In this document: one piece after another, positions 1-64,000 of the stretch | Layout: each line of letters opens with the position of its first letter | Position numbering within the stretch: position 1 is the first letter of the stretch | Assembly (NCBI RefSeq): GCF_003859795.1 | Contig: NZ_RQYI01000004.1 | Span: 1 to 64,000 of the forward strand | DNA from: Alloprevotella sp. OH1205_COT-284 | Lineage (GTDB): Bacteria; Bacteroidota; Bacteroidia; Bacteroidales; Bacteroidaceae | Direction: 5' to 3' | DNA: 64,000 bases | Translations under genes and position numbers: made by a program | Notes under the pieces: model-generated | The model's input: only the letters and a program-made list of their open reading frames with translations | Told to the model about the DNA's origin: nothing | The model's database searches: none

Positions 1-135
1 GACCAAGACAAAAACTCGATTTTGAAACACCTAAATCGGAGTTCTACAAAAGAATATCATAATTTTGCACTTGCTGGTTGACTCTACGGCGGAATCAACA
101 AAATATAACTCTACAATTTTTCAAATTTTCAAAGA

Positions 136-753
136 TCAAACAGAAAAAAGGCCAAACAGTTCTCCATCGATCATATCGGTGATTTTACGGAAATCATCGG
201 GATTATTCTCAAACTTCAAATTATCTCCGTCTACAATGATCAATCTGCCGTTATAAGTGGAAATCCACTTGTCGTACAGTTCGTTAAGTCCTTGCAGATA
301 GTCTATGCGCATGGTTTTCTCGAAATCCCGTCCGCGTTTTTCTATTTGTGCGACCAAATTGGGAATGGTAGATTTGATGTAAATCATCAAATCGGGCAGT
401 TCGACCAAAGACATCATTAAGTCAAACAAGTCGGTGTAGTTCGCGAAATCTCGTTCGCTCATCATGCCCATTTTATGCAAATTCGGAGCGAAGATACGCG
501 CATCTTCAAATATAGTTCTGTCTTGAATGATGCTCTCTTGGCTTTTGCCGATGGCCACCACATCTTTGAAACGTTTATTGAGGAAATAAATTTGCAGATT
601 AAACGCCCATCGATTCATATCTTCATAGAAATCTTCGAGATAAGGGTTAAAATCCACCGGTTCAAACAACGGTTTCCAATTATAATGTTTGGCCAACATT
701 TTAGTCAGTGTGGTCTTTCCGCTTCCGATATTTCCGGCTATGGCTATATGCAT
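136..753 (-). CDS. deoxynucleoside kinase (paralogue 1)
   Basis: A 205-residue protein of the deoxynucleoside kinase family, which phosphorylates salvaged deoxynucleosides with a nucleoside triphosphate in the cytosol. The P-loop GNIGSGKT lies at residues 7-14, the likely catalytic Glu is E31 (FEP), the family Asp-Arg pair is D78-R79 (QDRT), and the arginine-rich lid is around 138-148 (EKRGRDFEKTM). Length is normal for the bacterial family. It lies 125 bases downstream of a clear paralogue on the same strand, and the two probably share a transcript and split substrates (in other bacteria such pairs divide purine and pyrimidine deoxynucleosides). Which base each prefers cannot be read from the sequence. 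Confidence 0.93.
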   Translation of the reverse strand: MHIAIAGNIGSGKTTLTKMLAKHYNWKPLFEPVDFNPYLEDFYEDMNRWAFNLQIYFLNKRFKDVVAIGKSQESIIQDRTIFEDARIFAPNLHKMGMMSERDFANYTDLFDLMMSLVELPDLMIYIKSTIPNLVAQIEKRGRDFEKTMRIDYLQGLNELYDKWISTYNGRLIIVDGDNLKFENNPDDFRKITDMIDGELFGLFSV

Positions 754-783
754 AGTGTGATATGTTTGGAGAAATAATTTGTT

Positions 784-870
784 TTACTTAATGTCATCTT
801 CTACTTGCGTGGCAGGATGTTCCGTATTTTCCGATTCCACAAAAGTGTCATGAAAACCGAAACGTATCAT
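784..870 (-). CDS. possible 28-residue small ORF between the two kinase genes
   Basis: A small frame with an ATG start fills most of the gap between the two deoxynucleoside kinase genes. It begins 8 bases after the stop of the upstream paralogue and would encode a 28-residue acidic peptide starting MIRFGFHDTF and ending VEDDIK. I recognise no family. It could be translated by coupling to the upstream gene, or be a chance frame. The only support is its tight fit in the gap. Confidence 0.2.
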   Translation of the reverse strand: MIRFGFHDTFVESENTEHPATQVEDDIK

Positions 871-878
871 CTTCCTCT

Positions 879-1505
879 CTATGTCGTTGTTGAAAAGAGA
901 CCGAAGAGTTCCGCATCAATCAAGTCAATGATGCCGGAGAAGTCTTTGGGATTGTGTTGGTAGTCCAGATGATCGACTTCTATGACCAATACTTTTCCCG
1001 GATACTTGTTGAAGATAAAGTTTTCATATCTGCGATTTAGGTTTTCGAGATATTCGATAGGCATTGTTTGTTCATAATCCCGCCCGCGCTTTTGAATGTT
1101 GCTCACCAAGTGCGGTACGGATGCACGCAGATAAATCATCAAATCGGGAGCATCCACAATGGAGGTCATAATGCCGAACAACTCCATATAAGTTTCAAAA
1201 TCTCGCTCATTGAGATTTCCCATGTCTCTATTGTTTTCTGAAAAGACATGGACTCCTTCGAAAATACTCCGATCTTGCACCACTGTTTTTTCACAGTGTG
1301 CAATAGAGAGCACGTCTTTGAATCTTTCTTTCAAAAAGAAAATCTCCAAGTTGAACGCCCATCTCTTCATATCTTCGTAGAAAACGTCCAAATAAGGGTT
1401 TTGAGCCACTGTCTCGAACTTGGGCGTCCACCCATAATGCTTGGCGAGCATGGTGGTCAAGGTGGTTTTTCCGCTACCGATATTTCCTGCTATGGCGATA
1501 TGCAT
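879..1505 (-). CDS. deoxynucleoside kinase (paralogue 2)
   Basis: A 208-residue deoxynucleoside kinase, clearly paralogous to the gene just downstream: both start MHIAIAGNIGSGKTTLT and both end with a DAELFGLFS/DGELFGLFS-like tail. It has the P-loop at residues 7-14, the catalytic-type Glu in FETV, the DRS motif (VVQDRSIFE) and the lid segment KRGRDYEQTM. It is first in the pair. A TAATTTTG element on the minus strand (1605-1612) about 100 bases upstream could be its -7 box, but no good -33 partner is visible. With the neighbouring Tsx-like channel and uracil/xanthine-type permease it suggests a nucleoside salvage region. Confidence 0.93.
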   Translation of the reverse strand: MHIAIAGNIGSGKTTLTTMLAKHYGWTPKFETVAQNPYLDVFYEDMKRWAFNLEIFFLKERFKDVLSIAHCEKTVVQDRSIFEGVHVFSENNRDMGNLNERDFETYMELFGIMTSIVDAPDLMIYLRASVPHLVSNIQKRGRDYEQTMPIEYLENLNRRYENFIFNKYPGKVLVIEVDHLDYQHNPKDFSGIIDLIDAELFGLFSTTT

Positions 1506-1843
1506 AAGTGTTTTTAGAGAATTACGTTATTGCCGTTTTCAACAATCAAGGATAAAAAGCGAGCTCTTCGAGTGGCAAAGCGTAGCAATATGTGAAATTT
1601 GACGCAAAATTACATATAAATCGAGAAAACGGAGGCGTTTATTTCTGTTTTTTTTGAAACTCGTCTTTCTTTTCTTCGGTAGCCATGAGAAAACACGCTC
1701 CTCAAAAATCCACAAGAACACCCTATCGACAATCTTTTGTGAAGTAGATTCCGTAGTTTCTTCCCCGCCTCATGACATAGGCTATCGGAGAAACCCTAAT
1801 ACACGGCTGTCAGGCCGTAGGACGGTTGTCATGAGCGGAAGAT
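1506..1843. other. intergenic region, no gene seen
   Basis: This 338-base gap lies between the upstream deoxynucleoside kinase and the end of the Tsx-like gene. Apart from a possible minus-strand -7 box at 1605-1612 I see nothing I can support. The open frames in it are short and show no family features. Confidence 0.5.
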
Positions 1844-2554
1844 TTAGAAAGTCCATTTCGCGCCCAATGTGGGGATGAAATAAAACGTGTTGTCTTGATG
1901 CACGAAGTTGCGAGAGATTTCCACTTCTCCTCCCAAACTCAAATTGAAGTTTTTGTCCATTCCGGACATGTGATTGAAGTTCACCCAAAATTGCGGTTCC
2001 GACAAAAAGACGTTGATGGCATTTCCGGTGGCAAAGCTCCGGTCATTCCAGCAGTCGGCAAAGCCACTAAATGTAAAGAGCCCCTTTTCAAAATTCCAAT
2101 ACCAAGTACTTGTGATTTGCCAAGAGGCTTTGTTTTTCGTCTTCGTCAGATGTTTATACATGGGGGTGATTGTAAACCCTTTGGAAAAATCGGGAGCGTT
2201 CCAAGCATAAGTCAGCCCTGCGAGGTAGGCATCTTTAATGGGAAAATCTTTTGATATTCCGCCGTTGTATTCCAAATGAACGTTGAAAGGTGTTTTCCGA
2301 ATGTTGAATTCACGAGCGATTTCCCAATAGGCCAAATTGATCTCGTCCGACTTATAATTCATATCCACGAAGAAGAACGTATTTCCCCATTTGTCAGGGC
2401 GAAACATTTCGAGTGTGGTAGTGAGGCTTTCACGGTCTTTGAATTTATTTCCGTTATGCCCGAAGTCATAATGGACTTGAAGGTTTTGAGCTTCTGCGGA
2501 TATGTTGAAACCAAACGATGCCAGTAGCAGGAAAAGAAAGTAAATCTTTTTCAT
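1844..2554 (-). CDS. Tsx-like outer-membrane nucleoside channel (DUF5020-type)
   Basis: A 236-residue exported protein. I place the start at 2554, where MKKIYFLFLLLASFGFNISAEAQ forms a normal signal peptide; the frame is open further upstream, but that part is not signal-like and runs into uraA. The mature part has alternating hydrophobic and aromatic strands and an aromatic C-terminus (LGAKWTF), as expected of an outer-membrane beta-barrel, and resembles the nucleoside-specific channel (Tsx/DUF5020) families. Its position after a nucleobase permease gene and beside two deoxynucleoside kinases supports a role in nucleoside passage across the outer membrane. The substrate is inferred. Confidence 0.7.
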   Translation of the reverse strand: MKKIYFLFLLLASFGFNISAEAQNLQVHYDFGHNGNKFKDRESLTTTLEMFRPDKWGNTFFFVDMNYKSDEINLAYWEIAREFNIRKTPFNVHLEYNGGISKDFPIKDAYLAGLTYAWNAPDFSKGFTITPMYKHLTKTKNKASWQITSTWYWNFEKGLFTFSGFADCWNDRSFATGNAINVFLSEPQFWVNFNHMSGMDKNFNLSLGGEVEISRNFVHQDNTFYFIPTLGAKWTF

Positions 2555-2649
2555 AAAATTGAGGTGTAATGAGTGAATTAAAAAAGCTGATGTGAGAGTT
2601 TTCAAAGACTCATCACATGGTTGAAAGAAAGCAACAGAATGTCGTGAGG

Positions 2650-3903
2650 TCAATCAACGGACGATGCGGAGTTCTCTTTTTCGGCCGCAGTTGTTTCCGG
2701 TGTTTTCAAATCGGCCGGCGTTTCGGGCAGGATCAGATTGAGCACAACCGCCACAATGGCCGAAACCCCGATACCTTGAAGAGCAAACTCTCCCATTTTG
2801 AACATGACCCCGCCTATCCCCGTTGTAAGAGTTACGGAAATGATGACCATGTTGCGCGCACTGCCCAAATTTACCTTGCTGTTCAACAGACTCGAAATTC
2901 CGGCTCCGGCAATACTGCCGAAAAGCAACAACATGATACCTCCGAGAATGGCCTCGTCTATGCTGCGCAAGAGGGCACTCACTTTGCCAATCATGGCAAA
3001 AACAATGGCCGTAACGGCGGCGATGCGCATCACTACGGGAGCCGTAACTTTTGTGAGCGACATGGCACCGGTTACTTCGGAATAAGTTGTGACGGGAGGC
3101 CCGCCCACTATCGAGGCAAACAAACATGCCAGTCCGTCGCCAAACATTGTGCGGTGCAGCCCCGGATCTTTCACGAAATTCTTGCCCGCCACATTATTTA
3201 CCACGTAAATATCGCCGATATGCTCGATGACGGGGGCTATGGCGACAGGAATCATAAACAAAATCGGACGCCAATCCCAATTGTCGGGCAGATGCAATCG
3301 GGGAAAAGCAATCCATTCTGCCGCGCGAACGCTTGACAGATCCACATCGAAAAACAAGAAATCGGCAAAATACCCCACCACGATACCGCAAAAAATGGGT
3401 ATGAGTTTCAGTAAGCCTTTCGTGTAAAGAGATACGACAACGGCTGTGCCCAAGGCGACCACGGCCAACAACCAATTGGAGGAAGACATTTTGACGGCTG
3501 CCGAAGATAAAGATAGGCCGATGAGCATGATGACGGGGCCGATGACGACAGGAGGAAACAAGCGGTTTAGAAATTTGGTGCCAAAAGCCTTGATCAAGAT
3601 CGCTGCAAGAAAATAAACCAAAGCCACACCGATGATGCCCAAGAGAACGCCCGAAAGCCCATAGAGTTCGGTGCCGACTTTGAGCGGAGCAATAAAAGCA
3701 AAACTACTTCCCAAGAAAATTGGCACTTTTCCTTTGGAAACAAAGTGGAATAGCAATGTGCCCATGCCGGCCGAAAACAAAGCCACAGAGGGATCCAGGC
3801 CGACGAGAAGAGGAACAAGCACCGTGGCCCCGAAAGCAACGAAGAGATACTGCACTCCGACTATGGTTTTTCGAAAGGGAGAGAGGGTGAGCGATTCGGA
3901 CAT
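2650..3903 (-). CDS. uraA: uracil/xanthine permease, NCS2 family (UraA-like)
   Basis: A 417-residue inner-membrane protein of the NCS2 nucleobase:cation symporter family with about 14 hydrophobic segments. Substrate-site motifs of UraA-type carriers are recognisable: an acidic residue in the PVIEHIGD segment (E227) and a second Glu in VTTYSEVTG (E276). Length is normal. Sequence resembles uracil permeases more than the purine carriers, but specificity is inferred. A minus-strand TAATTTTG at 3930-3937 lies 26 bases upstream and is a plausible -7 box. The Tsx-like gene follows 95 bases downstream, so the pair could carry nucleobases or nucleosides across both membranes. Confidence 0.88.
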
Positions 3904-4260
3904 AGAAAGCAGATTTTGATTTTCGGCTGCAAAATTACAACCACATTTCGGTTACACTAAATTTTATATGCTTTTTCTTTCTTCTACAAGCAAGTGAGGC
4001 TTGGTTTTGATACCACGAGTTGCTTTATGAAGAAAAGCGATGCGATTTCCGGGGCATATTCGCTTCGCCGATCGTTTTCGAGGAAGAGAGGGAGAAAAAA
4101 CAAATCTCGGAAAATTTACCACTGCTTGCCATATTCACTTTTCATAGCTTGACGGAGTCGTGCTATTGGGGTTGGAAAAACAAAACAAGGTTTTGCCGTT
4201 CACCGATTTATTGGTATTTTTGTGGGCAGAACAAAACTTCAAGAAACAACTTAAAGAATT
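3904..4260. other. divergent promoter region between uraA and pfp
   Basis: This 357-base gap separates two divergent genes. It holds a probable -7 box for uraA near 3930 and a well-formed promoter for the phosphofructokinase gene at 4192-4222. I see no gene in it. Confidence 0.6.
4192..4222 (+). promoter_or_regulatory. Bacteroidetes-type promoter of pfp
   Basis: TTTG at 4192-4195, a 19-base spacer, then TATTTTTG at 4215-4222 match the Bacteroidetes housekeeping promoter exactly. Transcription would start near 4229, giving a leader of about 30 bases before the pfp ATG at 4261. Confidence 0.75.
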
Positions 4261-5901
4261 ATGAAAAAAAGCGCATTGCAAATTGCTCGTGCCGGCTATC
4301 AGCCCAAACTTCCCGCAGGCCTTCGTGGCAACGTGAAAATCGTAGAAGGTGCTCCTACGCAGAGTGTGGATAACCAAGACGAGATTAAAGCTCTTTTCCC
4401 CAACACCTACGGCATGCCTCTTGTGAACTTCGAACCTACGGACGAAACAAAAGAATATGCCCCGATCAATATCGGCATCATCCTTTCGGGCGGTCAGGCT
4501 CCCGGCGGCCACAATGTGATTTGCGGCCTCTATGACGGCTTGAAAAAACAAAACCCGGCTTCAAAGCTCTACGGCTTTTTGATGGGCCCCGGCGGCTTGG
4601 TAGATCACAACTACCTTGAAATGACCGATGAACTCATTGACGAATATCGCAACACCGGCGGTTTCGACATGATCGGTTCCGGCCGCACTAAACTCGAAGC
4701 CGAAACTCAATTTGAGAAAGGTCTTGAAATCATTCGTCGTTTGGGTATCAACGCCATCGTCATCATCGGTGGAGACGACTCCAACACCAATGCCTGCGTA
4801 TTGGCCGAATATTATGCAGCCAAGAAGTATGGCGTGCAGGTCATCGGTTGCCCCAAAACCATTGACGGCGACTTGAAGAACGATCAGATAGAAACTTCTT
4901 TCGGTTTCGACACAGCTTGCAAAACCTATGCGGAAGTTATCGGAAACATCCAACGTGACGCCAACTCCGCACGCAAATACTGGCACTTCATCAAGCTCAT
5001 GGGCCGTTCGGCATCGCACATCGCACTCGAATGCGCTCTCCAAGTTCAACCCAACATCTGCCTCATCTCCGAAGAGGTTGAAGCCAAAGAGCAAAGTCTT
5101 GACGATGTCGTGACCTACATCGCCGAAGTCGTGGCCAAACGTGCAGCCGCAGGCAACAACTTTGGTACGATCCTCATCCCCGAAGGGCTGATCGAATTCA
5201 TACCTTCACTCAAAAAACTCATCGCAGAGCTTAACGACCTTCTTTCCACGCCCGAAGCCGGCACCGTCACTGCCGCCGAACAACGTGCCTGGGTACTTGG
5301 CAAACTTTCTGCCGAAAATGCCGCTATCTATGCTTCGCTTCCGGAAGGAGTGGCCAAGCAATTGACTGCCGAGCGCGACCCTCACGGAAATGTGCAAGTG
5401 TCGCTCATCGAAACCGAAAAACTTCTCAGCGAAATGGTGGCCGAAAAACTGGCCGCCTGGAAAGCCGAAGGCAAATATGTCGGCAAGTTCGCTCCTCTGC
5501 ACCACTTCTTCGGCTACGAAGGTCGTTGTGCCGCCCCCTCCAATTTCGATGCAGACTACTGCTACGCCCTTGGTGCTTCGGCCGCACAGCTCGTGGCCAA
5601 CGGTAAGACCGGCTACATGGCCATCGTCAAAAACACTACCGCTCCTGCCGAACAATGGATTGCCGGCGGTGTGCCCATTACGATGATGATGAACATGGAG
5701 CGTCGCCACGGTGAGATGAAGCCCGTGATCCGCAAGGCACTCGTAGAACTCGACGGTGCACCTTTCAAAGCCTTTGCCGCCAAGCGCGACGAATGGGCCG
5801 AACAAACCGCATTCATCTATCCCGGCCCGATCCAATATTGGGGACCGACAGAAGTTTGCGACCAATGCACCCAAACGCTTGCCTTGGAGCAGTCCAAATA
5901 A
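4261..5901 (+). CDS. pfp: pyrophosphate-dependent 6-phosphofructokinase
   Basis: A 546-residue phosphofructokinase of the long, pyrophosphate-using class, which interconverts fructose 6-phosphate and fructose 1,6-bisphosphate reversibly using PPi. Two diagnostic sites are visible: GGDDS at residues 170-174, where an Asp replaces the Gly needed for ATP binding, and PKTIDGDL at 198-205, with the Lys typical of PPi enzymes. The window also carries an ATP-type enzyme at 13639 with the opposite residues at both sites. The gene has its own promoter and a strong terminator (6034-6081), so it appears monocistronic. Confidence 0.96.
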
Positions 5902-6033
5902 TCAGCTTGTCAATACGCCCCTCTTTCCACGTAGGAAAATGGAGGAAAACGACATTTTCCGATTAGAGAGAGTGGAATATAAAATCAAACTTCAACAAAC
6001 AGCTCGCTGTATGTTGCAACTCACATAAAAATC

Positions 6034-6081
6034 GGAGTGCGATTTATTGGATGATGTTCCAATAAATCGTGCTCCTTTTAT
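6034..6081 (+). terminator. strong rho-independent terminator after pfp
   Basis: An 18-base-pair stem (6034-6051 with 6058-6075, two G-U pairs, six-base loop) is followed by a T-rich tract. It lies about 130 bases after the pfp stop. The next gene's ATG begins only 10 bases beyond the stem. Confidence 0.85.
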
Positions 6082-6084
6082 TTT

Positions 6085-6981
6085 ATGACTAAATCCGGCT
6101 CTTCTTCTACCCATAACGGTTCCAAACGTCGCCCGGTCAAAAGGCGCACTCCTGCAAAACGTCGCGGAAATAAAAAAACGCAACTTTCGTGGGCCGAACG
6201 CTCATTCGGGCATTCCTACAAGCGCGTGTTCGGAGTGGGAGCCATTTTGATAATCATCGTTTATGCTTTTATCTTCTATAAATACTTTGTTTCTCCCTAT
6301 GCCTCTCGTTGGAAAGCACTTTACGGAGAGATCGAATATCCCGCAGGTTACAGCATTCACGGGATTGACGTAAGCCACCACCAAGGAGAAATAGATTGGG
6401 AAAAAGTGGCTCGCGCAAAAATCGCCGGCGAACCGCTTGAATTTGTGATCATCAAAGCGACAGAGGGAAAGAGCTTGTTTGACAGGCATTTCAATGAAAA
6501 CTTCTATCAGGCAGGGCAATATGGCTTAATCAGAGGAGCTTATCATTTTTTTTCTCCATCGGTTTCGGGAGATTTGCAAGCCCGCTACTATATGCGGCAA
6601 GTGCATCTCGACGAGGGAGATTTACCACCGATATTGGATATTGAAATAAAAGGAGGATTGACCACAAAACAACTGCAACGAGAGGCCTTGGAGTGGCTCA
6701 ACGCTCTGGAAAAACGCTACGGGACTCCCCCGATCATCTACACGGGGTTGAAGTTCAAAGAGGCTTATCTGAGCACGCCGGAATTTGACCGTTATCCATT
6801 TTGGATAGCTCATTATTATGTCAAGGAAGTAGGCTATAAAGGCGAATGGAAGTTTTGGCAACACACCGACATCGGACGTGTAGACGGCATTGAAGGGGCC
6901 GTGGATCTGAATATCTACAACGGATCTATGTACGATTTGCGTAAACTTACGATCGGCAACAACGAAGAGCCCACCGAGTAA
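6085..6981 (+). CDS. membrane-anchored GH25 lysozyme
   Basis: A 298-residue protein with a very basic cytosolic N-terminus (residues 1-45), one transmembrane segment (about 48-68, VFGVGAILIIIVYAFIFYKY) and a GH25 muramidase domain from about residue 90. The family opening motif GIDVSHHQG is at 93-101 and the catalytic-type acidic cluster is in PPILDIEIKGG. GH25 enzymes cleave the beta-1,4 bond between N-acetylmuramic acid and N-acetylglucosamine in peptidoglycan; the topology puts the domain in the periplasm. The start codon is 10 bases beyond the pfp terminator stem and I see no promoter between them, so transcription may depend on read-through or a weak site. Confidence 0.9.
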   Translation: MTKSGSSSTHNGSKRRPVKRRTPAKRRGNKKTQLSWAERSFGHSYKRVFGVGAILIIIVYAFIFYKYFVSPYASRWKALYGEIEYPAGYSIHGIDVSHHQGEIDWEKVARAKIAGEPLEFVIIKATEGKSLFDRHFNENFYQAGQYGLIRGAYHFFSPSVSGDLQARYYMRQVHLDEGDLPPILDIEIKGGLTTKQLQREALEWLNALEKRYGTPPIIYTGLKFKEAYLSTPEFDRYPFWIAHYYVKEVGYKGEWKFWQHTDIGRVDGIEGAVDLNIYNGSMYDLRKLTIGNNEEPTE

Positions 6982-7120
6982 AGACCTCTTATCAACATGC
7001 AAAGAATTGCCGAGCGTATGAAATAGGCCGACGACACCTTTGTCATCGTGAAGGCAATAGAACTTCGTTGAAAATCTTGCTCCGTCTTATCCGTTTGGGA
7101 AAAGGTGGGAAGGAGGCGAA

Positions 7121-7181
7121 AAAAAGGTAACGAGTAGAAAATTTCAGGTCTGATCCGGAAAATTCTACTCGTTACCTTTTT
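7121..7181. repeat. TAACGAGTAGAA hairpin repeat, copy 1
   Basis: A perfect 19-base-pair inverted repeat: AAAAAGGTAACGAGTAGAA at 7121-7139 pairs with 7163-7181 across a 23-base loop. The A-run on the left and T-run on the right let it act as a terminator for either strand. Related copies lie at 22028-22080 and 57124-57184. Confidence 0.85.
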
Positions 7182-7295
7182 ATTATGGATGTCCGGCAAA
7201 CTTCAAAACCGCGAAGTTCTTTCTCGCCCTCCTTATCCCTCGTCAAACATGATTTTTAGGAGAGGATGGCTCGTTATGTATCTCCTATGATCATT

Positions 7296-7615
7296 TGGTA
7301 AAATCGTCGAAAAACATACACTACCCTTTTCATGTTGCTGAATTTCAGAAAGATATAGATGTATGAAGAGCTACTTGCCTATATACATTGAAAGAGGATA
7401 AGTCTATGATACACAGATAAAAAACGTATGTAGGCTGATTTTCTCAAAACCTACACTGCCTACATGGGAGATTTCGAGCCTTTTTGCACGACTTCCCGCT
7501 GCAATGTGTAGAATGTAAGAGCGAATGTAGTTTGTTTGTAGTGTTGTCTACATTCGCAACAATCTATATTCCTGCGATTTAAGAAGGATCGTGTAGACAA
7601 TGTAGACAAAAAGAA
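7296..7615 (-). repeat. degenerate dispersed repeat, copy A
   Basis: On the minus strand this stretch aligns with 23036-23340 on the plus strand. The clearest shared blocks are TGTTGCGAATGTAGACAA (minus strand of about 7544-7562, plus strand from 23090) and ATGTAGGCAGTGTAGGTTTT (minus of about 7446-7465, plus from 23175). A further block reading ATGTATGTTTTTC-like lies at the far end. No open frame is conserved between copies. Confidence 0.6.
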
Positions 7616-8146
7616 GAAAAATCCTTGATAGGGGTTGAATGTTGCTTTTCTCACGAAGACTTGCCCCGGATTTTCTTCGGCTTGTCCGGATTTTCATGGA
7701 GGCCTCCGAAAAAACGATTCAACGCACGCATGAAAAGCATGATAATGCTGCGGGCTCTTCGAGTTCTAAACGCTGCACCCTCGGTTTGGGGTTGTCTGAA
7801 AAAAATATTCCGAACCAAATGTGTTTTGCCTTGATTTGCGAAAAAGAAGTCGTTTTTGAAAAACTCCCGCCAATCGCTCGAAATGTGGTTTTAAGGATTT
7901 GAGTATCAGCATGGTGAACTTTCCGTTTAAGTTTACTGGCCGAAAACAGGCAGATGGCTGAATAATAGTTGGTTAGGTTAATTTTTCCATGTAGTACTCA
8001 TGCCGCTTGGCTTGTTTGAAAACGGAGAAGAGGGCAAATCGTAAAGAGAAAATCCATAAAAGCGTGTGTTATAAGACTTTGCTTTTCGGAACGAAAAAAT
8101 CGAGAAAAAAGGTGGAAAAAATCTGTCCAAAAACAGTGAAGAAAAC

Positions 8147-8177
8147 TTTGTTTTTTCCAAATGAAGGGCTAACTTTG
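8147..8177 (+). promoter_or_regulatory. promoter of the HU/SPOR gene, possibly leaderless
   Basis: TTTG at 8147-8150, 19 bases, then TAACTTTG at 8170-8177. The ATG at 8183 begins only six bases after the -7 box, where transcription would be expected to start, so the mRNA may have almost no leader. Confidence 0.75.
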
Positions 8178-8182
8178 CACTC

Positions 8183-9235
8183 ATGATTGAACTCGGCAAA
8201 CATCTTGAAAACTTGCTGTTGGATCATAATTGTGTGATAGTTCCGAACTTAGGAGGGTTTGTTGCACAAGATTGTTCGGCAAGATACATAGAGGAGGAAA
8301 AAATATTTCTTCCTCCTTATCGAAATGTCGCGTTCAATCCATTGTTGCAAATCAATGACGGATTGCTTGCACAAGCCTACATGAAAACCAAAGGCTTGTC
8401 TTATCCCGATACCCTTCGTGTGATAGATGCTGCGGTAGCGGAGTTGAAACGAAGCATTGAGGAGGAGCACGGAGCCGAGTTGAGCGGTATTGGCAAGCTC
8501 AAACTCGGAGCAAACGGGCAATATGACTTCATTCCCGTTTCCGGAGGTATCGTCGCCCCTTCGCTTTATGCGTTGGAGGTTGTGAATCCCACTCCAATCC
8601 GTAAAGACTCGGAAGAAAGATGTGCAACCATAAAACGCAAAAACACGAGTCAGTCGGATTATTACGTTTTACGAATACGAAAAACGTTCTTTCACTCCGT
8701 CGTGGCTGCCATTGTCGTTTTTTTCTCTTTCTTTTGGGCGGTACCTCTCAATAATCATTCATCAATGACGGGTGTAATGGAGGCGCGCATGTTTGAGAAT
8801 TTCACGGGATTTGTCGTTGCCAAGCAAAAGTCTGCCTGTGCAGCTTCTGCATCACGCCCTTCTCTCGATACTCTTCGCGTTAAAGTCTCTCCTTTTCCTG
8901 CTGTTAAGGAGAAGACAGACACTGTTGCAAATGACAACAAAGGGAACGCGCAGACAGCAGAAGCAAATACCGAAACGATTGAACAAGCAGCTATTCAAGA
9001 GAATACACCTACTTATTTAATTGTTTTGGCAAGCCAAGTGTCTAAAAAAGGGGCGAAAGACCTGATACGGCAACTTTCTGAAAAAGGATTGCACGAAGCA
9101 GTCATACATAGGCATAAAAACATTACTCGTGTGGTCTTTGGGAAGTATTCTTCTTATCGAAACGCGTATGCCCAATTAGCCAAACTTCGCGGTTCGGAGC
9201 CTGCATTTCGTGAAGCTTGGATTTTGAAACTGTAA
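8183..9235 (+). CDS. HU-like (CCDC81-type) and SPOR domain membrane protein
   Basis: A 350-residue protein with three parts. Residues 1 to about 135 look like the two HU-related domains of the bacterial HU-CCDC81 family (MIELGKHLENLLLDHNCVIV, then an alpha-helical stretch and SGIGKLKLG). One transmembrane segment is at about 169-188. After a low-complexity linker, residues from about 273 form a SPOR domain (YLIVLASQVSKKGAKDLIRQ onward), which in known proteins binds denuded septal peptidoglycan. The layout puts the DNA-binding-like part in the cytosol and SPOR in the periplasm, suggesting a link between nucleoid and division site. The function is inferred. It heads a co-directional group. Confidence 0.8.
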   Translation: MIELGKHLENLLLDHNCVIVPNLGGFVAQDCSARYIEEEKIFLPPYRNVAFNPLLQINDGLLAQAYMKTKGLSYPDTLRVIDAAVAELKRSIEEEHGAELSGIGKLKLGANGQYDFIPVSGGIVAPSLYALEVVNPTPIRKDSEERCATIKRKNTSQSDYYVLRIRKTFFHSVVAAIVVFFSFFWAVPLNNHSSMTGVMEARMFENFTGFVVAKQKSACAASASRPSLDTLRVKVSPFPAVKEKTDTVANDNKGNAQTAEANTETIEQAAIQENTPTYLIVLASQVSKKGAKDLIRQLSEKGLHEAVIHRHKNITRVVFGKYSSYRNAYAQLAKLRGSEPAFREAWILKL

Positions 9236-9242
9236 ACTTTCA

Positions 9243-9270
9243 CCTCACGTTTGTGACACGTGGGGCTTTT
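9243..9270 (+). terminator. possible weak terminator after the HU/SPOR gene
   Basis: An 8-base-pair stem (9243-9250 with 9258-9265, one G-U pair) is followed by CTTTTCTATTTT. It sits in the 55-base gap before the FHA gene and may reduce read-through. Confidence 0.4.
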
Positions 9271-9290
9271 CTATTTTCCTTATTTTTCTT

Positions 9291-9836
9291 ATGAAGCGGA
9301 TTCGTTGTCCGAAATGTGATGAACCGATCTTATTCGATGATTCATTATATGCTCCCGGTAGAGTTTTGGTGTTTGAGTGCACTGAATGTCGGAAGCAATT
9401 CAAAATACGTGTCGGGGTAAAACCATCTCTCTCTCTCGGAGAAAAAACGCCGGGTGAAGACTTGATACAAGAGCAAGAAAGCGAACAAAAACCATTGGGT
9501 TATTTGATCGTTATCGAAAATGCTTTTCATTTTCGTCAAGAAATTCCTTTGTTTGAAGGAGAAAACAGAGTTGGACGTTATGTAAAAGGCACAAAAGCGA
9601 ATGCAGCCATTAAAACTGTTGATCCGAGTGTCGATAATACGCATTGTAGGATTCGGGTAAGTCTTGATGCTCGAAATGAACCGAAGTTTTCGCTCCAAGA
9701 CGGCCCTTCCGGAACCGGGACGTTTTATATGAATACACTGCTCGGAAATAAAGAGCGTGTGGATCTCGAAGAGGGAGCGATCATCACAATCGGAGCTACC
9801 ACGATGATTTTACAAAAAGGAGAAAAGATTAATTAA
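9291..9836 (+). CDS. zinc-ribbon and FHA domain protein
   Basis: A 181-residue cytosolic protein. The N-terminus is a small zinc-ribbon-like module with two CxxC pairs (CPKC at residues 5-8 and CTEC at 31-34), similar to MJ0042-type fingers. From about residue 72 to 178 it has an FHA domain (ENRVGRY, then VDNTHCRI, then GTGTFYMNT), a fold that binds phosphothreonine peptides. The usual Ser before the conserved His is shifted or replaced (DNTH), so phosphopeptide binding is not certain. It lies 55 bases after the HU/SPOR gene and 43 before the next gene. No kinase gene is nearby. Confidence 0.8.
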   Translation: MKRIRCPKCDEPILFDDSLYAPGRVLVFECTECRKQFKIRVGVKPSLSLGEKTPGEDLIQEQESEQKPLGYLIVIENAFHFRQEIPLFEGENRVGRYVKGTKANAAIKTVDPSVDNTHCRIRVSLDARNEPKFSLQDGPSGTGTFYMNTLLGNKERVDLEEGAIITIGATTMILQKGEKIN

Positions 9837-9879
9837 GGCTAAATATAATATCGTCTTTTTATTTAGCAAACAGTTGGTT

Positions 9880-10347
9880 ATGAAAATCATTGGTATTCTT
9901 CTTATCTGTTTGTTGGCACCTCTGTTTCAGAAAGGAGCGACAGCAAGAGGCTTTGCGGACGCTGTTCAAGTAAATACAACCGAAAAGCCTTTGAAAAACG
10001 ATTTCAGCGGAGTTTTCTTCAATGATGAAAATGGAGTGTGGATGTATTTGGACTTACAAGAAGAAAAACTCGAAGTGCCGGATATGCCTTTCTTGGGGCA
10101 TGTCGCCGGCTATATGAATGGGAAAATTTACGGAGTGTGGATATTGATCAAGTATGAGATAAAACGTAATAAAGTGATTTTGCGTTTTACAAATGATATT
10201 GGGGCAGACTCCCAAACCATTTCTTTGACTCGAAATGAAGATGGCTCTTATTGGTATGAGGCCATAAATGGTAATATGATCAAACGAGTGGAAGGCAGGA
10301 AACTTGTGAAGATTACCGGGAGTATGCTCATGAAAAAAAAGCAATAA
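9880..10347 (+). CDS. exported protein of unknown function (DUF2147-like)
   Basis: A protein of 155 residues with a signal peptide (MKIIGILLICLLAPLFQKGA). I use the second ATG at 9880 because it gives the cleaner signal sequence; an in-frame ATG lies two codons upstream. The mature part alternates short strands with many aromatic and charged residues (GVWMYLDLQEEKLEVP, YGVWILIKYEIKRNKVILRF) and loosely resembles small periplasmic lipocalin-like proteins of the DUF2147 type. I cannot assign a function. The stop is 4 bases before nadE, so the two are probably co-transcribed. Confidence 0.6.
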   Translation: MKIIGILLICLLAPLFQKGATARGFADAVQVNTTEKPLKNDFSGVFFNDENGVWMYLDLQEEKLEVPDMPFLGHVAGYMNGKIYGVWILIKYEIKRNKVILRFTNDIGADSQTISLTRNEDGSYWYEAINGNMIKRVEGRKLVKITGSMLMKKKQ

Positions 10348-10351
10348 CACC

Positions 10352-12349
10352 ATGACAGACGGATTTATTAGAGTTGCAGCAGCTATCCCGCGCGTTAAAG
10401 TTGCAGATGTCGCTTTCAACACCCAAGAAATTGAAAGCATGATGGTTTGTGCAGAAGGGCAAGGAGTAGAAGTGTTGTGTTTTCCGGAATTATGTTTGAC
10501 CTCTTATTCTTGCCAAGATCTTTTTTTTCAACAACTACTGCTTGAAGAGGCCGAAAACGCGCTGTTTAAGATCTTGGAATTGAGTAGAAACCTCGGATTA
10601 GTGGCTATCGTCGGAGTTCCATACTCCTATCAAGGTATGCTCTTTAATTGTGCTGCGGTGGTTCAGGGAGGGAAACTGTTGGGTTTGATCCCCAAAACTT
10701 TTATTCCCAATCATCAAGAATTCTACGAAAAACGCTGGTTCTCTTCTTCTACAATGCTTTCCGGAGAACACATTGTACGCTTTTGCGGACAATACGTTCC
10801 TATCGGACGCCATCAATTGTTTTGTCTTAACGATGTTACTTTTGGCATTGAAATCTGCGAAGACCTTTGGGCACCGACTCCTCCCAGCTCTCATTTGGCA
10901 ATAAAAGGGGCAGAGATTATTTTCAATCTAAGTGCGTCCAATGATTTGATAGGCAAGTATCAATATGTACGTGACCTCGTAATTGGGCAAAGTGCGCGTT
11001 GTCACTGTGCTTATGTCTATACGAGTTGCGGATATGGAGAGAGTACGCAAGATATTGTTTTTGGTGGGAAAAGTTTTATTGCGGAAAACGGACGGATATT
11101 GGCAGAGGGCACTCGCTTCTCTTTCCGGCAAGAACTGACCGTTGCTGAAATTGATGTGGAACGACTTCGGGCAGAACGGCGTCGCAACACTTTCTTTGCC
11201 AAAAGCTATGAAATGTTGGCGAGTAACGATCGTTGCAATATCGTGGATATTGAATCTGCCGGATTTTCAGAAAGCAGCTTTGCTCTTACTCGAAAAATAA
11301 ACCCTCTTCCTTTTGTTCCGCGAGAAGAGGATCTGGATTTTCGCTGTCAGGAAATTCTCAGCATTCAAAGCCAAGGCTTGGCAACGCGTATCGCGCATAC
11401 GAAAGCCCAATCTGTGGTCATCGGAGTCAGTGGAGGGTTAGACTCGACATTGGCTTTAATGGTGTGTACCCATGCTTTTGACTGTTTGGGATTGAACCGA
11501 AAAGGCATTGTCGGCGTGACGATGCCGGGCTTCGGCACCACAGAAAGGACTTACAACAACTCGATCCGTTTGATGAATGCTTTGGGGATTACGATCAGAG
11601 AAATCAATATTTCAGATGCAGTCATGTTGCATTTCCGCGACATCGGACATGATCCTCAGAAGCATGACGTCGTATACGAAAACGCACAGGCGCGTGAACG
11701 TACCCAAATCCTAATGGATATTTCTCATCAGGTAGGCGGTTTTGTTGTCGGCACGGGAGATCTTTCGGAATTGGCTTTGGGGTGGGCTACTTATAATGGT
11801 GACCACATGTCTATGTATGCCGTAAACAGTTCGGTGCCTAAAACCCTTGTGAAGCATCTTGTGCGTTGGGTGGCCGTAAATGTTGCCGACGAAGAAAGCC
11901 GTAAAACCATTTTGGATATTGTGGATACGCCCATAAGCCCGGAATTGTTGCCGGCAGATTCGGAAGGAAATATCAAACAAATCACGGAGGATTTGGTTGG
12001 CCCCTATGAATTACATGACTTCTTTCTGTATTACGTCTTGCGTTATGGCTTCCGTCCCAAGAAGATTTTCAGAATGGCACTTCGGGCTTTCGATGGCAAA
12101 GGTGAAACCCAAACTTATGACGAAGCAACCATAGCCAAATGGCTGGAAGTCTTTTTCCGGCGTTTCTTTGCCCAACAATTTAAGCGTAGCTGTCTGCCCG
12201 ATGGCCCCAAAGTGGGAAGTTGCTCTATCTCTCCGCGCGGAGATTGGAGAATGCCTCCCGATGCAGTTTCGGAAGAATGGATCAAGGAATGTCGTTCTTT
12301 GTTGCAGCAAACACTCTCATCGGAAGAACCCTCAAACACGAAGGCTTAA
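10352..12349 (+). CDS. nadE: glutamine-dependent NAD+ synthase
   Basis: A 665-residue, two-domain enzyme for the last step of NAD+ synthesis: it amidates nicotinic acid adenine dinucleotide using ATP and ammonia from glutamine. The N-terminal nitrilase-like glutaminase domain shows the Glu-Lys-Cys triad at E46 (FPELCLTSY), K115 (PKTF) and C169 (IEICEDLW). The C-terminal synthetase domain has the ATP-pyrophosphatase loop SGGLDS at 360-365. Length matches the glutamine-using class rather than the short ammonia-using class. The next gene starts 2 bases after its stop. Confidence 0.96.
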   Translation: MTDGFIRVAAAIPRVKVADVAFNTQEIESMMVCAEGQGVEVLCFPELCLTSYSCQDLFFQQLLLEEAENALFKILELSRNLGLVAIVGVPYSYQGMLFNCAAVVQGGKLLGLIPKTFIPNHQEFYEKRWFSSSTMLSGEHIVRFCGQYVPIGRHQLFCLNDVTFGIEICEDLWAPTPPSSHLAIKGAEIIFNLSASNDLIGKYQYVRDLVIGQSARCHCAYVYTSCGYGESTQDIVFGGKSFIAENGRILAEGTRFSFRQELTVAEIDVERLRAERRRNTFFAKSYEMLASNDRCNIVDIESAGFSESSFALTRKINPLPFVPREEDLDFRCQEILSIQSQGLATRIAHTKAQSVVIGVSGGLDSTLALMVCTHAFDCLGLNRKGIVGVTMPGFGTTERTYNNSIRLMNALGITIREINISDAVMLHFRDIGHDPQKHDVVYENAQARERTQILMDISHQVGGFVVGTGDLSELALGWATYNGDHMSMYAVNSSVPKTLVKHLVRWVAVNVADEESRKTILDIVDTPISPELLPADSEGNIKQITEDLVGPYELHDFFLYYVLRYGFRPKKIFRMALRAFDGKGETQTYDEATIAKWLEVFFRRFFAQQFKRSCLPDGPKVGSCSISPRGDWRMPPDAVSEEWIKECRSLLQQTLSSEEPSNTKA

Positions 12350-12351
12350 AC

Positions 12352-12894
12352 ATGAAGCAAAAAATACTATTGGTCGGATTTCTCTTTTCTTTGTTCATGG
12401 TTTGCCGGGCGAACAAACAAGACGAAGTGACGTTTTTTGCCCATATCATTCCTGAACAGAATGCTCTGTTCGTTGGAGATAGCTGCTTGGTGAATATCGT
12501 TCTTTATTCCTCACATCCTTTTAGCGAAGTGAAAAGCTCACCGGAAAGGTTGCGTGTTAAAAATGGAAATGTTCGCTTATTGCCACATCTCAAACTGCGT
12601 GCTCAGGAGAGAGTCATTGTGGACAACAAAATTTTCTACGCCATGGTGTGGCAACGGTTTGTCGTGAGCAGTGATAAAAAAGGAGAAATCCGATTTGCTT
12701 CCATGAAGTTTATTGGAGAGTTTATGGCTGACGAAGCCTCTACCCGTCTTTTGGAGCAGTTTTTCGGTGGCCTTCCCCATACTCCCCAAAAGATAAGGAG
12801 CAACTGTAAGCTGCCTGTCTTTTCACTTCCGGTTAAGCCACGCCCCAAACGCTCCACTCAACAAATGATGTCTGCATCAAACAGAGTGGCATAA
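12352..12894 (+). CDS. exported protein resembling the N-terminus of BatD
   Basis: A 180-residue protein with a signal peptide (MKQKILLVGFLFSLFMVCRA). The segment that follows (DEVTFFAHIIPEQNALFVGD) resembles the first beta-sandwich of BatD-like oxygen-tolerance proteins, but the rest of BatD, including its membrane anchor, is absent. I chose the ATG at 12352 because it gives a signal peptide and sits 2 bases after the nadE stop; the frame is open further upstream inside nadE. The basic C-terminal tail (PVKPRPKRS) has no match I know. Function unknown. Confidence 0.55.
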   Translation: MKQKILLVGFLFSLFMVCRANKQDEVTFFAHIIPEQNALFVGDSCLVNIVLYSSHPFSEVKSSPERLRVKNGNVRLLPHLKLRAQERVIVDNKIFYAMVWQRFVVSSDKKGEIRFASMKFIGEFMADEASTRLLEQFFGGLPHTPQKIRSNCKLPVFSLPVKPRPKRSTQQMMSASNRVA

Positions 12895-12924
12895 TTCTCA
12901 AAATTAGACCTAATTAAAAAGAAT

Positions 12925-13338
12925 ATGATTATCGCTGTTGATTTTGACGGTACGATTGTTGAACATCGTTATCCTGCCATTGGAAAAGAAATACCGTTTG
13001 CCATAGCCACCCTTCGTCAGTTGCAAGCCGATGGACATAGATTGATTTTATGGACAGTAAGAGAAGGTGCTCTTTTGGACGAAGCCATTAAATATTGCGA
13101 AGATCGCGGAGTGACGTTTTACTCGGTAAACAGAGATTTTGAAGAAGAGGATGGCACGGGACGTGGATTTTCTCGCAAAATAAAAGCAGACCTCTTCATT
13201 GATGACCGAAATGTTGGAGGTCTGCCGGATTGGGGGACGATCTATATGCTCGTCCAACAGCGTATCTCTTGGGAGGAATATCTCATTCGGCAGGCTGTCA
13301 TTCCTCAAAAGAAAAAGCGAGGATGGTGGCCGTTTTGA
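12925..13338 (+). CDS. HAD-superfamily hydrolase-like protein
   Basis: A 137-residue protein with the HAD opening motif DFDGT (D6 and D8) and a C-terminal acidic motif IDDRNVGG, typical of the short BT0820-like HAD proteins of Bacteroidetes. Members have a minimal Rossmannoid core and are thought to act as phosphatases; the substrate is unknown. It is 30 bases after the previous gene and probably ends the transcription unit, since a 300-base gap follows. Confidence 0.8.
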   Translation: MIIAVDFDGTIVEHRYPAIGKEIPFAIATLRQLQADGHRLILWTVREGALLDEAIKYCEDRGVTFYSVNRDFEEEDGTGRGFSRKIKADLFIDDRNVGGLPDWGTIYMLVQQRISWEEYLIRQAVIPQKKKRGWWPF

Positions 13339-13638
13339 TGATCAGAACCACACGTATCGCTTTTGATAAAAGTAAGTGATATTTCGGTTCGCTTTGCCTT
13401 AAATGGAGAAGATTTGAGGAATATTAAACTTTTTACCTTTTTGTTTTCGTTATCGAGGAAAAAGTTATCTCGAACTATACAAAGGTTCCAATTAAAAGAA
13501 TTATATTTGCAAGCGGAAGGTATTTTTTCCTTGTCGTTATTCGGTGGCTTTGAACAACGGTAACAAAACATTTGGAAAAGAGGTTTACAATCGCAGATTG
13601 TCCGAAGCCCTCCAATACACAACAATACAATCAAACAT
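13339..13638. other. intergenic region upstream of pfkA
   Basis: A 300-base, A/T-rich gap. TATATTTG at 13502-13509 is a plausible -7 box for the pfkA/ATP-synthase unit, but I see no good -33 element at the right spacing. No gene is visible. Confidence 0.5.
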
Positions 13639-16163
<2,525 letters not shown>

Positions 16164-16169
16164 TGTAAT

Positions 16170-16424
16170 ATGCCCAAACCAGAAAAACTACACGTTGTCA
16201 TTGTATCCGTGGAACGGACACTCTATGACGGATTGGTAGAACGCCTGTTTGTCCCGGGAGAAAAAGGACGTTTTGAGGTTTTGAAAAATCATGCCTCAAT
16301 CATATCTACTTTAATACCCGGAAGTGTTGTTTGCGAAGGAGAAAATGCATTTGAAATCAGTATTTCCGGAGGGTTTGTTGAAGTGAAGGATAATGAAGTC
16401 ACACTTTGTGTAGAAACGTTATAA
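16170..16424 (+). CDS. atpC: F-type ATP synthase subunit epsilon (short form)
   Basis: An 84-residue epsilon subunit made only of the N-terminal beta-sandwich (family segments ERLFVPGEKGRFEVL and HASIISTL). The C-terminal two-helix domain, which in other bacteria can swing up and inhibit the motor, is missing. This short form is common in Bacteroidetes. It begins 6 bases after atpD and ends 3 bases before the next gene. Confidence 0.9.
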   Translation: MPKPEKLHVVIVSVERTLYDGLVERLFVPGEKGRFEVLKNHASIISTLIPGSVVCEGENAFEISISGGFVEVKDNEVTLCVETL

Positions 16425-16427
16425 TAT

Positions 16428-16826
16428 ATGTTGAAGCGTCTAAGATCAGTATTCACACTTGCCGTGCTCTTTCTGTTGCTTTCGCCAACTCTGTTGATGA
16501 TAGAACAGAGCGTTGCCGCTATCAGAGTAGAACAAGTTGCATGGGAACTCATCGTCCTTTCTGTTGCATTTTTTGCGTTCTCTTTAATGGAGATGTTCGT
16601 AATCCATGCATTGGAAAAATCCTCTTCTTACTATCTTGGAGCCAATTTATTGTTTTCTTTACTTCGTCTTTTATTAACGGCCGGTCTGCTTTTCTATTTT
16701 AAGTGGAAAACCACTTCTGATTTCACCATTGTGTTCGTAAATGTCTTGGTGTTGTATTTTGCCACACTACTCTACTCCACATGGTGCAGACAAAAAGAAA
16801 ACAAACAAAAAGTTCATACCTCATGA
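16428..16826 (+). CDS. small four-helix membrane protein in the ATP synthase operon (AtpI-like position)
   Basis: A 132-residue protein with about four transmembrane segments (starting LAVLFLLLSPTLLM; WELIVLSVAFFAFSLMEMF; LLFSLLRLLLTAGLLFY; IVFVNVLVLYFATLLY) and a basic tail. Its place directly before atpB and its size match the AtpI-like accessory proteins of other operons, which help assemble the c-ring, but sequence similarity is not obvious. Its stop codon overlaps the atpB start as ATGA, so the two are translationally coupled. Confidence 0.75.
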   Translation: MLKRLRSVFTLAVLFLLLSPTLLMIEQSVAAIRVEQVAWELIVLSVAFFAFSLMEMFVIHALEKSSSYYLGANLLFSLLRLLLTAGLLFYFKWKTTSDFTIVFVNVLVLYFATLLYSTWCRQKENKQKVHTS

Positions 16827-17899
16827 TTTCTGTACTTAGAACATCTCTCTTCATCTTCATGCTTTCTTGTTTTGGCTGTTTTTCTGCGGCCAACGCCTCT
16901 GATATTTCCAAGAAAGAAGAAATCAATGTTTCGGAGTTTGTTTTAGAGCATCTTTCTGATGCTTACGAATGGCATATCACCACGTGGAATGAACATCACA
17001 TTTCAATTCCTCTTCCTATCATTGTAAAGGGAGATACTTCCGGTTGGCACGTGTTCAGCAGTTCACGTTTACATGAAGCAGCCTTACATGGTAGAGATTA
17101 TAAAGGTTTTTTCCTCTCTCCACAACACCATAACAAAATCTGCGAACGTTTACCTGACGGTAGAGTTATAAGGCCTTGGGACATATCGATTACCAAAAAT
17201 GTGGTGGAGATATGGTTGGTGGTATTGATTCTTTCCGCTATTTTCTTGTATTGTTCTTGGTGGTATAAGAAGCGGGATCCGCAAAGCGATGCCCCCAAAG
17301 GCTTTGTCGGAATGATGGAAATGTTGGTCATGAATATAAATGACGAAGTCATCAAGGCATCAATCGGAGAAAAACATTATAAACGTTACGCCCCCTATTT
17401 GCTGACGGTTTTCTTTTTTATCTTTGTAAATAATTTGTTGGGGCTGATTCCGTTTTTTCCGGGAGGAGCCAATGTTACGGGCAATATAAACGTCACTTTG
17501 TTTCTGGCCGTAGGAACGATGTTGGCTGTCAATTTATTTGGCAATAAGGAGTATTGGAAAGAAATTCTTTGGCCTAATGTTCCCTTATGGCTGAAAATTC
17601 CACCCGTTATGCCCATTATCGAGGTCTTCGGGATTTTCACAAAACCATTCGCGTTGATGATCCGTCTTTTCGCAAACATTATGGCCGGACACGCGATCAT
17701 TTTATCTTTTACTTTTGTGATATTTCTGACTTGGCAAATAAGTTCTGTTACGGGATCTATCTTTACCGTATTTAGTGCTCTGCTCATGGTCTTCTTGAAT
17801 TTCCTCGAACTCCTTGTCGCTTTTGTACAAGCCTATGTCTTTACGATACTATCTTCTGTGTTTATCGGTCTTTCCCTACCGGAACATCACAAAGAATAA
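16823..17899 (+). CDS. atpB: F-type ATP synthase subunit a
   Basis: The proton-channel subunit of F0 (358 residues from the ATG at 16823, which overlaps the preceding stop codon). It starts with a signal-like hydrophobic stretch and a long periplasmic extension of roughly 120 residues, as in other Bacteroidetes, before the membrane domain. The essential Arg facing the c-ring is R281 in MIRLFANIMAGH. The final helices (LNFLELLVAFVQAYVFTILS) match the family. Confidence 0.95.
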   Translation: MISVLRTSLFIFMLSCFGCFSAANASDISKKEEINVSEFVLEHLSDAYEWHITTWNEHHISIPLPIIVKGDTSGWHVFSSSRLHEAALHGRDYKGFFLSPQHHNKICERLPDGRVIRPWDISITKNVVEIWLVVLILSAIFLYCSWWYKKRDPQSDAPKGFVGMMEMLVMNINDEVIKASIGEKHYKRYAPYLLTVFFFIFVNNLLGLIPFFPGGANVTGNINVTLFLAVGTMLAVNLFGNKEYWKEILWPNVPLWLKIPPVMPIIEVFGIFTKPFALMIRLFANIMAGHAIILSFTFVIFLTWQISSVTGSIFTVFSALLMVFLNFLELLVAFVQAYVFTILSSVFIGLSLPEHHKE

Positions 17900-17939
17900 A
17901 TATAAATAGCACAATAAATAATTCAACAAACCATTTTAA

Positions 17940-18194
<255 letters not shown>

Positions 18195-18218
18195 AACTGA
18201 GAAAATAAATTTATCATT

Positions 18219-18740
18219 ATGGAGTCATTGAATTTGCCCTCCATTCTCACTCCTGATTTCGGACTCCTTTTTTGGATGTTCATTGCATTTGCCGTGGTTT
18301 TCTTTATCTTGGCCAAATTTGGTTTTCCGGTGATCACCGATATGGTTGAAGCTCGCAAGAAATTTATAGACGAGAGCCTGAAAAATGCAAGAACAGCCAA
18401 TGAAAAGTTGGCAGAAATTCAGACCGAGAGTGAACAAATGCTTCGTGAAGCTCGTGAAAAACAAGCTGAAATACTAAAAGAAGCGGCGGCAACTCGTGAC
18501 GCAATTATCAAGGAGGCCAAGAATAAGGCCGAAATAGAAGGCAGTAAAATCCTTGAAGAGGCAAAGGCTCAAATTAAAATAGAGAAAACCAATGCCTTGC
18601 GGGAAATACGCTCACAAGTGGCCGATTTGTCTATCAAGATAGCTGAGAAGGTGATTCGCAAAGAACTCGAAAAAGAAAAAGAGCAAGAATCTTTCATTCT
18701 TGGCGTACTCAATGATATAGAAAAAGAAACCAACTCCTAA
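18219..18740 (+). CDS. atpF: F-type ATP synthase subunit b
   Basis: A 173-residue peripheral-stalk subunit: one N-terminal transmembrane helix (about residues 15-38, LLFWMFIAFAVVFFILAKFG) followed by a long charged helix that dimerises along the stalk. It lies between atpE and atpH, 24 and 9 bases away. Confidence 0.94.
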   Translation: MESLNLPSILTPDFGLLFWMFIAFAVVFFILAKFGFPVITDMVEARKKFIDESLKNARTANEKLAEIQTESEQMLREAREKQAEILKEAAATRDAIIKEAKNKAEIEGSKILEEAKAQIKIEKTNALREIRSQVADLSIKIAEKVIRKELEKEKEQESFILGVLNDIEKETNS

Positions 18741-18749
18741 ATACACGCA

Positions 18750-19292
18750 ATGGATATTGGAATCGTTGCATCACGATACGCAAAAGCTCTTTTCCGCTTT
18801 TCTGTGGAGAAGAATGAGGAAAAAACAGTTTATTCCGAAATGCAAAGACTGGATCGGAGCTTTCGACAGGTCGCAGCTTTGAATGTAACTTTGCAAAACC
18901 CCCTTCTCAAAAATGAGCAAAAAATATCATTGCTCAGCATGGCTTGTGCAGAGGAGAAACAAGAAATAGCAGAGAGTACAAAGCGTTTTATCCGGTTGGT
19001 CGTAGAAAAGAAGCGTGCAGAAATGATGCACTTCATTGCAACATCGTTTGTACGTCTTTACGAAGAGGAAAAGCGAATTGTCAATGCACATCTCACATTA
19101 GCCACTCCTGCAACAGAGCGCGTTACGGAGCGTTTACTGTCTTTGGTAAAAGCACGCACAAATAGAGAAGTATGTCTTAATACCAACGTGGATCCGACTT
19201 TACAGGCCGGCTTCATCTTAGAGTATGACGACTATCGATTGGATGCGAGTCTACGGGGACAGCTTGAAAATTTGCGTCGTGATTTGAAATAA
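18750..19292 (+). CDS. atpH: F-type ATP synthase subunit delta
   Basis: A 180-residue delta subunit that joins the peripheral stalk to the top of F1. The N-terminal helical domain opens with the family motif IASRYAKALF, and the C-terminal part contains the conserved PTLQAGFILEYDDYRLDASL segment near the end. It is 9 bases after atpF and 23 before atpA. Confidence 0.93.
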   Translation: MDIGIVASRYAKALFRFSVEKNEEKTVYSEMQRLDRSFRQVAALNVTLQNPLLKNEQKISLLSMACAEEKQEIAESTKRFIRLVVEKKRAEMMHFIATSFVRLYEEEKRIVNAHLTLATPATERVTERLLSLVKARTNREVCLNTNVDPTLQAGFILEYDDYRLDASLRGQLENLRRDLK

Positions 19293-19315
19293 ATTCCTAA
19301 CAAAGTATTATCATT

Positions 19316-20899
19316 ATGCCCAATAATATTAAGCCGAGTGAAGTTTCTGCCGTTCTTCTGCAACAACTGCATGATTTGGCCACTGATGTACAGTTTGAAG
19401 AAGTTGGTGTCGTCTTGACTATTGGAGACGGTGTGGCACGCATCTATGGTCTGACCAAAGTTACGGAAAACGAACTGATAGAGTTTGACAACGGAGTGAT
19501 GGCCGTGGCCATGAACCTGGAAGAGGACAATGTCGGTGCCGTGCTCTTAGGCTCTTCCGAAGGAATTAAAGAAGGTCAAAGAGTAAAACGAACCGGTCGT
19601 GTAGCTTCTATCATGGTCAATGAAAACATGTTGGGGCGCGTAATAGACCCGCTAGGAAAACCCTTGGACGGTGCCGGCGAAATCGAAGGAGAAAAGTTTC
19701 TTATGCCCCTTGATCGCAAAGCTCCGGGAGTAATCTATCGGCAGCCTGTCACCCAATCATTGGCAACAGGTCTGAAAAGTGTAGACTCGATGATCCCCAT
19801 CGGTCGCGGACAGCGTGAACTCATCATCGGCGACCGACAGACGGGAAAAACTGCCATAGCCATTGACACGATCATCAATCAACGCCACAATTATGAAGCC
19901 GGCGATCCCGTGTATTGTATTTATGTTGCCATCGGACAAAAAGCATCGACTGTGGCCAACATCGTGAATACGCTGAAAGAGAAAGGGGCGATGGATTATA
20001 CCATTATCGTATCGGCCACGGCGGCTGAAACGGCGGCTTTACAGTATTATGCTCCCATGGCCGGTGCTGCGATCGGTGAATTTTTCCGCGACCGTGGCAA
20101 GCATGCACTTGTCGTTTACGATGATCTCTCCAAGCAGGCTGTTGCCTATCGCGAAGTTTCTCTGATCTTGCGTCGCCCGTCGGGACGTGAGGCTTATCCG
20201 GGCGATGTATTTTACCTTCATTCTCGTCTTTTGGAGCGTGCCGCAAAAATCAATGACCAACAAGAAGTGGCTGAGAAGATGAATGACCTTCCCGAATCGC
20301 TGCAAGGAAAAGTAAAAGGCGGCGGTTCGCTCACTGCCCTTCCTATCATTGAAACACAAGCCGGAGACGTTTCCGCCTATATCCCGACCAATGTTATTTC
20401 TATCACAGACGGACAGATATACTTGGATACAAACCTTTTCAACCAAGGTTTCCGCCCTGCTATTGATGTCGGTATTTCCGTGTCCCGTGTCGGCGGATCG
20501 GCGCAAATCAAATCCATGAAAAAGGTGGCTGGAACACTAAAAATTGATCAGGCACAATATCGTGAGTTGGAGGCTTTTGCCAAATTTTCCGGAGATATGG
20601 ACTCTGTGACGGCCATGACTATCGATCGCGGAAGAAAGAACAATCAACTCCTTATTCAATCTCAATATAGTCCGATGCCCGTAGGAGAGCAGATAGCAAT
20701 TCTCTATTGCGGCACGAAAGGCTTGCTTACCACAGTGCCATTAAACAAAGTGCGCGATTTTCAGGAGCAATTTCTCAATGTGTTGCGTGCCTCACATTCC
20801 GATACGATATTGGCCTCGCTGTCTGCCGGTTTGCTTTCCGAAGAGGTTGAGAACGCAATACGAAAAGTTGCCGCCGATGTTTCGGCTCTTTATCAATAA
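19316..20899 (+). CDS. atpA: F-type ATP synthase subunit alpha
   Basis: The non-catalytic nucleotide-binding subunit of F1 (527 residues). The P-loop GDRQTGKT is at residues 172-179, and family blocks such as [21 protein letters not shown] and the Arg-finger region [13 protein letters not shown] are present. It assembles with beta into the alpha3-beta3 hexamer. A 122-base gap follows before atpG, with a small GCGTC/GACGC hairpin but no clear terminator. Confidence 0.97.
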
Positions 20900-21021
20900 C
20901 CACGAAAAACTTCTCTTGGCATAACGTGCGACTGCGTCATCCTGCGACGCGTAAAATAAGGGAGCAAACGATCTGAAACTCTTCTCTCTAAACGTAATAA
21001 ATATCGATAAATCATTCTGTT

Positions 21022-21885
21022 ATGGCTTCATTAAAAGAAGTGAAAACTCGAATAGCCTCTGTCAATAACACCCGTAAAATAACGAGTGCCATGAAGATGG
21101 TGGCAAGTTCCAAACTTCATCATGCTCAACACGCCATTGAACGAATGCGTCCTTATGAGAAGAAACTAAACGGAATGATGTCTGCGTTTGTCGCTTCATT
21201 GGAAGGCGAGGTTTCTTCTCAATTTTCTGTCGAACGCAAAATCGAAAGAGTCGCTTTGGTGGTGTTTTCATCGAATTCCAGCCTCTGCGGTGGTTTTAAT
21301 GGCAATGTCATTAAACAGATGCGCCAAACAATAGAAGATTACCGCGCACAAGGGATAGAAGTTGCGCATCTCTATCCTATCGGCAAAAAAGTGACTGAGG
21401 CTGCGAAGAAAATGAATTTCTCCATCGAAAAGGAGCTTTCCGAAATCTTGGACAAACCTCAGTATGCTCCCATAGCGGCACTTTCTGCCGAGCTGATGCG
21501 TCAATATTCTGCCAAAGAGATCGATCGTGTGGAGATTTTGTATCATCACTTCAAAAGTGCAGGCAGCCAAGTGCTGACAACGGAACAATTTCTGCCTGTC
21601 AAGTTAGAAGTTATGGAAAGCACATCCGGGATAAGTGATTATATCATAGAGCCTTCTCTACAAAAAATGATAGAAAATCTTATTCCCAAAGCTCTTCATC
21701 TGAAATTATATTCCGCAATGCTCGACAATCTCGCGTCCGAACATGCCGCTCGTGTCATAGCGATGCAGGTAGCAACAGACAATGCCGATGAATTGCTTCG
21801 TGAATTGACTTTGCAATACAATAAGACACGACAGCAGGCCATTACTGCGGAACTGCTTGATATTGTCGGAGGTTCGTTACAATAG
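21022..21885 (+). CDS. atpG: F-type ATP synthase subunit gamma
   Basis: The central rotor shaft (287 residues). The N-terminal helix MASLKEVKTRIASVNNTRKI and the C-terminal helix (SEHAARVIAMQVATDNADEL) are the two family signatures that form the coiled coil inside F1. It is the last gene of the operon; the hairpin repeat at 22028-22080 downstream could terminate the transcript. Confidence 0.95.
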   Translation: MASLKEVKTRIASVNNTRKITSAMKMVASSKLHHAQHAIERMRPYEKKLNGMMSAFVASLEGEVSSQFSVERKIERVALVVFSSNSSLCGGFNGNVIKQMRQTIEDYRAQGIEVAHLYPIGKKVTEAAKKMNFSIEKELSEILDKPQYAPIAALSAELMRQYSAKEIDRVEILYHHFKSAGSQVLTTEQFLPVKLEVMESTSGISDYIIEPSLQKMIENLIPKALHLKLYSAMLDNLASEHAARVIAMQVATDNADELLRELTLQYNKTRQQAITAELLDIVGGSLQ

Positions 21886-22027
21886 TTCCCTCAGATGAAC
21901 GGAAGTTATGACTTGGCGTTTTTATAACTCACAATGATCATTGCCAAAGCATAGACATCGGTTTCATTTATGGAAAATGTTAGTGATATAAAAGCTCCAT
22001 GAAACTCCTACCCACTTATTAAATACT

Positions 22028-22080
22028 ACATAACGAGTAGAATTGTTTAGCTCTGAGGCTGATAATTCTACTCGTTATGT
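22028..22080. repeat. TAACGAGTAGAA hairpin repeat, copy 2 (paired base changes)
   Basis: A perfect 17-base-pair stem: ACATAACGAGTAGAATT at 22028-22044 pairs with 22064-22080. Compared with the other copies, the GG and CC before and after the core are changed to AT on both arms, so pairing is kept. The loop contains TTTAGCTCTGA, also found in the copy at 57124. It lies between atpG and the PAP2 gene. Confidence 0.85.
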
Positions 22081-22146
22081 AATTATATCGTCGGCTTTCC
22101 TGCCATTCTTTCTTCTACAACTATCTTTTTATAGAACTCTTTATCA

Positions 22147-22809
22147 ATGGATTTCTTGCTGTTTCTCGATAATTTAGACCAAAGCATAACATTGTTTCTG
22201 AATGGAAGTGATTCTTTGTATCTGGATAGTTTTGCGTTTTTAGCCACCAAAACTTTTACTTGGATACTGTTTTTTGCCTCCCTGCTCTATGTCATTTTTC
22301 GGGAGCATGATTTTCGCAGTTTTCTTTTGGTCATCTTTTTTTTAATCTTAGGGCTATTTATTGCCGATCAAGTTGCCTCTTCGGTTTTTAAGCCTTGGGT
22401 TGCTCGATTAAGACCCTCTCACGACCCTCTTTTAATAGATCAGATTGATATCGTTAACGGATATAGAGGAGGAACCTATGGTTTTTTTTCTTCTCATGCT
22501 TCCAATACCCTTTTTGTCGGCACGTTTCTCTCCTTGCTCTTTCGACATCGTTCCGCAACCCTTTGCTTAATTCTGTGGGGAGTGCTTAATTGCTGGACGC
22601 GTGTTTATTTGGGAGTACATTATTTCGGAGATGTCTTGGTCGGTGCTCTGTTTGGAATTGTGATAGCTCTTGGGTGTTACCGCCTATATCTTTATCTGTT
22701 GCCAAAAGCAAACGTCAGGGCCTATGCCTCCGCGACATTGGACTATATTCCTCTTTCATTTTGGCTGACTTTGCTTCTTCTTGCCATACCTTGGCAATTA
22801 TACTTTTAA
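22147..22809 (+). CDS. PAP2-family membrane phosphatase
   Basis: A 220-residue integral membrane protein of the PAP2/type 2 phosphatidic acid phosphatase family. All three catalytic blocks are visible: K82 to R89-P90 (KPWVARLRP), FSSH with H117, and R152 to H158 and D162 (TRVYLGVHYFGD). About six transmembrane helices surround them. Such enzymes remove phosphate from lipid carriers, for example undecaprenyl pyrophosphate or lipid A; the substrate here cannot be read from the sequence. It stands alone, with repeats on both sides. Confidence 0.88.
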   Translation: MDFLLFLDNLDQSITLFLNGSDSLYLDSFAFLATKTFTWILFFASLLYVIFREHDFRSFLLVIFFLILGLFIADQVASSVFKPWVARLRPSHDPLLIDQIDIVNGYRGGTYGFFSSHASNTLFVGTFLSLLFRHRSATLCLILWGVLNCWTRVYLGVHYFGDVLVGALFGIVIALGCYRLYLYLLPKANVRAYASATLDYIPLSFWLTLLLLAIPWQLYF

Positions 22810-23470
22810 TTGTAGATGTCCGATAAAATGCTTTTTATTCTGCTGCTACTACCGGAACGTCTGCACAAACTACCTCAGTAATAGTTTTTTCTACTCGTTA
22901 CTCCGTTTGTACGACCTCCTTGCCAAATGTGTGCCGGCACGTTAAAAAGAATATTTGAACGCACCGAAAAGAAAGTTTGTCGATACTTTCTGAGAAAGCA
23001 TCTTTCTGCCTCTATCAAGACTTCTTTCTTTTTTTACCTACATATCCTACATTTCTCCTTCAATATGCAGATATATAATCTGTTGCGAATGTAGACAATA
23101 CAAAAAAAACTACATTTATTGGTACAACCTACACAGGACATCGGGTAGGCATACAAATGTCCGAAATCACAACTATGTAGGCAGTGTAGGTTTTTGGAAA
23201 ATCCGTCTACATTCATATTTCGATGATAATCAACGATTTAATAGCCCTCTCGATATAGAAAAGAAATACAACATACACTTATATACTATTGGAAATCAAA
23301 CACATTCAATAAGAAATGTATGTTTTTCAACAATCGCGCATTAGAGAGGTAAATGGTTTCTCATAACCAATATAAGCACAAAATAGGAGGCTCCGCAAAA
23401 CTTCTTTTTCTGTCAGTTTCCTCTTTTTTCGTATCTTTATCCTATGAGCCGAAAAACGGGTACGGTGTTT
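22810..23470. other. non-coding region with repeats before aspS
   Basis: About 660 bases with no convincing gene. It holds half of the hairpin repeat (TTTTTTCTACTCGTTAC near 22885) without its partner arm, the dispersed repeat copy B (23036-23340), and A/T-rich sequence before the aspS promoter. Confidence 0.6.
23036..23340 (+). repeat. degenerate dispersed repeat, copy B
   Basis: This stretch aligns with the reverse complement of about 7296-7615. Shared blocks include TGTTGCGAATGTAGACAA (from 23090) and TATGTAGGCAGTGTAGG (from 23174). Between blocks the two copies have drifted. It is not a CRISPR array: the short direct repeats of GTAG and TACA are irregular in spacing. Confidence 0.6.
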
Positions 23471-23501
23471 TTTGCCCAAAACATATAAATTTGTATTTTT
23501 G
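23471..23501 (+). promoter_or_regulatory. promoter of aspS
   Basis: TTTG at 23471-23474, 19 bases, TATTTTTG at 23494-23501. Transcription would start near 23508, leaving a leader of about 110 bases before the aspS ATG. The leader ends with a small hairpin (about 23576-23596, TCACGGAG with CTCTGTGA). Confidence 0.75.
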
Positions 23502-23617
23502 CAATTCATTAAGAAGCCCCTCAGCCTCTTTTTCAATTTGTCGTTACTGTTGGTTTCCAGTTGAGAAACACATATCACGGAGTTTTTCTCTGTGACACCA
23601 AGAAAAATAGATACACC

Positions 23618-25387
23618 ATGTATAGAACTCACAACTGCGGTGAACTCCGCATCAGCAATGTCGGTCAATCCGTCACACTCTCCGGATGGGTACAACGTCT
23701 TCGAAGAATGGGAGGAATGACTTTTGTCGATCTGCGCGATCGCTATGGCATTACGCAGCTCGTGTTCAACGAAGAAATGAATGCGGAACTCTGTAACCAA
23801 GCCAATAAAATCGGTCGCGAATTTGTCATTCAAGCCACCGGTAATGTCAGCGAACGATATTCCAAAAACGACAAAATACCCACCGGGGATATTGAAATCA
23901 TCGTTGAAACGCTCAATATTCTCAACCCCAGCGACGTTCCTCCATTCACCATCGAGGATAACACGGACGGCGGAGATGATTTGCGTATGAAATATCGCTA
24001 CTTAGACCTGCGTCGCAACAATGTGCGTGCCAACATCGAGCTGCGCCATAAGTTCTGTTTGGCGGTGCGTAGATATTTGGACAGTCTTGATTTTCTTGAA
24101 ATCGAAACTCCCGTTCTTGTCGGTTCCACTCCGGAAGGAGCACGCGACTTTATCGTTCCTTCTCGCATGAATCCCGGACGTTTTTATGCTTTGCCGCAAA
24201 GTCCGCAGACCTTGAAACAGTTGCTCATGGTAGCAGGAATGGATCGCTATTTCCAAATCGTCAAATGTTTCAGAGATGAAGACCTCCGTGCAGACCGACA
24301 ACCGGAATTCACACAGATCGACTGCGAAATGTCGTATGTGGAACAAGATGACATCATCAACACCTTTGAAGGGCTGACAAAATACTTATTCAAGGAAGTC
24401 CGCAATCACGATCTTGGAGATGCTCCTTTCCTTCGCCTTTCATGGCATGAAGCCATGCGCCGTTTCGGAAGCGATAAACCCGACATGCGCTTCGGCATGG
24501 AATTTGTAGAATTGATGGAAACTTTGAAGGGAACAGGAGATTTCACGGTGTTTAATGACGCTGTCTATATCGGCGGAATCTGTGCCGAAGGATGCGCCGA
24601 ATATACCCGTAAACAAATCGATGAACTCACAAACTTTGTGAAATCCCAACAAGTCGGCGCAAAAGGCCTTGTATATGCCCGTGTGCAAGAAGACGGTAGC
24701 GTCAAGAGTTCGGTAGACAAATTCTATTCTCCCGAAGTGCTCAACCGTCTTAAAGAAACGATGGGAGCCAAGAAAGGCGATTTGATCCTTATTCTCAGTG
24801 GTGATGACGCCAATAAGACACGTCGGCAACTCTGTGAACTTCGCCTTCTCATGGGAGATCGTCTCGGACTTCGGGATAAGAATAAGTTTGCTCTTCTTTG
24901 GGTCGTGGATTTCCCGATGTTTGAATATAGCGAAGAAGAAAATCGCTTCATGGCCATGCATCACCCTTTCACTTCGCCCAAACCTTCCGACATAGAAAAG
25001 CTCGAAACCTCTCCTGCAGAAGTATTGGCGGACGCCTACGACATGGTATGCAATGGTGTGGAAGTCGGAGGAGGTTCGATCCGTATTCATGACGCGGAAC
25101 TACAAGCCAAGATTTTTAAGGTGCTCGGCTTCACTCCCGAAAAAGCTCAGGAACAATTTGGTTTTCTCATGAATGCCTTCAAATATGGTGCTCCTCCCCA
25201 TGGTGGTTTGGCCTATGGTCTTGACCGCTTCGTAAGCCTCTTTGCCGGCCTTGACAGCATCCGTGATTGCATCGCTTTTCCCAAAAACAACTCAGGGCGC
25301 GATGTCATGCTCGATGCTCCCTCGTTTGTTGATCAAAAACAACTCGACGAACTGCATCTCAACCTACTTCCTATCGAACAAAAGTAA
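23618..25387 (+). CDS. aspS: aspartyl-tRNA synthetase
   Basis: A 589-residue class II synthetase that charges tRNA-Asp. The N-terminal OB-fold anticodon-binding domain ([20 protein letters not shown]), the class II catalytic core ([18 protein letters not shown] in motif 2) and the C-terminal motif 3 ([15 protein letters not shown]) are in order, with the GAD insert of the bacterial type between them. The start [11 protein letters not shown] at 23618 matches family N-termini; the frame is open 19 codons further upstream. Confidence 0.97.
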
Positions 25388-25394
25388 AATCCCA

Positions 25395-25441
25395 AAAGCG
25401 AATTGCACTCCTTCCTCGCGTCGGGGTGCATTTTGCTTTTA
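25395..25441 (+). terminator. terminator after aspS
   Basis: An 18-position stem with a few mismatches (25395-25412 with 25424-25441) and T-rich right arm, 8 bases after the aspS stop. The yicC start codon is only 12 bases beyond it. Confidence 0.65.
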
Positions 25442-25453
25442 ACCCGATTGTTT

Positions 25454-26338
25454 ATGATATACTCAATGACAGGTTACGGCAAAGCCGATACGACTTTCAA
25501 TGGAAAGAAAATACATGTCGAAATCAAATCTCTAAATAGCAAGGCACTTGACCTCAATACCCGTATCGCCCCACTCTATCGAGAAAAAGAGATAGCCATC
25601 CGAAAAATGATCGCCGCCGAATTGGAACGGGGAAAAATCGATGTTTCCATTTGGTGCGAGAAGGGAGGCGAACAGTCCGGGGGGATAATCAATACCGAAA
25701 TTGCCGCTTCTTATGTTCGTCAAATTTGCGAAATCAGTAAGCATATAGAAGAGCTCGAACAGCCTTCGCCCACAGAAATATGGAATCTCCTCGTTCGCTT
25801 ACCGGAAATCACCCAACCTTCCACCATCGAAGAGCTCGATGAAGAAGAATGGGCTGTGGTGGAAGAAGGGGTACGTCAAGCCATTCAGCAGGTTATGCTC
25901 TTTCGCCGACAAGAAGGGGAGGCTTTGGAACGGAAGTTCCAAAAAAACATTTCTACAATTGAAACCCTCATGCGCAGTATCGAACCTTTCGAGCAAAGTC
26001 GTGTAGAAAAGATCAAAATCCGACTTGAAGAGCGACTTACTGAACTCACCGGTATCGACTACGACAAGAATCGCCTTGAACAAGAACTGATTTACTACAT
26101 TGAGAAATTAGACATCAACGAGGAAAAGCAACGGCTTACCAATCATCTTGCCTATTTCCGGGAAACCATGGAAAACGGACGAGGCCAAGGTAAGAAACTC
26201 GGATTTATTGCCCAAGAAATGGGTAGGGAAATCAACACCACCGGTTCTAAGAGCAACCAAGCAGAGATGCAAAACATTGTGGTGAAAATGAAAGATGAAT
26301 TAGAGCAAATCAAAGAACAAGTGCTCAACGTGATGTAG
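25454..26338 (+). CDS. yicC: YicC-family endoribonuclease
   Basis: A 294-residue protein starting MIYSMTGYGKA, the hallmark N-terminus of the YicC family. The C-terminal DUF1732 region includes LGFIAQEMGREINTTGSKSN, the best conserved block, with acidic residues expected to bind metal. Characterised members are RNA-degrading enzymes. It is followed closely by gmk, a pairing seen in many bacteria. Confidence 0.92.
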   Translation: MIYSMTGYGKADTTFNGKKIHVEIKSLNSKALDLNTRIAPLYREKEIAIRKMIAAELERGKIDVSIWCEKGGEQSGGIINTEIAASYVRQICEISKHIEELEQPSPTEIWNLLVRLPEITQPSTIEELDEEEWAVVEEGVRQAIQQVMLFRRQEGEALERKFQKNISTIETLMRSIEPFEQSRVEKIKIRLEERLTELTGIDYDKNRLEQELIYYIEKLDINEEKQRLTNHLAYFRETMENGRGQGKKLGFIAQEMGREINTTGSKSNQAEMQNIVVKMKDELEQIKEQVLNVM

Positions 26339-26394
26339 TTGTGCAAACAGAGGCATTTAACTCATCAGTACTCCTTTATAGACCATATTTATTC

Positions 26395-26958
26395 ATGAAA
26401 AAAGTAATCGTATGCTCTGCACCTTCGGGTTCGGGGAAAAGCACACTTGTCAACTACCTTATTGAAAGAGGTCTTAATCTTCACTTTTCCATTAGTGCAA
26501 CCAGTCGCCCTCCTCGAGGATCCGAGCAACACGGAGTGGAATACTTCTTCCTCACTCCTGAGGAGTTCAGAACACATATCGAAGCCGGCGACTTTCTTGA
26601 ATATGAGGAAGTTTATGCCGATCGGTTCTATGGAACACTCAAACAGCAGGTAGACTCTCGTCTTGAAGAGGGACAAAACGTGATCTGTGATATTGATGTA
26701 AAAGGAGGATTGAGCATTAAGCGGCACTACGCCGACCGCTGTTTGAGCCTCTTTATTCAGCCCCCTTCTATCGAGGCTTTGCGCAAACGCCTCGAATGTC
26801 GAGGCACAGAAACGCCAGAAGCAATACAAATGCGCCTTGACAAGGCGGAATATGAGATGAGTTTCGCTCCACAATTCGATACGATCATTATCAATGATGA
26901 TCTTGAAGAAGCCAAAAAGCAGATATCCAAGGCTGTTACTGACTTCCTTGATCAATAA
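26395..26958 (+). CDS. gmk: guanylate kinase
   Basis: A 187-residue enzyme that phosphorylates GMP to GDP with ATP. The P-loop APSGSGKST is at residues 9-17, and the GMP-binding segment (SISATSRPPRGSEQHGVEYF) is intact. I use the ATG at 26395; a GTG-initiated extension upstream is possible but not family-like. It lies 56 bases after yicC and is followed by a strong hairpin terminator. Confidence 0.96.
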   Translation: MKKVIVCSAPSGSGKSTLVNYLIERGLNLHFSISATSRPPRGSEQHGVEYFFLTPEEFRTHIEAGDFLEYEEVYADRFYGTLKQQVDSRLEEGQNVICDIDVKGGLSIKRHYADRCLSLFIQPPSIEALRKRLECRGTETPEAIQMRLDKAEYEMSFAPQFDTIIINDDLEEAKKQISKAVTDFLDQ

Positions 26959-26973
26959 ACGTACATACATGAT

Positions 26974-27018
26974 AAAAACAAGCATGATATTTTCTTGAAA
27001 AATACCATGCTTGTTTTT
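26974..27018. terminator. bidirectional terminator between gmk and tRNA-Pro
   Basis: A perfect 13-base-pair stem, AAAAACAAGCATG at 26974-26986 with CATGCTTGTTTTT at 27006-27018. The A-run and T-run allow it to end the gmk transcript on the plus strand and the tRNA-Pro transcript on the minus strand. Confidence 0.85.
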
Positions 27019-27021
27019 ATG

Positions 27022-27094
27022 TCGGGGCGACAGGATTCGAACCTGCGACCCCCTGGTCCCAAACCAGGTGCGCTACCAACTGCGCTACGCCCCG
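27022..27094 (-). tRNA. tRNA-Pro (anticodon UGG)
   Basis: Read on the minus strand, the gene begins CGGGGCGTAGCGCAGTTGG and closes its acceptor stem with CGCCCCG plus discriminator A. The anticodon loop reads TTTGGGA, giving UGG for proline. The T-arm GGTTCGAATCC is intact. CCA is not encoded. It is a single tRNA with its own promoter. Confidence 0.97.
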
Positions 27095-27111
27095 CTCCTT
27101 AAAATCGATTG

Positions 27112-27142
27112 CAAAAATACAAAAAAGAAATATGATAGCCAA
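27112..27142 (-). promoter_or_regulatory. promoter of tRNA-Pro
   Basis: On the minus strand, TTG (27142-27140), 20 bases, TATTTTTG (27119-27112), placing the transcription start about 12 bases before the mature 5' end of the tRNA. Confidence 0.65.
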
Positions 27143-27339
27143 CAAAAGAGTAAGAAACTTGACATAGAAACATTCAAGGCAGACTCAAGGGAGTATCAAG
27201 CTCAAACAACGACAGATAAACGAAATAGAGCGGAAAAATCCTCTCAACGCTCTCAATGCTATTCTTTTGAATAGTATTTTCCGAGTTCCTTTTTAAGCAC
27301 CATGGCTTCCGAAAATCCATTTAATGTTATACAGCTTCG

Positions 27340-27367
27340 TTGATTACGTCGTTTTTTTGTAACTTTG
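27340..27367 (+). promoter_or_regulatory. promoter of map
   Basis: TTG at 27340-27342, 17 bases, TAACTTTG at 27360-27367. Transcription would start near 27373, about 26 bases before the map ATG. Confidence 0.65.
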
Positions 27368-27398
27368 CCACTAACAATAAGCTTATTCCTGCACATAT

Positions 27399-28256
27399 AT
27401 GGTAAAACGCCAAAAAAAGAATTGGGTAGTACCCATAGGAGCTGTTCCGACAGATTTCGACTTAAAAATACTTAGTTATCAAGATAAAGGTTTCATTGTA
27501 CCTCAAAACAATCTGATCAAAACTCCCGAACAAATCGAGGGCATTCGACAAGCAGGTATCGTCAATACCGGCATATTGGATATGCTTACGACTGAAATCC
27601 GTGAAGGAATGACAACGGGAGACATCGATCGACTTGTGGCTCAATATACCGCAGACCATGGTGCCATATCTGCCTGTTTGGACTATGAAGGTTTCCCAAA
27701 AAGTTGTTGCACTAGCATCAACGAAGTAGTATGCCACGGTATTCCCTCCGATGAAGAAGAACTTTTTGACGGAGATATTATCAATGTGGACGTAACTACT
27801 ATCAAAGATGGTTATTATGCCGATGCCTCGCGCATGTTTATGATCGGCAATGTAGATCCGAAGGTTAAACGTTTGGTGGAAGTCACCAAGGAATGCCTCG
27901 AAATTGGCATACAAACTGCAAAACCTTGGACTTTTGTCGGAGAAATCGGTAAAGCCATCGGCCGCCATGCTCATGCCAACGGTTACACCGTCGTACGGGA
28001 ATTGGCCGGACATGGAACGGGAAATGCCTTTCACGAAGAACCGACGGTGGATCACTACGACACCCGACATAAAGGAATGTTGCTGGTTCCGGGGATGGTA
28101 CTGACTATCGAACCCATGCTTAATATGGGAGAACGTCACGTGTTTATAGATGAAGCCGACGGTTGGACTGTCGTCACCGAAGACGAGCTTCCATCCGCAC
28201 AATGGGAACACACTTTGCTCATCACCGAAACCGGCGTAGAAATCCTCACACATTAA
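27399..28256 (+). CDS. map: methionine aminopeptidase, type I
   Basis: A 285-residue enzyme that removes the initiator methionine from new proteins. The five metal ligands are recognisable: Asp in NVDVTT, Asp in ADASR, His in ELAGHGTG, Glu in LTIEPML and Glu in WEHTLL. An extension of about 38 residues precedes the core; it has no cysteine-rich zinc finger. tsaD follows after 39 bases. Confidence 0.95.
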   Translation: MVKRQKKNWVVPIGAVPTDFDLKILSYQDKGFIVPQNNLIKTPEQIEGIRQAGIVNTGILDMLTTEIREGMTTGDIDRLVAQYTADHGAISACLDYEGFPKSCCTSINEVVCHGIPSDEEELFDGDIINVDVTTIKDGYYADASRMFMIGNVDPKVKRLVEVTKECLEIGIQTAKPWTFVGEIGKAIGRHAHANGYTVVRELAGHGTGNAFHEEPTVDHYDTRHKGMLLVPGMVLTIEPMLNMGERHVFIDEADGWTVVTEDELPSAQWEHTLLITETGVEILTH

Positions 28257-28295
28257 TCCGATAAAAACACAAGGCGATCCCTCTTTCTAAAATAT

Positions 28296-29318
28296 ATGAA
28301 ACCAACCATTCTTTTGGCCATAGAGTCCAGTTGCGACGACACTTCGGCCGCTGTTATGCGCAACGGCATACTCCTGAGCAATGTCACCGCTTCTCAATCC
28401 GTGCATGAAATGTATGGTGGCGTTGTTCCCGAACTTGCCAGTCGGGCACATCAGCAAAATATTGTACCCGTGGTTGATGCCGCGTTGAAACAAGCTAATG
28501 TAACCAAAGAGGAACTGTCTGCAATCACCGTCACCTTGGGGCCCGGCCTTATGGGCAGTCTCTTGGTCGGCGTCAGTTTCGCAAAAGGTTTGGCAGCCTC
28601 TTTAAGAATTCCCCTTATCGAAGCCAATCATTTGCACGGTCATATCTTAGCCCATTTCATCCATACGGAAGATGAACAGCACGACGATCCGCCCTACCCT
28701 TTCCTATGCCTATTGGTCAGTGGCGGCAACTCTCAAATTGTAAAAGTCAATGCTTATAACGATTTCGAAATTCTCGGCCAAACCATCGACGATGCTGCCG
28801 GAGAAGCCATTGACAAATGCTCCAAAGTCATGGGGCTGGGGTATCCCGGCGGTCCCATTATCGACCGATTGGCAAGAAAAGGCAATCCGAAGGCTTTCGA
28901 ATTCTCAAAGCCCAACATTGCAGGTTTCGATTATAGCTTCTCCGGATTGAAGACCTCTTTTCTTTACTTTTTGCGCGATAAAATGGCCGAAAATCCCAAT
29001 TTCATAGAGGAAAACAAAAACGATTTGGCTGCTTCCCTCGAAGCAACCATCGTCGATATATTGATGAAGAAGCTGATTCAAGCCTCGAAGGCCACAGGCA
29101 TTCGCCATGTTGCTCTATCGGGCGGGGTGAGTGCAAACACAGCCTTGCGTAATGCCTTCAAAGCGATGGAGGAACGTAATATTTGGAAGATTTATATCCC
29201 CAAATTCTCTTACACCACAGACAATGCAGCCATGATTGCCATCACCGGGCATTATCGCTATTTGGATGGAGAATATTGCTCTTTGGATAAACCGGCTTTT
29301 TCTCGCACTGTCTTCTAA
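28296..29318 (+). CDS. tsaD: tRNA N6-threonylcarbamoyladenosine transferase subunit TsaD
   Basis: A 340-residue member of the ASKHA-fold Kae1/TsaD family, which transfers the threonylcarbamoyl group to A37 of ANN-decoding tRNAs. It opens with AIESSCDDTSAAV, has the metal-binding HxxxH at H112-H116 (NHLHGHILAH) and the loop LLVSGGNSQIV. Length is typical. TsaB, TsaC and TsaE are not in the window. Confidence 0.96.
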   Translation: MKPTILLAIESSCDDTSAAVMRNGILLSNVTASQSVHEMYGGVVPELASRAHQQNIVPVVDAALKQANVTKEELSAITVTLGPGLMGSLLVGVSFAKGLAASLRIPLIEANHLHGHILAHFIHTEDEQHDDPPYPFLCLLVSGGNSQIVKVNAYNDFEILGQTIDDAAGEAIDKCSKVMGLGYPGGPIIDRLARKGNPKAFEFSKPNIAGFDYSFSGLKTSFLYFLRDKMAENPNFIEENKNDLAASLEATIVDILMKKLIQASKATGIRHVALSGGVSANTALRNAFKAMEERNIWKIYIPKFSYTTDNAAMIAITGHYRYLDGEYCSLDKPAFSRTVF

Positions 29319-29443
29319 CCGCACCTAAACCTTCTCTACAATATATTTTTCTCTGAATAGTTCTTACTATTTTATGTGCCGTCAATGGTTTATCACACGG
29401 AACAAATATCCCCATACTCTTCATTTCAAAAACAACTCTAAAA

Positions 29444-29968
29444 ATGGACTTAGATCTCAAAGTAACCAGCAAGGAAATCAACGAAATCCTCTGGCGCAAT
29501 CACAAAACCCTTTCGGTTGCAGAAAGCTGCACGGCAGGTCGTATTGCCAGTGTTATTACCACCGTTCCCGGTTCATCACAATATTTCAAAGGCGGTTTGA
29601 TCGCCTATGCCGATGAAGTCAAAACCAATCTTCTGAAAGTGGATGCTTCCGTGATCGAAGAAAAAAGTCCCGTATGCGAAGAGGTTGTCACCCAAATGGT
29701 GAAGGGTGCTCTTGACCTTTTCGAAAGCGACTATGCCGTAGCTATCAGTGGTTTTGCCGGCCCCGGCGGTGCCGAAAATGGAAAAAATGCGGTAACGGTC
29801 GGAACAATTTGGATTGCCGTCGGTAATTCGGAGCGCGTTGTTTCCACTATGCTTGAAGAAGACAACGGACGAGATAAAAATCTGGCTTCGGCCACCAATG
29901 TTGCCATACATCTTCTTCTCGATTTCTTGAAAGAAGATTTTTGCGAACCCAACGAGGTGAATTCCTAA
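29444..29968 (+). CDS. CinA C-terminal domain protein (nicotinamide-nucleotide amidase type)
   Basis: A 174-residue stand-alone CinA C-terminal domain with the signature SVAESCTAGRIASVIT near residue 26 and the FAGPGG block. Enzymes of this type (PncC) deamidate nicotinamide mononucleotide to nicotinate mononucleotide in NAD recycling. The N-terminal molybdopterin-like CinA domain is absent. It follows tsaD after 125 bases and is closed by a strong terminator. Confidence 0.88.
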   Translation: MDLDLKVTSKEINEILWRNHKTLSVAESCTAGRIASVITTVPGSSQYFKGGLIAYADEVKTNLLKVDASVIEEKSPVCEEVVTQMVKGALDLFESDYAVAISGFAGPGGAENGKNAVTVGTIWIAVGNSERVVSTMLEEDNGRDKNLASATNVAIHLLLDFLKEDFCEPNEVNS

Positions 29969-30017
29969 AAAGAAGCAAACATTCTCGCGATATAGGAACA
30001 AGTTCCTGTATCTGTCC

Positions 30018-30064
30018 AAAAGCTCCCGAAGAATTCTTGATACAGATTTCTTCGGGAGCTTTTT
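30018..30064 (+). terminator. strong rho-independent terminator after the CinA gene
   Basis: A perfect 16-base-pair stem (30018-30033 with 30048-30063) whose core is AGCTCCCGAAGAA, followed by T-rich sequence, about 50 bases after the stop codon. Confidence 0.9.
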
Positions 30065-30222
30065 CTAACTTCGGCACTCATCTCTCATCCTTTATAACGA
30101 GAAACCGAAGTAAAACCATAACTCTCTAAAACATTCAGTTTGTCAAGTTATTATATGTCTTGATTGAGCTATTTTGAGAAGAGGGGCAGAGATCTCTACG
30201 ATTGGCTTGCTGCCTTTCGTTG

Positions 30223-31875
30223 TCAAGCTTTGATGTTCGGTTCTTCTAAACCGAGCCCTTTTTTCTTATCTACGATTTTGAGAACGACACCCAAAATGAG
30301 GGCAGCCGCTCCAAGACCGGCGAGCATAAGCAAAGGAGCAGAATAGTCGTAAGAAACGGCAGCTTCTTCGGCTGTCATTCGGCCTGTATCAATAGCTGAA
30401 ATAATATCGGGATTGGTCTTGTCGAGCACTTTTCCAATAAGCATTGGGAAAAGCCAAAGACCGATGTTTTGAATCCAGAATATCAGTGCATAGGCCGATC
30501 CGATGATTTTGGCATCGACCAATTTGGGAACACTCGGCCACAAAGAAGCCGGTACGAGAGAAAAAGAAGCACCGAGAACAAGGATGGTGGTATAGGCAGT
30601 GATGATGCCCGCTACATTGTTTCCTTTGAAAGCCGGAAGCACAAAGGCAAAAGTGAGGTGACAAGCGATGAGAAGAAGCGAGCCGACAATGAGCATGGAG
30701 GCGGCTTTTCCTTTATGGTCTACATAGTTGCCGAGTATGGGGGTGATACCGACGGCCAACAAGGGGAATACGGAAAAGACCGTAGCCGCAGACTGACGCA
30801 TGTACCCCATGTAGCAAAAAGTGATCAATGCGATAATGGTAACGGAGAGTAAAATCCATTTGAGGCTTCTACGTACAAAGTTGCTGGCAAAAGAGGTTCC
30901 GGCAACGACAAGCATGATGAGATATTGAATGATTGTTACGGTATTGGTCGCCCAAAAACTATCGGGCGATACCTCGGTGAAACTGAGATTGCATTGCAGC
31001 ATATTGACCGCATATTTCTGAAAGGGGAAAATGGCCGAATAATACAATACGCACAAGAGAGCCACCAACCAAAAACCGCTACTTTTGAGAATTGCTCCGA
31101 GATCGCTGATCTTGAAAGGATCGTCTTTCTCTTCTGCCTCACCGGTTTGGGCATCGAGTTTGCGATCCATGAAGAAATAAACGACAAACATAATCATGGC
31201 GATCATTAACAAAACTACGCCGAAAGCCACTGAGCGCGAAACGTCGACCACGCCGCCGAGGCGGGCAAACATCGGAGAGAAAATCATGCAAGTTGCTACT
31301 CCCAAACGTGCCAATGCCATTTCCGACCCCATGGCAAGAGCCATCTCGCGACCTTTGAACCACTTCACTATTCCACGCGACACCATGATTCCGGCCATTT
31401 CAACACCACAACCGAAAATCATGAAACCGACAGCAGCAAATTTGGCCGAAGAGGGCATGCCGAGATAGAAAGGAGAGATGCCCAATTCATCAAACCCCGG
31501 AATATAATTGAGGTTATTGGTGAACCACACATCAAGTGCGCTGCCTTGAAACGTATCTGTTACGGCATACCAATTGATCGTGGCTCCGATGAGCATGACC
31601 GCTCCTGATAGCAGAGCGGTGAAACGAACTCCCATTTTGTCGAGAATGATTCCGGCAAAAATGAGGAAGAACACAAATACGTTGAGAAAAGTTTCAGAGC
31701 CTTGCATCGTACCGAATGCCGTGGAATCCCAACCTCGTGTGGACTGCATGAGATCTTTAATGGGAGAAAGAATGTCCATAAAAATGTATGAACAAAACAT
31801 GGCAAAGGCTAAAAGCAACAGAGCCGTCCAGCGAATGGCTTCGGAATCTCTGAGAGTTTTGATTTGAGTGTTCAT
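30223..31875 (-). CDS. MFS transporter
   Basis: A 550-residue inner-membrane protein with about 12 transmembrane segments of the major facilitator superfamily (first helix LLLLAFAMFCSYIFMDILSP, the loop-2/3 motif GIILDKMGVRF after helix 2). A long polar loop of about 35 residues lies mid-protein around MDRKLDAQTGEAEEKDDPF. Substrate cannot be read from the sequence. The gene begins 22 bases after the S9 peptidase gene on the same strand, so the two look like an operon. This suggests uptake of a product of that peptidase, such as dipeptides; that link is inference. Confidence 0.85.
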   Translation of the reverse strand: MNTQIKTLRDSEAIRWTALLLLAFAMFCSYIFMDILSPIKDLMQSTRGWDSTAFGTMQGSETFLNVFVFFLIFAGIILDKMGVRFTALLSGAVMLIGATINWYAVTDTFQGSALDVWFTNNLNYIPGFDELGISPFYLGMPSSAKFAAVGFMIFGCGVEMAGIMVSRGIVKWFKGREMALAMGSEMALARLGVATCMIFSPMFARLGGVVDVSRSVAFGVVLLMIAMIMFVVYFFMDRKLDAQTGEAEEKDDPFKISDLGAILKSSGFWLVALLCVLYYSAIFPFQKYAVNMLQCNLSFTEVSPDSFWATNTVTIIQYLIMLVVAGTSFASNFVRRSLKWILLSVTIIALITFCYMGYMRQSAATVFSVFPLLAVGITPILGNYVDHKGKAASMLIVGSLLLIACHLTFAFVLPAFKGNNVAGIITAYTTILVLGASFSLVPASLWPSVPKLVDAKIIGSAYALIFWIQNIGLWLFPMLIGKVLDKTNPDIISAIDTGRMTAEEAAVSYDYSAPLLMLAGLGAAALILGVVLKIVDKKKGLGLEEPNIKA

Positions 31876-31897
31876 GAGATTATTGTAGAAAATTAAA

Positions 31898-34078
31898 TTA
31901 TTGTTTCAACCATTTATCTAACCAACGAAAAAACGTGCGCTGCCAAAGCATTCCGTTTTGCGGACGGAGTACCCAGTGATTTTCTTCGGGGAAAAGAAGA
32001 AGTTGTGCCGGGATACCACGAAGACGAGCCGCAGTAAAAGCACTCTGCGCTTGGGTGTATTCGATGCGAAAATCTTTTTGACCATGAATGCAGAGAATCG
32101 GAGTATCCCAACGATCCACATAAAGATGAGGGGATTCTCGAAAGACCGAACGGTTTTGTCCTGTCGTGTCTTGTTGCCAAGGAGCAGCTCCCATATCCCA
32201 ATTTGCAAACCACATCTCTTCTGTTTCAAGATATTGCTGAGCAGTGTTGAAGATGCCGTCATGGGCGATGAATGCCTTGAAACGCTTATCGTGATGACCG
32301 GCCAGCCAATAAACACTGAAACCTCCGAAAGAAGCACCGACGGCTCCAAGTCGTTCTTTGTCGACATAAGTTTCTCGGGCAATATCATCTATGGCCGTGA
32401 GATAGTCTTGCATACATCGTCCCGTGTAATCGCCACTGATTTGTTCGAGCCATTCCATGCCGAAGCCGTGAAGTCCGCGACGATTTGGTGCAATGACGAT
32501 ATACCCCTTGGCGGCCATGAGTTGGAAATTCCAGCGATAGCTCCAAAATTGGCTGACGGGACTTTGAGGGCCTCCTTGACAGAAGAGAAGAGTGGGATAT
32601 TTCTTAGAAGGGTCGAAGTTTGGCGGATAAACGACCCAGCTATGAAGGTCTTTTCCATCGACCGTCTTGCACCAACGTGCTTTCACTTCACCCATTTTCA
32701 AATGATCGTAAAACCATTTGTTTTCCTCTGTGACGGCAACGGCTTTTCCGTTCTTGATTTCCACAAGATAGACTTCGTCTGCAGCGGACATGGAATGACG
32801 TTTGACGAGCAACTGCTTACTCTTCGGCATCACACCGAGAAGCACATAGTCGGCCTGCTCATTTGTGATTTTCTTTACTTCTCCTTTGAGATTGGTGGAG
32901 TACAAATTGACGGCTCCGTGCCAAACTGCCGAAAAATAAAGCGTTCGGTTGTCGGTGTCCCATACAAAATCGTCGATGCCGGTTTCCAAACGTTCGGTGA
33001 CATACGTTTTCTTACCTGTTGCCAATTCGTAAATACAAAGACGTGTGCGGTCGCTTTCATAACCGTCACGCTCCATACTACTCCATGCCACATATTTTCC
33101 GTCGGGAGAAAAAGCAGGATTTTGGTCATATCCCACATTGAAATCTCCTTCCAAATGATTGACGGATTGCTCTTTCAAACTGCGAGTATAATCGACTTCT
33201 GGGGCTTTCCAACCTTCCGGTTTACAGAGGTTTCGTGTCGTCCCGGAAGCAATGTCATACAAAAAGATGTCGCTATCCGTCGAAATGGAATAGTCGCGTC
33301 CCGTCTTCTTTCTGCAAGTATAGGCCACTTGTTGACCATCAGGACTCCACGCCAGTTGTTCGTGTCCGCCGAAAGGCATCATCGGAGATTCAAAAGGTTC
33401 ACCTTCTAAAAGATCTTTGAGTACATGAACGCGTTCTCCATCGAAATCGGCTAAGAAAGGATGAGGAGCCGTTGTAACGTATTGGTCCCAATGTTTGTAC
33501 ATCAAGTCGTTGACGACCATTCCGTCGGAAAGAGGAAGGTCAGCATCGTTTTCTTGAATGGCGGTACGCTGACTCACTTCTTTTACCAAAAGAAGTCGTT
33601 TGAAATCAGAAGAGAAGAGGAAATCGAGGACATCGCTCTCTTCATGACTGATTTGACGGCGGTCGCTACCATCGGCAGACATTGTCCAAAGCTGACGACT
33701 TCCACTTGCCGTGGAAAGAAAAGCAATTCTCTCCTGCTCTGATACTTTAATCCACACTGCTCCACTCTCACTTTTTGAAGAAGTGGTCAGCGGAATCGTT
33801 TTTCGTGTTTTAAGATCGAGGGTATAAAGATGAGTTTGTGATTTATTTTCCTTGACGCTGTAATAACTCACGCTATACACCAGCTTTGTACCCATCGCAT
33901 TGACATCAACAGAGCCAATACGCCCCATGCCCCAAAGAGCTTCGGGAGTCATCAGTCCGTCTTTCAGTTCGATGCTTTGTTTACCGATGATGCTTTGGGC
34001 TTCTGCTTCGGTCGAATGCCCTGTTCCCATTGTCATCAGAGAAAGGACGGTGGAAGTGATCATGGTTTTGAATTTCAT
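31898..34078 (-). CDS. exported S9-family peptidase, dipeptidyl-peptidase-5-like
   Basis: A 726-residue serine peptidase with a signal peptide (MKFKTMITSTVLSLMTMGTG). The N-terminal half is a beta-propeller with repeated WD40/TolB-like blades (for example AWSPDGQQVAYTCR and AFSPDGKYVAWSS). The C-terminal alpha/beta hydrolase has the triad S583 in GASFGG, D669 in GQKDF and H701 in EENHW. It resembles periplasmic dipeptidyl peptidase 5 of Porphyromonas, which releases dipeptides from peptide N-termini to feed amino-acid fermentation. Exact specificity is inferred. Confidence 0.85.
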   Translation of the reverse strand: MKFKTMITSTVLSLMTMGTGHSTEAEAQSIIGKQSIELKDGLMTPEALWGMGRIGSVDVNAMGTKLVYSVSYYSVKENKSQTHLYTLDLKTRKTIPLTTSSKSESGAVWIKVSEQERIAFLSTASGSRQLWTMSADGSDRRQISHEESDVLDFLFSSDFKRLLLVKEVSQRTAIQENDADLPLSDGMVVNDLMYKHWDQYVTTAPHPFLADFDGERVHVLKDLLEGEPFESPMMPFGGHEQLAWSPDGQQVAYTCRKKTGRDYSISTDSDIFLYDIASGTTRNLCKPEGWKAPEVDYTRSLKEQSVNHLEGDFNVGYDQNPAFSPDGKYVAWSSMERDGYESDRTRLCIYELATGKKTYVTERLETGIDDFVWDTDNRTLYFSAVWHGAVNLYSTNLKGEVKKITNEQADYVLLGVMPKSKQLLVKRHSMSAADEVYLVEIKNGKAVAVTEENKWFYDHLKMGEVKARWCKTVDGKDLHSWVVYPPNFDPSKKYPTLLFCQGGPQSPVSQFWSYRWNFQLMAAKGYIVIAPNRRGLHGFGMEWLEQISGDYTGRCMQDYLTAIDDIARETYVDKERLGAVGASFGGFSVYWLAGHHDKRFKAFIAHDGIFNTAQQYLETEEMWFANWDMGAAPWQQDTTGQNRSVFRESPHLYVDRWDTPILCIHGQKDFRIEYTQAQSAFTAARLRGIPAQLLLFPEENHWVLRPQNGMLWQRTFFRWLDKWLKQ

Positions 34079-34088
34079 GTTTCAAAAA

Positions 34089-34130
34089 GATAAAACAAAT
34101 AAAGACGCACCCTCATGAGTACGTCTTTAT
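34089..34130 (-). terminator. terminator after yidC
   Basis: On the minus strand a 9-base-pair stem ATAAAGACG/CGTCTTTAT (34130-34122 with 34107-34099) is followed by TTGTTTTATC. It lies 27 bases beyond the yidC stop and just before the peptidase gene. Confidence 0.75.
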
Positions 34131-34156
34131 CAGTTGAGGGATGATAAGAAAAACTA

Positions 34157-36046
34157 TCATTTGTGGTTTTGCCGTGCTTTTTGTTGCTGTTCAAGCATGG
34201 CTTTCTGCTGTTCTTGCAAAGCCAACATGCGAGCAGCCAAACCACCACCCTTTTTAGTGGGATTGTTTTTGTTCTTTTGGTAATAGTTTTCCAACTTTTC
34301 CAAGAGTTTGGCGTCGTCTGTGGTTTTACGCAAATACCACATCGTGAGAGCCGAGGCTGCAAGTGAGAGGAAATAATAGAAATTAAGACCTGCACTATAC
34401 TTGTTGAACATGAAGAAGAACATGACGGGGAGGAAATACATCATATATTGCATCATCTTCATCTGTGCCGCTTGTTCGGGAGCGGCAGCGGCCATAGAAT
34501 CTTTTTGTTGGCGCATTGTCATCCACGAATAAAGCACATTGGCGACACAGAACAAGATGCAGAATAAAGAGATGTGATTACCCAATCCCCATATTTCGGT
34601 TCCCCACGAAATGATGTCGTCGTATGCAGAAAGGTCGTCTGCCCAAAGGAAACTTTGCTGACGGAACTCAATCGCATTGGGTACAAAATTAAACATCGCG
34701 ATCCAGATCGGCATTTGGATAAGCATGGGAAGGCATCCGCCCATCGGGCTCGAACCGTATTGCGAATAAAGCGACATCACTTCTTGTTGCCGTTTGAGTG
34801 CATCTTCTTTGTTGGGATATTTGGCATTGATCGCATCAACTTTGGGTTTCAAGACACGCATTTTGGCCGAACTCAAAAAGCTTTTCTTGGTCGGAGCGTA
34901 AACAATGACGCGCAGCAAAATCGTGATCAGCACCAACACCAACCACATCGGGAGGTTTAATCCTGTCAAGAAGTCGAAGACATAAATCGTAAAGAATCGA
35001 TTGATCCAACGAATGACCGGCCACCCGAGATACACAAGGTCTTGCAACTCTGTGTCATGCTCGGTGAGCTTATACTTATCCATTGATTGGAGCAATCTGA
35101 AATTGTTGGGGCCAAAATACCATTGGAATTGTGAAGGTTCTTTTCCGGAAGGGTCAAATCCGGCTTCCATTTTGGCGGTGTAATGTTTCAGATAACCCGA
35201 ATTTTCAGCCAGTTGTTCGCTTTTGAGTTGCACATCGGTCAAAGGCTGTTTGGAGATAAAACAACTGCTGAAATACTGATTTTTGAACGCAAGCCAATCC
35301 ACATTGCCTTCGGCTTTTTCTTCGACGGTGCTTTGTTCGCTCAATTTCTCCGTTCCTCCTCGGTGGAGCTTGTAGGTCAGCGTCGAGTACATGTTTTCGA
35401 AATAATATCCTTTTTCAAACTGCTGCACACGATCTTCCCAATCAATGCTGAAAGTCTTGGTTCTTGGCGAGAAGAGTTGTTGCATGCCCTCCGTACGTAC
35501 ATTCATATTGATGATGTAATCATCGGTCAGCATATAGTCAAAAGCTATCTTTTCTCCGTTCTTTCCAACAAGTGCCATTGTCACAGAGTTGGAAGTTTGG
35601 TTCTCTGCCACAAAATAATAGTCTGATGTTGAGATGTTTTCTTCCTTAGTATCAAAGAAGAACTTCATCTCTGCGTCATTCTCGTTATAGAGCACGAGAG
35701 GTGCTTTTCCGCCGGCTTTATATTCGGCATAGCTACTGTATTCGCTCAGATTGACCCGTGCGATCTGTCCGCCTTTATTATTGATGATAACTTCCATTTT
35801 GTCATTCACGAGCACAATGGGAGCTTGTGTGTTGGGCTGCTTAGCATTGAAAAAAACGGAAGTGCTGTCGATGCTTTGCTGCATTTGAAGCTGTGCTTGC
35901 TTCTTCTGCACGGCATCGTGTTGTTTTTCAATAGGGTTCTGTTGTGTAGTTTGAGCAGGAGTAGAAGTCTGTTGAGATGACCAATAGCTGAATCCGAAGA
36001 GTACGGCGGCCATTAAAACAAAACCGATAATCGTATTTTTATCCAT
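34157..36046 (-). CDS. yidC: membrane protein insertase YidC
   Basis: A 629-residue insertase that places proteins into the inner membrane with or without SecYEG. It has an N-terminal anchor (MDKNTIIGFVLMAAVLFGFS), a large periplasmic P1 domain (to about residue 350) and the conserved five-helix core (GCLPMLIQMPIWIAMF, YMMYFLPVMFFFMFNKYSAG). The C-terminus is a basic, Gln/Lys-rich tail typical of Bacteroidetes. It follows pyrG by 57 bases and ends the transcription unit. Confidence 0.95.
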   Translation of the reverse strand: MDKNTIIGFVLMAAVLFGFSYWSSQQTSTPAQTTQQNPIEKQHDAVQKKQAQLQMQQSIDSTSVFFNAKQPNTQAPIVLVNDKMEVIINNKGGQIARVNLSEYSSYAEYKAGGKAPLVLYNENDAEMKFFFDTKEENISTSDYYFVAENQTSNSVTMALVGKNGEKIAFDYMLTDDYIINMNVRTEGMQQLFSPRTKTFSIDWEDRVQQFEKGYYFENMYSTLTYKLHRGGTEKLSEQSTVEEKAEGNVDWLAFKNQYFSSCFISKQPLTDVQLKSEQLAENSGYLKHYTAKMEAGFDPSGKEPSQFQWYFGPNNFRLLQSMDKYKLTEHDTELQDLVYLGWPVIRWINRFFTIYVFDFLTGLNLPMWLVLVLITILLRVIVYAPTKKSFLSSAKMRVLKPKVDAINAKYPNKEDALKRQQEVMSLYSQYGSSPMGGCLPMLIQMPIWIAMFNFVPNAIEFRQQSFLWADDLSAYDDIISWGTEIWGLGNHISLFCILFCVANVLYSWMTMRQQKDSMAAAAPEQAAQMKMMQYMMYFLPVMFFFMFNKYSAGLNFYYFLSLAASALTMWYLRKTTDDAKLLEKLENYYQKNKNNPTKKGGGLAARMLALQEQQKAMLEQQQKARQNHK

Positions 36047-36103
36047 TCGTTGTCGTTAAAAGTCCGCTCAACAACAATACATTGCCGAGCGGAGCACTGT
36101 TTA

Positions 36104-37991
<1,888 letters not shown>

Positions 37992-38062
37992 AGGATATTG
38001 GGGAGTGTATTGGGGTTTGCAATTTTTTTATGTAAACTCTGCTTTCTTATATCGGTCGCTTT

Positions 38063-38545
38063 CTATATCGGCCGAAAGAAGCGTAGCCACAAGCGTCTAT
38101 AAATAAACAAGATATAGCGGCGTATGGGCGTAAGGCTGAGCCAGATTTGCGAATAAATTCTCCATTTCAATCCGGAGGTCAAATCCGGTTTCCGACTTCC
38201 TTTCCGATAAAAGCCTTGTGCGATACCTATCACTTCCGAACGACGGCAATGTTCTGTCATTCCGACATTGCCATCGCCTTGCAACGTGAGCAAATCACTT
38301 TGCACATTGATGATGCGGTGAAGCACATAAACCAGAGGAGCGATTTCGGCCAAAACGACATCTCCGATTTTGAGTTGGGTGGTATCACATTGCGCCAACA
38401 GCACCTCGTCACGATCGTGTTCTACAAAAACACGCATACTCCACCCTCTCACTTTGAAACGCGCCGTGTGTCCTTCGCGGAGCAATTCGCGTATCTGAGG
38501 AATAAAAACGGAGTTGTCAATGAGAAGATGTCGGTGCTCCATCAT
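38063..38545 (-). CDS. S24/S26 (signal-peptidase-fold) peptidase-like protein
   Basis: A 160-residue protein with the LexA/signal peptidase fold signature. The Ser nucleophile is S36 in RGWSMRVF. At the place of the usual catalytic Lys there is a His, H76 in YVLHRII, as in archaeal and ER-type signal peptidases, and D91 in LQGDGN could complete a Ser-His-Asp set. There is no N-terminal membrane anchor; the C-terminal tail is amphipathic and rich in Arg and aromatic residues. The start overlaps the stop of the HPr-kinase-like gene by four bases (ATGA), so the two are translationally coupled. Confidence 0.75.
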   Translation of the reverse strand: MMEHRHLLIDNSVFIPQIRELLREGHTARFKVRGWSMRVFVEHDRDEVLLAQCDTTQLKIGDVVLAEIAPLVYVLHRIINVQSDLLTLQGDGNVGMTEHCRRSEVIGIAQGFYRKGSRKPDLTSGLKWRIYSQIWLSLTPIRRYILFIYRRLWLRFFRPI

Positions 38546-39429
38546 GATTTCACCAAATGAGCATGACTCAATTCTGCGGCTTCACGATTGGGCAGACATT
38601 CCAAATCGAAAGCCGGAACACGAGCGGCAATTCCACTTACGGTGTTGCAAATGGCATCGTAAGAAAGCTTGTCCCAAATCATAGTGGAGCAAGACGAGAG
38701 GATTGAGGCGAAAGCTTCCACTTTGGAGTATTGTCTGATTTTGTTGTGGGGAGCTTGATGAAGCCGTAGAAATCCTCCTGCTTTTTGACGTATGTTTTTG
38801 TAGCATGGAGTTTTTCCGCTCCAAGGCGTTCCGTAAACATAGACTTCTCCGTCTTTGTCCAGACGCAAGGCCGGATTATCGTCGTTGAGCAATTCGGTAT
38901 CGTCGATGTTTTCCAACCAAAGGCGGCAGTGCGTGCTTTTACCCGTACCGCTTTTGCCTTGAAACAAATAGCCTTTTCCGTCTTTCATCGGAACGGAAGA
39001 GTGAATGAGCAACACGCCGTGTTGAGCTCCGGCAAATGCATAGGCTATCATCACGGCGTTGTCAATGCCGAAAGCCATGTTGGAGAGTGTGCCAAAAAGA
39101 GAAGCCTTGCATGCGGAGAAATCCGCGTTGGTGTCGAATGCACAAGCCGTAGTGCCGTCTACATCGTCGAGCAACATGCGATAGCCTCCTTCTCTTTTTC
39201 GCCAAATGCGATGACAGATATCGCCGTTATTAAATTCGCCAACTTCCTCAAAGTCTGAAGTGTTCGTATCCACCAATCCGTCTCCGACGGTCAAACGAAA
39301 GATCGGTGTGGCGTCGGTTTGGGGAAGGTAGAACGGGTAAGAGGAGGGAAGAAGCCTTTTATAATCAACATTATCGTCAAGAAAATCAATGACGTAATGC
39401 TGTTCGGCTACACAAAAGTTCAAAACCAT
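38542..39429 (-). CDS. HPr kinase/phosphorylase-like protein
   Basis: A 295-residue protein related to the catalytic domain of HPr kinase. The Walker A loop GKSGTGKST is at residues 158-166, with LLNDDNPALR at 180-189 and GTPWSGKTP at 200-208. The N-terminal 130 residues are not the usual HprK domain. Relatives of this type occur in peptide-modification clusters, where some phosphorylate the precursor peptide. No phosphotransferase-system genes are nearby, so a role in HPr regulation is unlikely. Confidence 0.75.
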   Translation of the reverse strand: MVLNFCVAEQHYVIDFLDDNVDYKRLLPSSYPFYLPQTDATPIFRLTVGDGLVDTNTSDFEEVGEFNNGDICHRIWRKREGGYRMLLDDVDGTTACAFDTNADFSACKASLFGTLSNMAFGIDNAVMIAYAFAGAQHGVLLIHSSVPMKDGKGYLFQGKSGTGKSTHCRLWLENIDDTELLNDDNPALRLDKDGEVYVYGTPWSGKTPCYKNIRQKAGGFLRLHQAPHNKIRQYSKVEAFASILSSCSTMIWDKLSYDAICNTVSGIAARVPAFDLECLPNREAAELSHAHLVKS

Positions 39430-39468
39430 AAACCTTTCAAGAGTTTGTCGCGAAAGAAGCGGATTTAA

Positions 39469-39912
39469 TTATTCGTCAGAAGGGATGTAGCGAAAGGAAA
39501 AATCATCTCGGAAAACATTTCTAATCCTCAATGTTATGCTGCCTTGTTTCTTCTTATCATTTTTCCGCTGCACTTGCTGCCATTTTTTGAGTGCCTTTTC
39601 TGCATTCTTGGCAAAGAAGACGGCTACGGTCTGATGAGTGAGTTGATGTTCTTTCTCTAAGAAAGTGCGAAACTGTTCCGCATATTGGTTGCGATGAAGC
39701 AATAATCCTTTTTTATCCAAGAGCTGCCCGGAGAGTTCCGAAATGCCGCTGATGTAGACAACCGAATCTGCCAAATGTTGAGAAACGCCAAAAATGTATA
39801 TCGTTTCATTTCGTAAAGGCGTGTTCTCGTGTTTCTGTTTTTGAGCCGAAAGAGGCAGTCCCCAAACGGCTATCAAAACACCCAACAACCACAAAAATAA
39901 GTTTCTTTGCAT
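39469..39912 (-). CDS. small exported protein of unknown function
   Basis: A 147-residue protein with a signal peptide (NLFLWLLGVLIAVWGLPLSA) and a charged mature part with a Lys-rich stretch (QVQRKNDKKKQG) before a beta-rich end. I recognise no family. It is first in the apparent operon, 39 bases before the HPr-kinase-like gene and behind a well-formed promoter. It could be a substrate or partner of the PqqD/S26/kinase cassette, or simply a neighbour. Confidence 0.6.
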   Translation of the reverse strand: MQRNLFLWLLGVLIAVWGLPLSAQKQKHENTPLRNETIYIFGVSQHLADSVVYISGISELSGQLLDKKGLLLHRNQYAEQFRTFLEKEHQLTHQTVAVFFAKNAEKALKKWQQVQRKNDKKKQGSITLRIRNVFRDDFSFRYIPSDE

Positions 39913-39944
39913 GAAAGACTAAATGTAAGGATCAAAAATATCTG

Positions 39945-39975
39945 CAAAGTTACTCTTTTCTCAGAACATCACAAA
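39945..39975 (-). promoter_or_regulatory. promoter of the exported protein/HPr-kinase-like/pyrG/yidC unit
   Basis: On the minus strand TTTG (39975-39972), 19 bases, TAACTTTG (39952-39945). A second -7-like TATTTTTG follows at 39940-39933. The leader to the first ATG is about 26 bases. No terminator is visible until after yidC, so one transcript of six genes is likely. Confidence 0.75.
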
Positions 39976-40184
39976 AGTTTCTCCGACTTTTAAGTTTGGA
40001 AACCAAAGCAGAGGAGGCTATGATAAGTTCCCACCGGTCGTTCCTGCGTCCTGTTCCAGTCTTTGCCCCCTTCGCGTCTTCGATGAAACCGTCCTTTTGG
40101 GCGTTTTCTTACCCTATAATGTTGTTTTTATCGTTTTGCTTCCGCTAAAACGCTTATCGCATTGAATATTAAATGGTTTTGAGC

Positions 40185-40276
40185 GAAGGCAAAGTGAAGG
40201 CAAACTTTTGGCAAATCTTACAACTTGATGAAAATCAAAGAAATATCAGCGAAGGCAAATCTATCGTTTTGCCTTC
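40185..40276. repeat. GAAGGCAAA repeat cluster
   Basis: Three direct copies of GAAGGCAAA at 40185-40193, 40196-40204 and 40251-40259, and one inverted copy TTTGCCTTC at 40268-40276. The last two form a 9-base-pair hairpin with an 8-base loop. Confidence 0.75.
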
Positions 40277-40535
40277 ACCTCCTTTCACTGTTGCCGTGTG
40301 TAAAATCGCCTTTTTACAAGGTTGTGAAAGCACAAAAAGACCTCAACAGAATGATTGTTTGGTGTTTGAAAAAGAAATGTACATTTTCCCTCTATCTACA
40401 TACATTTATATGGCACTGTTAATCAATGAATTGAATGATCGGTGTAGGAAATGTAGACAAAAAAACAAAGAACTGATGTACGCGCGTGCGCGAGAGAACA
40501 GCTGTTCTCCGCTCCGACAGGAAATAGAATTCCTT

Positions 40536-40590
40536 ACCTTTGAGATAGAAATACCTATCTCAAAGGTAGAAATTTCCGGCTCAAAGGTAG
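40536..40590. repeat. ACCTTTGAGATA inverted repeat with an extra half copy
   Basis: A perfect 12-base-pair stem, ACCTTTGAGATA at 40536-40547 with 40556-40567, loop of eight bases, followed by a further CTCAAAGGTAG at 40580-40590. Confidence 0.8.
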
Positions 40591-40709
40591 TTGTGGCGAT
40601 CTCCTTTGTTTGTTGCGATAGCATACACAGATGTTGCTTCATCTCTTTTTCGCGGGCGACTTTTCGGGCAACGCGATGAACAATACGTCGATGAGGATGT
40701 TTCGCCAAG

Positions 40710-41183
40710 CTACTTCTCGATCAGCACCGTGGCATAAGCCGTTATTCCCTCTTCGCGACCGACGAACCCCATGCGTTCGCAAGTGGTGGCTTTAATGGAA
40801 ATCTCCTCCTCGGTGACATTCATCAACGGCGCAAGACAGGCTTTCATGGCTTCCACATGAGGGTTGATTTTGGGGCGTTCGGCCACAATGGTGCAATCTA
40901 CGTTTCCGACCTTAAAGCCTTTTTGGGCAATCAACTCGACAGATCTGCGCAAAAGCAACTTGCTGTCCACGTCTTTGTAGTCTGCTCCGGTGTCGGGAAA
41001 ATGAAAGCCGATGTCGCGCATGTTTGCTGCCCCCAAGAGCGCATCGCAAATGGCGTGTATCAACACATCGGCATCACTGTGGCCGAGCAGCCCGTGAGTG
41101 TGCTCAATGAGAATACCTCCCAACCACATGGGGCGATTTTCCACCAATTGGTGAACGTCGAATCCGAAACCGACTCTGATCAT
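40710..41183 (-). CDS. ispF: 2-C-methyl-D-erythritol 2,4-cyclodiphosphate synthase
   Basis: A 157-residue enzyme of the non-mevalonate isoprenoid pathway that cyclises CDP-methylerythritol phosphate with release of CMP. Metal ligands are in GFDVHQL (D8, H10) and in LLGHSDADV; the trimer-core motif DIGFHFPDT is present. Length is normal. It follows porV by about 100 bases on the same strand. Confidence 0.96.
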   Translation of the reverse strand: MIRVGFGFDVHQLVENRPMWLGGILIEHTHGLLGHSDADVLIHAICDALLGAANMRDIGFHFPDTGADYKDVDSKLLLRRSVELIAQKGFKVGNVDCTIVAERPKINPHVEAMKACLAPLMNVTEEEISIKATTCERMGFVGREEGITAYATVLIEK

Positions 41184-41286
41184 AATTTATAGTATTGAAG
41201 TTAGATGTATATGAAAACTGTTGTTTGTCGCCGTATGTCGTCATCTTGTGCGAAAGCCAAAACCTATTGGTAAGAAAAGCCGTTGA

Positions 41287-42438
41287 TTAACGGCCGATGA
41301 GTTCTTTGATGCCGTCCATGTCGAAAGATAAGGACACTCGCAATGTCTGATCAAGAGGATTGGAGGGAGTAGTGGCTACGACATAGCCGGCGTCGATGCT
41401 CAACACATTCATTTTGAAGCCGGCACCGACCGTGAAATATTTCCGATTGCCCTGCATCATACTTTCGTGGTGATAGCCGCCTCGGAGGGAGAAGGTGTCA
41501 TTATAGATATATTCTGCTCCAATGCTCCATTGCACCTCTTCCAACTCTCCCTTGAAGCCTCTTTCGCTGTCGCCAAAACTTTTGAATATGCCGGAAATGG
41601 GCGATTGGTCATAATAGTCTTTTCTGATACGCTCTTGGTAGTCCTCGTTGGTTTCTCCGTCCTTGCGAAGCGGAGGGGAAGGAACCAACAGTTTGTTGGC
41701 TTCGGCCGTGAATGCGAAACGGTTAAATTCGTCGATGGGTACCGTCAAGTTGGTGCCGACACGAAGGTTGGTGGGAATATAAAAGGAATAGTCGGAGCCA
41801 TAGTTGATTTTAGAACCGATGTTGCTGACATTCACTCCCCAAGCCCAGTTGCACTCACGATTGCCGATCAATATGTAGTTGTTCCAATAGGTGGAGAGAT
41901 CGACGGCAAAAGAAGAGCCCGGAGTAACATTGTCGTTATAACGGCCGGAAAGATCGGAATACATATAGCGCAAAGCCACTGCTGCCGAAAAGGTCTCGGA
42001 GAGCATTCGCGAGTAGGCCATATCGACGGCAAACTCATAGGGTTTCACGGAATAGCCCTCATTGCCGACGGCAACATCGCCGACGGTGAAGTATTTTACC
42101 GATCCCGATACGGCCTGATAGTCGCCCAAACGCATATATCCAACCGTGTTGATCAGCGCGATGCCCTCTGTGAGTTGGCGAAGCCATGGGGTGTAGTTCA
42201 GGGCGAAACCGGCACGAGAAATCGTAAAAGGATATTTCGCGGGATTCCAGTTTTGAGAATGTACGTCGGGATCGGTGGCTGCACCGAGATCTCCCATGGC
42301 CGCTCCTCTTGCATCGGCGGCAATGGTTTGAGATACCACAGCTGTTGTGACGGGGTTGAAACGGTCTTTAAGATCGTCGTCTGCCCAAACCACCATGGCG
42401 AAGGGCAAAAAGAAGAGCATCAAAAGATTTTTTTTCAT
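41287..42438 (-). CDS. porV: type IX secretion outer-membrane protein PorV
   Basis: A 383-residue outer-membrane beta-barrel of the PorV (LptO) family with signal peptide (MKKNLLMLFFLPFAMVVWA). The mature start TTAVVSQTIAADARGAAMGD and the strand-rich body are typical. PorV shuttles type IX secretion cargo from the translocon to the PorU attachment complex. Its gene lies 112 bases after porU, the usual pairing in Porphyromonas-like genomes. Confidence 0.92.
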   Translation of the reverse strand: MKKNLLMLFFLPFAMVVWADDDLKDRFNPVTTAVVSQTIAADARGAAMGDLGAATDPDVHSQNWNPAKYPFTISRAGFALNYTPWLRQLTEGIALINTVGYMRLGDYQAVSGSVKYFTVGDVAVGNEGYSVKPYEFAVDMAYSRMLSETFSAAVALRYMYSDLSGRYNDNVTPGSSFAVDLSTYWNNYILIGNRECNWAWGVNVSNIGSKINYGSDYSFYIPTNLRVGTNLTVPIDEFNRFAFTAEANKLLVPSPPLRKDGETNEDYQERIRKDYYDQSPISGIFKSFGDSERGFKGELEEVQWSIGAEYIYNDTFSLRGGYHHESMMQGNRKYFTVGAGFKMNVLSIDAGYVVATTPSNPLDQTLRVSLSFDMDGIKELIGR

Positions 42439-42550
42439 GGAGTGAAATGCTTATGTGGAAAAAGAAAGCTCGGCAGAAATACTTTTCGTGGAAAAAGCGC
42501 AAAGACAAGAAGACTTTTCGCGCTCACGGAAGAGACCGAGGGATGTCAGA

Positions 42551-45500
42551 CTATTTTTGAGAAATAATGAGTTTATGGGTAGGTGTTTCTTGTTTGCCTT
42601 TTTCAGTGCTGATGACGGCTCGATAGAGATAAACTCCGTCTTGAAGGCGGTTGTGACGGAAATCATGAAGATTCCAATTTTCAACGTGTTGTCTGCTTCC
42701 GGGCGGAACAACACTTGAACTTGTCCACACTGTCTGTCCGTTGAGGTCGTAGACTTCCAGTTTGATGTGTGTTTCTCTTTCGGAGTCGGGAGTGATTTGA
42801 GTGACGAAATGGGTTGAGTAAACAGCGGGATTTTGCGTGACGACAATGTCGTTTTCGGGTAATCCGGAATCGCGCACGATAAAACGAAGCTGTCGAGTGG
42901 TAGAATTGTTGTTGATGTCCCAAACCCGGAAGTTCAAAACATGTTCGCCAAGACTGAGATCGGAAAGAGGATAGATCACTTTACCCGATTGATAAGATCC
43001 CAGATCATAAACGAAATGATCGTTGAGTTTTACGATATTCGTCATGTCGTTGTCAATGATCAACTCCATGTCGTGCACCAAGCTTGTTTGCGCCATGTTG
43101 ATGCCGCTGTCATCGGAAATTTCGGCCACAAAAGTAGGCGAAGCACCTACAACGGCTCTGTCCGGAGTGTCTGCATGGTCAAGATAAATCAATACCTTGG
43201 GTGGAATGGTGTCGAGCTCTTCTTTTAAGGCCGTGCCTTTCAAATGAAAAGCATCGCTGAAACCATTGCATTCTTTCTGGCGGTCGTTGCTCACAGCGTA
43301 GAAGCTGATGCGTGCAGATTCTTCGCTGTAACTGATGTCGCGGGGAATGCTGACCATAAATTCGAAGCGGCCGGCTTTTATCGTAGTGCTACCCTTAAAT
43401 ACGCTGCGGGATTGTTCGCGATAAGTCATTTTGGGAGAGCCTCCGTTTCCCTTGCTGGTAATGGTCTCTGCGCAGTCGTAGATTTCGGCCATGATCGTGC
43501 CTTCAAAGTTTTTATCGACCATTTCCGAACTGCGATCGTCGGCAACATAACCGCTGAAACGTACCACACTGCCGGCCGACAAGCGGACATTGGAGGTAGA
43601 TGTCAAGGCTTTTCCATTGATGCTGTCGAGCACAACGCTGCCTGTCGGAATGCTCAATTCAAGAGCCGGATCGCCGAAATAAACGTATTTCAGTTTGTTC
43701 ATCGTGGGATCGTAGAGCGTATTGCGTCCCGTTTTGGGAGTGACAAGATGCACTTTCGCCAAGCGCAATGCTTCGCCCATCGTGATGCGACGCCCGTGTT
43801 GATCTTTCCCGATGACATATTGGGAAAACATCTGATTGATCGCACTGTTTTGTGAGGCATACACAGCTCTCGTTGCACACATGAAAGCTATGCTGCCTGC
43901 TCCCGGCAGTAGCAGAGAGTTTTCTGCCAAATTCTCTTCTTTGGAGTCGAAAGGATAGATCTCGCAGGAGGCCAACACCCACAAGGCTAAATTAGACGAA
44001 TAGGTGTCTTTGAAATCGTTGATTTGAAGAGATTTTTCATGAGAAATTTGATGAGGTGCGCCATGGCCGCTGTAATTGAACATCAGTGCTCCCGACCTCA
44101 TCAGTGACTTGACGCGCTCCGTCACGGCCGGATAGGTGTTTCCGGTGGCTCCCGATTCACGCGTATAACGATCCCAATAAACTTTTTGGATATTGAAACG
44201 ATTGCTGCCATGATTGATGAGCACTTCGGAAATCTTTTCGGCATCTTGTGCATGTTCGTTGGCATCACCGTCATCGCCGAGCAGCACGATGCTGTTTTTC
44301 CATGAACCGGTATTTTTATTGGACATGTATTGCTCGACCTTGTCCACCAACACACGAGCTTCCTCCTCGGTTACACAAACCAAACGACCTACGGCGATGT
44401 CCATCTTTTCGCGACGAATGCTTCTGCCCTCATCGTCATCGAGCATGGCATAGAAATCGTCGGTGACATAACTATTGACCGTACCAATACTTTGAGCGGA
44501 GGCATCGACCTCATAAGCCAACAAATAGTCGTCGGGGGAAAGGTTTGACCATGCCGAGGTTATAAAGCGATTGTCCCAAGGGCTTTTGCCCATCAATAAA
44601 AGATATTTCGGTGCATCTTCAATCGTTTCCGCACGGTCATAAAGCATCTTCAAATATCGACGATAGGCATTGGCGTCGGGAGTTCCCGATGAAAACTCGT
44701 TGTATAATTGTTTGGCCGATACGACTTTCACTTTCAATCCGCTCCGCTTTCGATGCAGCTCCCCCAAACGCTCGGCCTGCTTCATCAGTTTGCCGCTTGA
44801 CGGCACGATGATCACATAGTCGATGTCGGTATCGGCATGTAAGTTTTGCTGGGTGACATGTTCAACAAACTCAGGGAGAGGATATTGTGCTTGGGCATCG
44901 AATGCGACAAAACGGCGTTGTGGCGTGTCGGTGGTGAAAAGACTTGTTGCGCCTTCGGAAACGATCGGAAGTTCCGCCGTCAGACTGCCTTTTTGTCCAA
45001 GCCTCCAAACTTTTGTGTGGGCGTTGGTATTCGCCAAACGCAGTGTTGTTTCTCCTTCGCCCAAAGGAGAAAACGCATAAGGGGTTGCCGAAACGGAAAG
45101 GCGGCGAGGATAGTTCACCCGAATATAATCTAAGCGAGCTTCATTTCCGCGAGTGGTGCGAAAATTGAAAGTCAAATGCTCCGTAGATGTTCGATGACTC
45201 AGGTTTATGGTTTGTGCTTTTGCGCTCTCAATGATCGTATTGATTGCTCCTAGCGTGAAACGAGTTTCTTGCTCGCCGTTCACATCTACTTCAACAGCCG
45301 TGGGCGTTTGTACCGAAGCGGCAGAAAAAGACAAATTGACAGAGGTTTCGGCATATCCGTCGGTCAAAGCCAAATCGGGAAGGGTAAGGCGGAAAGCACG
45401 AGCATTGCCGGCTTCAAAATTGTAGGAATCGAAGAGGCGACGTCCACCTTCATACCAGCCTGCTTTGTCTTCCTCCAAGCGAACGGCATAAGGTATGCTT

Positions 45501-46363
45501 TCGCGAACGGTTGCGCTCTTGTCCGATAAAGGAAGCGTTTGAACACGAAGAGGGGTGTCGCCCTCCGTGATGAAATAGTAAGAATACAGGGAATAGTAAT
45601 TCTCGACATGTTTCCAATGCTGAGAGGTCGAATTGTAATCCCAGCGAGTTGTACCTTCTGCCCAAAAGAGCAGACCGGCATCACGTCTGAGTGTGGGAAC
45701 TTCCACCAAATCATCAGGTGTAGCTGTTGAAAGTTCTGATTCTAAGGGCGTAGAAAAATCGAAATGTTCATCTTGTATTCTTCCTCCATATCCATAGACC
45801 TTAACTTTGTCAAGTTCGGAAAATCCCATTTTGGCCAAGAAGTCCGGTGTTAATTCATAGATACCCTCGTTGCGCACACGGATCTTCACCCATTTGCCCG
45901 AGCTTAATTTTGAACTATTTGCCCAGCGTTCTGCTTTTTGCTCACGAGGTGCAGATTTCGTTCGTAACAAAGAGGGGGTTATTTTCAATTTGCAAGAAGT
46001 CAAACGCACCCATTCATCGTTTCTTTTCACAATGGGACAGAAACTGACTGTCAAGAAACGCTCCTTTCGACTGGTGGAATACTCTTTTTCCAATTCATAG
46101 CCGCCGTGTGTCTTTCCTTTTTTTTGCATCTCGGATAAGAGCTTTTTCTCTGATGCTGTAAGGGGAGCGTATTCCGGATAGATAAGTTCGACATTGAAGG
46201 CTTCGATTGTTGTCACTCCCAAGTTGATTTGTTCGCTAAACACCGGGATATGATCGACTACTTCGTAATCGCCGACATTGATATGTATAAATTCTCTGTT
46301 TTGAGCTTGTAAAGACAAAGCTGCAAAAACAAACAAAAAGAGAGAAAATAATTTGCGTTTCAT
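42551..46363 (-). CDS. porU: type IX secretion C-terminal signal peptidase (sortase) PorU
   Basis: A 1270-residue exported C25 (gingipain-type) cysteine protease. It has a signal peptide (MKRKLFSLFLFVFAALSLQA), a long N-terminal beta-rich part, and the catalytic dyad H767 in NYSGHGAPH and C800 in VLASCEIY. The C-terminal ~90 residues form a type A sorting-domain-like module (VYDLNGQTVW, DGVYLYRAVIS). PorU removes the C-terminal signal of secreted cargo and attaches it to anionic lipopolysaccharide. It precedes porV on the transcript and follows a FAH-family gene by 39 bases. Confidence 0.93.
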   Translation of the reverse strand: MKRKLFSLFLFVFAALSLQAQNREFIHINVGDYEVVDHIPVFSEQINLGVTTIEAFNVELIYPEYAPLTASEKKLLSEMQKKGKTHGGYELEKEYSTSRKERFLTVSFCPIVKRNDEWVRLTSCKLKITPSLLRTKSAPREQKAERWANSSKLSSGKWVKIRVRNEGIYELTPDFLAKMGFSELDKVKVYGYGGRIQDEHFDFSTPLESELSTATPDDLVEVPTLRRDAGLLFWAEGTTRWDYNSTSQHWKHVENYYSLYSYYFITEGDTPLRVQTLPLSDKSATVRESIPYAVRLEEDKAGWYEGGRRLFDSYNFEAGNARAFRLTLPDLALTDGYAETSVNLSFSAASVQTPTAVEVDVNGEQETRFTLGAINTIIESAKAQTINLSHRTSTEHLTFNFRTTRGNEARLDYIRVNYPRRLSVSATPYAFSPLGEGETTLRLANTNAHTKVWRLGQKGSLTAELPIVSEGATSLFTTDTPQRRFVAFDAQAQYPLPEFVEHVTQQNLHADTDIDYVIIVPSSGKLMKQAERLGELHRKRSGLKVKVVSAKQLYNEFSSGTPDANAYRRYLKMLYDRAETIEDAPKYLLLMGKSPWDNRFITSAWSNLSPDDYLLAYEVDASAQSIGTVNSYVTDDFYAMLDDDEGRSIRREKMDIAVGRLVCVTEEEARVLVDKVEQYMSNKNTGSWKNSIVLLGDDGDANEHAQDAEKISEVLINHGSNRFNIQKVYWDRYTRESGATGNTYPAVTERVKSLMRSGALMFNYSGHGAPHQISHEKSLQINDFKDTYSSNLALWVLASCEIYPFDSKEENLAENSLLLPGAGSIAFMCATRAVYASQNSAINQMFSQYVIGKDQHGRRITMGEALRLAKVHLVTPKTGRNTLYDPTMNKLKYVYFGDPALELSIPTGSVVLDSINGKALTSTSNVRLSAGSVVRFSGYVADDRSSEMVDKNFEGTIMAEIYDCAETITSKGNGGSPKMTYREQSRSVFKGSTTIKAGRFEFMVSIPRDISYSEESARISFYAVSNDRQKECNGFSDAFHLKGTALKEELDTIPPKVLIYLDHADTPDRAVVGASPTFVAEISDDSGINMAQTSLVHDMELIIDNDMTNIVKLNDHFVYDLGSYQSGKVIYPLSDLSLGEHVLNFRVWDINNNSTTRQLRFIVRDSGLPENDIVVTQNPAVYSTHFVTQITPDSERETHIKLEVYDLNGQTVWTSSSVVPPGSRQHVENWNLHDFRHNRLQDGVYLYRAVISTEKGKQETPTHKLIISQK

Positions 46364-46402
46364 GGATAAACGGAGTTGAGAAAGATACTGATCTCGACAA
46401 GA

Positions 46403-46999
46403 TCATTTCACATTGAAAGAGAGAACTTTTTCTTCGTTGAGAAAAGCCTCTACCCTACTATTCATAGTGATAGGAAGGGGGACAACCGGCGCACCGGTAA
46501 GCAACAGATCACCTCTTCGTAAAGTGTGGAACCGACTGACGTCTGCGATGATTTCATCAACGCTTTGCAGCATGTTGGCAGTGTTGCCTTTCATCACAGG
46601 CTTGCCGTCTACGGACAAAGAAAAGGCTTGATGTTGCACTTCGTCAGAGGAGAGCGATAAAAAATCACCGATAGGTACGGAAGAGTCAAAGCCCATGGCT
46701 GACGACCACGGTAAACCGTTCTTTTGAGCCAATTCCAACATAGAGGGAGAAAAGAAGTGAGGAACAACCGTTGCCGCATCGTAATAGCGATTTGCGAAGC
46801 GTCTTCCGATGTTTCGTCCCAAACGACTTATTCTTACCGCAAAATGCACCTCTATTAGACAAGGAACTGCATAATCCGGAATAAAAAAGGGCTTTCCGTT
46901 TTTGAGTTGCGCCGTTTCCGGAAGCGTGTAGCTCCCACTCTTTTCTATATGATTAAACGAAGCAAGGGGATAATTATTGTAGAGAGCAATAATTGTCAT
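46403..46999 (-). CDS. fumarylacetoacetate hydrolase family protein
   Basis: A 198-residue protein covering only the FAH catalytic core (PCLIEVHFAVRISRLGRNI, AMGFDSSVPIGDF, LLTGAPVVPL). Members cleave or decarboxylate beta-diketo acids with a divalent metal. It is shorter than typical FAH-domain enzymes of about 205-280 residues. I take the ATG at 46999 (MTIIALYNNYP). It lies directly upstream of porU; no functional link is obvious. Confidence 0.85.
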   Translation of the reverse strand: MTIIALYNNYPLASFNHIEKSGSYTLPETAQLKNGKPFFIPDYAVPCLIEVHFAVRISRLGRNIGRRFANRYYDAATVVPHFFSPSMLELAQKNGLPWSSAMGFDSSVPIGDFLSLSSDEVQHQAFSLSVDGKPVMKGNTANMLQSVDEIIADVSRFHTLRRGDLLLTGAPVVPLPITMNSRVEAFLNEEKVLSFNVK

Positions 47000-47025
47000 G
47001 GTGTAAGAGAAACTGATGATAGTTA

Positions 47026-47063
47026 AAACTCTCTCACCCTTCAAAAAGAGGACGAGAGAGTTT
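47026..47063 (-). terminator. possible terminator after asnS
   Basis: On the minus strand a perfect 10-base-pair stem AAACTCTCTC/GAGAGAGTTT (47063-47054 with 47035-47026) followed by TTAAC. It lies just after the asnS stop; the T-tract is short, so strength is uncertain. Confidence 0.5.
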
Positions 47064-47089
47064 CTGTAAGCGACATATCCGGTTTATGC

Positions 47090-48484
47090 CTAAAACTCTG
47101 CACTGTTGGGAGTGCGAGGGAATGGAATGACGTCGCGAATGTTTTGCATGCCTGTCACAAAAAGAATGAGACGTTCAAAACCCAATCCGAATCCGCCATG
47201 AGGACAAGTGCCGAACTTGCGCGTATCCAAATACCACGACATATCTTCGGGATGAATGTTGAAACGCGCCATACCGTCAATGAGTTTATCGTGATCTTCC
47301 TCACGAATGGAGCCTCCGATGATTTCTCCGATTTGTGGGAACAATACGTCTGTTCCTTGAACGGTTTTTCCATCTGCGTTCAGCTTCATGTAAAAGGCTT
47401 TGATCTCTTTGGGGTAATCTGTCATAATGACGGGCTTCTTAAAGTATTCTTCCACAAGATAACGTTCGTGCTCGGAAGCCAAATCGCATCCCCAATAAAC
47501 GGGGAATTCAAACTTTTTACCCGCTGAAATTGCCTTTTCAAGAAGAGAGATACCTTCTGTGTAAGTCAAACGGACGAAAGAGGTGTCTACGACAGAATGC
47601 AAACGATCCAACAACGTATTGTCGACCATTTTATTCAAAAATTCGAGATCGTCCTTGCAGTTATCCAGTGCCCAACGTACACAATATTTAATGAAGTCTT
47701 CTTCTAAATCCATCAAATCGTCGAGGTCTATGAAAGCCACTTCCGGTTCGATCATCCAAAATTCGGCCAAGTGTCGAGGGGTGTTGGAGTTTTCGGCACG
47801 GAAAGTGGGGCCGAATGTGTAAATGGCTCCCAAAGCCGTTGCTCCCAACTCTCCTTCAAGTTGTCCGGAAACGGTGAGATTGGTGGGTTTTCCGAAGAAA
47901 TCATCACTATAATCTATTTTTCCGGCTTCGTCCTTTTTTAGGTTGGCAAGATTTTGTGTGGTCACTTGGAACATCTGCCCGGCACCTTCGGCATCGCTAC
48001 CCGTGATGATGGGGCTGTGGAAATAAAAGAATCCGTGCTCATGAAAATAGCTGTGGATAGCCATAGCCATGTTGTGGCGAATGCGAAAAACGGCTCCAAA
48101 CGTATTGGTTCGCAATCGAAGATGAGCATGCTGACGCATATATTCAAAAGTCTGGCCTTTCTTCTGCATCGGAAAATCACTGCCGCACGTTCCCAATACT
48201 TGGATAGAGGTTGCTTGTACTTCCGCTGCTTGTCCGGCTCCTTGGCTTTCCACCAATTGTCCTTCTACGCTTAAACAAGCTCCCGTTGTAATCAATTTGA
48301 GCATCTCGGCGTCAAATTTCTCAACATCGGCCACAATCTGCACATTTTTAATCGTGGAGCCATCGTTGAGAGCTATAAAGTTTACACTTTTGCTGCCACG
48401 ACGTGTGCGTACCCAACCTTTGACGCAAACTTCTGCTCCAAAGTCAGTACGTTCCAAGAGTTCTTTTATCTTTGTTCTTTCCAT
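47090..48484 (-). CDS. asnS: asparaginyl-tRNA synthetase
   Basis: A 464-residue class II synthetase for tRNA-Asn. It has the N-terminal OB fold ([20 protein letters not shown]), motif 2 with [19 protein letters not shown] (the Asn-type NTPRHL signature) and motif 3 ([19 protein letters not shown]). It begins 18 bases after rluB on the same strand, so both are probably co-transcribed. Confidence 0.96.
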
Positions 48485-48502
48485 AATGGTTGTGTATGTG
48501 TT

Positions 48503-49834
48503 TTATTCAAATGCTCCCATTCGAAGCATACGAACTTCTTCTTCGGTAAGATAACGCCAATCGCCACGCTTCACGTTTTTCTTCGTCAATCCGGCGAAAT
48601 AAACGCGATCGAGCTTCACGACATTGTAACCAAGACTGGCAAAAATACGGCGTACGATGCGATTTTTTCCGGAGTGGATTTCTATGCCTACTTGTTTCTT
48701 GTCGGTTTCGCTGGCATAGTCTACGGCATCTGCCTGAATGTCCCCGTCTTCAAGAGTGATTCCCTCAGCTATTTGACGCAGATCGGAGGCGGAAACATTG
48801 CGATCCAAGAAAACGTGGTAAATCTTCTTCTTCAAGAATTTGGGATGGGTGAGCTTAGAAGCCATTTCGCCGTCGTTGGTCAAGAGCAATACACCGGTGG
48901 TGTTGCGATCCAAACGTCCAACGGGATAGATGCGCTCCATGCAGGCATTGCGCACGAGATCCATTACCGTTTTACGGTTTTGAGGATCCTCGCTCGTAGT
49001 TACATATCCCTTGGGCTTATTGAGCAGTACGTAGATTTTCTTTTCGGCCTTGACCAACTGTTCATGGAATAAAACGGTGTCACTACGCAACACTTTATGT
49101 CCTAATTCCGTGATGATTTCTCCATTGACCGTAACCACTCCTGCTTCTATATATTTGTCGGCATCGCGACGAGAACATACGCCGGCATTGGCCAAAAATT
49201 TATTGAGACGAATAGGCTGATTGGGGTCGTAGGCCTCTTCTTTATAGTCTATACGACGCTTTCCCGCATCAAATTTCCGTTGATCGTATCTTTTTTTGTA
49301 TCCGGAGCGAGAACGATCGAAACCGCCCTGCGAAGGACGAGAATAAGCGTTGTCGCCATATTGACGATGGCCGAAACCGTCGGTCGCCCCTTCTTGATTG
49401 TAACGAGGCTGACGATTATATTGAGGACGATTGTAGCCATCTTGCTTGCGCATATATCCGGACGTATTCCCATAGTTTCTTTGATAGCCTTCCGAAGCAT
49501 AGCCTCCTTGTCGGCGATCGGCAAAACCATTGGTCTTGCGGTATTCTCGGCCATAGTTGCCGGAATGTCCATAGGCTTCGGAACGGTTCTCGCCGGTTTG
49601 ATATTGCATTCCTCTCGGAGTGCGATCATTATAGGAATACCCACCGCGGTTATAAGCATTGCCTTGTTTGTCGTTCCCGTAACCGCTTTTGTTATAGTAA
49701 GAAGAACGCTCGCCTCCGTGCCCTTCACGGGTGAAACGAGGACGAGATGTTTGGCCTTTTCCGCGGCCTCCATTAGACGAAGTGAATCCTTCTCGGCGGG
49801 CTCCGTCATTCTTGTGCTGATCGAAATCGCTCAT
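48503..49834 (-). CDS. rluB: RluB-type pseudouridine synthase with long disordered N-terminus
   Basis: A 443-residue protein. Residues 1 to about 205 are a low-complexity tract rich in Gly, Tyr, Arg, Asn and Gln (YNRGGYSYNDRTPRG, GYNRPQYNRQPRYN). From about 208 follows an S4 RNA-binding domain (IRLNKFLANAGVCSRRDADK) and the RsuA/RluB catalytic domain with Asp in PVGRLDRNTTGVLLL. RluB makes a pseudouridine in helix 80 of 23S rRNA. The catalytic part alone matches normal family length; the N-terminal tract is extra and common in Bacteroidetes. Confidence 0.9.
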   Translation of the reverse strand: MSDFDQHKNDGARREGFTSSNGGRGKGQTSRPRFTREGHGGERSSYYNKSGYGNDKQGNAYNRGGYSYNDRTPRGMQYQTGENRSEAYGHSGNYGREYRKTNGFADRRQGGYASEGYQRNYGNTSGYMRKQDGYNRPQYNRQPRYNQEGATDGFGHRQYGDNAYSRPSQGGFDRSRSGYKKRYDQRKFDAGKRRIDYKEEAYDPNQPIRLNKFLANAGVCSRRDADKYIEAGVVTVNGEIITELGHKVLRSDTVLFHEQLVKAEKKIYVLLNKPKGYVTTSEDPQNRKTVMDLVRNACMERIYPVGRLDRNTTGVLLLTNDGEMASKLTHPKFLKKKIYHVFLDRNVSASDLRQIAEGITLEDGDIQADAVDYASETDKKQVGIEIHSGKNRIVRRIFASLGYNVVKLDRVYFAGLTKKNVKRGDWRYLTEEEVRMLRMGAFE

Positions 49835-49906
49835 AATTTGTAATATAATATTAAGTAGAAATGTTTTTAATTTATTCTGCAAGTTCTGCCGACCGCAAGG
49901 TAAACA

Positions 49907-51253
49907 TCAAAGACCGGTATAGGTGGAAGGAGTTATCTTGCGTAATTCTTGTTTTATACTTTCGGGAACGTCCAATTCTTCGATGAATGTGGAAATTCCT
50001 TCTTCGGTGATAGCCGTGTTGGTGCGAGTAAGTGCTTTGAGGGCTTCGTATGGATTCGGATAAGCCTCACGGCGTAAAATCGTTTGTATGGCCTCCGCAC
50101 AGACCGCCCAATTGTTTTCCAAATCGGCTGCCAAAGTTTCTTCTCGAAGAAGAAGTTTGCCCAATCCCTTAATGGTCGAAGCAAAAGCGATAACGGCATG
50201 CCCCATCGGAACTCCGATATTGCGAATGACGGTCGAATCCGTCAAATCTCGTTGCAGGCGGCTGATGGGTAGTTTGGCACTAAGGTGTTCGAGTATGGCG
50301 TTGGCTATTCCGAGGTTACCTTCGGAGTTTTCAAAATCAATGGGATTGACTTTGTGCGGCATGGCACTCGAACCGACTTCTCCGGTTTTAATTTTTTGTT
50401 TGAAATACTCCATTGAAACATATTGCCAAAAATCTCTATCGACATCAATGAGAATTGTATGCAAACGTTTCATCGCGTCAAATACAGCCGCAAGATTGTC
50501 GTAATTGGAAATCTGTGTGGTGTATTCTTCTCTGACCAATCCCAACTTCTCCTCCACAAAACGCTTTCCGAAAACTTTCCAATCTATTTCGGGATAGGCC
50601 ACGCAGTGTGCATTGAAATTGCCCGTTGCTCCACCAAACTTGGCACTGATCGGACAAGCTTTGAGCTGTGATAACTGGGTTTCCAATCTATATGCAAACA
50701 CCTTGATCTCTTTTCCCAAACGAGTAGGAGACGCCGGCTGACCATGAGTTTTTGCAAGCATCGGAACATCTTTCCATTCTTCGGAGCGTTGATTCAAAGC
50801 CTCTATCACCTCTTGAAGCAATGGAATATACACATTTTCCAAACTGTCTTTCAACATTAATGGAAAAGAAGTGTTGTTGATATCCTGAGAAGTGAGCCCG
50901 AAATGAATAAACTCTTTATAAGCCTCCAAACCTCCGATCCGGTCAAATTGCTCTTTGATGAAATACTCAATGGCTTTTACATCGTGATTGGTGACATCCT
51001 CTATTTCTTTGATACGAACCGCATCTTGCTCCGAGAAGTTTTCATAAATGGCGCGTAAAACCGGAAATAAATTTGCGTCACAATTTTTCAGCTGCGGCAA
51101 AGGTAGTTCGCAGAGCATGATGAAGTATTCGATTTCGACACGCACGCGATATTTCATCAAAGCGTATTCGGAAAAGAAAGGAGCAAGCGATGCTGTTTTG
51201 CCGCGATAACGCCCATCAATGGGGGATACGGCCGTAAGAATGTCTAATTGCAT
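49907..51253 (-). CDS. purB: adenylosuccinate lyase
   Basis: A 448-residue enzyme that releases fumarate from SAICAR and adenylosuccinate, two steps of purine synthesis. It starts LTAVSPIDGRYRGK, typical of the long class, and has the flexible signature loop GSSAMPHKVNPIDFENSEGN. Length is normal. It lies 72 bases upstream of rluB. Confidence 0.96.
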   Translation of the reverse strand: MQLDILTAVSPIDGRYRGKTASLAPFFSEYALMKYRVRVEIEYFIMLCELPLPQLKNCDANLFPVLRAIYENFSEQDAVRIKEIEDVTNHDVKAIEYFIKEQFDRIGGLEAYKEFIHFGLTSQDINNTSFPLMLKDSLENVYIPLLQEVIEALNQRSEEWKDVPMLAKTHGQPASPTRLGKEIKVFAYRLETQLSQLKACPISAKFGGATGNFNAHCVAYPEIDWKVFGKRFVEEKLGLVREEYTTQISNYDNLAAVFDAMKRLHTILIDVDRDFWQYVSMEYFKQKIKTGEVGSSAMPHKVNPIDFENSEGNLGIANAILEHLSAKLPISRLQRDLTDSTVIRNIGVPMGHAVIAFASTIKGLGKLLLREETLAADLENNWAVCAEAIQTILRREAYPNPYEALKALTRTNTAITEEGISTFIEELDVPESIKQELRKITPSTYTGL

Positions 51254-51339
51254 GACCGGAATAACGATATGATATTATTGCAAATAAAGTATTTAGTGCG
51301 TTGAGGAATGCGAGAGACAGATGGTTTGCCGTCTTATCA

Positions 51340-51744
51340 TTATTTTAGCCGCCATCGACCGGCATGATAAATCATGGAAATCATGACGAGTTCGTGCGTT
51401 TGATTGTGATAGAAAACTCTCAGAAAGACATCAGCTTGTTTTCCGGTAGTCGTCAAATCCACTCTTTCGAGCGTTGCCTTAATGGCATGGCCTTTTTTCT
51501 CTTGACGTTCGTAGGCGTGCTGCTTATGAAGATCTGCCATTTGGCGACGATAGAAATCGGGCATATTATCACAAGAAAGCATTTCATTGACATAGGCCTC
51601 ATATTGCCCTGTCAAATAAAGATTGTAGATGCGCTCTACGTCCTCTTTTTGAGGCTCGTTTCCCACGGCAGACTTATCGGGAGAAGCCGTACAGCCACAA
51701 CACATTATTCCGACACAAGCGGAGAGAATAATGTTTTTATTCAT
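51340..51744 (-). CDS. small lipoprotein of unknown function
   Basis: A 134-residue protein with a short hydrophobic N-terminus and a cysteine cluster (IMCCGCTAS) that fits a lipoprotein signal. The mature part (KEDVERIYNLYLTGQYEAYVNEMLSC, then VDLTTTGKQADVFLRVFYHN) resembles small cystatin-like DUF4878 lipoproteins with a helix followed by a sheet. Function unknown. It lies 4 bases after der on the same strand, so the two genes are probably co-transcribed. Confidence 0.7.
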   Translation of the reverse strand: MNKNIILSACVGIMCCGCTASPDKSAVGNEPQKEDVERIYNLYLTGQYEAYVNEMLSCDNMPDFYRRQMADLHKQHAYERQEKKGHAIKATLERVDLTTTGKQADVFLRVFYHNQTHELVMISMIYHAGRWRLK

Positions 51745-51748
51745 CGCT

Positions 51749-53062
51749 TTACTTCTGCCTGATAAAGATATTGATCGGTGAGCCTGCGAAATCCCAACGT
51801 TCTCTTATTTTATTTTCAAGAAAACGCTTGTAAGGCTCTCTTACATATTGTGGAAGATTGGCATAGAAGACAAAAGTCGGAATTTGCGTATCACGAATTT
51901 GTGCGCAATATTTGATTTTGATATACTTTCCTTTTATGGAAGGTGGCGGATAGGCTTCTATCAAAGGCAACATTTCTTCATTCAATCGAGTTGTGCCGAC
52001 ATGCCTTTTGCGGTTGAGATATACCTCTTTTGCCGTTTCGAGAACTTTGAAGATACGTTGTTTCGTAAGAGCCGAAGCAAAAATAATCGGGAAGTCCGTA
52101 AACGGAGCCATACGCTCCCGAATGGTGTTTTCAAAGTGATTGATCACTTTTTGTGACTTTTCTTCAACCGTATCCCACTTGTTGACCACAAGCACCAGAC
52201 TTTTGTTGTTGCGTTGGATCAGTTGAAAGATATTCATGTCTTGGCTTTCGATGCCTCTCGTAGCATCAATCAGCAAAATGCAGACATCGGAATTTTCGAT
52301 TGAGCGTATTGAGCGCATCACGCTATAAAACTCCAAGTCTTCCGTGACTTTATTTTTCTTACGGATTCCGGCGGTATCTACAAGATAGAAGTCGAAGCCG
52401 AATTTGTCGTATCGCGTAAGAATAGAATCTCTCGTCGTGCCGGCAATGTCCGTGACGATATGGCGTTCTTCTCCGATAAACGCATTGATCAGAGAGCTTT
52501 TGCCTGCGTTGGGACGCCCCACGACGGAAAAGCGCGGAATGTTCTCTTCGTTTTCGTCTTGTGTTTTTTGCGGAAGTTTCTCCAATATGACATCCAGCAA
52601 ATCTCCCGTTCCGCTTCCGGTAATGGCGGAAACACAAAAAGGTTCTCCAAGACCGAGGGTATAAAATTCGGCAGCAGAATAGCGGTCTTCGTTATTGTCC
52701 GTTTTGTTGGCACAAAGTATCACTGGCGTTTTGGCTCTGCGCAATATTTGAGCCACCTCCATGTCCAAATCGGTTATTCCGTTTAGCACATCGACAACAA
52801 AAAGCACCAAATCTGCTTCTTCCGTTGCAATGGAAACCTGTTTGCGTATTTCTTCCTCAAATATATCGTCCGAGTTCACGACCCAACCTCCGGTGTCTAC
52901 CAGAGAAAATTCGCGCACTCCCCATTCACACTTACCATATTGACGGTCGCGAGTCGTCCCGGCTTCATCGCTCACAATGGCGTGGCGTGTGCCCGTCAGA
53001 CGATTAAAAAGTGTAGACTTGCCCACATTGGGACGTCCCACTATTGCTACTAAATTAGACAT
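51749..53062 (-). CDS. der: ribosome-associated GTPase Der
   Basis: A 437-residue protein with two tandem GTPase domains (P-loops in GRPNVGKST near residue 8 and GRPNAGKSS near residue 180) and a C-terminal KH-like domain ([20 protein letters not shown]). Der acts in assembly of the 50S ribosomal subunit. Length is typical. Confidence 0.96.
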
Positions 53063-53127
53063 GCGTTATAACGTTGTGTTTTTTAAGGAGCACAGCCTCA
53101 CGGCTTCTCCTGCAATAAAATTCTCCG

Positions 53128-53158
53128 CAAATATAGTTTTTTTTTATAGAATAAGCAA
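53128..53158 (-). promoter_or_regulatory. promoter of der
   Basis: On the minus strand TTG (53158-53156), 20 bases, TATATTTG (53135-53128). Transcription would start near 53121, about 59 bases before the der ATG at 53062. Confidence 0.65.
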
Positions 53159-53242
53159 TAGTTTTATCCACGGAGTAACCTTCTTAAACGATATAGAGCC
53201 GTTTATGTACTATCGAAACGTCTTTTTTTCAAAATCAGCCCT

Positions 53243-53881
53243 TTAAGTTTCATGTTCTTCTCCGCGAAGGGTCGGGAGGTTGATGTGGTAGCGAACAGCT
53301 ATGATGCGCGATAAAATCACCACGATTCCGCACACCAGTCCGCAACCTACGCTATCGAAACCCAATGCCCAAAATGCCCAATAGGCCAAACCGCCTAAAA
53401 CGCAGGCCACCGCGTAAATCTCCGCACGAAAAATAAGAGGAATGTCATTCAGAAAAACATCTCTCACGACACCGCCCCCCGAACCGGTAAGCACCCCCAT
53501 GACGATAGCCACCCAAAAAGGAAAACCTTCGGCAAGAGTTTTCTCGATGCCGATCACGGCAAACATGCCTAATCCGATCGTGTCAAAAATAAACCAAGTG
53601 TTTTTTTGACGGATCACGACTTTGCCTAACACCCCCACTAATAACAGCGCGACCAGATTGATGATAAAATAAATGCCGTTGTGCATCCAAAAAACCGGCA
53701 CATCGAGCAAAAGATCACGCACCGTACCTCCGCCGATCGCTGTGGCAAGACCTACGACATAGGCACCAAACAGATCGAAGCGCTTCGCACTGGCCAATCG
53801 GATACCGGATATGGCAAAAGCAAGTGTTCCGACATAGTCGAGAATACTGACAAACGTGAGTTCGGGAAGTTCGAATGTCAT
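53243..53881 (-). CDS. TRIC-type cation channel family membrane protein (YadS-like)
   Basis: A 212-residue inner-membrane protein made of two inverted three-helix units, each with the glycine-rich signature followed by RD: GGGTVRDLLL and GSGGGVVRDVFL. This matches the YadS/UPF0126 family, whose structural relatives are eukaryotic TRIC potassium channels. I start at 53881 (MTFELPELTFVS), which removes the overlap with the DUF5103 gene. Ion and role are not established. Confidence 0.88.
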   Translation of the reverse strand: MTFELPELTFVSILDYVGTLAFAISGIRLASAKRFDLFGAYVVGLATAIGGGTVRDLLLDVPVFWMHNGIYFIINLVALLLVGVLGKVVIRQKNTWFIFDTIGLGMFAVIGIEKTLAEGFPFWVAIVMGVLTGSGGGVVRDVFLNDIPLIFRAEIYAVACVLGGLAYWAFWALGFDSVGCGLVCGIVVILSRIIAVRYHINLPTLRGEEHET

Positions 53882-53906
53882 GGAATATGGAAGTTGATGT
53901 TTGAGT

Positions 53907-55151
53907 TTAGCTTTTGATGTTTGCAATCCCCACCAAGCGATCGTATCGATCGGTCGGCGAACGAAAATAAGCCATCACGGCATATAGGTTTTCGGTGTTA
54001 TGGAAGTCCCCTTCTATGGGAGCGGTTTCGGATTGTTCCTTTCCTTTCGTACGCACCAAATAGCGATAGTTATAATAGCCTTGTTTGAGAAAAAGAACTC
54101 CCTCATAGCAACCTCTTTCATGGTTGTAGGCCATGCGGTGTTCGGGTTGTCGGAAGGTGTCGCACCACCTTCCGTCGATATAAACATCTGCCTGCTCAAA
54201 AGGTTCGGTTTCGACGGAAAAATGAACAAACAGGTATTCACTCTCTGTTTCGTTGTCCAAATTATCGGTATTCCGTATGACCGATGTGCCGTTTCTGTCT
54301 TCGATCAGCAGATAATTGCGTCTGATTTCGTCGGTGAGCAACGTGGCATGGTGATAGGGCGGAAACCAGCGAAGACTTTCCACACGCATACCGGGCATAC
54401 GCATATTCACAAGTTCAAACCGCCGATACTCATTGCCCGCCTTAAAGATGAGGCGCGGCTGATGTTGCCAAAGAAGCACTCCGGCATTAACATGAGTTGG
54501 CGGAGCGTTCCAAACGGCATTGTCCCACCGCTCGTTTTGATAAACCACGGTTTTCAGTTCTTCTCGCAAATCGCGGGCATTCAGCGCCGAGGCATCAATG
54601 CGGAGAGATAATTGCTGGTGCTCTCCGTTTCGGTCGATGTCGGTATCTGTTTCCACCCGGCCTCCGATATTCACGAGAGGCTCCGCCACGCAACAGTGCA
54701 CCACGGCAACAGCCTCGGGGTGTTCGGCGGTGTCGTCGTAGATCGTGATGCGATAATTGCCGGACACCAACGGGCGCACATCTTTATCGGGAAAGCTGAA
54801 AGCATAGTGTGTGTATTGCACGTTTGTGTTTCGGCTTTCGCGATGCTCTTCTATCAAAATATCGGTCAGGTTGCTTTCGAGATATTCATTTTCAAACAAA
54901 TCCGGAGTTTTCTCCCAATCAAATCCGCAATGTTCGACCCGATAGAAAAAGCGTCTGTATTCGTGCGACATCCGATCAAACCCGACACGCATCTTGTCCT
55001 TGCCGCCGAGCATCAAAACGGGCAAAGATGCAAGATTGCCGTCGATTTTCGTGCGCAGCGTGTGGATGTCGTTGCGCAAAACATGATTGCGTTGGGCAAA
55101 GGTGGCGACGACAGCGAGAAGAAACGTACAAAAGAGCGTAGAGATGCGCAT
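53907..55151 (-). CDS. exported DUF5103 protein, type IX secretion plug family
   Basis: A 414-residue exported protein (signal peptide MRISTLFCTFLLAVVATFA) of the DUF5103 family. Recognisable blocks are NDIHTLRTKIDGNLASLPVL near the mature start, FFYRVEHCGFDW, and YDDTAEHPEAVAVVHCCV in the middle. In Flavobacterium the related Plug protein closes the SprA translocon pore when no substrate is bound. With porU and porV 8-13 kb away the same role is likely. It lies between the TRIC-like and fucosidase genes. Confidence 0.8.
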   Translation of the reverse strand: MRISTLFCTFLLAVVATFAQRNHVLRNDIHTLRTKIDGNLASLPVLMLGGKDKMRVGFDRMSHEYRRFFYRVEHCGFDWEKTPDLFENEYLESNLTDILIEEHRESRNTNVQYTHYAFSFPDKDVRPLVSGNYRITIYDDTAEHPEAVAVVHCCVAEPLVNIGGRVETDTDIDRNGEHQQLSLRIDASALNARDLREELKTVVYQNERWDNAVWNAPPTHVNAGVLLWQHQPRLIFKAGNEYRRFELVNMRMPGMRVESLRWFPPYHHATLLTDEIRRNYLLIEDRNGTSVIRNTDNLDNETESEYLFVHFSVETEPFEQADVYIDGRWCDTFRQPEHRMAYNHERGCYEGVLFLKQGYYNYRYLVRTKGKEQSETAPIEGDFHNTENLYAVMAYFRSPTDRYDRLVGIANIKS

Positions 55152-55158
55152 TGCGAGG

Positions 55159-56457
55159 CTATTTCAAGGTGATTTCGTAAATGCGGTCGAACTCTCCTTT
55201 GCTCCGATCAAGCTGAAAAGAAAGACGATTGTTACGATAAACATATTTTACTTTCTCTTTCGAGCCATAGGCTTTGATCTGCTTCACGCGCATGGGGCAT
55301 GTCATATCCACTGCAGTCAAACTGTCTTCGAGCACATGCAGATACAATGTTTTTCCGCAACGCGTACTCACGATGCCTTCTCCGTCCGCCAGTTCTCCGG
55401 CCTCAGTGCCATAGATCGTTGCTCCGTTTGCTCGAAGCCATGTTCCCATTTCCTTCAAACGCTCCACGGCGGTCTTCGGCAGATGTCCGTCGGGCTGAGG
55501 GCCGACATTGAGCAGGAGATTTGCTCCTTTGGCCGCGGTGCGCACCAGCAGCCGAACAAGTTGCCGTGTGGTTTTGTAGTTTTGATCAACCACTTTGTAG
55601 CCCCACATACCATTCATCGTTTCGCAAGTTTCGAGCGGCAATTTGCTCACGCTCTGTCCGCTCATTCCGGCTTTGTTTTCTCCGGGCACATCTCTCTCGA
55701 AGATTTGAAAATCCTCTCCTTCATGGGGTGTTTGGTGGTGGTTATTGCCGACAAGACATGCCGGTTGTAAATCGTGAATAAGGGCATATTGCCCCGGCAA
55801 CTGCCAATCAAAGGGCACGGAGTCTTCACGGTGATCCCACCAGCCGTCGAACCATATGGCACGCACATTGCCGAAATCGGTGAGCAGTTCCGTGAGCTGG
55901 GCATTCATGAAGTTGTAATAGCTTGTCCAATTTGCCTTTTCGGCTTTCTTTCCCGTGTGGCGTCCGGTGCTTCCCATCGGATAATCATCGCGCGTCCAAT
56001 CAATATGACTATAATAGAGGTGTAAAGCCAGGCCGCTGCGGCGGCAAGCCTCGGCAAGCTGTTTGAGAATATCGCGTCGATAGGGAGTTTGTGCGATGTT
56101 ATAGTCGCTTTGACGCGTGTGCCACATGGAGAACCCGTCGTGGTGACGAGTGGTGAAAGTCACATATCGTGCCCCACTCTCTTTGATGATGTTTGCCCAT
56201 TCATCGGCATCAAAAGCATGGGGATAAAAAGCATTGGCGGCTTTGGCATACTCCTGTCTGTTGATTTTCTCATTCTGCATATACCACTCCCCTTGTGCAA
56301 AAAGCGAATAGATACCCCAATGAATGAAAATGCCGAAACGGTCGGCGGCAAAATTACGGCGATTTTCCAAATTTTCCGGCGTGGGGATGTAACTCTGTGC
56401 CGTTACCTCAAAAGGCATCGTCAAAACCAAGAGCAACAAAAGAAGGTGTTTTTTCAT
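55159..56457 (-). CDS. exported alpha-L-fucosidase, GH29
   Basis: A 432-residue enzyme with a signal peptide (MKKHLLLLLLVLTMPFEVTA). The GH29 barrel shows RFGIFIHWGIYS, RYVTFTTRHHDGFSMW and the nucleophile Asp in AIWFDGWWD. It removes terminal alpha-linked fucose, probably from host glycans reaching the periplasm. The start at 56457 gives the clean signal peptide; an ATG four codons upstream is possible. It ends 7 bases before the DUF5103 gene. Confidence 0.92.
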   Translation of the reverse strand: MKKHLLLLLLVLTMPFEVTAQSYIPTPENLENRRNFAADRFGIFIHWGIYSLFAQGEWYMQNEKINRQEYAKAANAFYPHAFDADEWANIIKESGARYVTFTTRHHDGFSMWHTRQSDYNIAQTPYRRDILKQLAEACRRSGLALHLYYSHIDWTRDDYPMGSTGRHTGKKAEKANWTSYYNFMNAQLTELLTDFGNVRAIWFDGWWDHREDSVPFDWQLPGQYALIHDLQPACLVGNNHHQTPHEGEDFQIFERDVPGENKAGMSGQSVSKLPLETCETMNGMWGYKVVDQNYKTTRQLVRLLVRTAAKGANLLLNVGPQPDGHLPKTAVERLKEMGTWLRANGATIYGTEAGELADGEGIVSTRCGKTLYLHVLEDSLTAVDMTCPMRVKQIKAYGSKEKVKYVYRNNRLSFQLDRSKGEFDRIYEITLK

Positions 56458-56540
56458 TTGAGAGAACATTTAGAACAAGAATTTACGGCGCGAATTTACA
56501 GAAAAAAGGCGACATCCCCGCCTTTGGCCATTTTTTTTCG

Positions 56541-56548
56541 TACATTTG
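56541..56548 (+). promoter_or_regulatory. -7 box of rnpB
   Basis: TACATTTG at 56541-56548, about 10 bases before the 5' end of the RNase P RNA. TTTG at 56523 is only 14 bases upstream, so the -33 element is uncertain. Confidence 0.5.
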
Positions 56549-56558
56549 CAATATCAAA

Positions 56559-56943
56559 CAGGAGGCAGACGGTCAGTTCGTCGCTCGCACCCTTGTGGTG
56601 CGTGAGGAAAGTCCGGGCAACGCAGGGCAATCCGCTTCTTAACCGGAAGTCGTCCGCGAGGGTGAATACGTGCAGAAGAAAACAACCGCCTTTTTGTGCT
56701 TGCGCGAAAGGGTAAGGGTGAGAAGGTGAGGTAAGAGCTCACCGGCCGAACGGTGACGTTCGGGCCGTGTACATCGGATGTTGAAAGTTCATGTAAACCG
56801 GCGCTATCAAGGCGGCCCGCCTGAGTCTTTCAAGACGTGTCGGAGGGTAGAACGATAGAATGTGTCGGCAACGGCGCATCCAGATAAATGACGAACACCT
56901 CCACCGGAGGTACAGAACCCGGCTTATCGACCGTCTGCTCCTG
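56559..56943 (+). ncRNA. rnpB: RNase P RNA, bacterial type A
   Basis: The catalytic RNA that trims tRNA 5' ends. The conserved cores are in order: GAGGAAAGTCCGGGC, AGGTGAGGTAAGAGCTCACC, CAGATAAATGAC and ACAGAACCCGGCTTA. The 5' arm GGAGGCAGACGGTC pairs with GACCGTCTGCTCC at the 3' end (helix P1), which sets the boundaries. Length of about 385 bases is normal. Confidence 0.96.
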
Positions 56944-56975
56944 TTCTTTTGACAATACCAGCTCCACTATAATCG

Positions 56976-57013
56976 CTGCGGAAGGACATTCTCGTCTTTC
57001 CGCAGTTTTTTTT
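56976..57013 (+). terminator. terminator after rnpB
   Basis: An imperfect stem with CTGCGGAA/TTCCGCAG as its perfect 8-base-pair base (56976-56983 with 56998-57005) followed by a run of eight Ts. Confidence 0.85.
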
Positions 57014-57123
57014 GAAAAAGACAAAGCTCCTCTCCTCTCTTCTTCTTTTGAGGATAAAGCTCTCGGATGCCGGTTTTGCGTTCCCTTTTCCGACTCGCAT
57101 CTCTCCTTCTCCAAGGAAGCCCG

Positions 57124-57184
57124 AAAAAGGTAACGAGTAGAAATTTTTAGCTCTGAGTTAGAATTTTCTACTCGTTACCTTTTT
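57124..57184. repeat. TAACGAGTAGAA hairpin repeat, copy 3
   Basis: A perfect 20-base-pair stem: AAAAAGGTAACGAGTAGAAA at 57124-57143 pairs with 57165-57184. The loop contains TTTAGCTCTGA, shared with the copy at 22028. It lies between rnpB and the Phe/Tyr operon promoter. Confidence 0.85.
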
Positions 57185-57282
57185 CTGTTTATCTCTCATG
57201 CGGATTGGTTTTTCCGTTTTCTCGAAAATCTCCTTTGTAGATACGAATGTTTTGGAGTCTGCAATATTTTTCTGTAATTGTG

Positions 57283-57313
57283 TTGCTTATTTCAATAAAA
57301 AAAACTACTTTTG
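57283..57313 (+). promoter_or_regulatory. promoter of the Phe/Tyr operon
   Basis: TTG at 57283-57285, 20 bases, TACTTTTG at 57306-57313, so transcription should start near 57320. This rules out the open frame start at 57247 as a real start for the enzyme. Confidence 0.7.
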
Positions 57314-57342
57314 TCGCCGAAATCAATGATTCAGAGCTAACA

Positions 57343-57476
57343 ATGACACAAAACAACGTCTTTTACTTCTATTTTACTTCTTTGCCCAACAAGCGAAGCG
57401 GGACGTTGTATGCCGATAACACAGAGGCTTTGACGCAAACTCTGAATCCCGCTCTTGCAAAGCGGGATTTTTTATT
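57343..57476 (+). promoter_or_regulatory. Phe/Tyr leader-peptide attenuator
   Basis: A leader frame starts at ATG 57343 (MTQNNVFYFYF). Its codons 7-11 are TTT TAC TTC TAT TTT. A terminator stem ATCCCGCT/AGCGGGAT (57446-57453 with 57461-57468) is followed by a T-run to 57476. An alternative pairing is possible: AGCGGGA at 57397-57403 with TCCCGCT at 57447-57453, which breaks the terminator. A ribosome stalled on the Phe/Tyr codons would leave 57397-57403 free, so shortage of either amino acid would allow read-through. The leader frame has no stop codon and continues in frame into the enzyme. Confidence 0.8.
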
Positions 57477-57495
57477 ATTAGAAAACGACACAAAC

Positions 57496-58326
57496 ATGAA
57501 AGTAGCCATTCAAGGTATAAAAGGTTCGTTTCACGACATCGCCGCTCACCAATATTTCAAAGACGAAGATTTGGACTTGGTGTGTTGCAACACGTTTGAA
57601 GATCTTTTTCAAACCATAAAAGAAGACGACACCTGTGTCGGGGTCATGGCCATTGAAAACACCATTGCCGGAAGCCTGCTCCATAACTACGAATTGCTGC
57701 GAGCAAGCGGAACGACTATCGTCGGAGAACACAAACTTCACATCGAACATTCCATTATGTGTTTGCCCGAAGAGAAACTATCCGACCTCAAAGAGGTCAA
57801 TTCGCACCCTGTCGCGTTGATGCAATGTCGCAACTATTTGGCACGCCACCCCCAACTGAAAATTGTGGAAAAAGAAGACACCGCAGGATCGGCGGAACTG
57901 ATCAGCCGCGAAAAGCTCAAAGGGCATGCGGCCATTTGTCACGCCGACGCTGCCCCACTCTACGGCCTAAAAGTGTTGGAACAAGCAATCGAAGACAACA
58001 AGCACAATTTCACTCGCTTCCTCGTGGTGGCAGACAGTTGGAATGCCGACAGACTGCGAGAACCCTATCAGACAGACAAAGCAAGTTTGGTTTTCACCCT
58101 GCCTCATGAAGAAGGCTCTCTTTCGCAGATATTGAGCATTTTGAGCTTCTACAAAATCAACCTCACCAAAATCCAGTCGCTCCCCATTATCGGCAGAGAA
58201 TGGCAATACTTATTCTATGTCGATGTGACCTATAACGACTATCACCGCTATCGGCAAAGCATCGACGCCGTGCGGCCTCTCACAAAAGAACTTCGGATCT
58301 TGGGAGAATACAAAGCCATCATATAA
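57496..58326 (+). CDS. pheA: prephenate dehydratase
   Basis: A 276-residue enzyme that turns prephenate into phenylpyruvate, the committed step to phenylalanine. The catalytic domain begins MKVAIQGIKGSFHD and has the AIENTIAGSLL segment and NFTRFLVV (the conserved TRF motif). An ACT domain follows from about residue 200 (GSLSQILSILSFYKINLTKI). The usual Phe-binding ESRP appears here as QSLP. I use the ATG at 57496; the same frame is open upstream through the attenuator leader, so a 51-residue longer form cannot be excluded. First of four genes. Confidence 0.92.
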   Translation: MKVAIQGIKGSFHDIAAHQYFKDEDLDLVCCNTFEDLFQTIKEDDTCVGVMAIENTIAGSLLHNYELLRASGTTIVGEHKLHIEHSIMCLPEEKLSDLKEVNSHPVALMQCRNYLARHPQLKIVEKEDTAGSAELISREKLKGHAAICHADAAPLYGLKVLEQAIEDNKHNFTRFLVVADSWNADRLREPYQTDKASLVFTLPHEEGSLSQILSILSFYKINLTKIQSLPIIGREWQYLFYVDVTYNDYHRYRQSIDAVRPLTKELRILGEYKAII

Positions 58327-58336
58327 ACCACACCTC

Positions 58337-59548
58337 ATGAACGCCCCCAACATTCTGCCCGCTCATCGCATCTCGCAAGTGCAAGAATACTATTTCTCAC
58401 GCAAACTGAAAGAAGTGGCTCTGATGAATGCTGCCGGAAAAGACGTCATCAATCTCGGCGTCGGCAGTCCGGATCTTCCTCCTTCGCCTCAAACGATAGA
58501 AACTTTATGCCAAGTCGCACGTCGAAGCGACGCCCACGGCTATCAGCCCACAAGCGGAACGGAAGAGCTTAGGGAAGCCATGGCACGCTTCTATCGGAAA
58601 TGGTTTGACGTTACAATCGATCCCCGACAAGAGATTTTGCCGCTGATAGGCTCCAAAGAGGGCATCCTTCACACCACATTGGCTTTCGTCAATCCCGGCG
58701 AAAAGGTTTTGGTGCCCAATCCGGGCTACCCCACCTATACTTCGCTGTCGCGTTTGCTCGGCGCGGAAGTCACACACTACGATCTCGTGCCCGAAAACGA
58801 CTGGCAACCCGACTTCGACAAACTCGAAGCCATGGACACCGAGGGCGTAAAATTGATTTGGGTGAACTATCCGAATATGCCGACGGGAGCACCGGCATTG
58901 CAATCCACTTTTGAGCGTTTGGTTGATTTTGCTCGAAAACGCAACCTCGTCGTCGTAAACGACAATCCCTACTCTTTCATTCTCGGAAAGGAATACAAAT
59001 CCATCCTCCAAATTCCCGGAGCAAAAGAGTGTTGCATCGAGTTCAACTCCATGTCGAAGAGCCACAACATGCCGGGGTGGCGAGTAGGGATGCTTGCCAC
59101 AAACGCCCGATTCGTACAATGGATCTTGCAGGTAAAGTCAAACATAGATTCCGGCACATTTCGTGGCATTCAGCTGGCCGCGGCCGCAGCCATTGACAAC
59201 GACGAAGCGTGGCATCGGGAATACAACTACGAAACCTACTTGAAACGAAGAAAAATTGCCGAAGAAATCATGCGGAAACTCAACTGCACTTTCGACGAAC
59301 GGCAAATAGGCATGTTTCTCTGGGGGCGCATACCCGATCGTTTCGACCACTGCGAAAGCCTCACGGAAAAGGTCTTACACGAGGCTCGCGTGTTTATCAC
59401 ACCGGGATTTATCTTTGGCAGCAATGGAAATCGCTATGTCCGCATTTCGCTCTGCGCGAAAGAAGAAAAACTGCAAGAATCGCTAAGGAGAATAGACGAA
59501 ATGATCGCATCAAACAGCACATCGCCCTCTCCCTCACAACAGCAATAA
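58337..59548 (+). CDS. class I/II aminotransferase
   Basis: A 403-residue pyridoxal-phosphate aminotransferase. The cofactor Lys is in SMSKSHNMPGWRVG, and NPGYPTY and NYPNMPTGA are typical of the aspartate/aromatic aminotransferase fold. Placed between prephenate dehydratase and DAHP synthase, it most likely transaminates phenylpyruvate and 4-hydroxyphenylpyruvate. It starts 10 bases after pheA. Confidence 0.9.
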   Translation: MNAPNILPAHRISQVQEYYFSRKLKEVALMNAAGKDVINLGVGSPDLPPSPQTIETLCQVARRSDAHGYQPTSGTEELREAMARFYRKWFDVTIDPRQEILPLIGSKEGILHTTLAFVNPGEKVLVPNPGYPTYTSLSRLLGAEVTHYDLVPENDWQPDFDKLEAMDTEGVKLIWVNYPNMPTGAPALQSTFERLVDFARKRNLVVVNDNPYSFILGKEYKSILQIPGAKECCIEFNSMSKSHNMPGWRVGMLATNARFVQWILQVKSNIDSGTFRGIQLAAAAAIDNDEAWHREYNYETYLKRRKIAEEIMRKLNCTFDERQIGMFLWGRIPDRFDHCESLTEKVLHEARVFITPGFIFGSNGNRYVRISLCAKEEKLQESLRRIDEMIASNSTSPSPSQQQ

Positions 59549-59575
59549 TCACAACCGTCAATACATCAATCTCCT

Positions 59576-60643
59576 ATGGAACTGGACTTACTTCCCCTCA
59601 ATCTTCCCAACATAACCGCCCAACGTCCCCTTGTCATTGCCGGCCCTTGTTCGGCCGAAACCGAAGAGCAAGTCATGGAAACAGCCACCAAACTGTTGGC
59701 CAAAGGCATAAAAGTCTTTCGCGCCGGCATTTGGAAACCCCGCACCAAACCGGGAGGCTTTGAAGGAATCGGCGAACAGGGTTTGCCTTGGATGCAGCGT
59801 GTCAAACAAGAATTGGGCATGCTGACCGCCACCGAAGTGGCGACGCCTGCACACATTGAAGCGGCCTTAAAATATGACATCGACATTTTGTGGATCGGGG
59901 CACGCACTGTCGTCAATCCTTTTGCCATGCAGGAAATTGCCGATACGCTCAAAGGAAAAGACACTCCCATTTTGGTGAAAAACCCCGTAAATCCCGACAT
60001 CGAACTTTGGATCGGCGGTTTGCAACGACTCAATGACGCCGGCATCAAACGCTTGGCTGTCATCCACCGTGGTTTTTCGAGCTATGACAGGCGCATTTAT
60101 CGCAACCTCCCAATGTGGCATATTCCCATCGAACTGCGTCGCAGAATACCCCACCTTCCCATCTTCGGCGATCCTTCACACATCGGAGGCCGTCGGGAGT
60201 TGATCGCTCCTCTCTGTCAGCAGGCCATGGATTTGGGTTTCGAGGGACTCATCGTAGAAAGCCACTGCAATCCCGACCAAGCATGGAGCGACGCATCTCA
60301 ACAAATCACGCCCGACGTGCTTGACTTCATTCTCGAAAAACTGACGATCCGAAAAAGTGCCGAAATCACAGAAAGTCTGGACTCGCTGAGAAAACAAATT
60401 GACGAATGCGACAACGCCCTGCTCGAACTTTTGGCCAAACGCATGCGCATCAGTCGGGAGATCGGCACATATAAAAAAGAGCACAACATGACCATTGTGC
60501 AAACTGCACGCTATTCTGAAATCTTGGACAAACGAGGAGCACAAGGCAGTCTGTGCGGAATGAATCCGAACTTCATACGCGATATGTTTGAGCTGATTCA
60601 TGAAGAGAGTATCGCCCAACAATCCGAAATCATGAACAAATAA
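59576..60643 (+). CDS. DAHP synthase fused to chorismate mutase
   Basis: A 355-residue bifunctional enzyme. Residues 1 to about 260 are a type I-beta DAHP synthase (VIAGPCSAETEEQ, KPRTKPGGFEGIGEQG, DPSHIGGRR), which joins phosphoenolpyruvate and erythrose 4-phosphate to open the shikimate pathway. Residues from about 265 are an AroQ chorismate mutase (LDSLRKQIDECDNALLELLA), converting chorismate to prephenate. In this order the mutase is usually a sensor for feedback control. It is 27 bases after the aminotransferase gene. Confidence 0.93.
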   Translation: MELDLLPLNLPNITAQRPLVIAGPCSAETEEQVMETATKLLAKGIKVFRAGIWKPRTKPGGFEGIGEQGLPWMQRVKQELGMLTATEVATPAHIEAALKYDIDILWIGARTVVNPFAMQEIADTLKGKDTPILVKNPVNPDIELWIGGLQRLNDAGIKRLAVIHRGFSSYDRRIYRNLPMWHIPIELRRRIPHLPIFGDPSHIGGRRELIAPLCQQAMDLGFEGLIVESHCNPDQAWSDASQQITPDVLDFILEKLTIRKSAEITESLDSLRKQIDECDNALLELLAKRMRISREIGTYKKEHNMTIVQTARYSEILDKRGAQGSLCGMNPNFIRDMFELIHEESIAQQSEIMNK

Positions 60644-60730
60644 AAAGATCTCGCCTCTTTTGACAAGAGAGAAAGATGCCCATAACCATAAAGAAAAGTA
60701 TAGAAAAAACATTTGCTCAATCATCGAGAT

Positions 60731-61513
60731 ATGAAAGTACTCATTTTGGGAGCGGGAAAAATGGGGTCGTTTTTTGCCGACTTGCTCAGTTTTGAACACG
60801 AAACGGCCGTCTACGACATCAACCCTCAACGACTCCGGTTTATGTACAACACGCTGCGATTAACCACCCTCGAAGAAATCGCAGAGTTTTCTCCCGAGCT
60901 GGTCATCAATGCCGTCACGCTCAAATATACGATTGACAGTTTTCGGCAAATCCTTCCTTTTCTGCCGAAAGACTGTATTCTCTCAGACATAGCTTCGGTA
61001 AAAACCGATCTGCAATCTTTCTACGAGAGTTGCGGCTTCCGATACGTTTCCACCCACCCTATGTTTGGCCCGACATTTGCCAACTTGGGAAGTCTGTCGC
61101 ACGAGAACGCCATTATCATTAAGGAGGGCGACTACATGGGCAGGCTCTTCTTTCGAGATGCCTACAACCGCTTGGGGCTAAACGTTTTTGAATATAGTTT
61201 TGAAGAGCACGACAAGACCGTAGCCTACTCCCTGTCCATTCCTTTCGTTTCGACGTTCGTTTTTTCGGCCGTGATGAAGCACCAAGATGCACCGGGAACC
61301 ACCTTTAAGCGACATCTGAAAATCGCGCGCGGAGTGCTCAACGAAGACACCTGCCTTTTGCGCGAGATTTTGTTCAACCCGCGAACATCCGGACAAGTCT
61401 CGCAAATACGCGACGAACTGAAAACGCTGCTCGACATCATTGAAAAAAAAGACGAAGAAGGATTGGATGCCTATCTGTTGAAAATACGTAAAAACATCGC
61501 CCAACAGAGCTAA
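60731..61513 (+). CDS. tyrA: prephenate dehydrogenase
   Basis: A 260-residue NAD(P)-dependent dehydrogenase that oxidises prephenate to 4-hydroxyphenylpyruvate for tyrosine. The Rossmann motif GAGKMGSFFADLL is at the N-terminus, and THPMFGPTFANL is the family signature. There is no chorismate mutase domain, because that lies in the previous gene. I start at 60731 (MKVLILGAGKMG). The gene completes the Phe/Tyr branch and may share the leader-controlled transcript. Confidence 0.9.
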   Translation: MKVLILGAGKMGSFFADLLSFEHETAVYDINPQRLRFMYNTLRLTTLEEIAEFSPELVINAVTLKYTIDSFRQILPFLPKDCILSDIASVKTDLQSFYESCGFRYVSTHPMFGPTFANLGSLSHENAIIIKEGDYMGRLFFRDAYNRLGLNVFEYSFEEHDKTVAYSLSIPFVSTFVFSAVMKHQDAPGTTFKRHLKIARGVLNEDTCLLREILFNPRTSGQVSQIRDELKTLLDIIEKKDEEGLDAYLLKIRKNIAQQS

Positions 61514-61549
61514 TCCGCCTCGGAAGTTACATTTTCAAGGAGTGAAATG

Positions 61550-61580
61550 TTGGTAGCCAAGAATAAATGAAGTATTTTTG
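61550..61580 (+). promoter_or_regulatory. promoter of exonuclease III gene
   Basis: TTG at 61550-61552, 20 bases, TATTTTTG at 61573-61580, with transcription expected near 61587, about 28 bases before the ATG at 61615. Confidence 0.65.
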
Positions 61581-61614
61581 CACGAACCAACATTTCACTC
61601 CTTATTTATATATA

Positions 61615-62367
61615 ATGAAATTCATCTCGTGGAACGTCAATGGCCTCAGGGCTTGTCGGGAAAAAGGATTTGAAGAAATCTTTGCCCGTCTTGACGCCGA
61701 TTGCTTTTGTTTGCAGGAAACCAAACTCCAAGAAGGGCAAATCGACATCTCTTTTGAAGGCTACGAAAGCTATTGGAACTATGCCGAAAAAAAAGGCTAT
61801 TCGGGAACAGCTATATTCACTCGTGTTTCTCCGCTTTCGGTGGCTTATGGTTTGGGGATTGAAGCACACGATCGGGAAGGACGGGTCATCACACTCGAAT
61901 TTGAGGAATTCTATTTGATTACGGTCTACGTGCCCAACTCACAAGACGAATTGCGACGTTTGTCTTATAGAATGGAATGGGAAGATGCTTTCCGCAACTA
62001 CGTGACGGAATTGGATAAAAAGAAGCCTGTTGTGATTTGTGGTGACCTAAATGTGGCACACAAGGAAATCGACCTTAAAAATCCCAAGACCAATCGGAGA
62101 AATGCCGGCTTCACGGATGAAGAACGCGAAAAGTTCACTTGTCTTTTGGAAAATGGATTTACCGATACGTTCCGCCACTTCCATCCCGAACTCGAAGGAG
62201 CTTATTCTTGGTGGAGCTATCGTTTCAAAGCCCGCGAACGCAACACCGGGTGGCGCATCGACTACTTTGTGGCATCGCAACGCCTGAACGATCGCCTGGT
62301 GTCGGCCGCCATTCATTCGGATATAATGGGCAGCGATCATTGTCCCGTCGAATTAGTACTACAATAG
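61615..62367 (+). CDS. xth: exodeoxyribonuclease III
   Basis: A 250-residue member of the exonuclease III/AP endonuclease family that cuts at abasic sites in DNA repair. Motifs in order are [19 protein letters not shown] (metal Glu), [13 protein letters not shown], and the terminal GSDHCPVEL with catalytic Asp-His. The start [10 protein letters not shown] at 61615 fits the family; the frame is open 16 codons earlier. sppA starts 9 bases after its stop. Confidence 0.96.
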
Positions 62368-62376
62368 AGAACGAAT

Positions 62377-64000
62377 ATGAAAGAGTTTTTCAAATATGTT
62401 TTGGCCACGGTGGCAGGTTGTTTAATTGTGGGCATGTTTAGCATTATCATGTTTTTCATGATGGTGGGTATGCTTGCATCTTTGAGTGAGAAACAGGTAG
62501 ATGTAAAAAAACACTCCGTACTCCATCTTAAACTGAATGGAAGTTTGGATGACCGTGCGGAAGCCGAAAACCCGATAACCTCACTGCTCGGCCGCGAAGA
62601 GTTGGAGCAACACGGCCTCGACGAATGGCTGGCGGCAATACGAGTGGCAGAAAAAGACAACAACATCGACGGCATTTATTTGGAGGGCGGTCTGTTGTCA
62701 TCAGACTTTGCCACCCTCGAAGAATTGCGAACGGCTCTTCTGCGGTTCAAAAAAAGCAAAAAGTTCATTGTGGCTTATGCCGACCACTACACCCAAGGCA
62801 CCTACTATTTAGCCTCTGTTGCCGATAAGGTTCTGCTGAATCCGAGCGGCATGTTGGATTGGCACGGCATAGCCAGTCAGCCTATTTTCTATGCCGGTCT
62901 CTTGGAAAAAATCGGCATAAAAGTTCAAGTATTCAAGGTCGGAACTTACAAAAGTGCCGTCGAGCCTTACATCCTCACCCGAATGAGTGAAGCCAACAGA
63001 GAGCAAGTAAATTCTTTCATCGGCGACATTTGGAAAGGGCTTGTATCGGCCGTAGCCGACTCCCGACGCCTTTCTCCCGACACACTCAACGCCTATGCCG
63101 ATCGTTATATCGCTTTGTCGGAAGCCGAAACGTTCAAAAAACTAAAACTCATAGATGAAACAGCCTACATAGACCAAGTGCGCGACGAACTTCGGAAACG
63201 CACCGGAGGAAAAGAAGTGCATTTGCTTTCTCCGCGCGATTTGGCCACATTGGACAAAAGTGACCTCTCCAACGGCAACAAAATCGCGGTCTATTATGCC
63301 TCCGGCGTCATTGTGGACGTACCTTCGTCGGGAGCACTTATGGGATCGGAAGATGAAATCGTAGGCAAACAGGTCGTTGAAGATTTAGACGATTTGGCCA
63401 AAGACGACAAAATTAAGGCCGTTGTGCTCCGCATCAACTCCGGCGGTGGCAGTGCTTATGCCAGCGAACAAATGTGGAGAGCCGTTCAATTGCTCAAAAA
63501 GAAAAAGCCTGTCGTCGTTTCCATGGGAGGAAAAGCTGCCTCGGGCGGTTACTATATGGCTTGCGGTGCGAACTGTATTTTTGCCGATCCTTCCACGATT
63601 ACGGGATCTATCGGAATTTTCGGTATGATTCCCGACGCTTCTCCTTTGCTTACTCAAAAACTCGGCCTGAGTTTTGATGTGGTAAAAACGAATGAATCCT
63701 CCGATTTCGGCACCATGGGACGTCCTTTTAATGCCGCCGAAAGTGCGGCTCTTCAAAGTCATGTCGATCGCGGCTACAAACTCTTTATCACCCGCGTGGC
63801 CGAAGGACGTAGTGCCGCCGGTAAAAAAATGTCGATCGAAGATGTAGATAAAATCGGACAAGGCAGAGTTTGGACGGGAAATCAAGCCCTGAAAAACCAA
63901 CTTGTAGATAAACTCGGTTCGCTCGAAGACGCCGTAAAACATGCTGCTCAATTATCGAAAACAGAGCAGTATGCCATGGTCAAATATCCGGCACAAGAAG
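62377..64000 (+). CDS. sppA: signal peptide peptidase SppA, 67K type (cut by window end)
   Basis: A protease IV homologue; 541 codons are in the window and the C-terminal end lies outside. It has an N-terminal membrane anchor (about residues 7-37, YVLATVAGCLIVGMFSIIMF), a first domain carrying the Lys of the catalytic dyad in VGTYKSAVEPY, and a second domain carrying the Ser in GGKAASGGYYMA. SppA degrades signal peptides after their release. It follows exonuclease III by 9 bases on the same strand. Confidence 0.93.
   Translation, partial: MKEFFKYVLATVAGCLIVGMFSIIMFFMMVGMLASLSEKQVDVKKHSVLHLKLNGSLDDRAEAENPITSLLGREELEQHGLDEWLAAIRVAEKDNNIDGIYLEGGLLSSDFATLEELRTALLRFKKSKKFIVAYADHYTQGTYYLASVADKVLLNPSGMLDWHGIASQPIFYAGLLEKIGIKVQVFKVGTYKSAVEPYILTRMSEANREQVNSFIGDIWKGLVSAVADSRRLSPDTLNAYADRYIALSEAETFKKLKLIDETAYIDQVRDELRKRTGGKEVHLLSPRDLATLDKSDLSNGNKIAVYYASGVIVDVPSSGALMGSEDEIVGKQVVEDLDDLAKDDKIKAVVLRINSGGGSAYASEQMWRAVQLLKKKKPVVVSMGGKAASGGYYMACGANCIFADPSTITGSIGIFGMIPDASPLLTQKLGLSFDVVKTNESSDFGTMGRPFNAAESAALQSHVDRGYKLFITRVAEGRSAAGKKMSIEDVDKIGQGRVWTGNQALKNQLVDKLGSLEDAVKHAAQLSKTEQYAMVKYPAQE

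Follow-up and report, generated by a model that had tools for sequence, protein, structure and literature searches.

Does the DNA upstream of pheA, the first gene of a compact phenylalanine and tyrosine operon, encode a leader-peptide attenuator, and is the copy found here a complete one? The window (the whole 64,000-nucleotide stretch that was analyzed) contains at this locus a promoter, a short leader reading frame, a set of alternative RNA helices and four structural genes (Table 1). The earlier note on this DNA had proposed attenuation on the basis of a promoter, five consecutive Phe/Tyr codons in a leader frame, a terminator hairpin with a T-run, an upstream arm able to pair with the left arm of that terminator, and genes of the Phe/Tyr branch. 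We recovered each of these elements: the TTGC and TACTTTTG boxes lie where the promoter had been placed, the codons are found at 57361–57375, the hairpin was also identified by independent detection, the pairing of the upstream arm was reproduced by folding, and Pfam/NCBIfam domain matches gave the gene identities as named. Gene content, i.e. synthesis of both Phe and Tyr, counts in favor of a Phe/Tyr attenuator. Two features absent from that account emerged as well: the leader frame lacks a stop codon, and an additional arm (arm 1) forms a 1:2 hairpin at the codon run.

Table 1. Features of the pheA leader and the operon behind it, in window coordinates.
Feature	Position	Strand	Details
Bacteroidetes-type promoter	57283–57313	+	-33 TTGC 57283–57286; 19 nt spacer; -7 TACTTTTG 57306–57313, TAnnTTTG type
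Leader ORF, ATG 57343 through Phe/Tyr codon run	57343–57375	+	
Arm 1	57353–57362	+	Partner 57400–57409, protector hairpin 1:2; from the minimum-energy fold of 57320–57480
Relatives' frame for leader peptide end, FYFFAQQAKRDVVCR	57372–57419	+	Stop TAA 57417–57419; intact, out of register with ATG 57343
Arm 2	57397–57409	+	AGCGGGA 57397–57403 with arm 3 (antiterminator); 57400–57409 with arm 1
Intrinsic terminator	57445–57473	+	Arm 3 57445–57453; loop 57454–57460; arm 4 57461–57469; T-run to 57473
pheA, prephenate dehydratase, first operon gene	57496–58326	+	Pfam PF00800, E 2.3e-55
Class I/II aminotransferase	58337–59548	+	Pfam PF00155; best NCBIfam match LL-diaminopimelate aminotransferases, below cut-offs
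DAHP synthase fused to chorismate mutase	59576–60643	+	Pfam PF00793 and PF01817
tyrA, prephenate dehydrogenase	60731–61513	+	Pfam PF02153; PRK08655 family, E 6e-18

The codon run reads TTT TAC TTC TAT TTT, and taken alone it is unremarkable: the 64 kb window contains 1 match where 0.46 are expected, and at least one match occurred in 38 of 100 shuffles. These counts rule out the run as significant by itself, and the significance of the element derives instead from conservation and covariation in relatives. Within the leader, AGCGGGA of arm 2 is complementary to TCCCGCT, contained in arm 3 of the terminator, which precedes pheA. The predicted fold of 57320–57480 corresponds to the 1:2 plus 3:4 state and is more stable than its own shuffles (z -3.0), and the predicted fold of 57376–57460, from which arm 4 is left out, corresponds to the 2:3 state. 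A separate five-codon ORF (ATG ATT CAG AGC TAA, 57326–57340, + strand) stops 2 bases short of the leader ATG.

We compared the locus with regions upstream of pheA homologues from 41 relatives, from 295 genomes of the order (100 upstream stretches taken) and from 80 named genome contigs representing Alloprevotella, Prevotella, Bacteroides and uncultured relatives. Parsing of 186 upstream regions gave 132 non-redundant Bacteroidales sequences with leader and terminator. A leader ATG and a Phe/Tyr run are present in all 131 leaders other than that of the window, with 6–10 aromatic residues per stretch of ten. Phe and Tyr codons occur together in 98% of the 132 leaders (means of 5.0 and 3.9, respectively), which strongly supports, for the family, the suggestion that one leader senses both amino acids. 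Arm 2 starts a median of 11 nt past the last aromatic codon (10th–90th percentile, 8–15 nt), and most leaders have their stop inside arm 2 or shortly after it. This spacing and this stop position are the geometry that a ribosome would need, whether it stalls at the aromatic codons or rests at the stop. Of 129 leaders, 111 have a TAnnTTTG box in the 90 nt before their ATG, against 7.6 expected from shuffles.

Past the aromatic run, it is the RNA and not the peptide that is conserved, as judged by the reading frame of arm 2 relative to the codon run, which is spread evenly over the three frames (45/43/43). Accordingly, the same RNA stretch encodes KRD in one genus, EAG in Prevotella and SRT in one further leader (L011). 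A peptide function for the C-terminal part of the leader (AERD/AKRD), considered as a candidate, was rejected on these grounds, and the peptide beyond the run is best seen as a by-product of the RNA arm. Some genus members have a pheA without any leader (L010/L049, L020); the leader is thus dispensable, which we count against the attenuator reading.

The pairing of arm 2 with arm 3 was evaluated without an alignment in all 132 leaders. The mean pairing energy of arm 2 with the arm 3 of the same leader is -15.2 kcal/mol, as compared with -7.3 kcal/mol for shuffled spacers and -8.9 kcal/mol when arms are swapped in from other species, and only 7% of the swaps are as good as the own partner. The arms change in step between lineages: GAGCGGGA goes with TCCCGCTC, CGAGGCTT with AAGCCTCG, and AGACAGGA with TCCTGTC. 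In a covariation alignment of 53 sequences, 94.6% of the cells in the antiterminator 2:3 are paired, with 14 double changes against 1.6 in shuffles, and 95.8% of those in the terminator 3:4, with 29 against 7.4; when the partner is slid, pairing drops to 37–52%. On the 132 sequences the corresponding values are 88.6% (2:3) and 94.8% (3:4), as opposed to 29–59% when slid. Since arm 3 is shared by both covarying helices, antiterminator and terminator are mutually exclusive. The 1:2 helix, whose 5' arm sits at the codon run and which is predicted in the window fold, exceeds shuffled and swapped controls in 129 leaders, although the effect is modest (-12.5 kcal/mol for own arms against -11.0 kcal/mol for swapped ones, with 38% of the swaps as good). 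The earlier note had set conservation in Bacteroidales relatives as the point on which its idea could fall; with the codon run and both helices conserved, the idea survived that comparison.

We propose that the element is, very probably, a classical ribosome-mediated transcription attenuator of the Phe/Tyr operon that senses charged tRNA-Phe and tRNA-Tyr. From the position of the promoter, RNA polymerase would be expected to start near 57320, and a ribosome would begin the short leader at 57343. A shortage of charged tRNA-Phe or tRNA-Tyr would stall the ribosome within the Phe/Tyr run, where it masks arm 1 but not arm 2; the run being mixed, shortage of either amino acid should suffice. Free arm 2 would then pair with arm 3, permitting readthrough into pheA and the three genes behind it. 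With both amino acids plentiful, the ribosome would reach a stop at or just past arm 2 and cover this arm, so that 3:4 forms and the transcript is terminated near 57473. Without a loaded ribosome, 1:2 and 3:4 would form, and transcription would end as well.

A terminator and an antiterminator alone would also be compatible with control that does not involve the ribosome, i.e. a Tyr/Phe T-box, a riboswitch or a protein-bound terminator accompanied by an incidental small ORF. We find this hardly credible, since strong conservation is confined to the codon run, the spacing from the run to arm 2, and both alternative helices, and since the codons are kept while the peptide frame at arm 2 varies. 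Moreover, no Rfam family reaches threshold in the leader; in the whole window, only an RNase P RNA and a tRNA do so.

Ribosome-mediated attenuation leaves the question of whether the window copy is complete. From ATG 57343 the leader frame is stopless and continuous with pheA: the ATG lies in the same frame as the pheA start at 57496, this frame (frame 0) is open for 40 codons up to pheA, and the ORF as a whole is open over 57247–58326, with a stop only at the end of pheA (58326). In the relatives the leader peptide has the form M...FYFYF(A/T)..(A/V)(K/E)RDVVC followed by a stop, and the register that holds FYFFAQQAKRDVVCR in the window lacks a start codon downstream of a stop at 57327. A stop at or near arm 2 is absent from the window copy and present in 130 of the 131 other leaders. 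The remaining one, L115 (genome G088), is the only other leader among the 132 with a stop past the terminator start (MKNLFVRFYGFYFFYFMHQCVKVGGNRTCLKSSMICYPTF), and is a second case without an early stop. Provided that the sequence is right, the window leader lost its stop by a one-base register change within the codon run and hence forms one reading frame with pheA. By descent the locus belongs to the classical attenuators, and the present copy is damaged or misread. The attenuator claim of the earlier note therefore stands for the family, with its conserved codon run and its two conserved, covarying alternative helices, and falls short for the window, where the frame that is open into pheA does not make a complete working leader.

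That the break is an assembly or sequencing error, and that the living strain has an ordinary leader ending near arm 2 and working like those of its relatives, we regard as about equally apt to be right or wrong. The change amounts to one base within a T-run, the window leader is the only one of the 132 that is open into pheA, and the source assembly is a fragmented draft of 93 contigs. Furthermore, the relatives' frame is intact downstream, including a stop at the usual distance, and an old mutation would have let it drift. On the other hand, all four operon genes behind the leader are full length, which suggests that the local error rate is not high. A second assembly of the window species was not found among the genome contigs or viral contigs searched.

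A real and recent frameshift, which would turn this strain into a naturally occurring attenuator mutant with higher basal expression and a PheA extended at its N terminus, is also plausible, although we lean slightly against it. It takes the sequence as given, with frame 0 open to pheA, and is in line with the L115 leader, which likewise lacks an early stop, and with the complete loss of the leader in some relatives. However, by our own estimate an open frame of such length has a probability of ~0.15 of arising by chance and hence gives no sign of selection, and no second genome bears the frameshift out. If the frameshift is real, an unhindered ribosome would trail the polymerase through arms 2–4 and hinder the terminator; attenuation would be weaker, the operon partly derepressed, and some PheA N-terminally extended. 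As the stop near arm 2 is missing, the usual step in amino-acid excess, in which a ribosome at the stop covers arm 2, would be missing or altered.

Alternatively, a programmed -1 shift on U UUU (57372–57375) could carry ribosomes from the ATG frame into that of the relatives, and so to its stop. tRNA-Phe on UUU could fully re-pair one base back on the four U, after which translation would continue through the conserved end to the stop. This is nevertheless very unlikely, given that such a shift is seen in no relative, that a stimulator is not evident and that a run of four U is a weak slip site.

To define the range of the element, we built a covariance model of the leader and ran it over 41 genomes. 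At E ≤ 0.001 no genome has more than one match, and in the 22 genus members with E < 1e-7 the match lies directly upstream of pheA. Beyond the order, 23 of the 29 genomes sampled have a short Phe/Tyr-rich ORF ahead of pheA; by this measure, which takes in the short ORF alone, the loci divide into 21 of 23 in the same class and 2 of 6 in other classes of the phylum. More speculatively, the element may be an ancient attenuator found in most of Bacteroidia, with arm 2 free across the three frames, of which the window copy would be a leader-PheA fusion where the ribosome itself overrides the terminator; we put this forward tentatively and with considerable doubt.

Before hisG and leuA in relatives, we observed short leader ORFs that are rich in His (MKLYTSHHGHHHFLQ) or in Leu/Ile (MNKTIIILSIILLA, MNALTTNILLLGIIILLRKSVGSEFSV, MNFCTINLLAIIICS) and are followed by terminator-like hairpins (L221 near 1310, L225 near 1344, L226 near 1307 and L227 near 1322, in gene orientation). 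From these leaders, attenuation seems to be a general mechanism in these bacteria. In the source genome itself (95.6% complete), hisG was not found, leuA gave only a weak 28-bit match, and no leader combining a His run with this GCGGGA arm was found; His and Leu auxotrophy, with Phe/Tyr synthesis kept, is possible.

Two further elements lie upstream of the leader. The RNase P RNA (class A, RF00010, 230.7 bits; 56565–56942, + strand) is located directly upstream and has its own terminator-like hairpin at 56975–57006. Between the two, 57124–57184 contains a perfect 20-base inverted repeat, AAAAAGGTAACGAGTAGAAA and its reverse complement around a short centre. The genome holds at least three paired copies of this repeat and several single arms (window 7121–7181 and contig C38 among the places), with 13 matches against 0 for a reversed control; it could be a small dispersed palindromic element or a bidirectional terminator.

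The proposed mechanism is a known one. The pheL and trpL leaders of enteric bacteria work by leader-peptide attenuation, and the trp, his, leu and thr leaders of Proteobacteria (RF00513, RF00514, RF00512 and RF00506) share the same working principle. The enterobacterial pheA leader (pheL attenuator, RF01859) is likewise located upstream of pheA and combines 1:2/2:3/3:4 hairpins and an intrinsic terminator with a peptide in which the regulated amino acid is abundant. The Bacteroidales leader differs from it in that (i) Phe and Tyr codons are mixed, in an operon that makes both amino acids, (ii) the promoter is of the Bacteroidetes type and (iii) arm 2 often overlaps the last codons of the leader itself. 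As judged by its covariance model, the window leader is not a member of RF01859 (18.0 bits, E 1.1; gathering threshold 55). The trp, his, leu and thr leaders concern other amino acids and have other sequences, and RF00513 and RF00512 score far below threshold in the window.

Leader-peptide attenuators of Actinobacteria have been described by comparative genomics (PMC1262725), from the same kind of evidence and with the same mechanism as here. A survey of attenuation across bacteria (Lopatovskaya et al. 2010, known here through its citation in PMC4833913) may have predicted some Bacteroidetes pheA leaders earlier. The transcriptome map of B. thetaiotaomicron reports long 5' UTRs whose small ORFs recall the leader peptides of attenuators, and names no Phe/Tyr leader or mechanism in the portion of the text available (PMC7366714). 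A full-text search of the literature collection used found no description of a Bacteroidales phe leader, with an earlier prediction in a survey being possible. The Bacteroidales Phe/Tyr leader is thus a case of a known mechanism for which there is no Rfam match at threshold and for which that collection yielded no paper.

The finding adds a covariance-supported RNA family that is missing from Rfam, and an example of a leader RNA arm that is conserved independently of the overlying reading frame. For these bacteria, the leader would explain how the Phe/Tyr operon is controlled. Classical attenuation requires ribosomes close behind RNA polymerase; the retention of such a leader across a class of dominant gut bacteria is evidence for functional transcription-translation coupling there, at least in leaders, and provides a ready natural reporter for testing that coupling.
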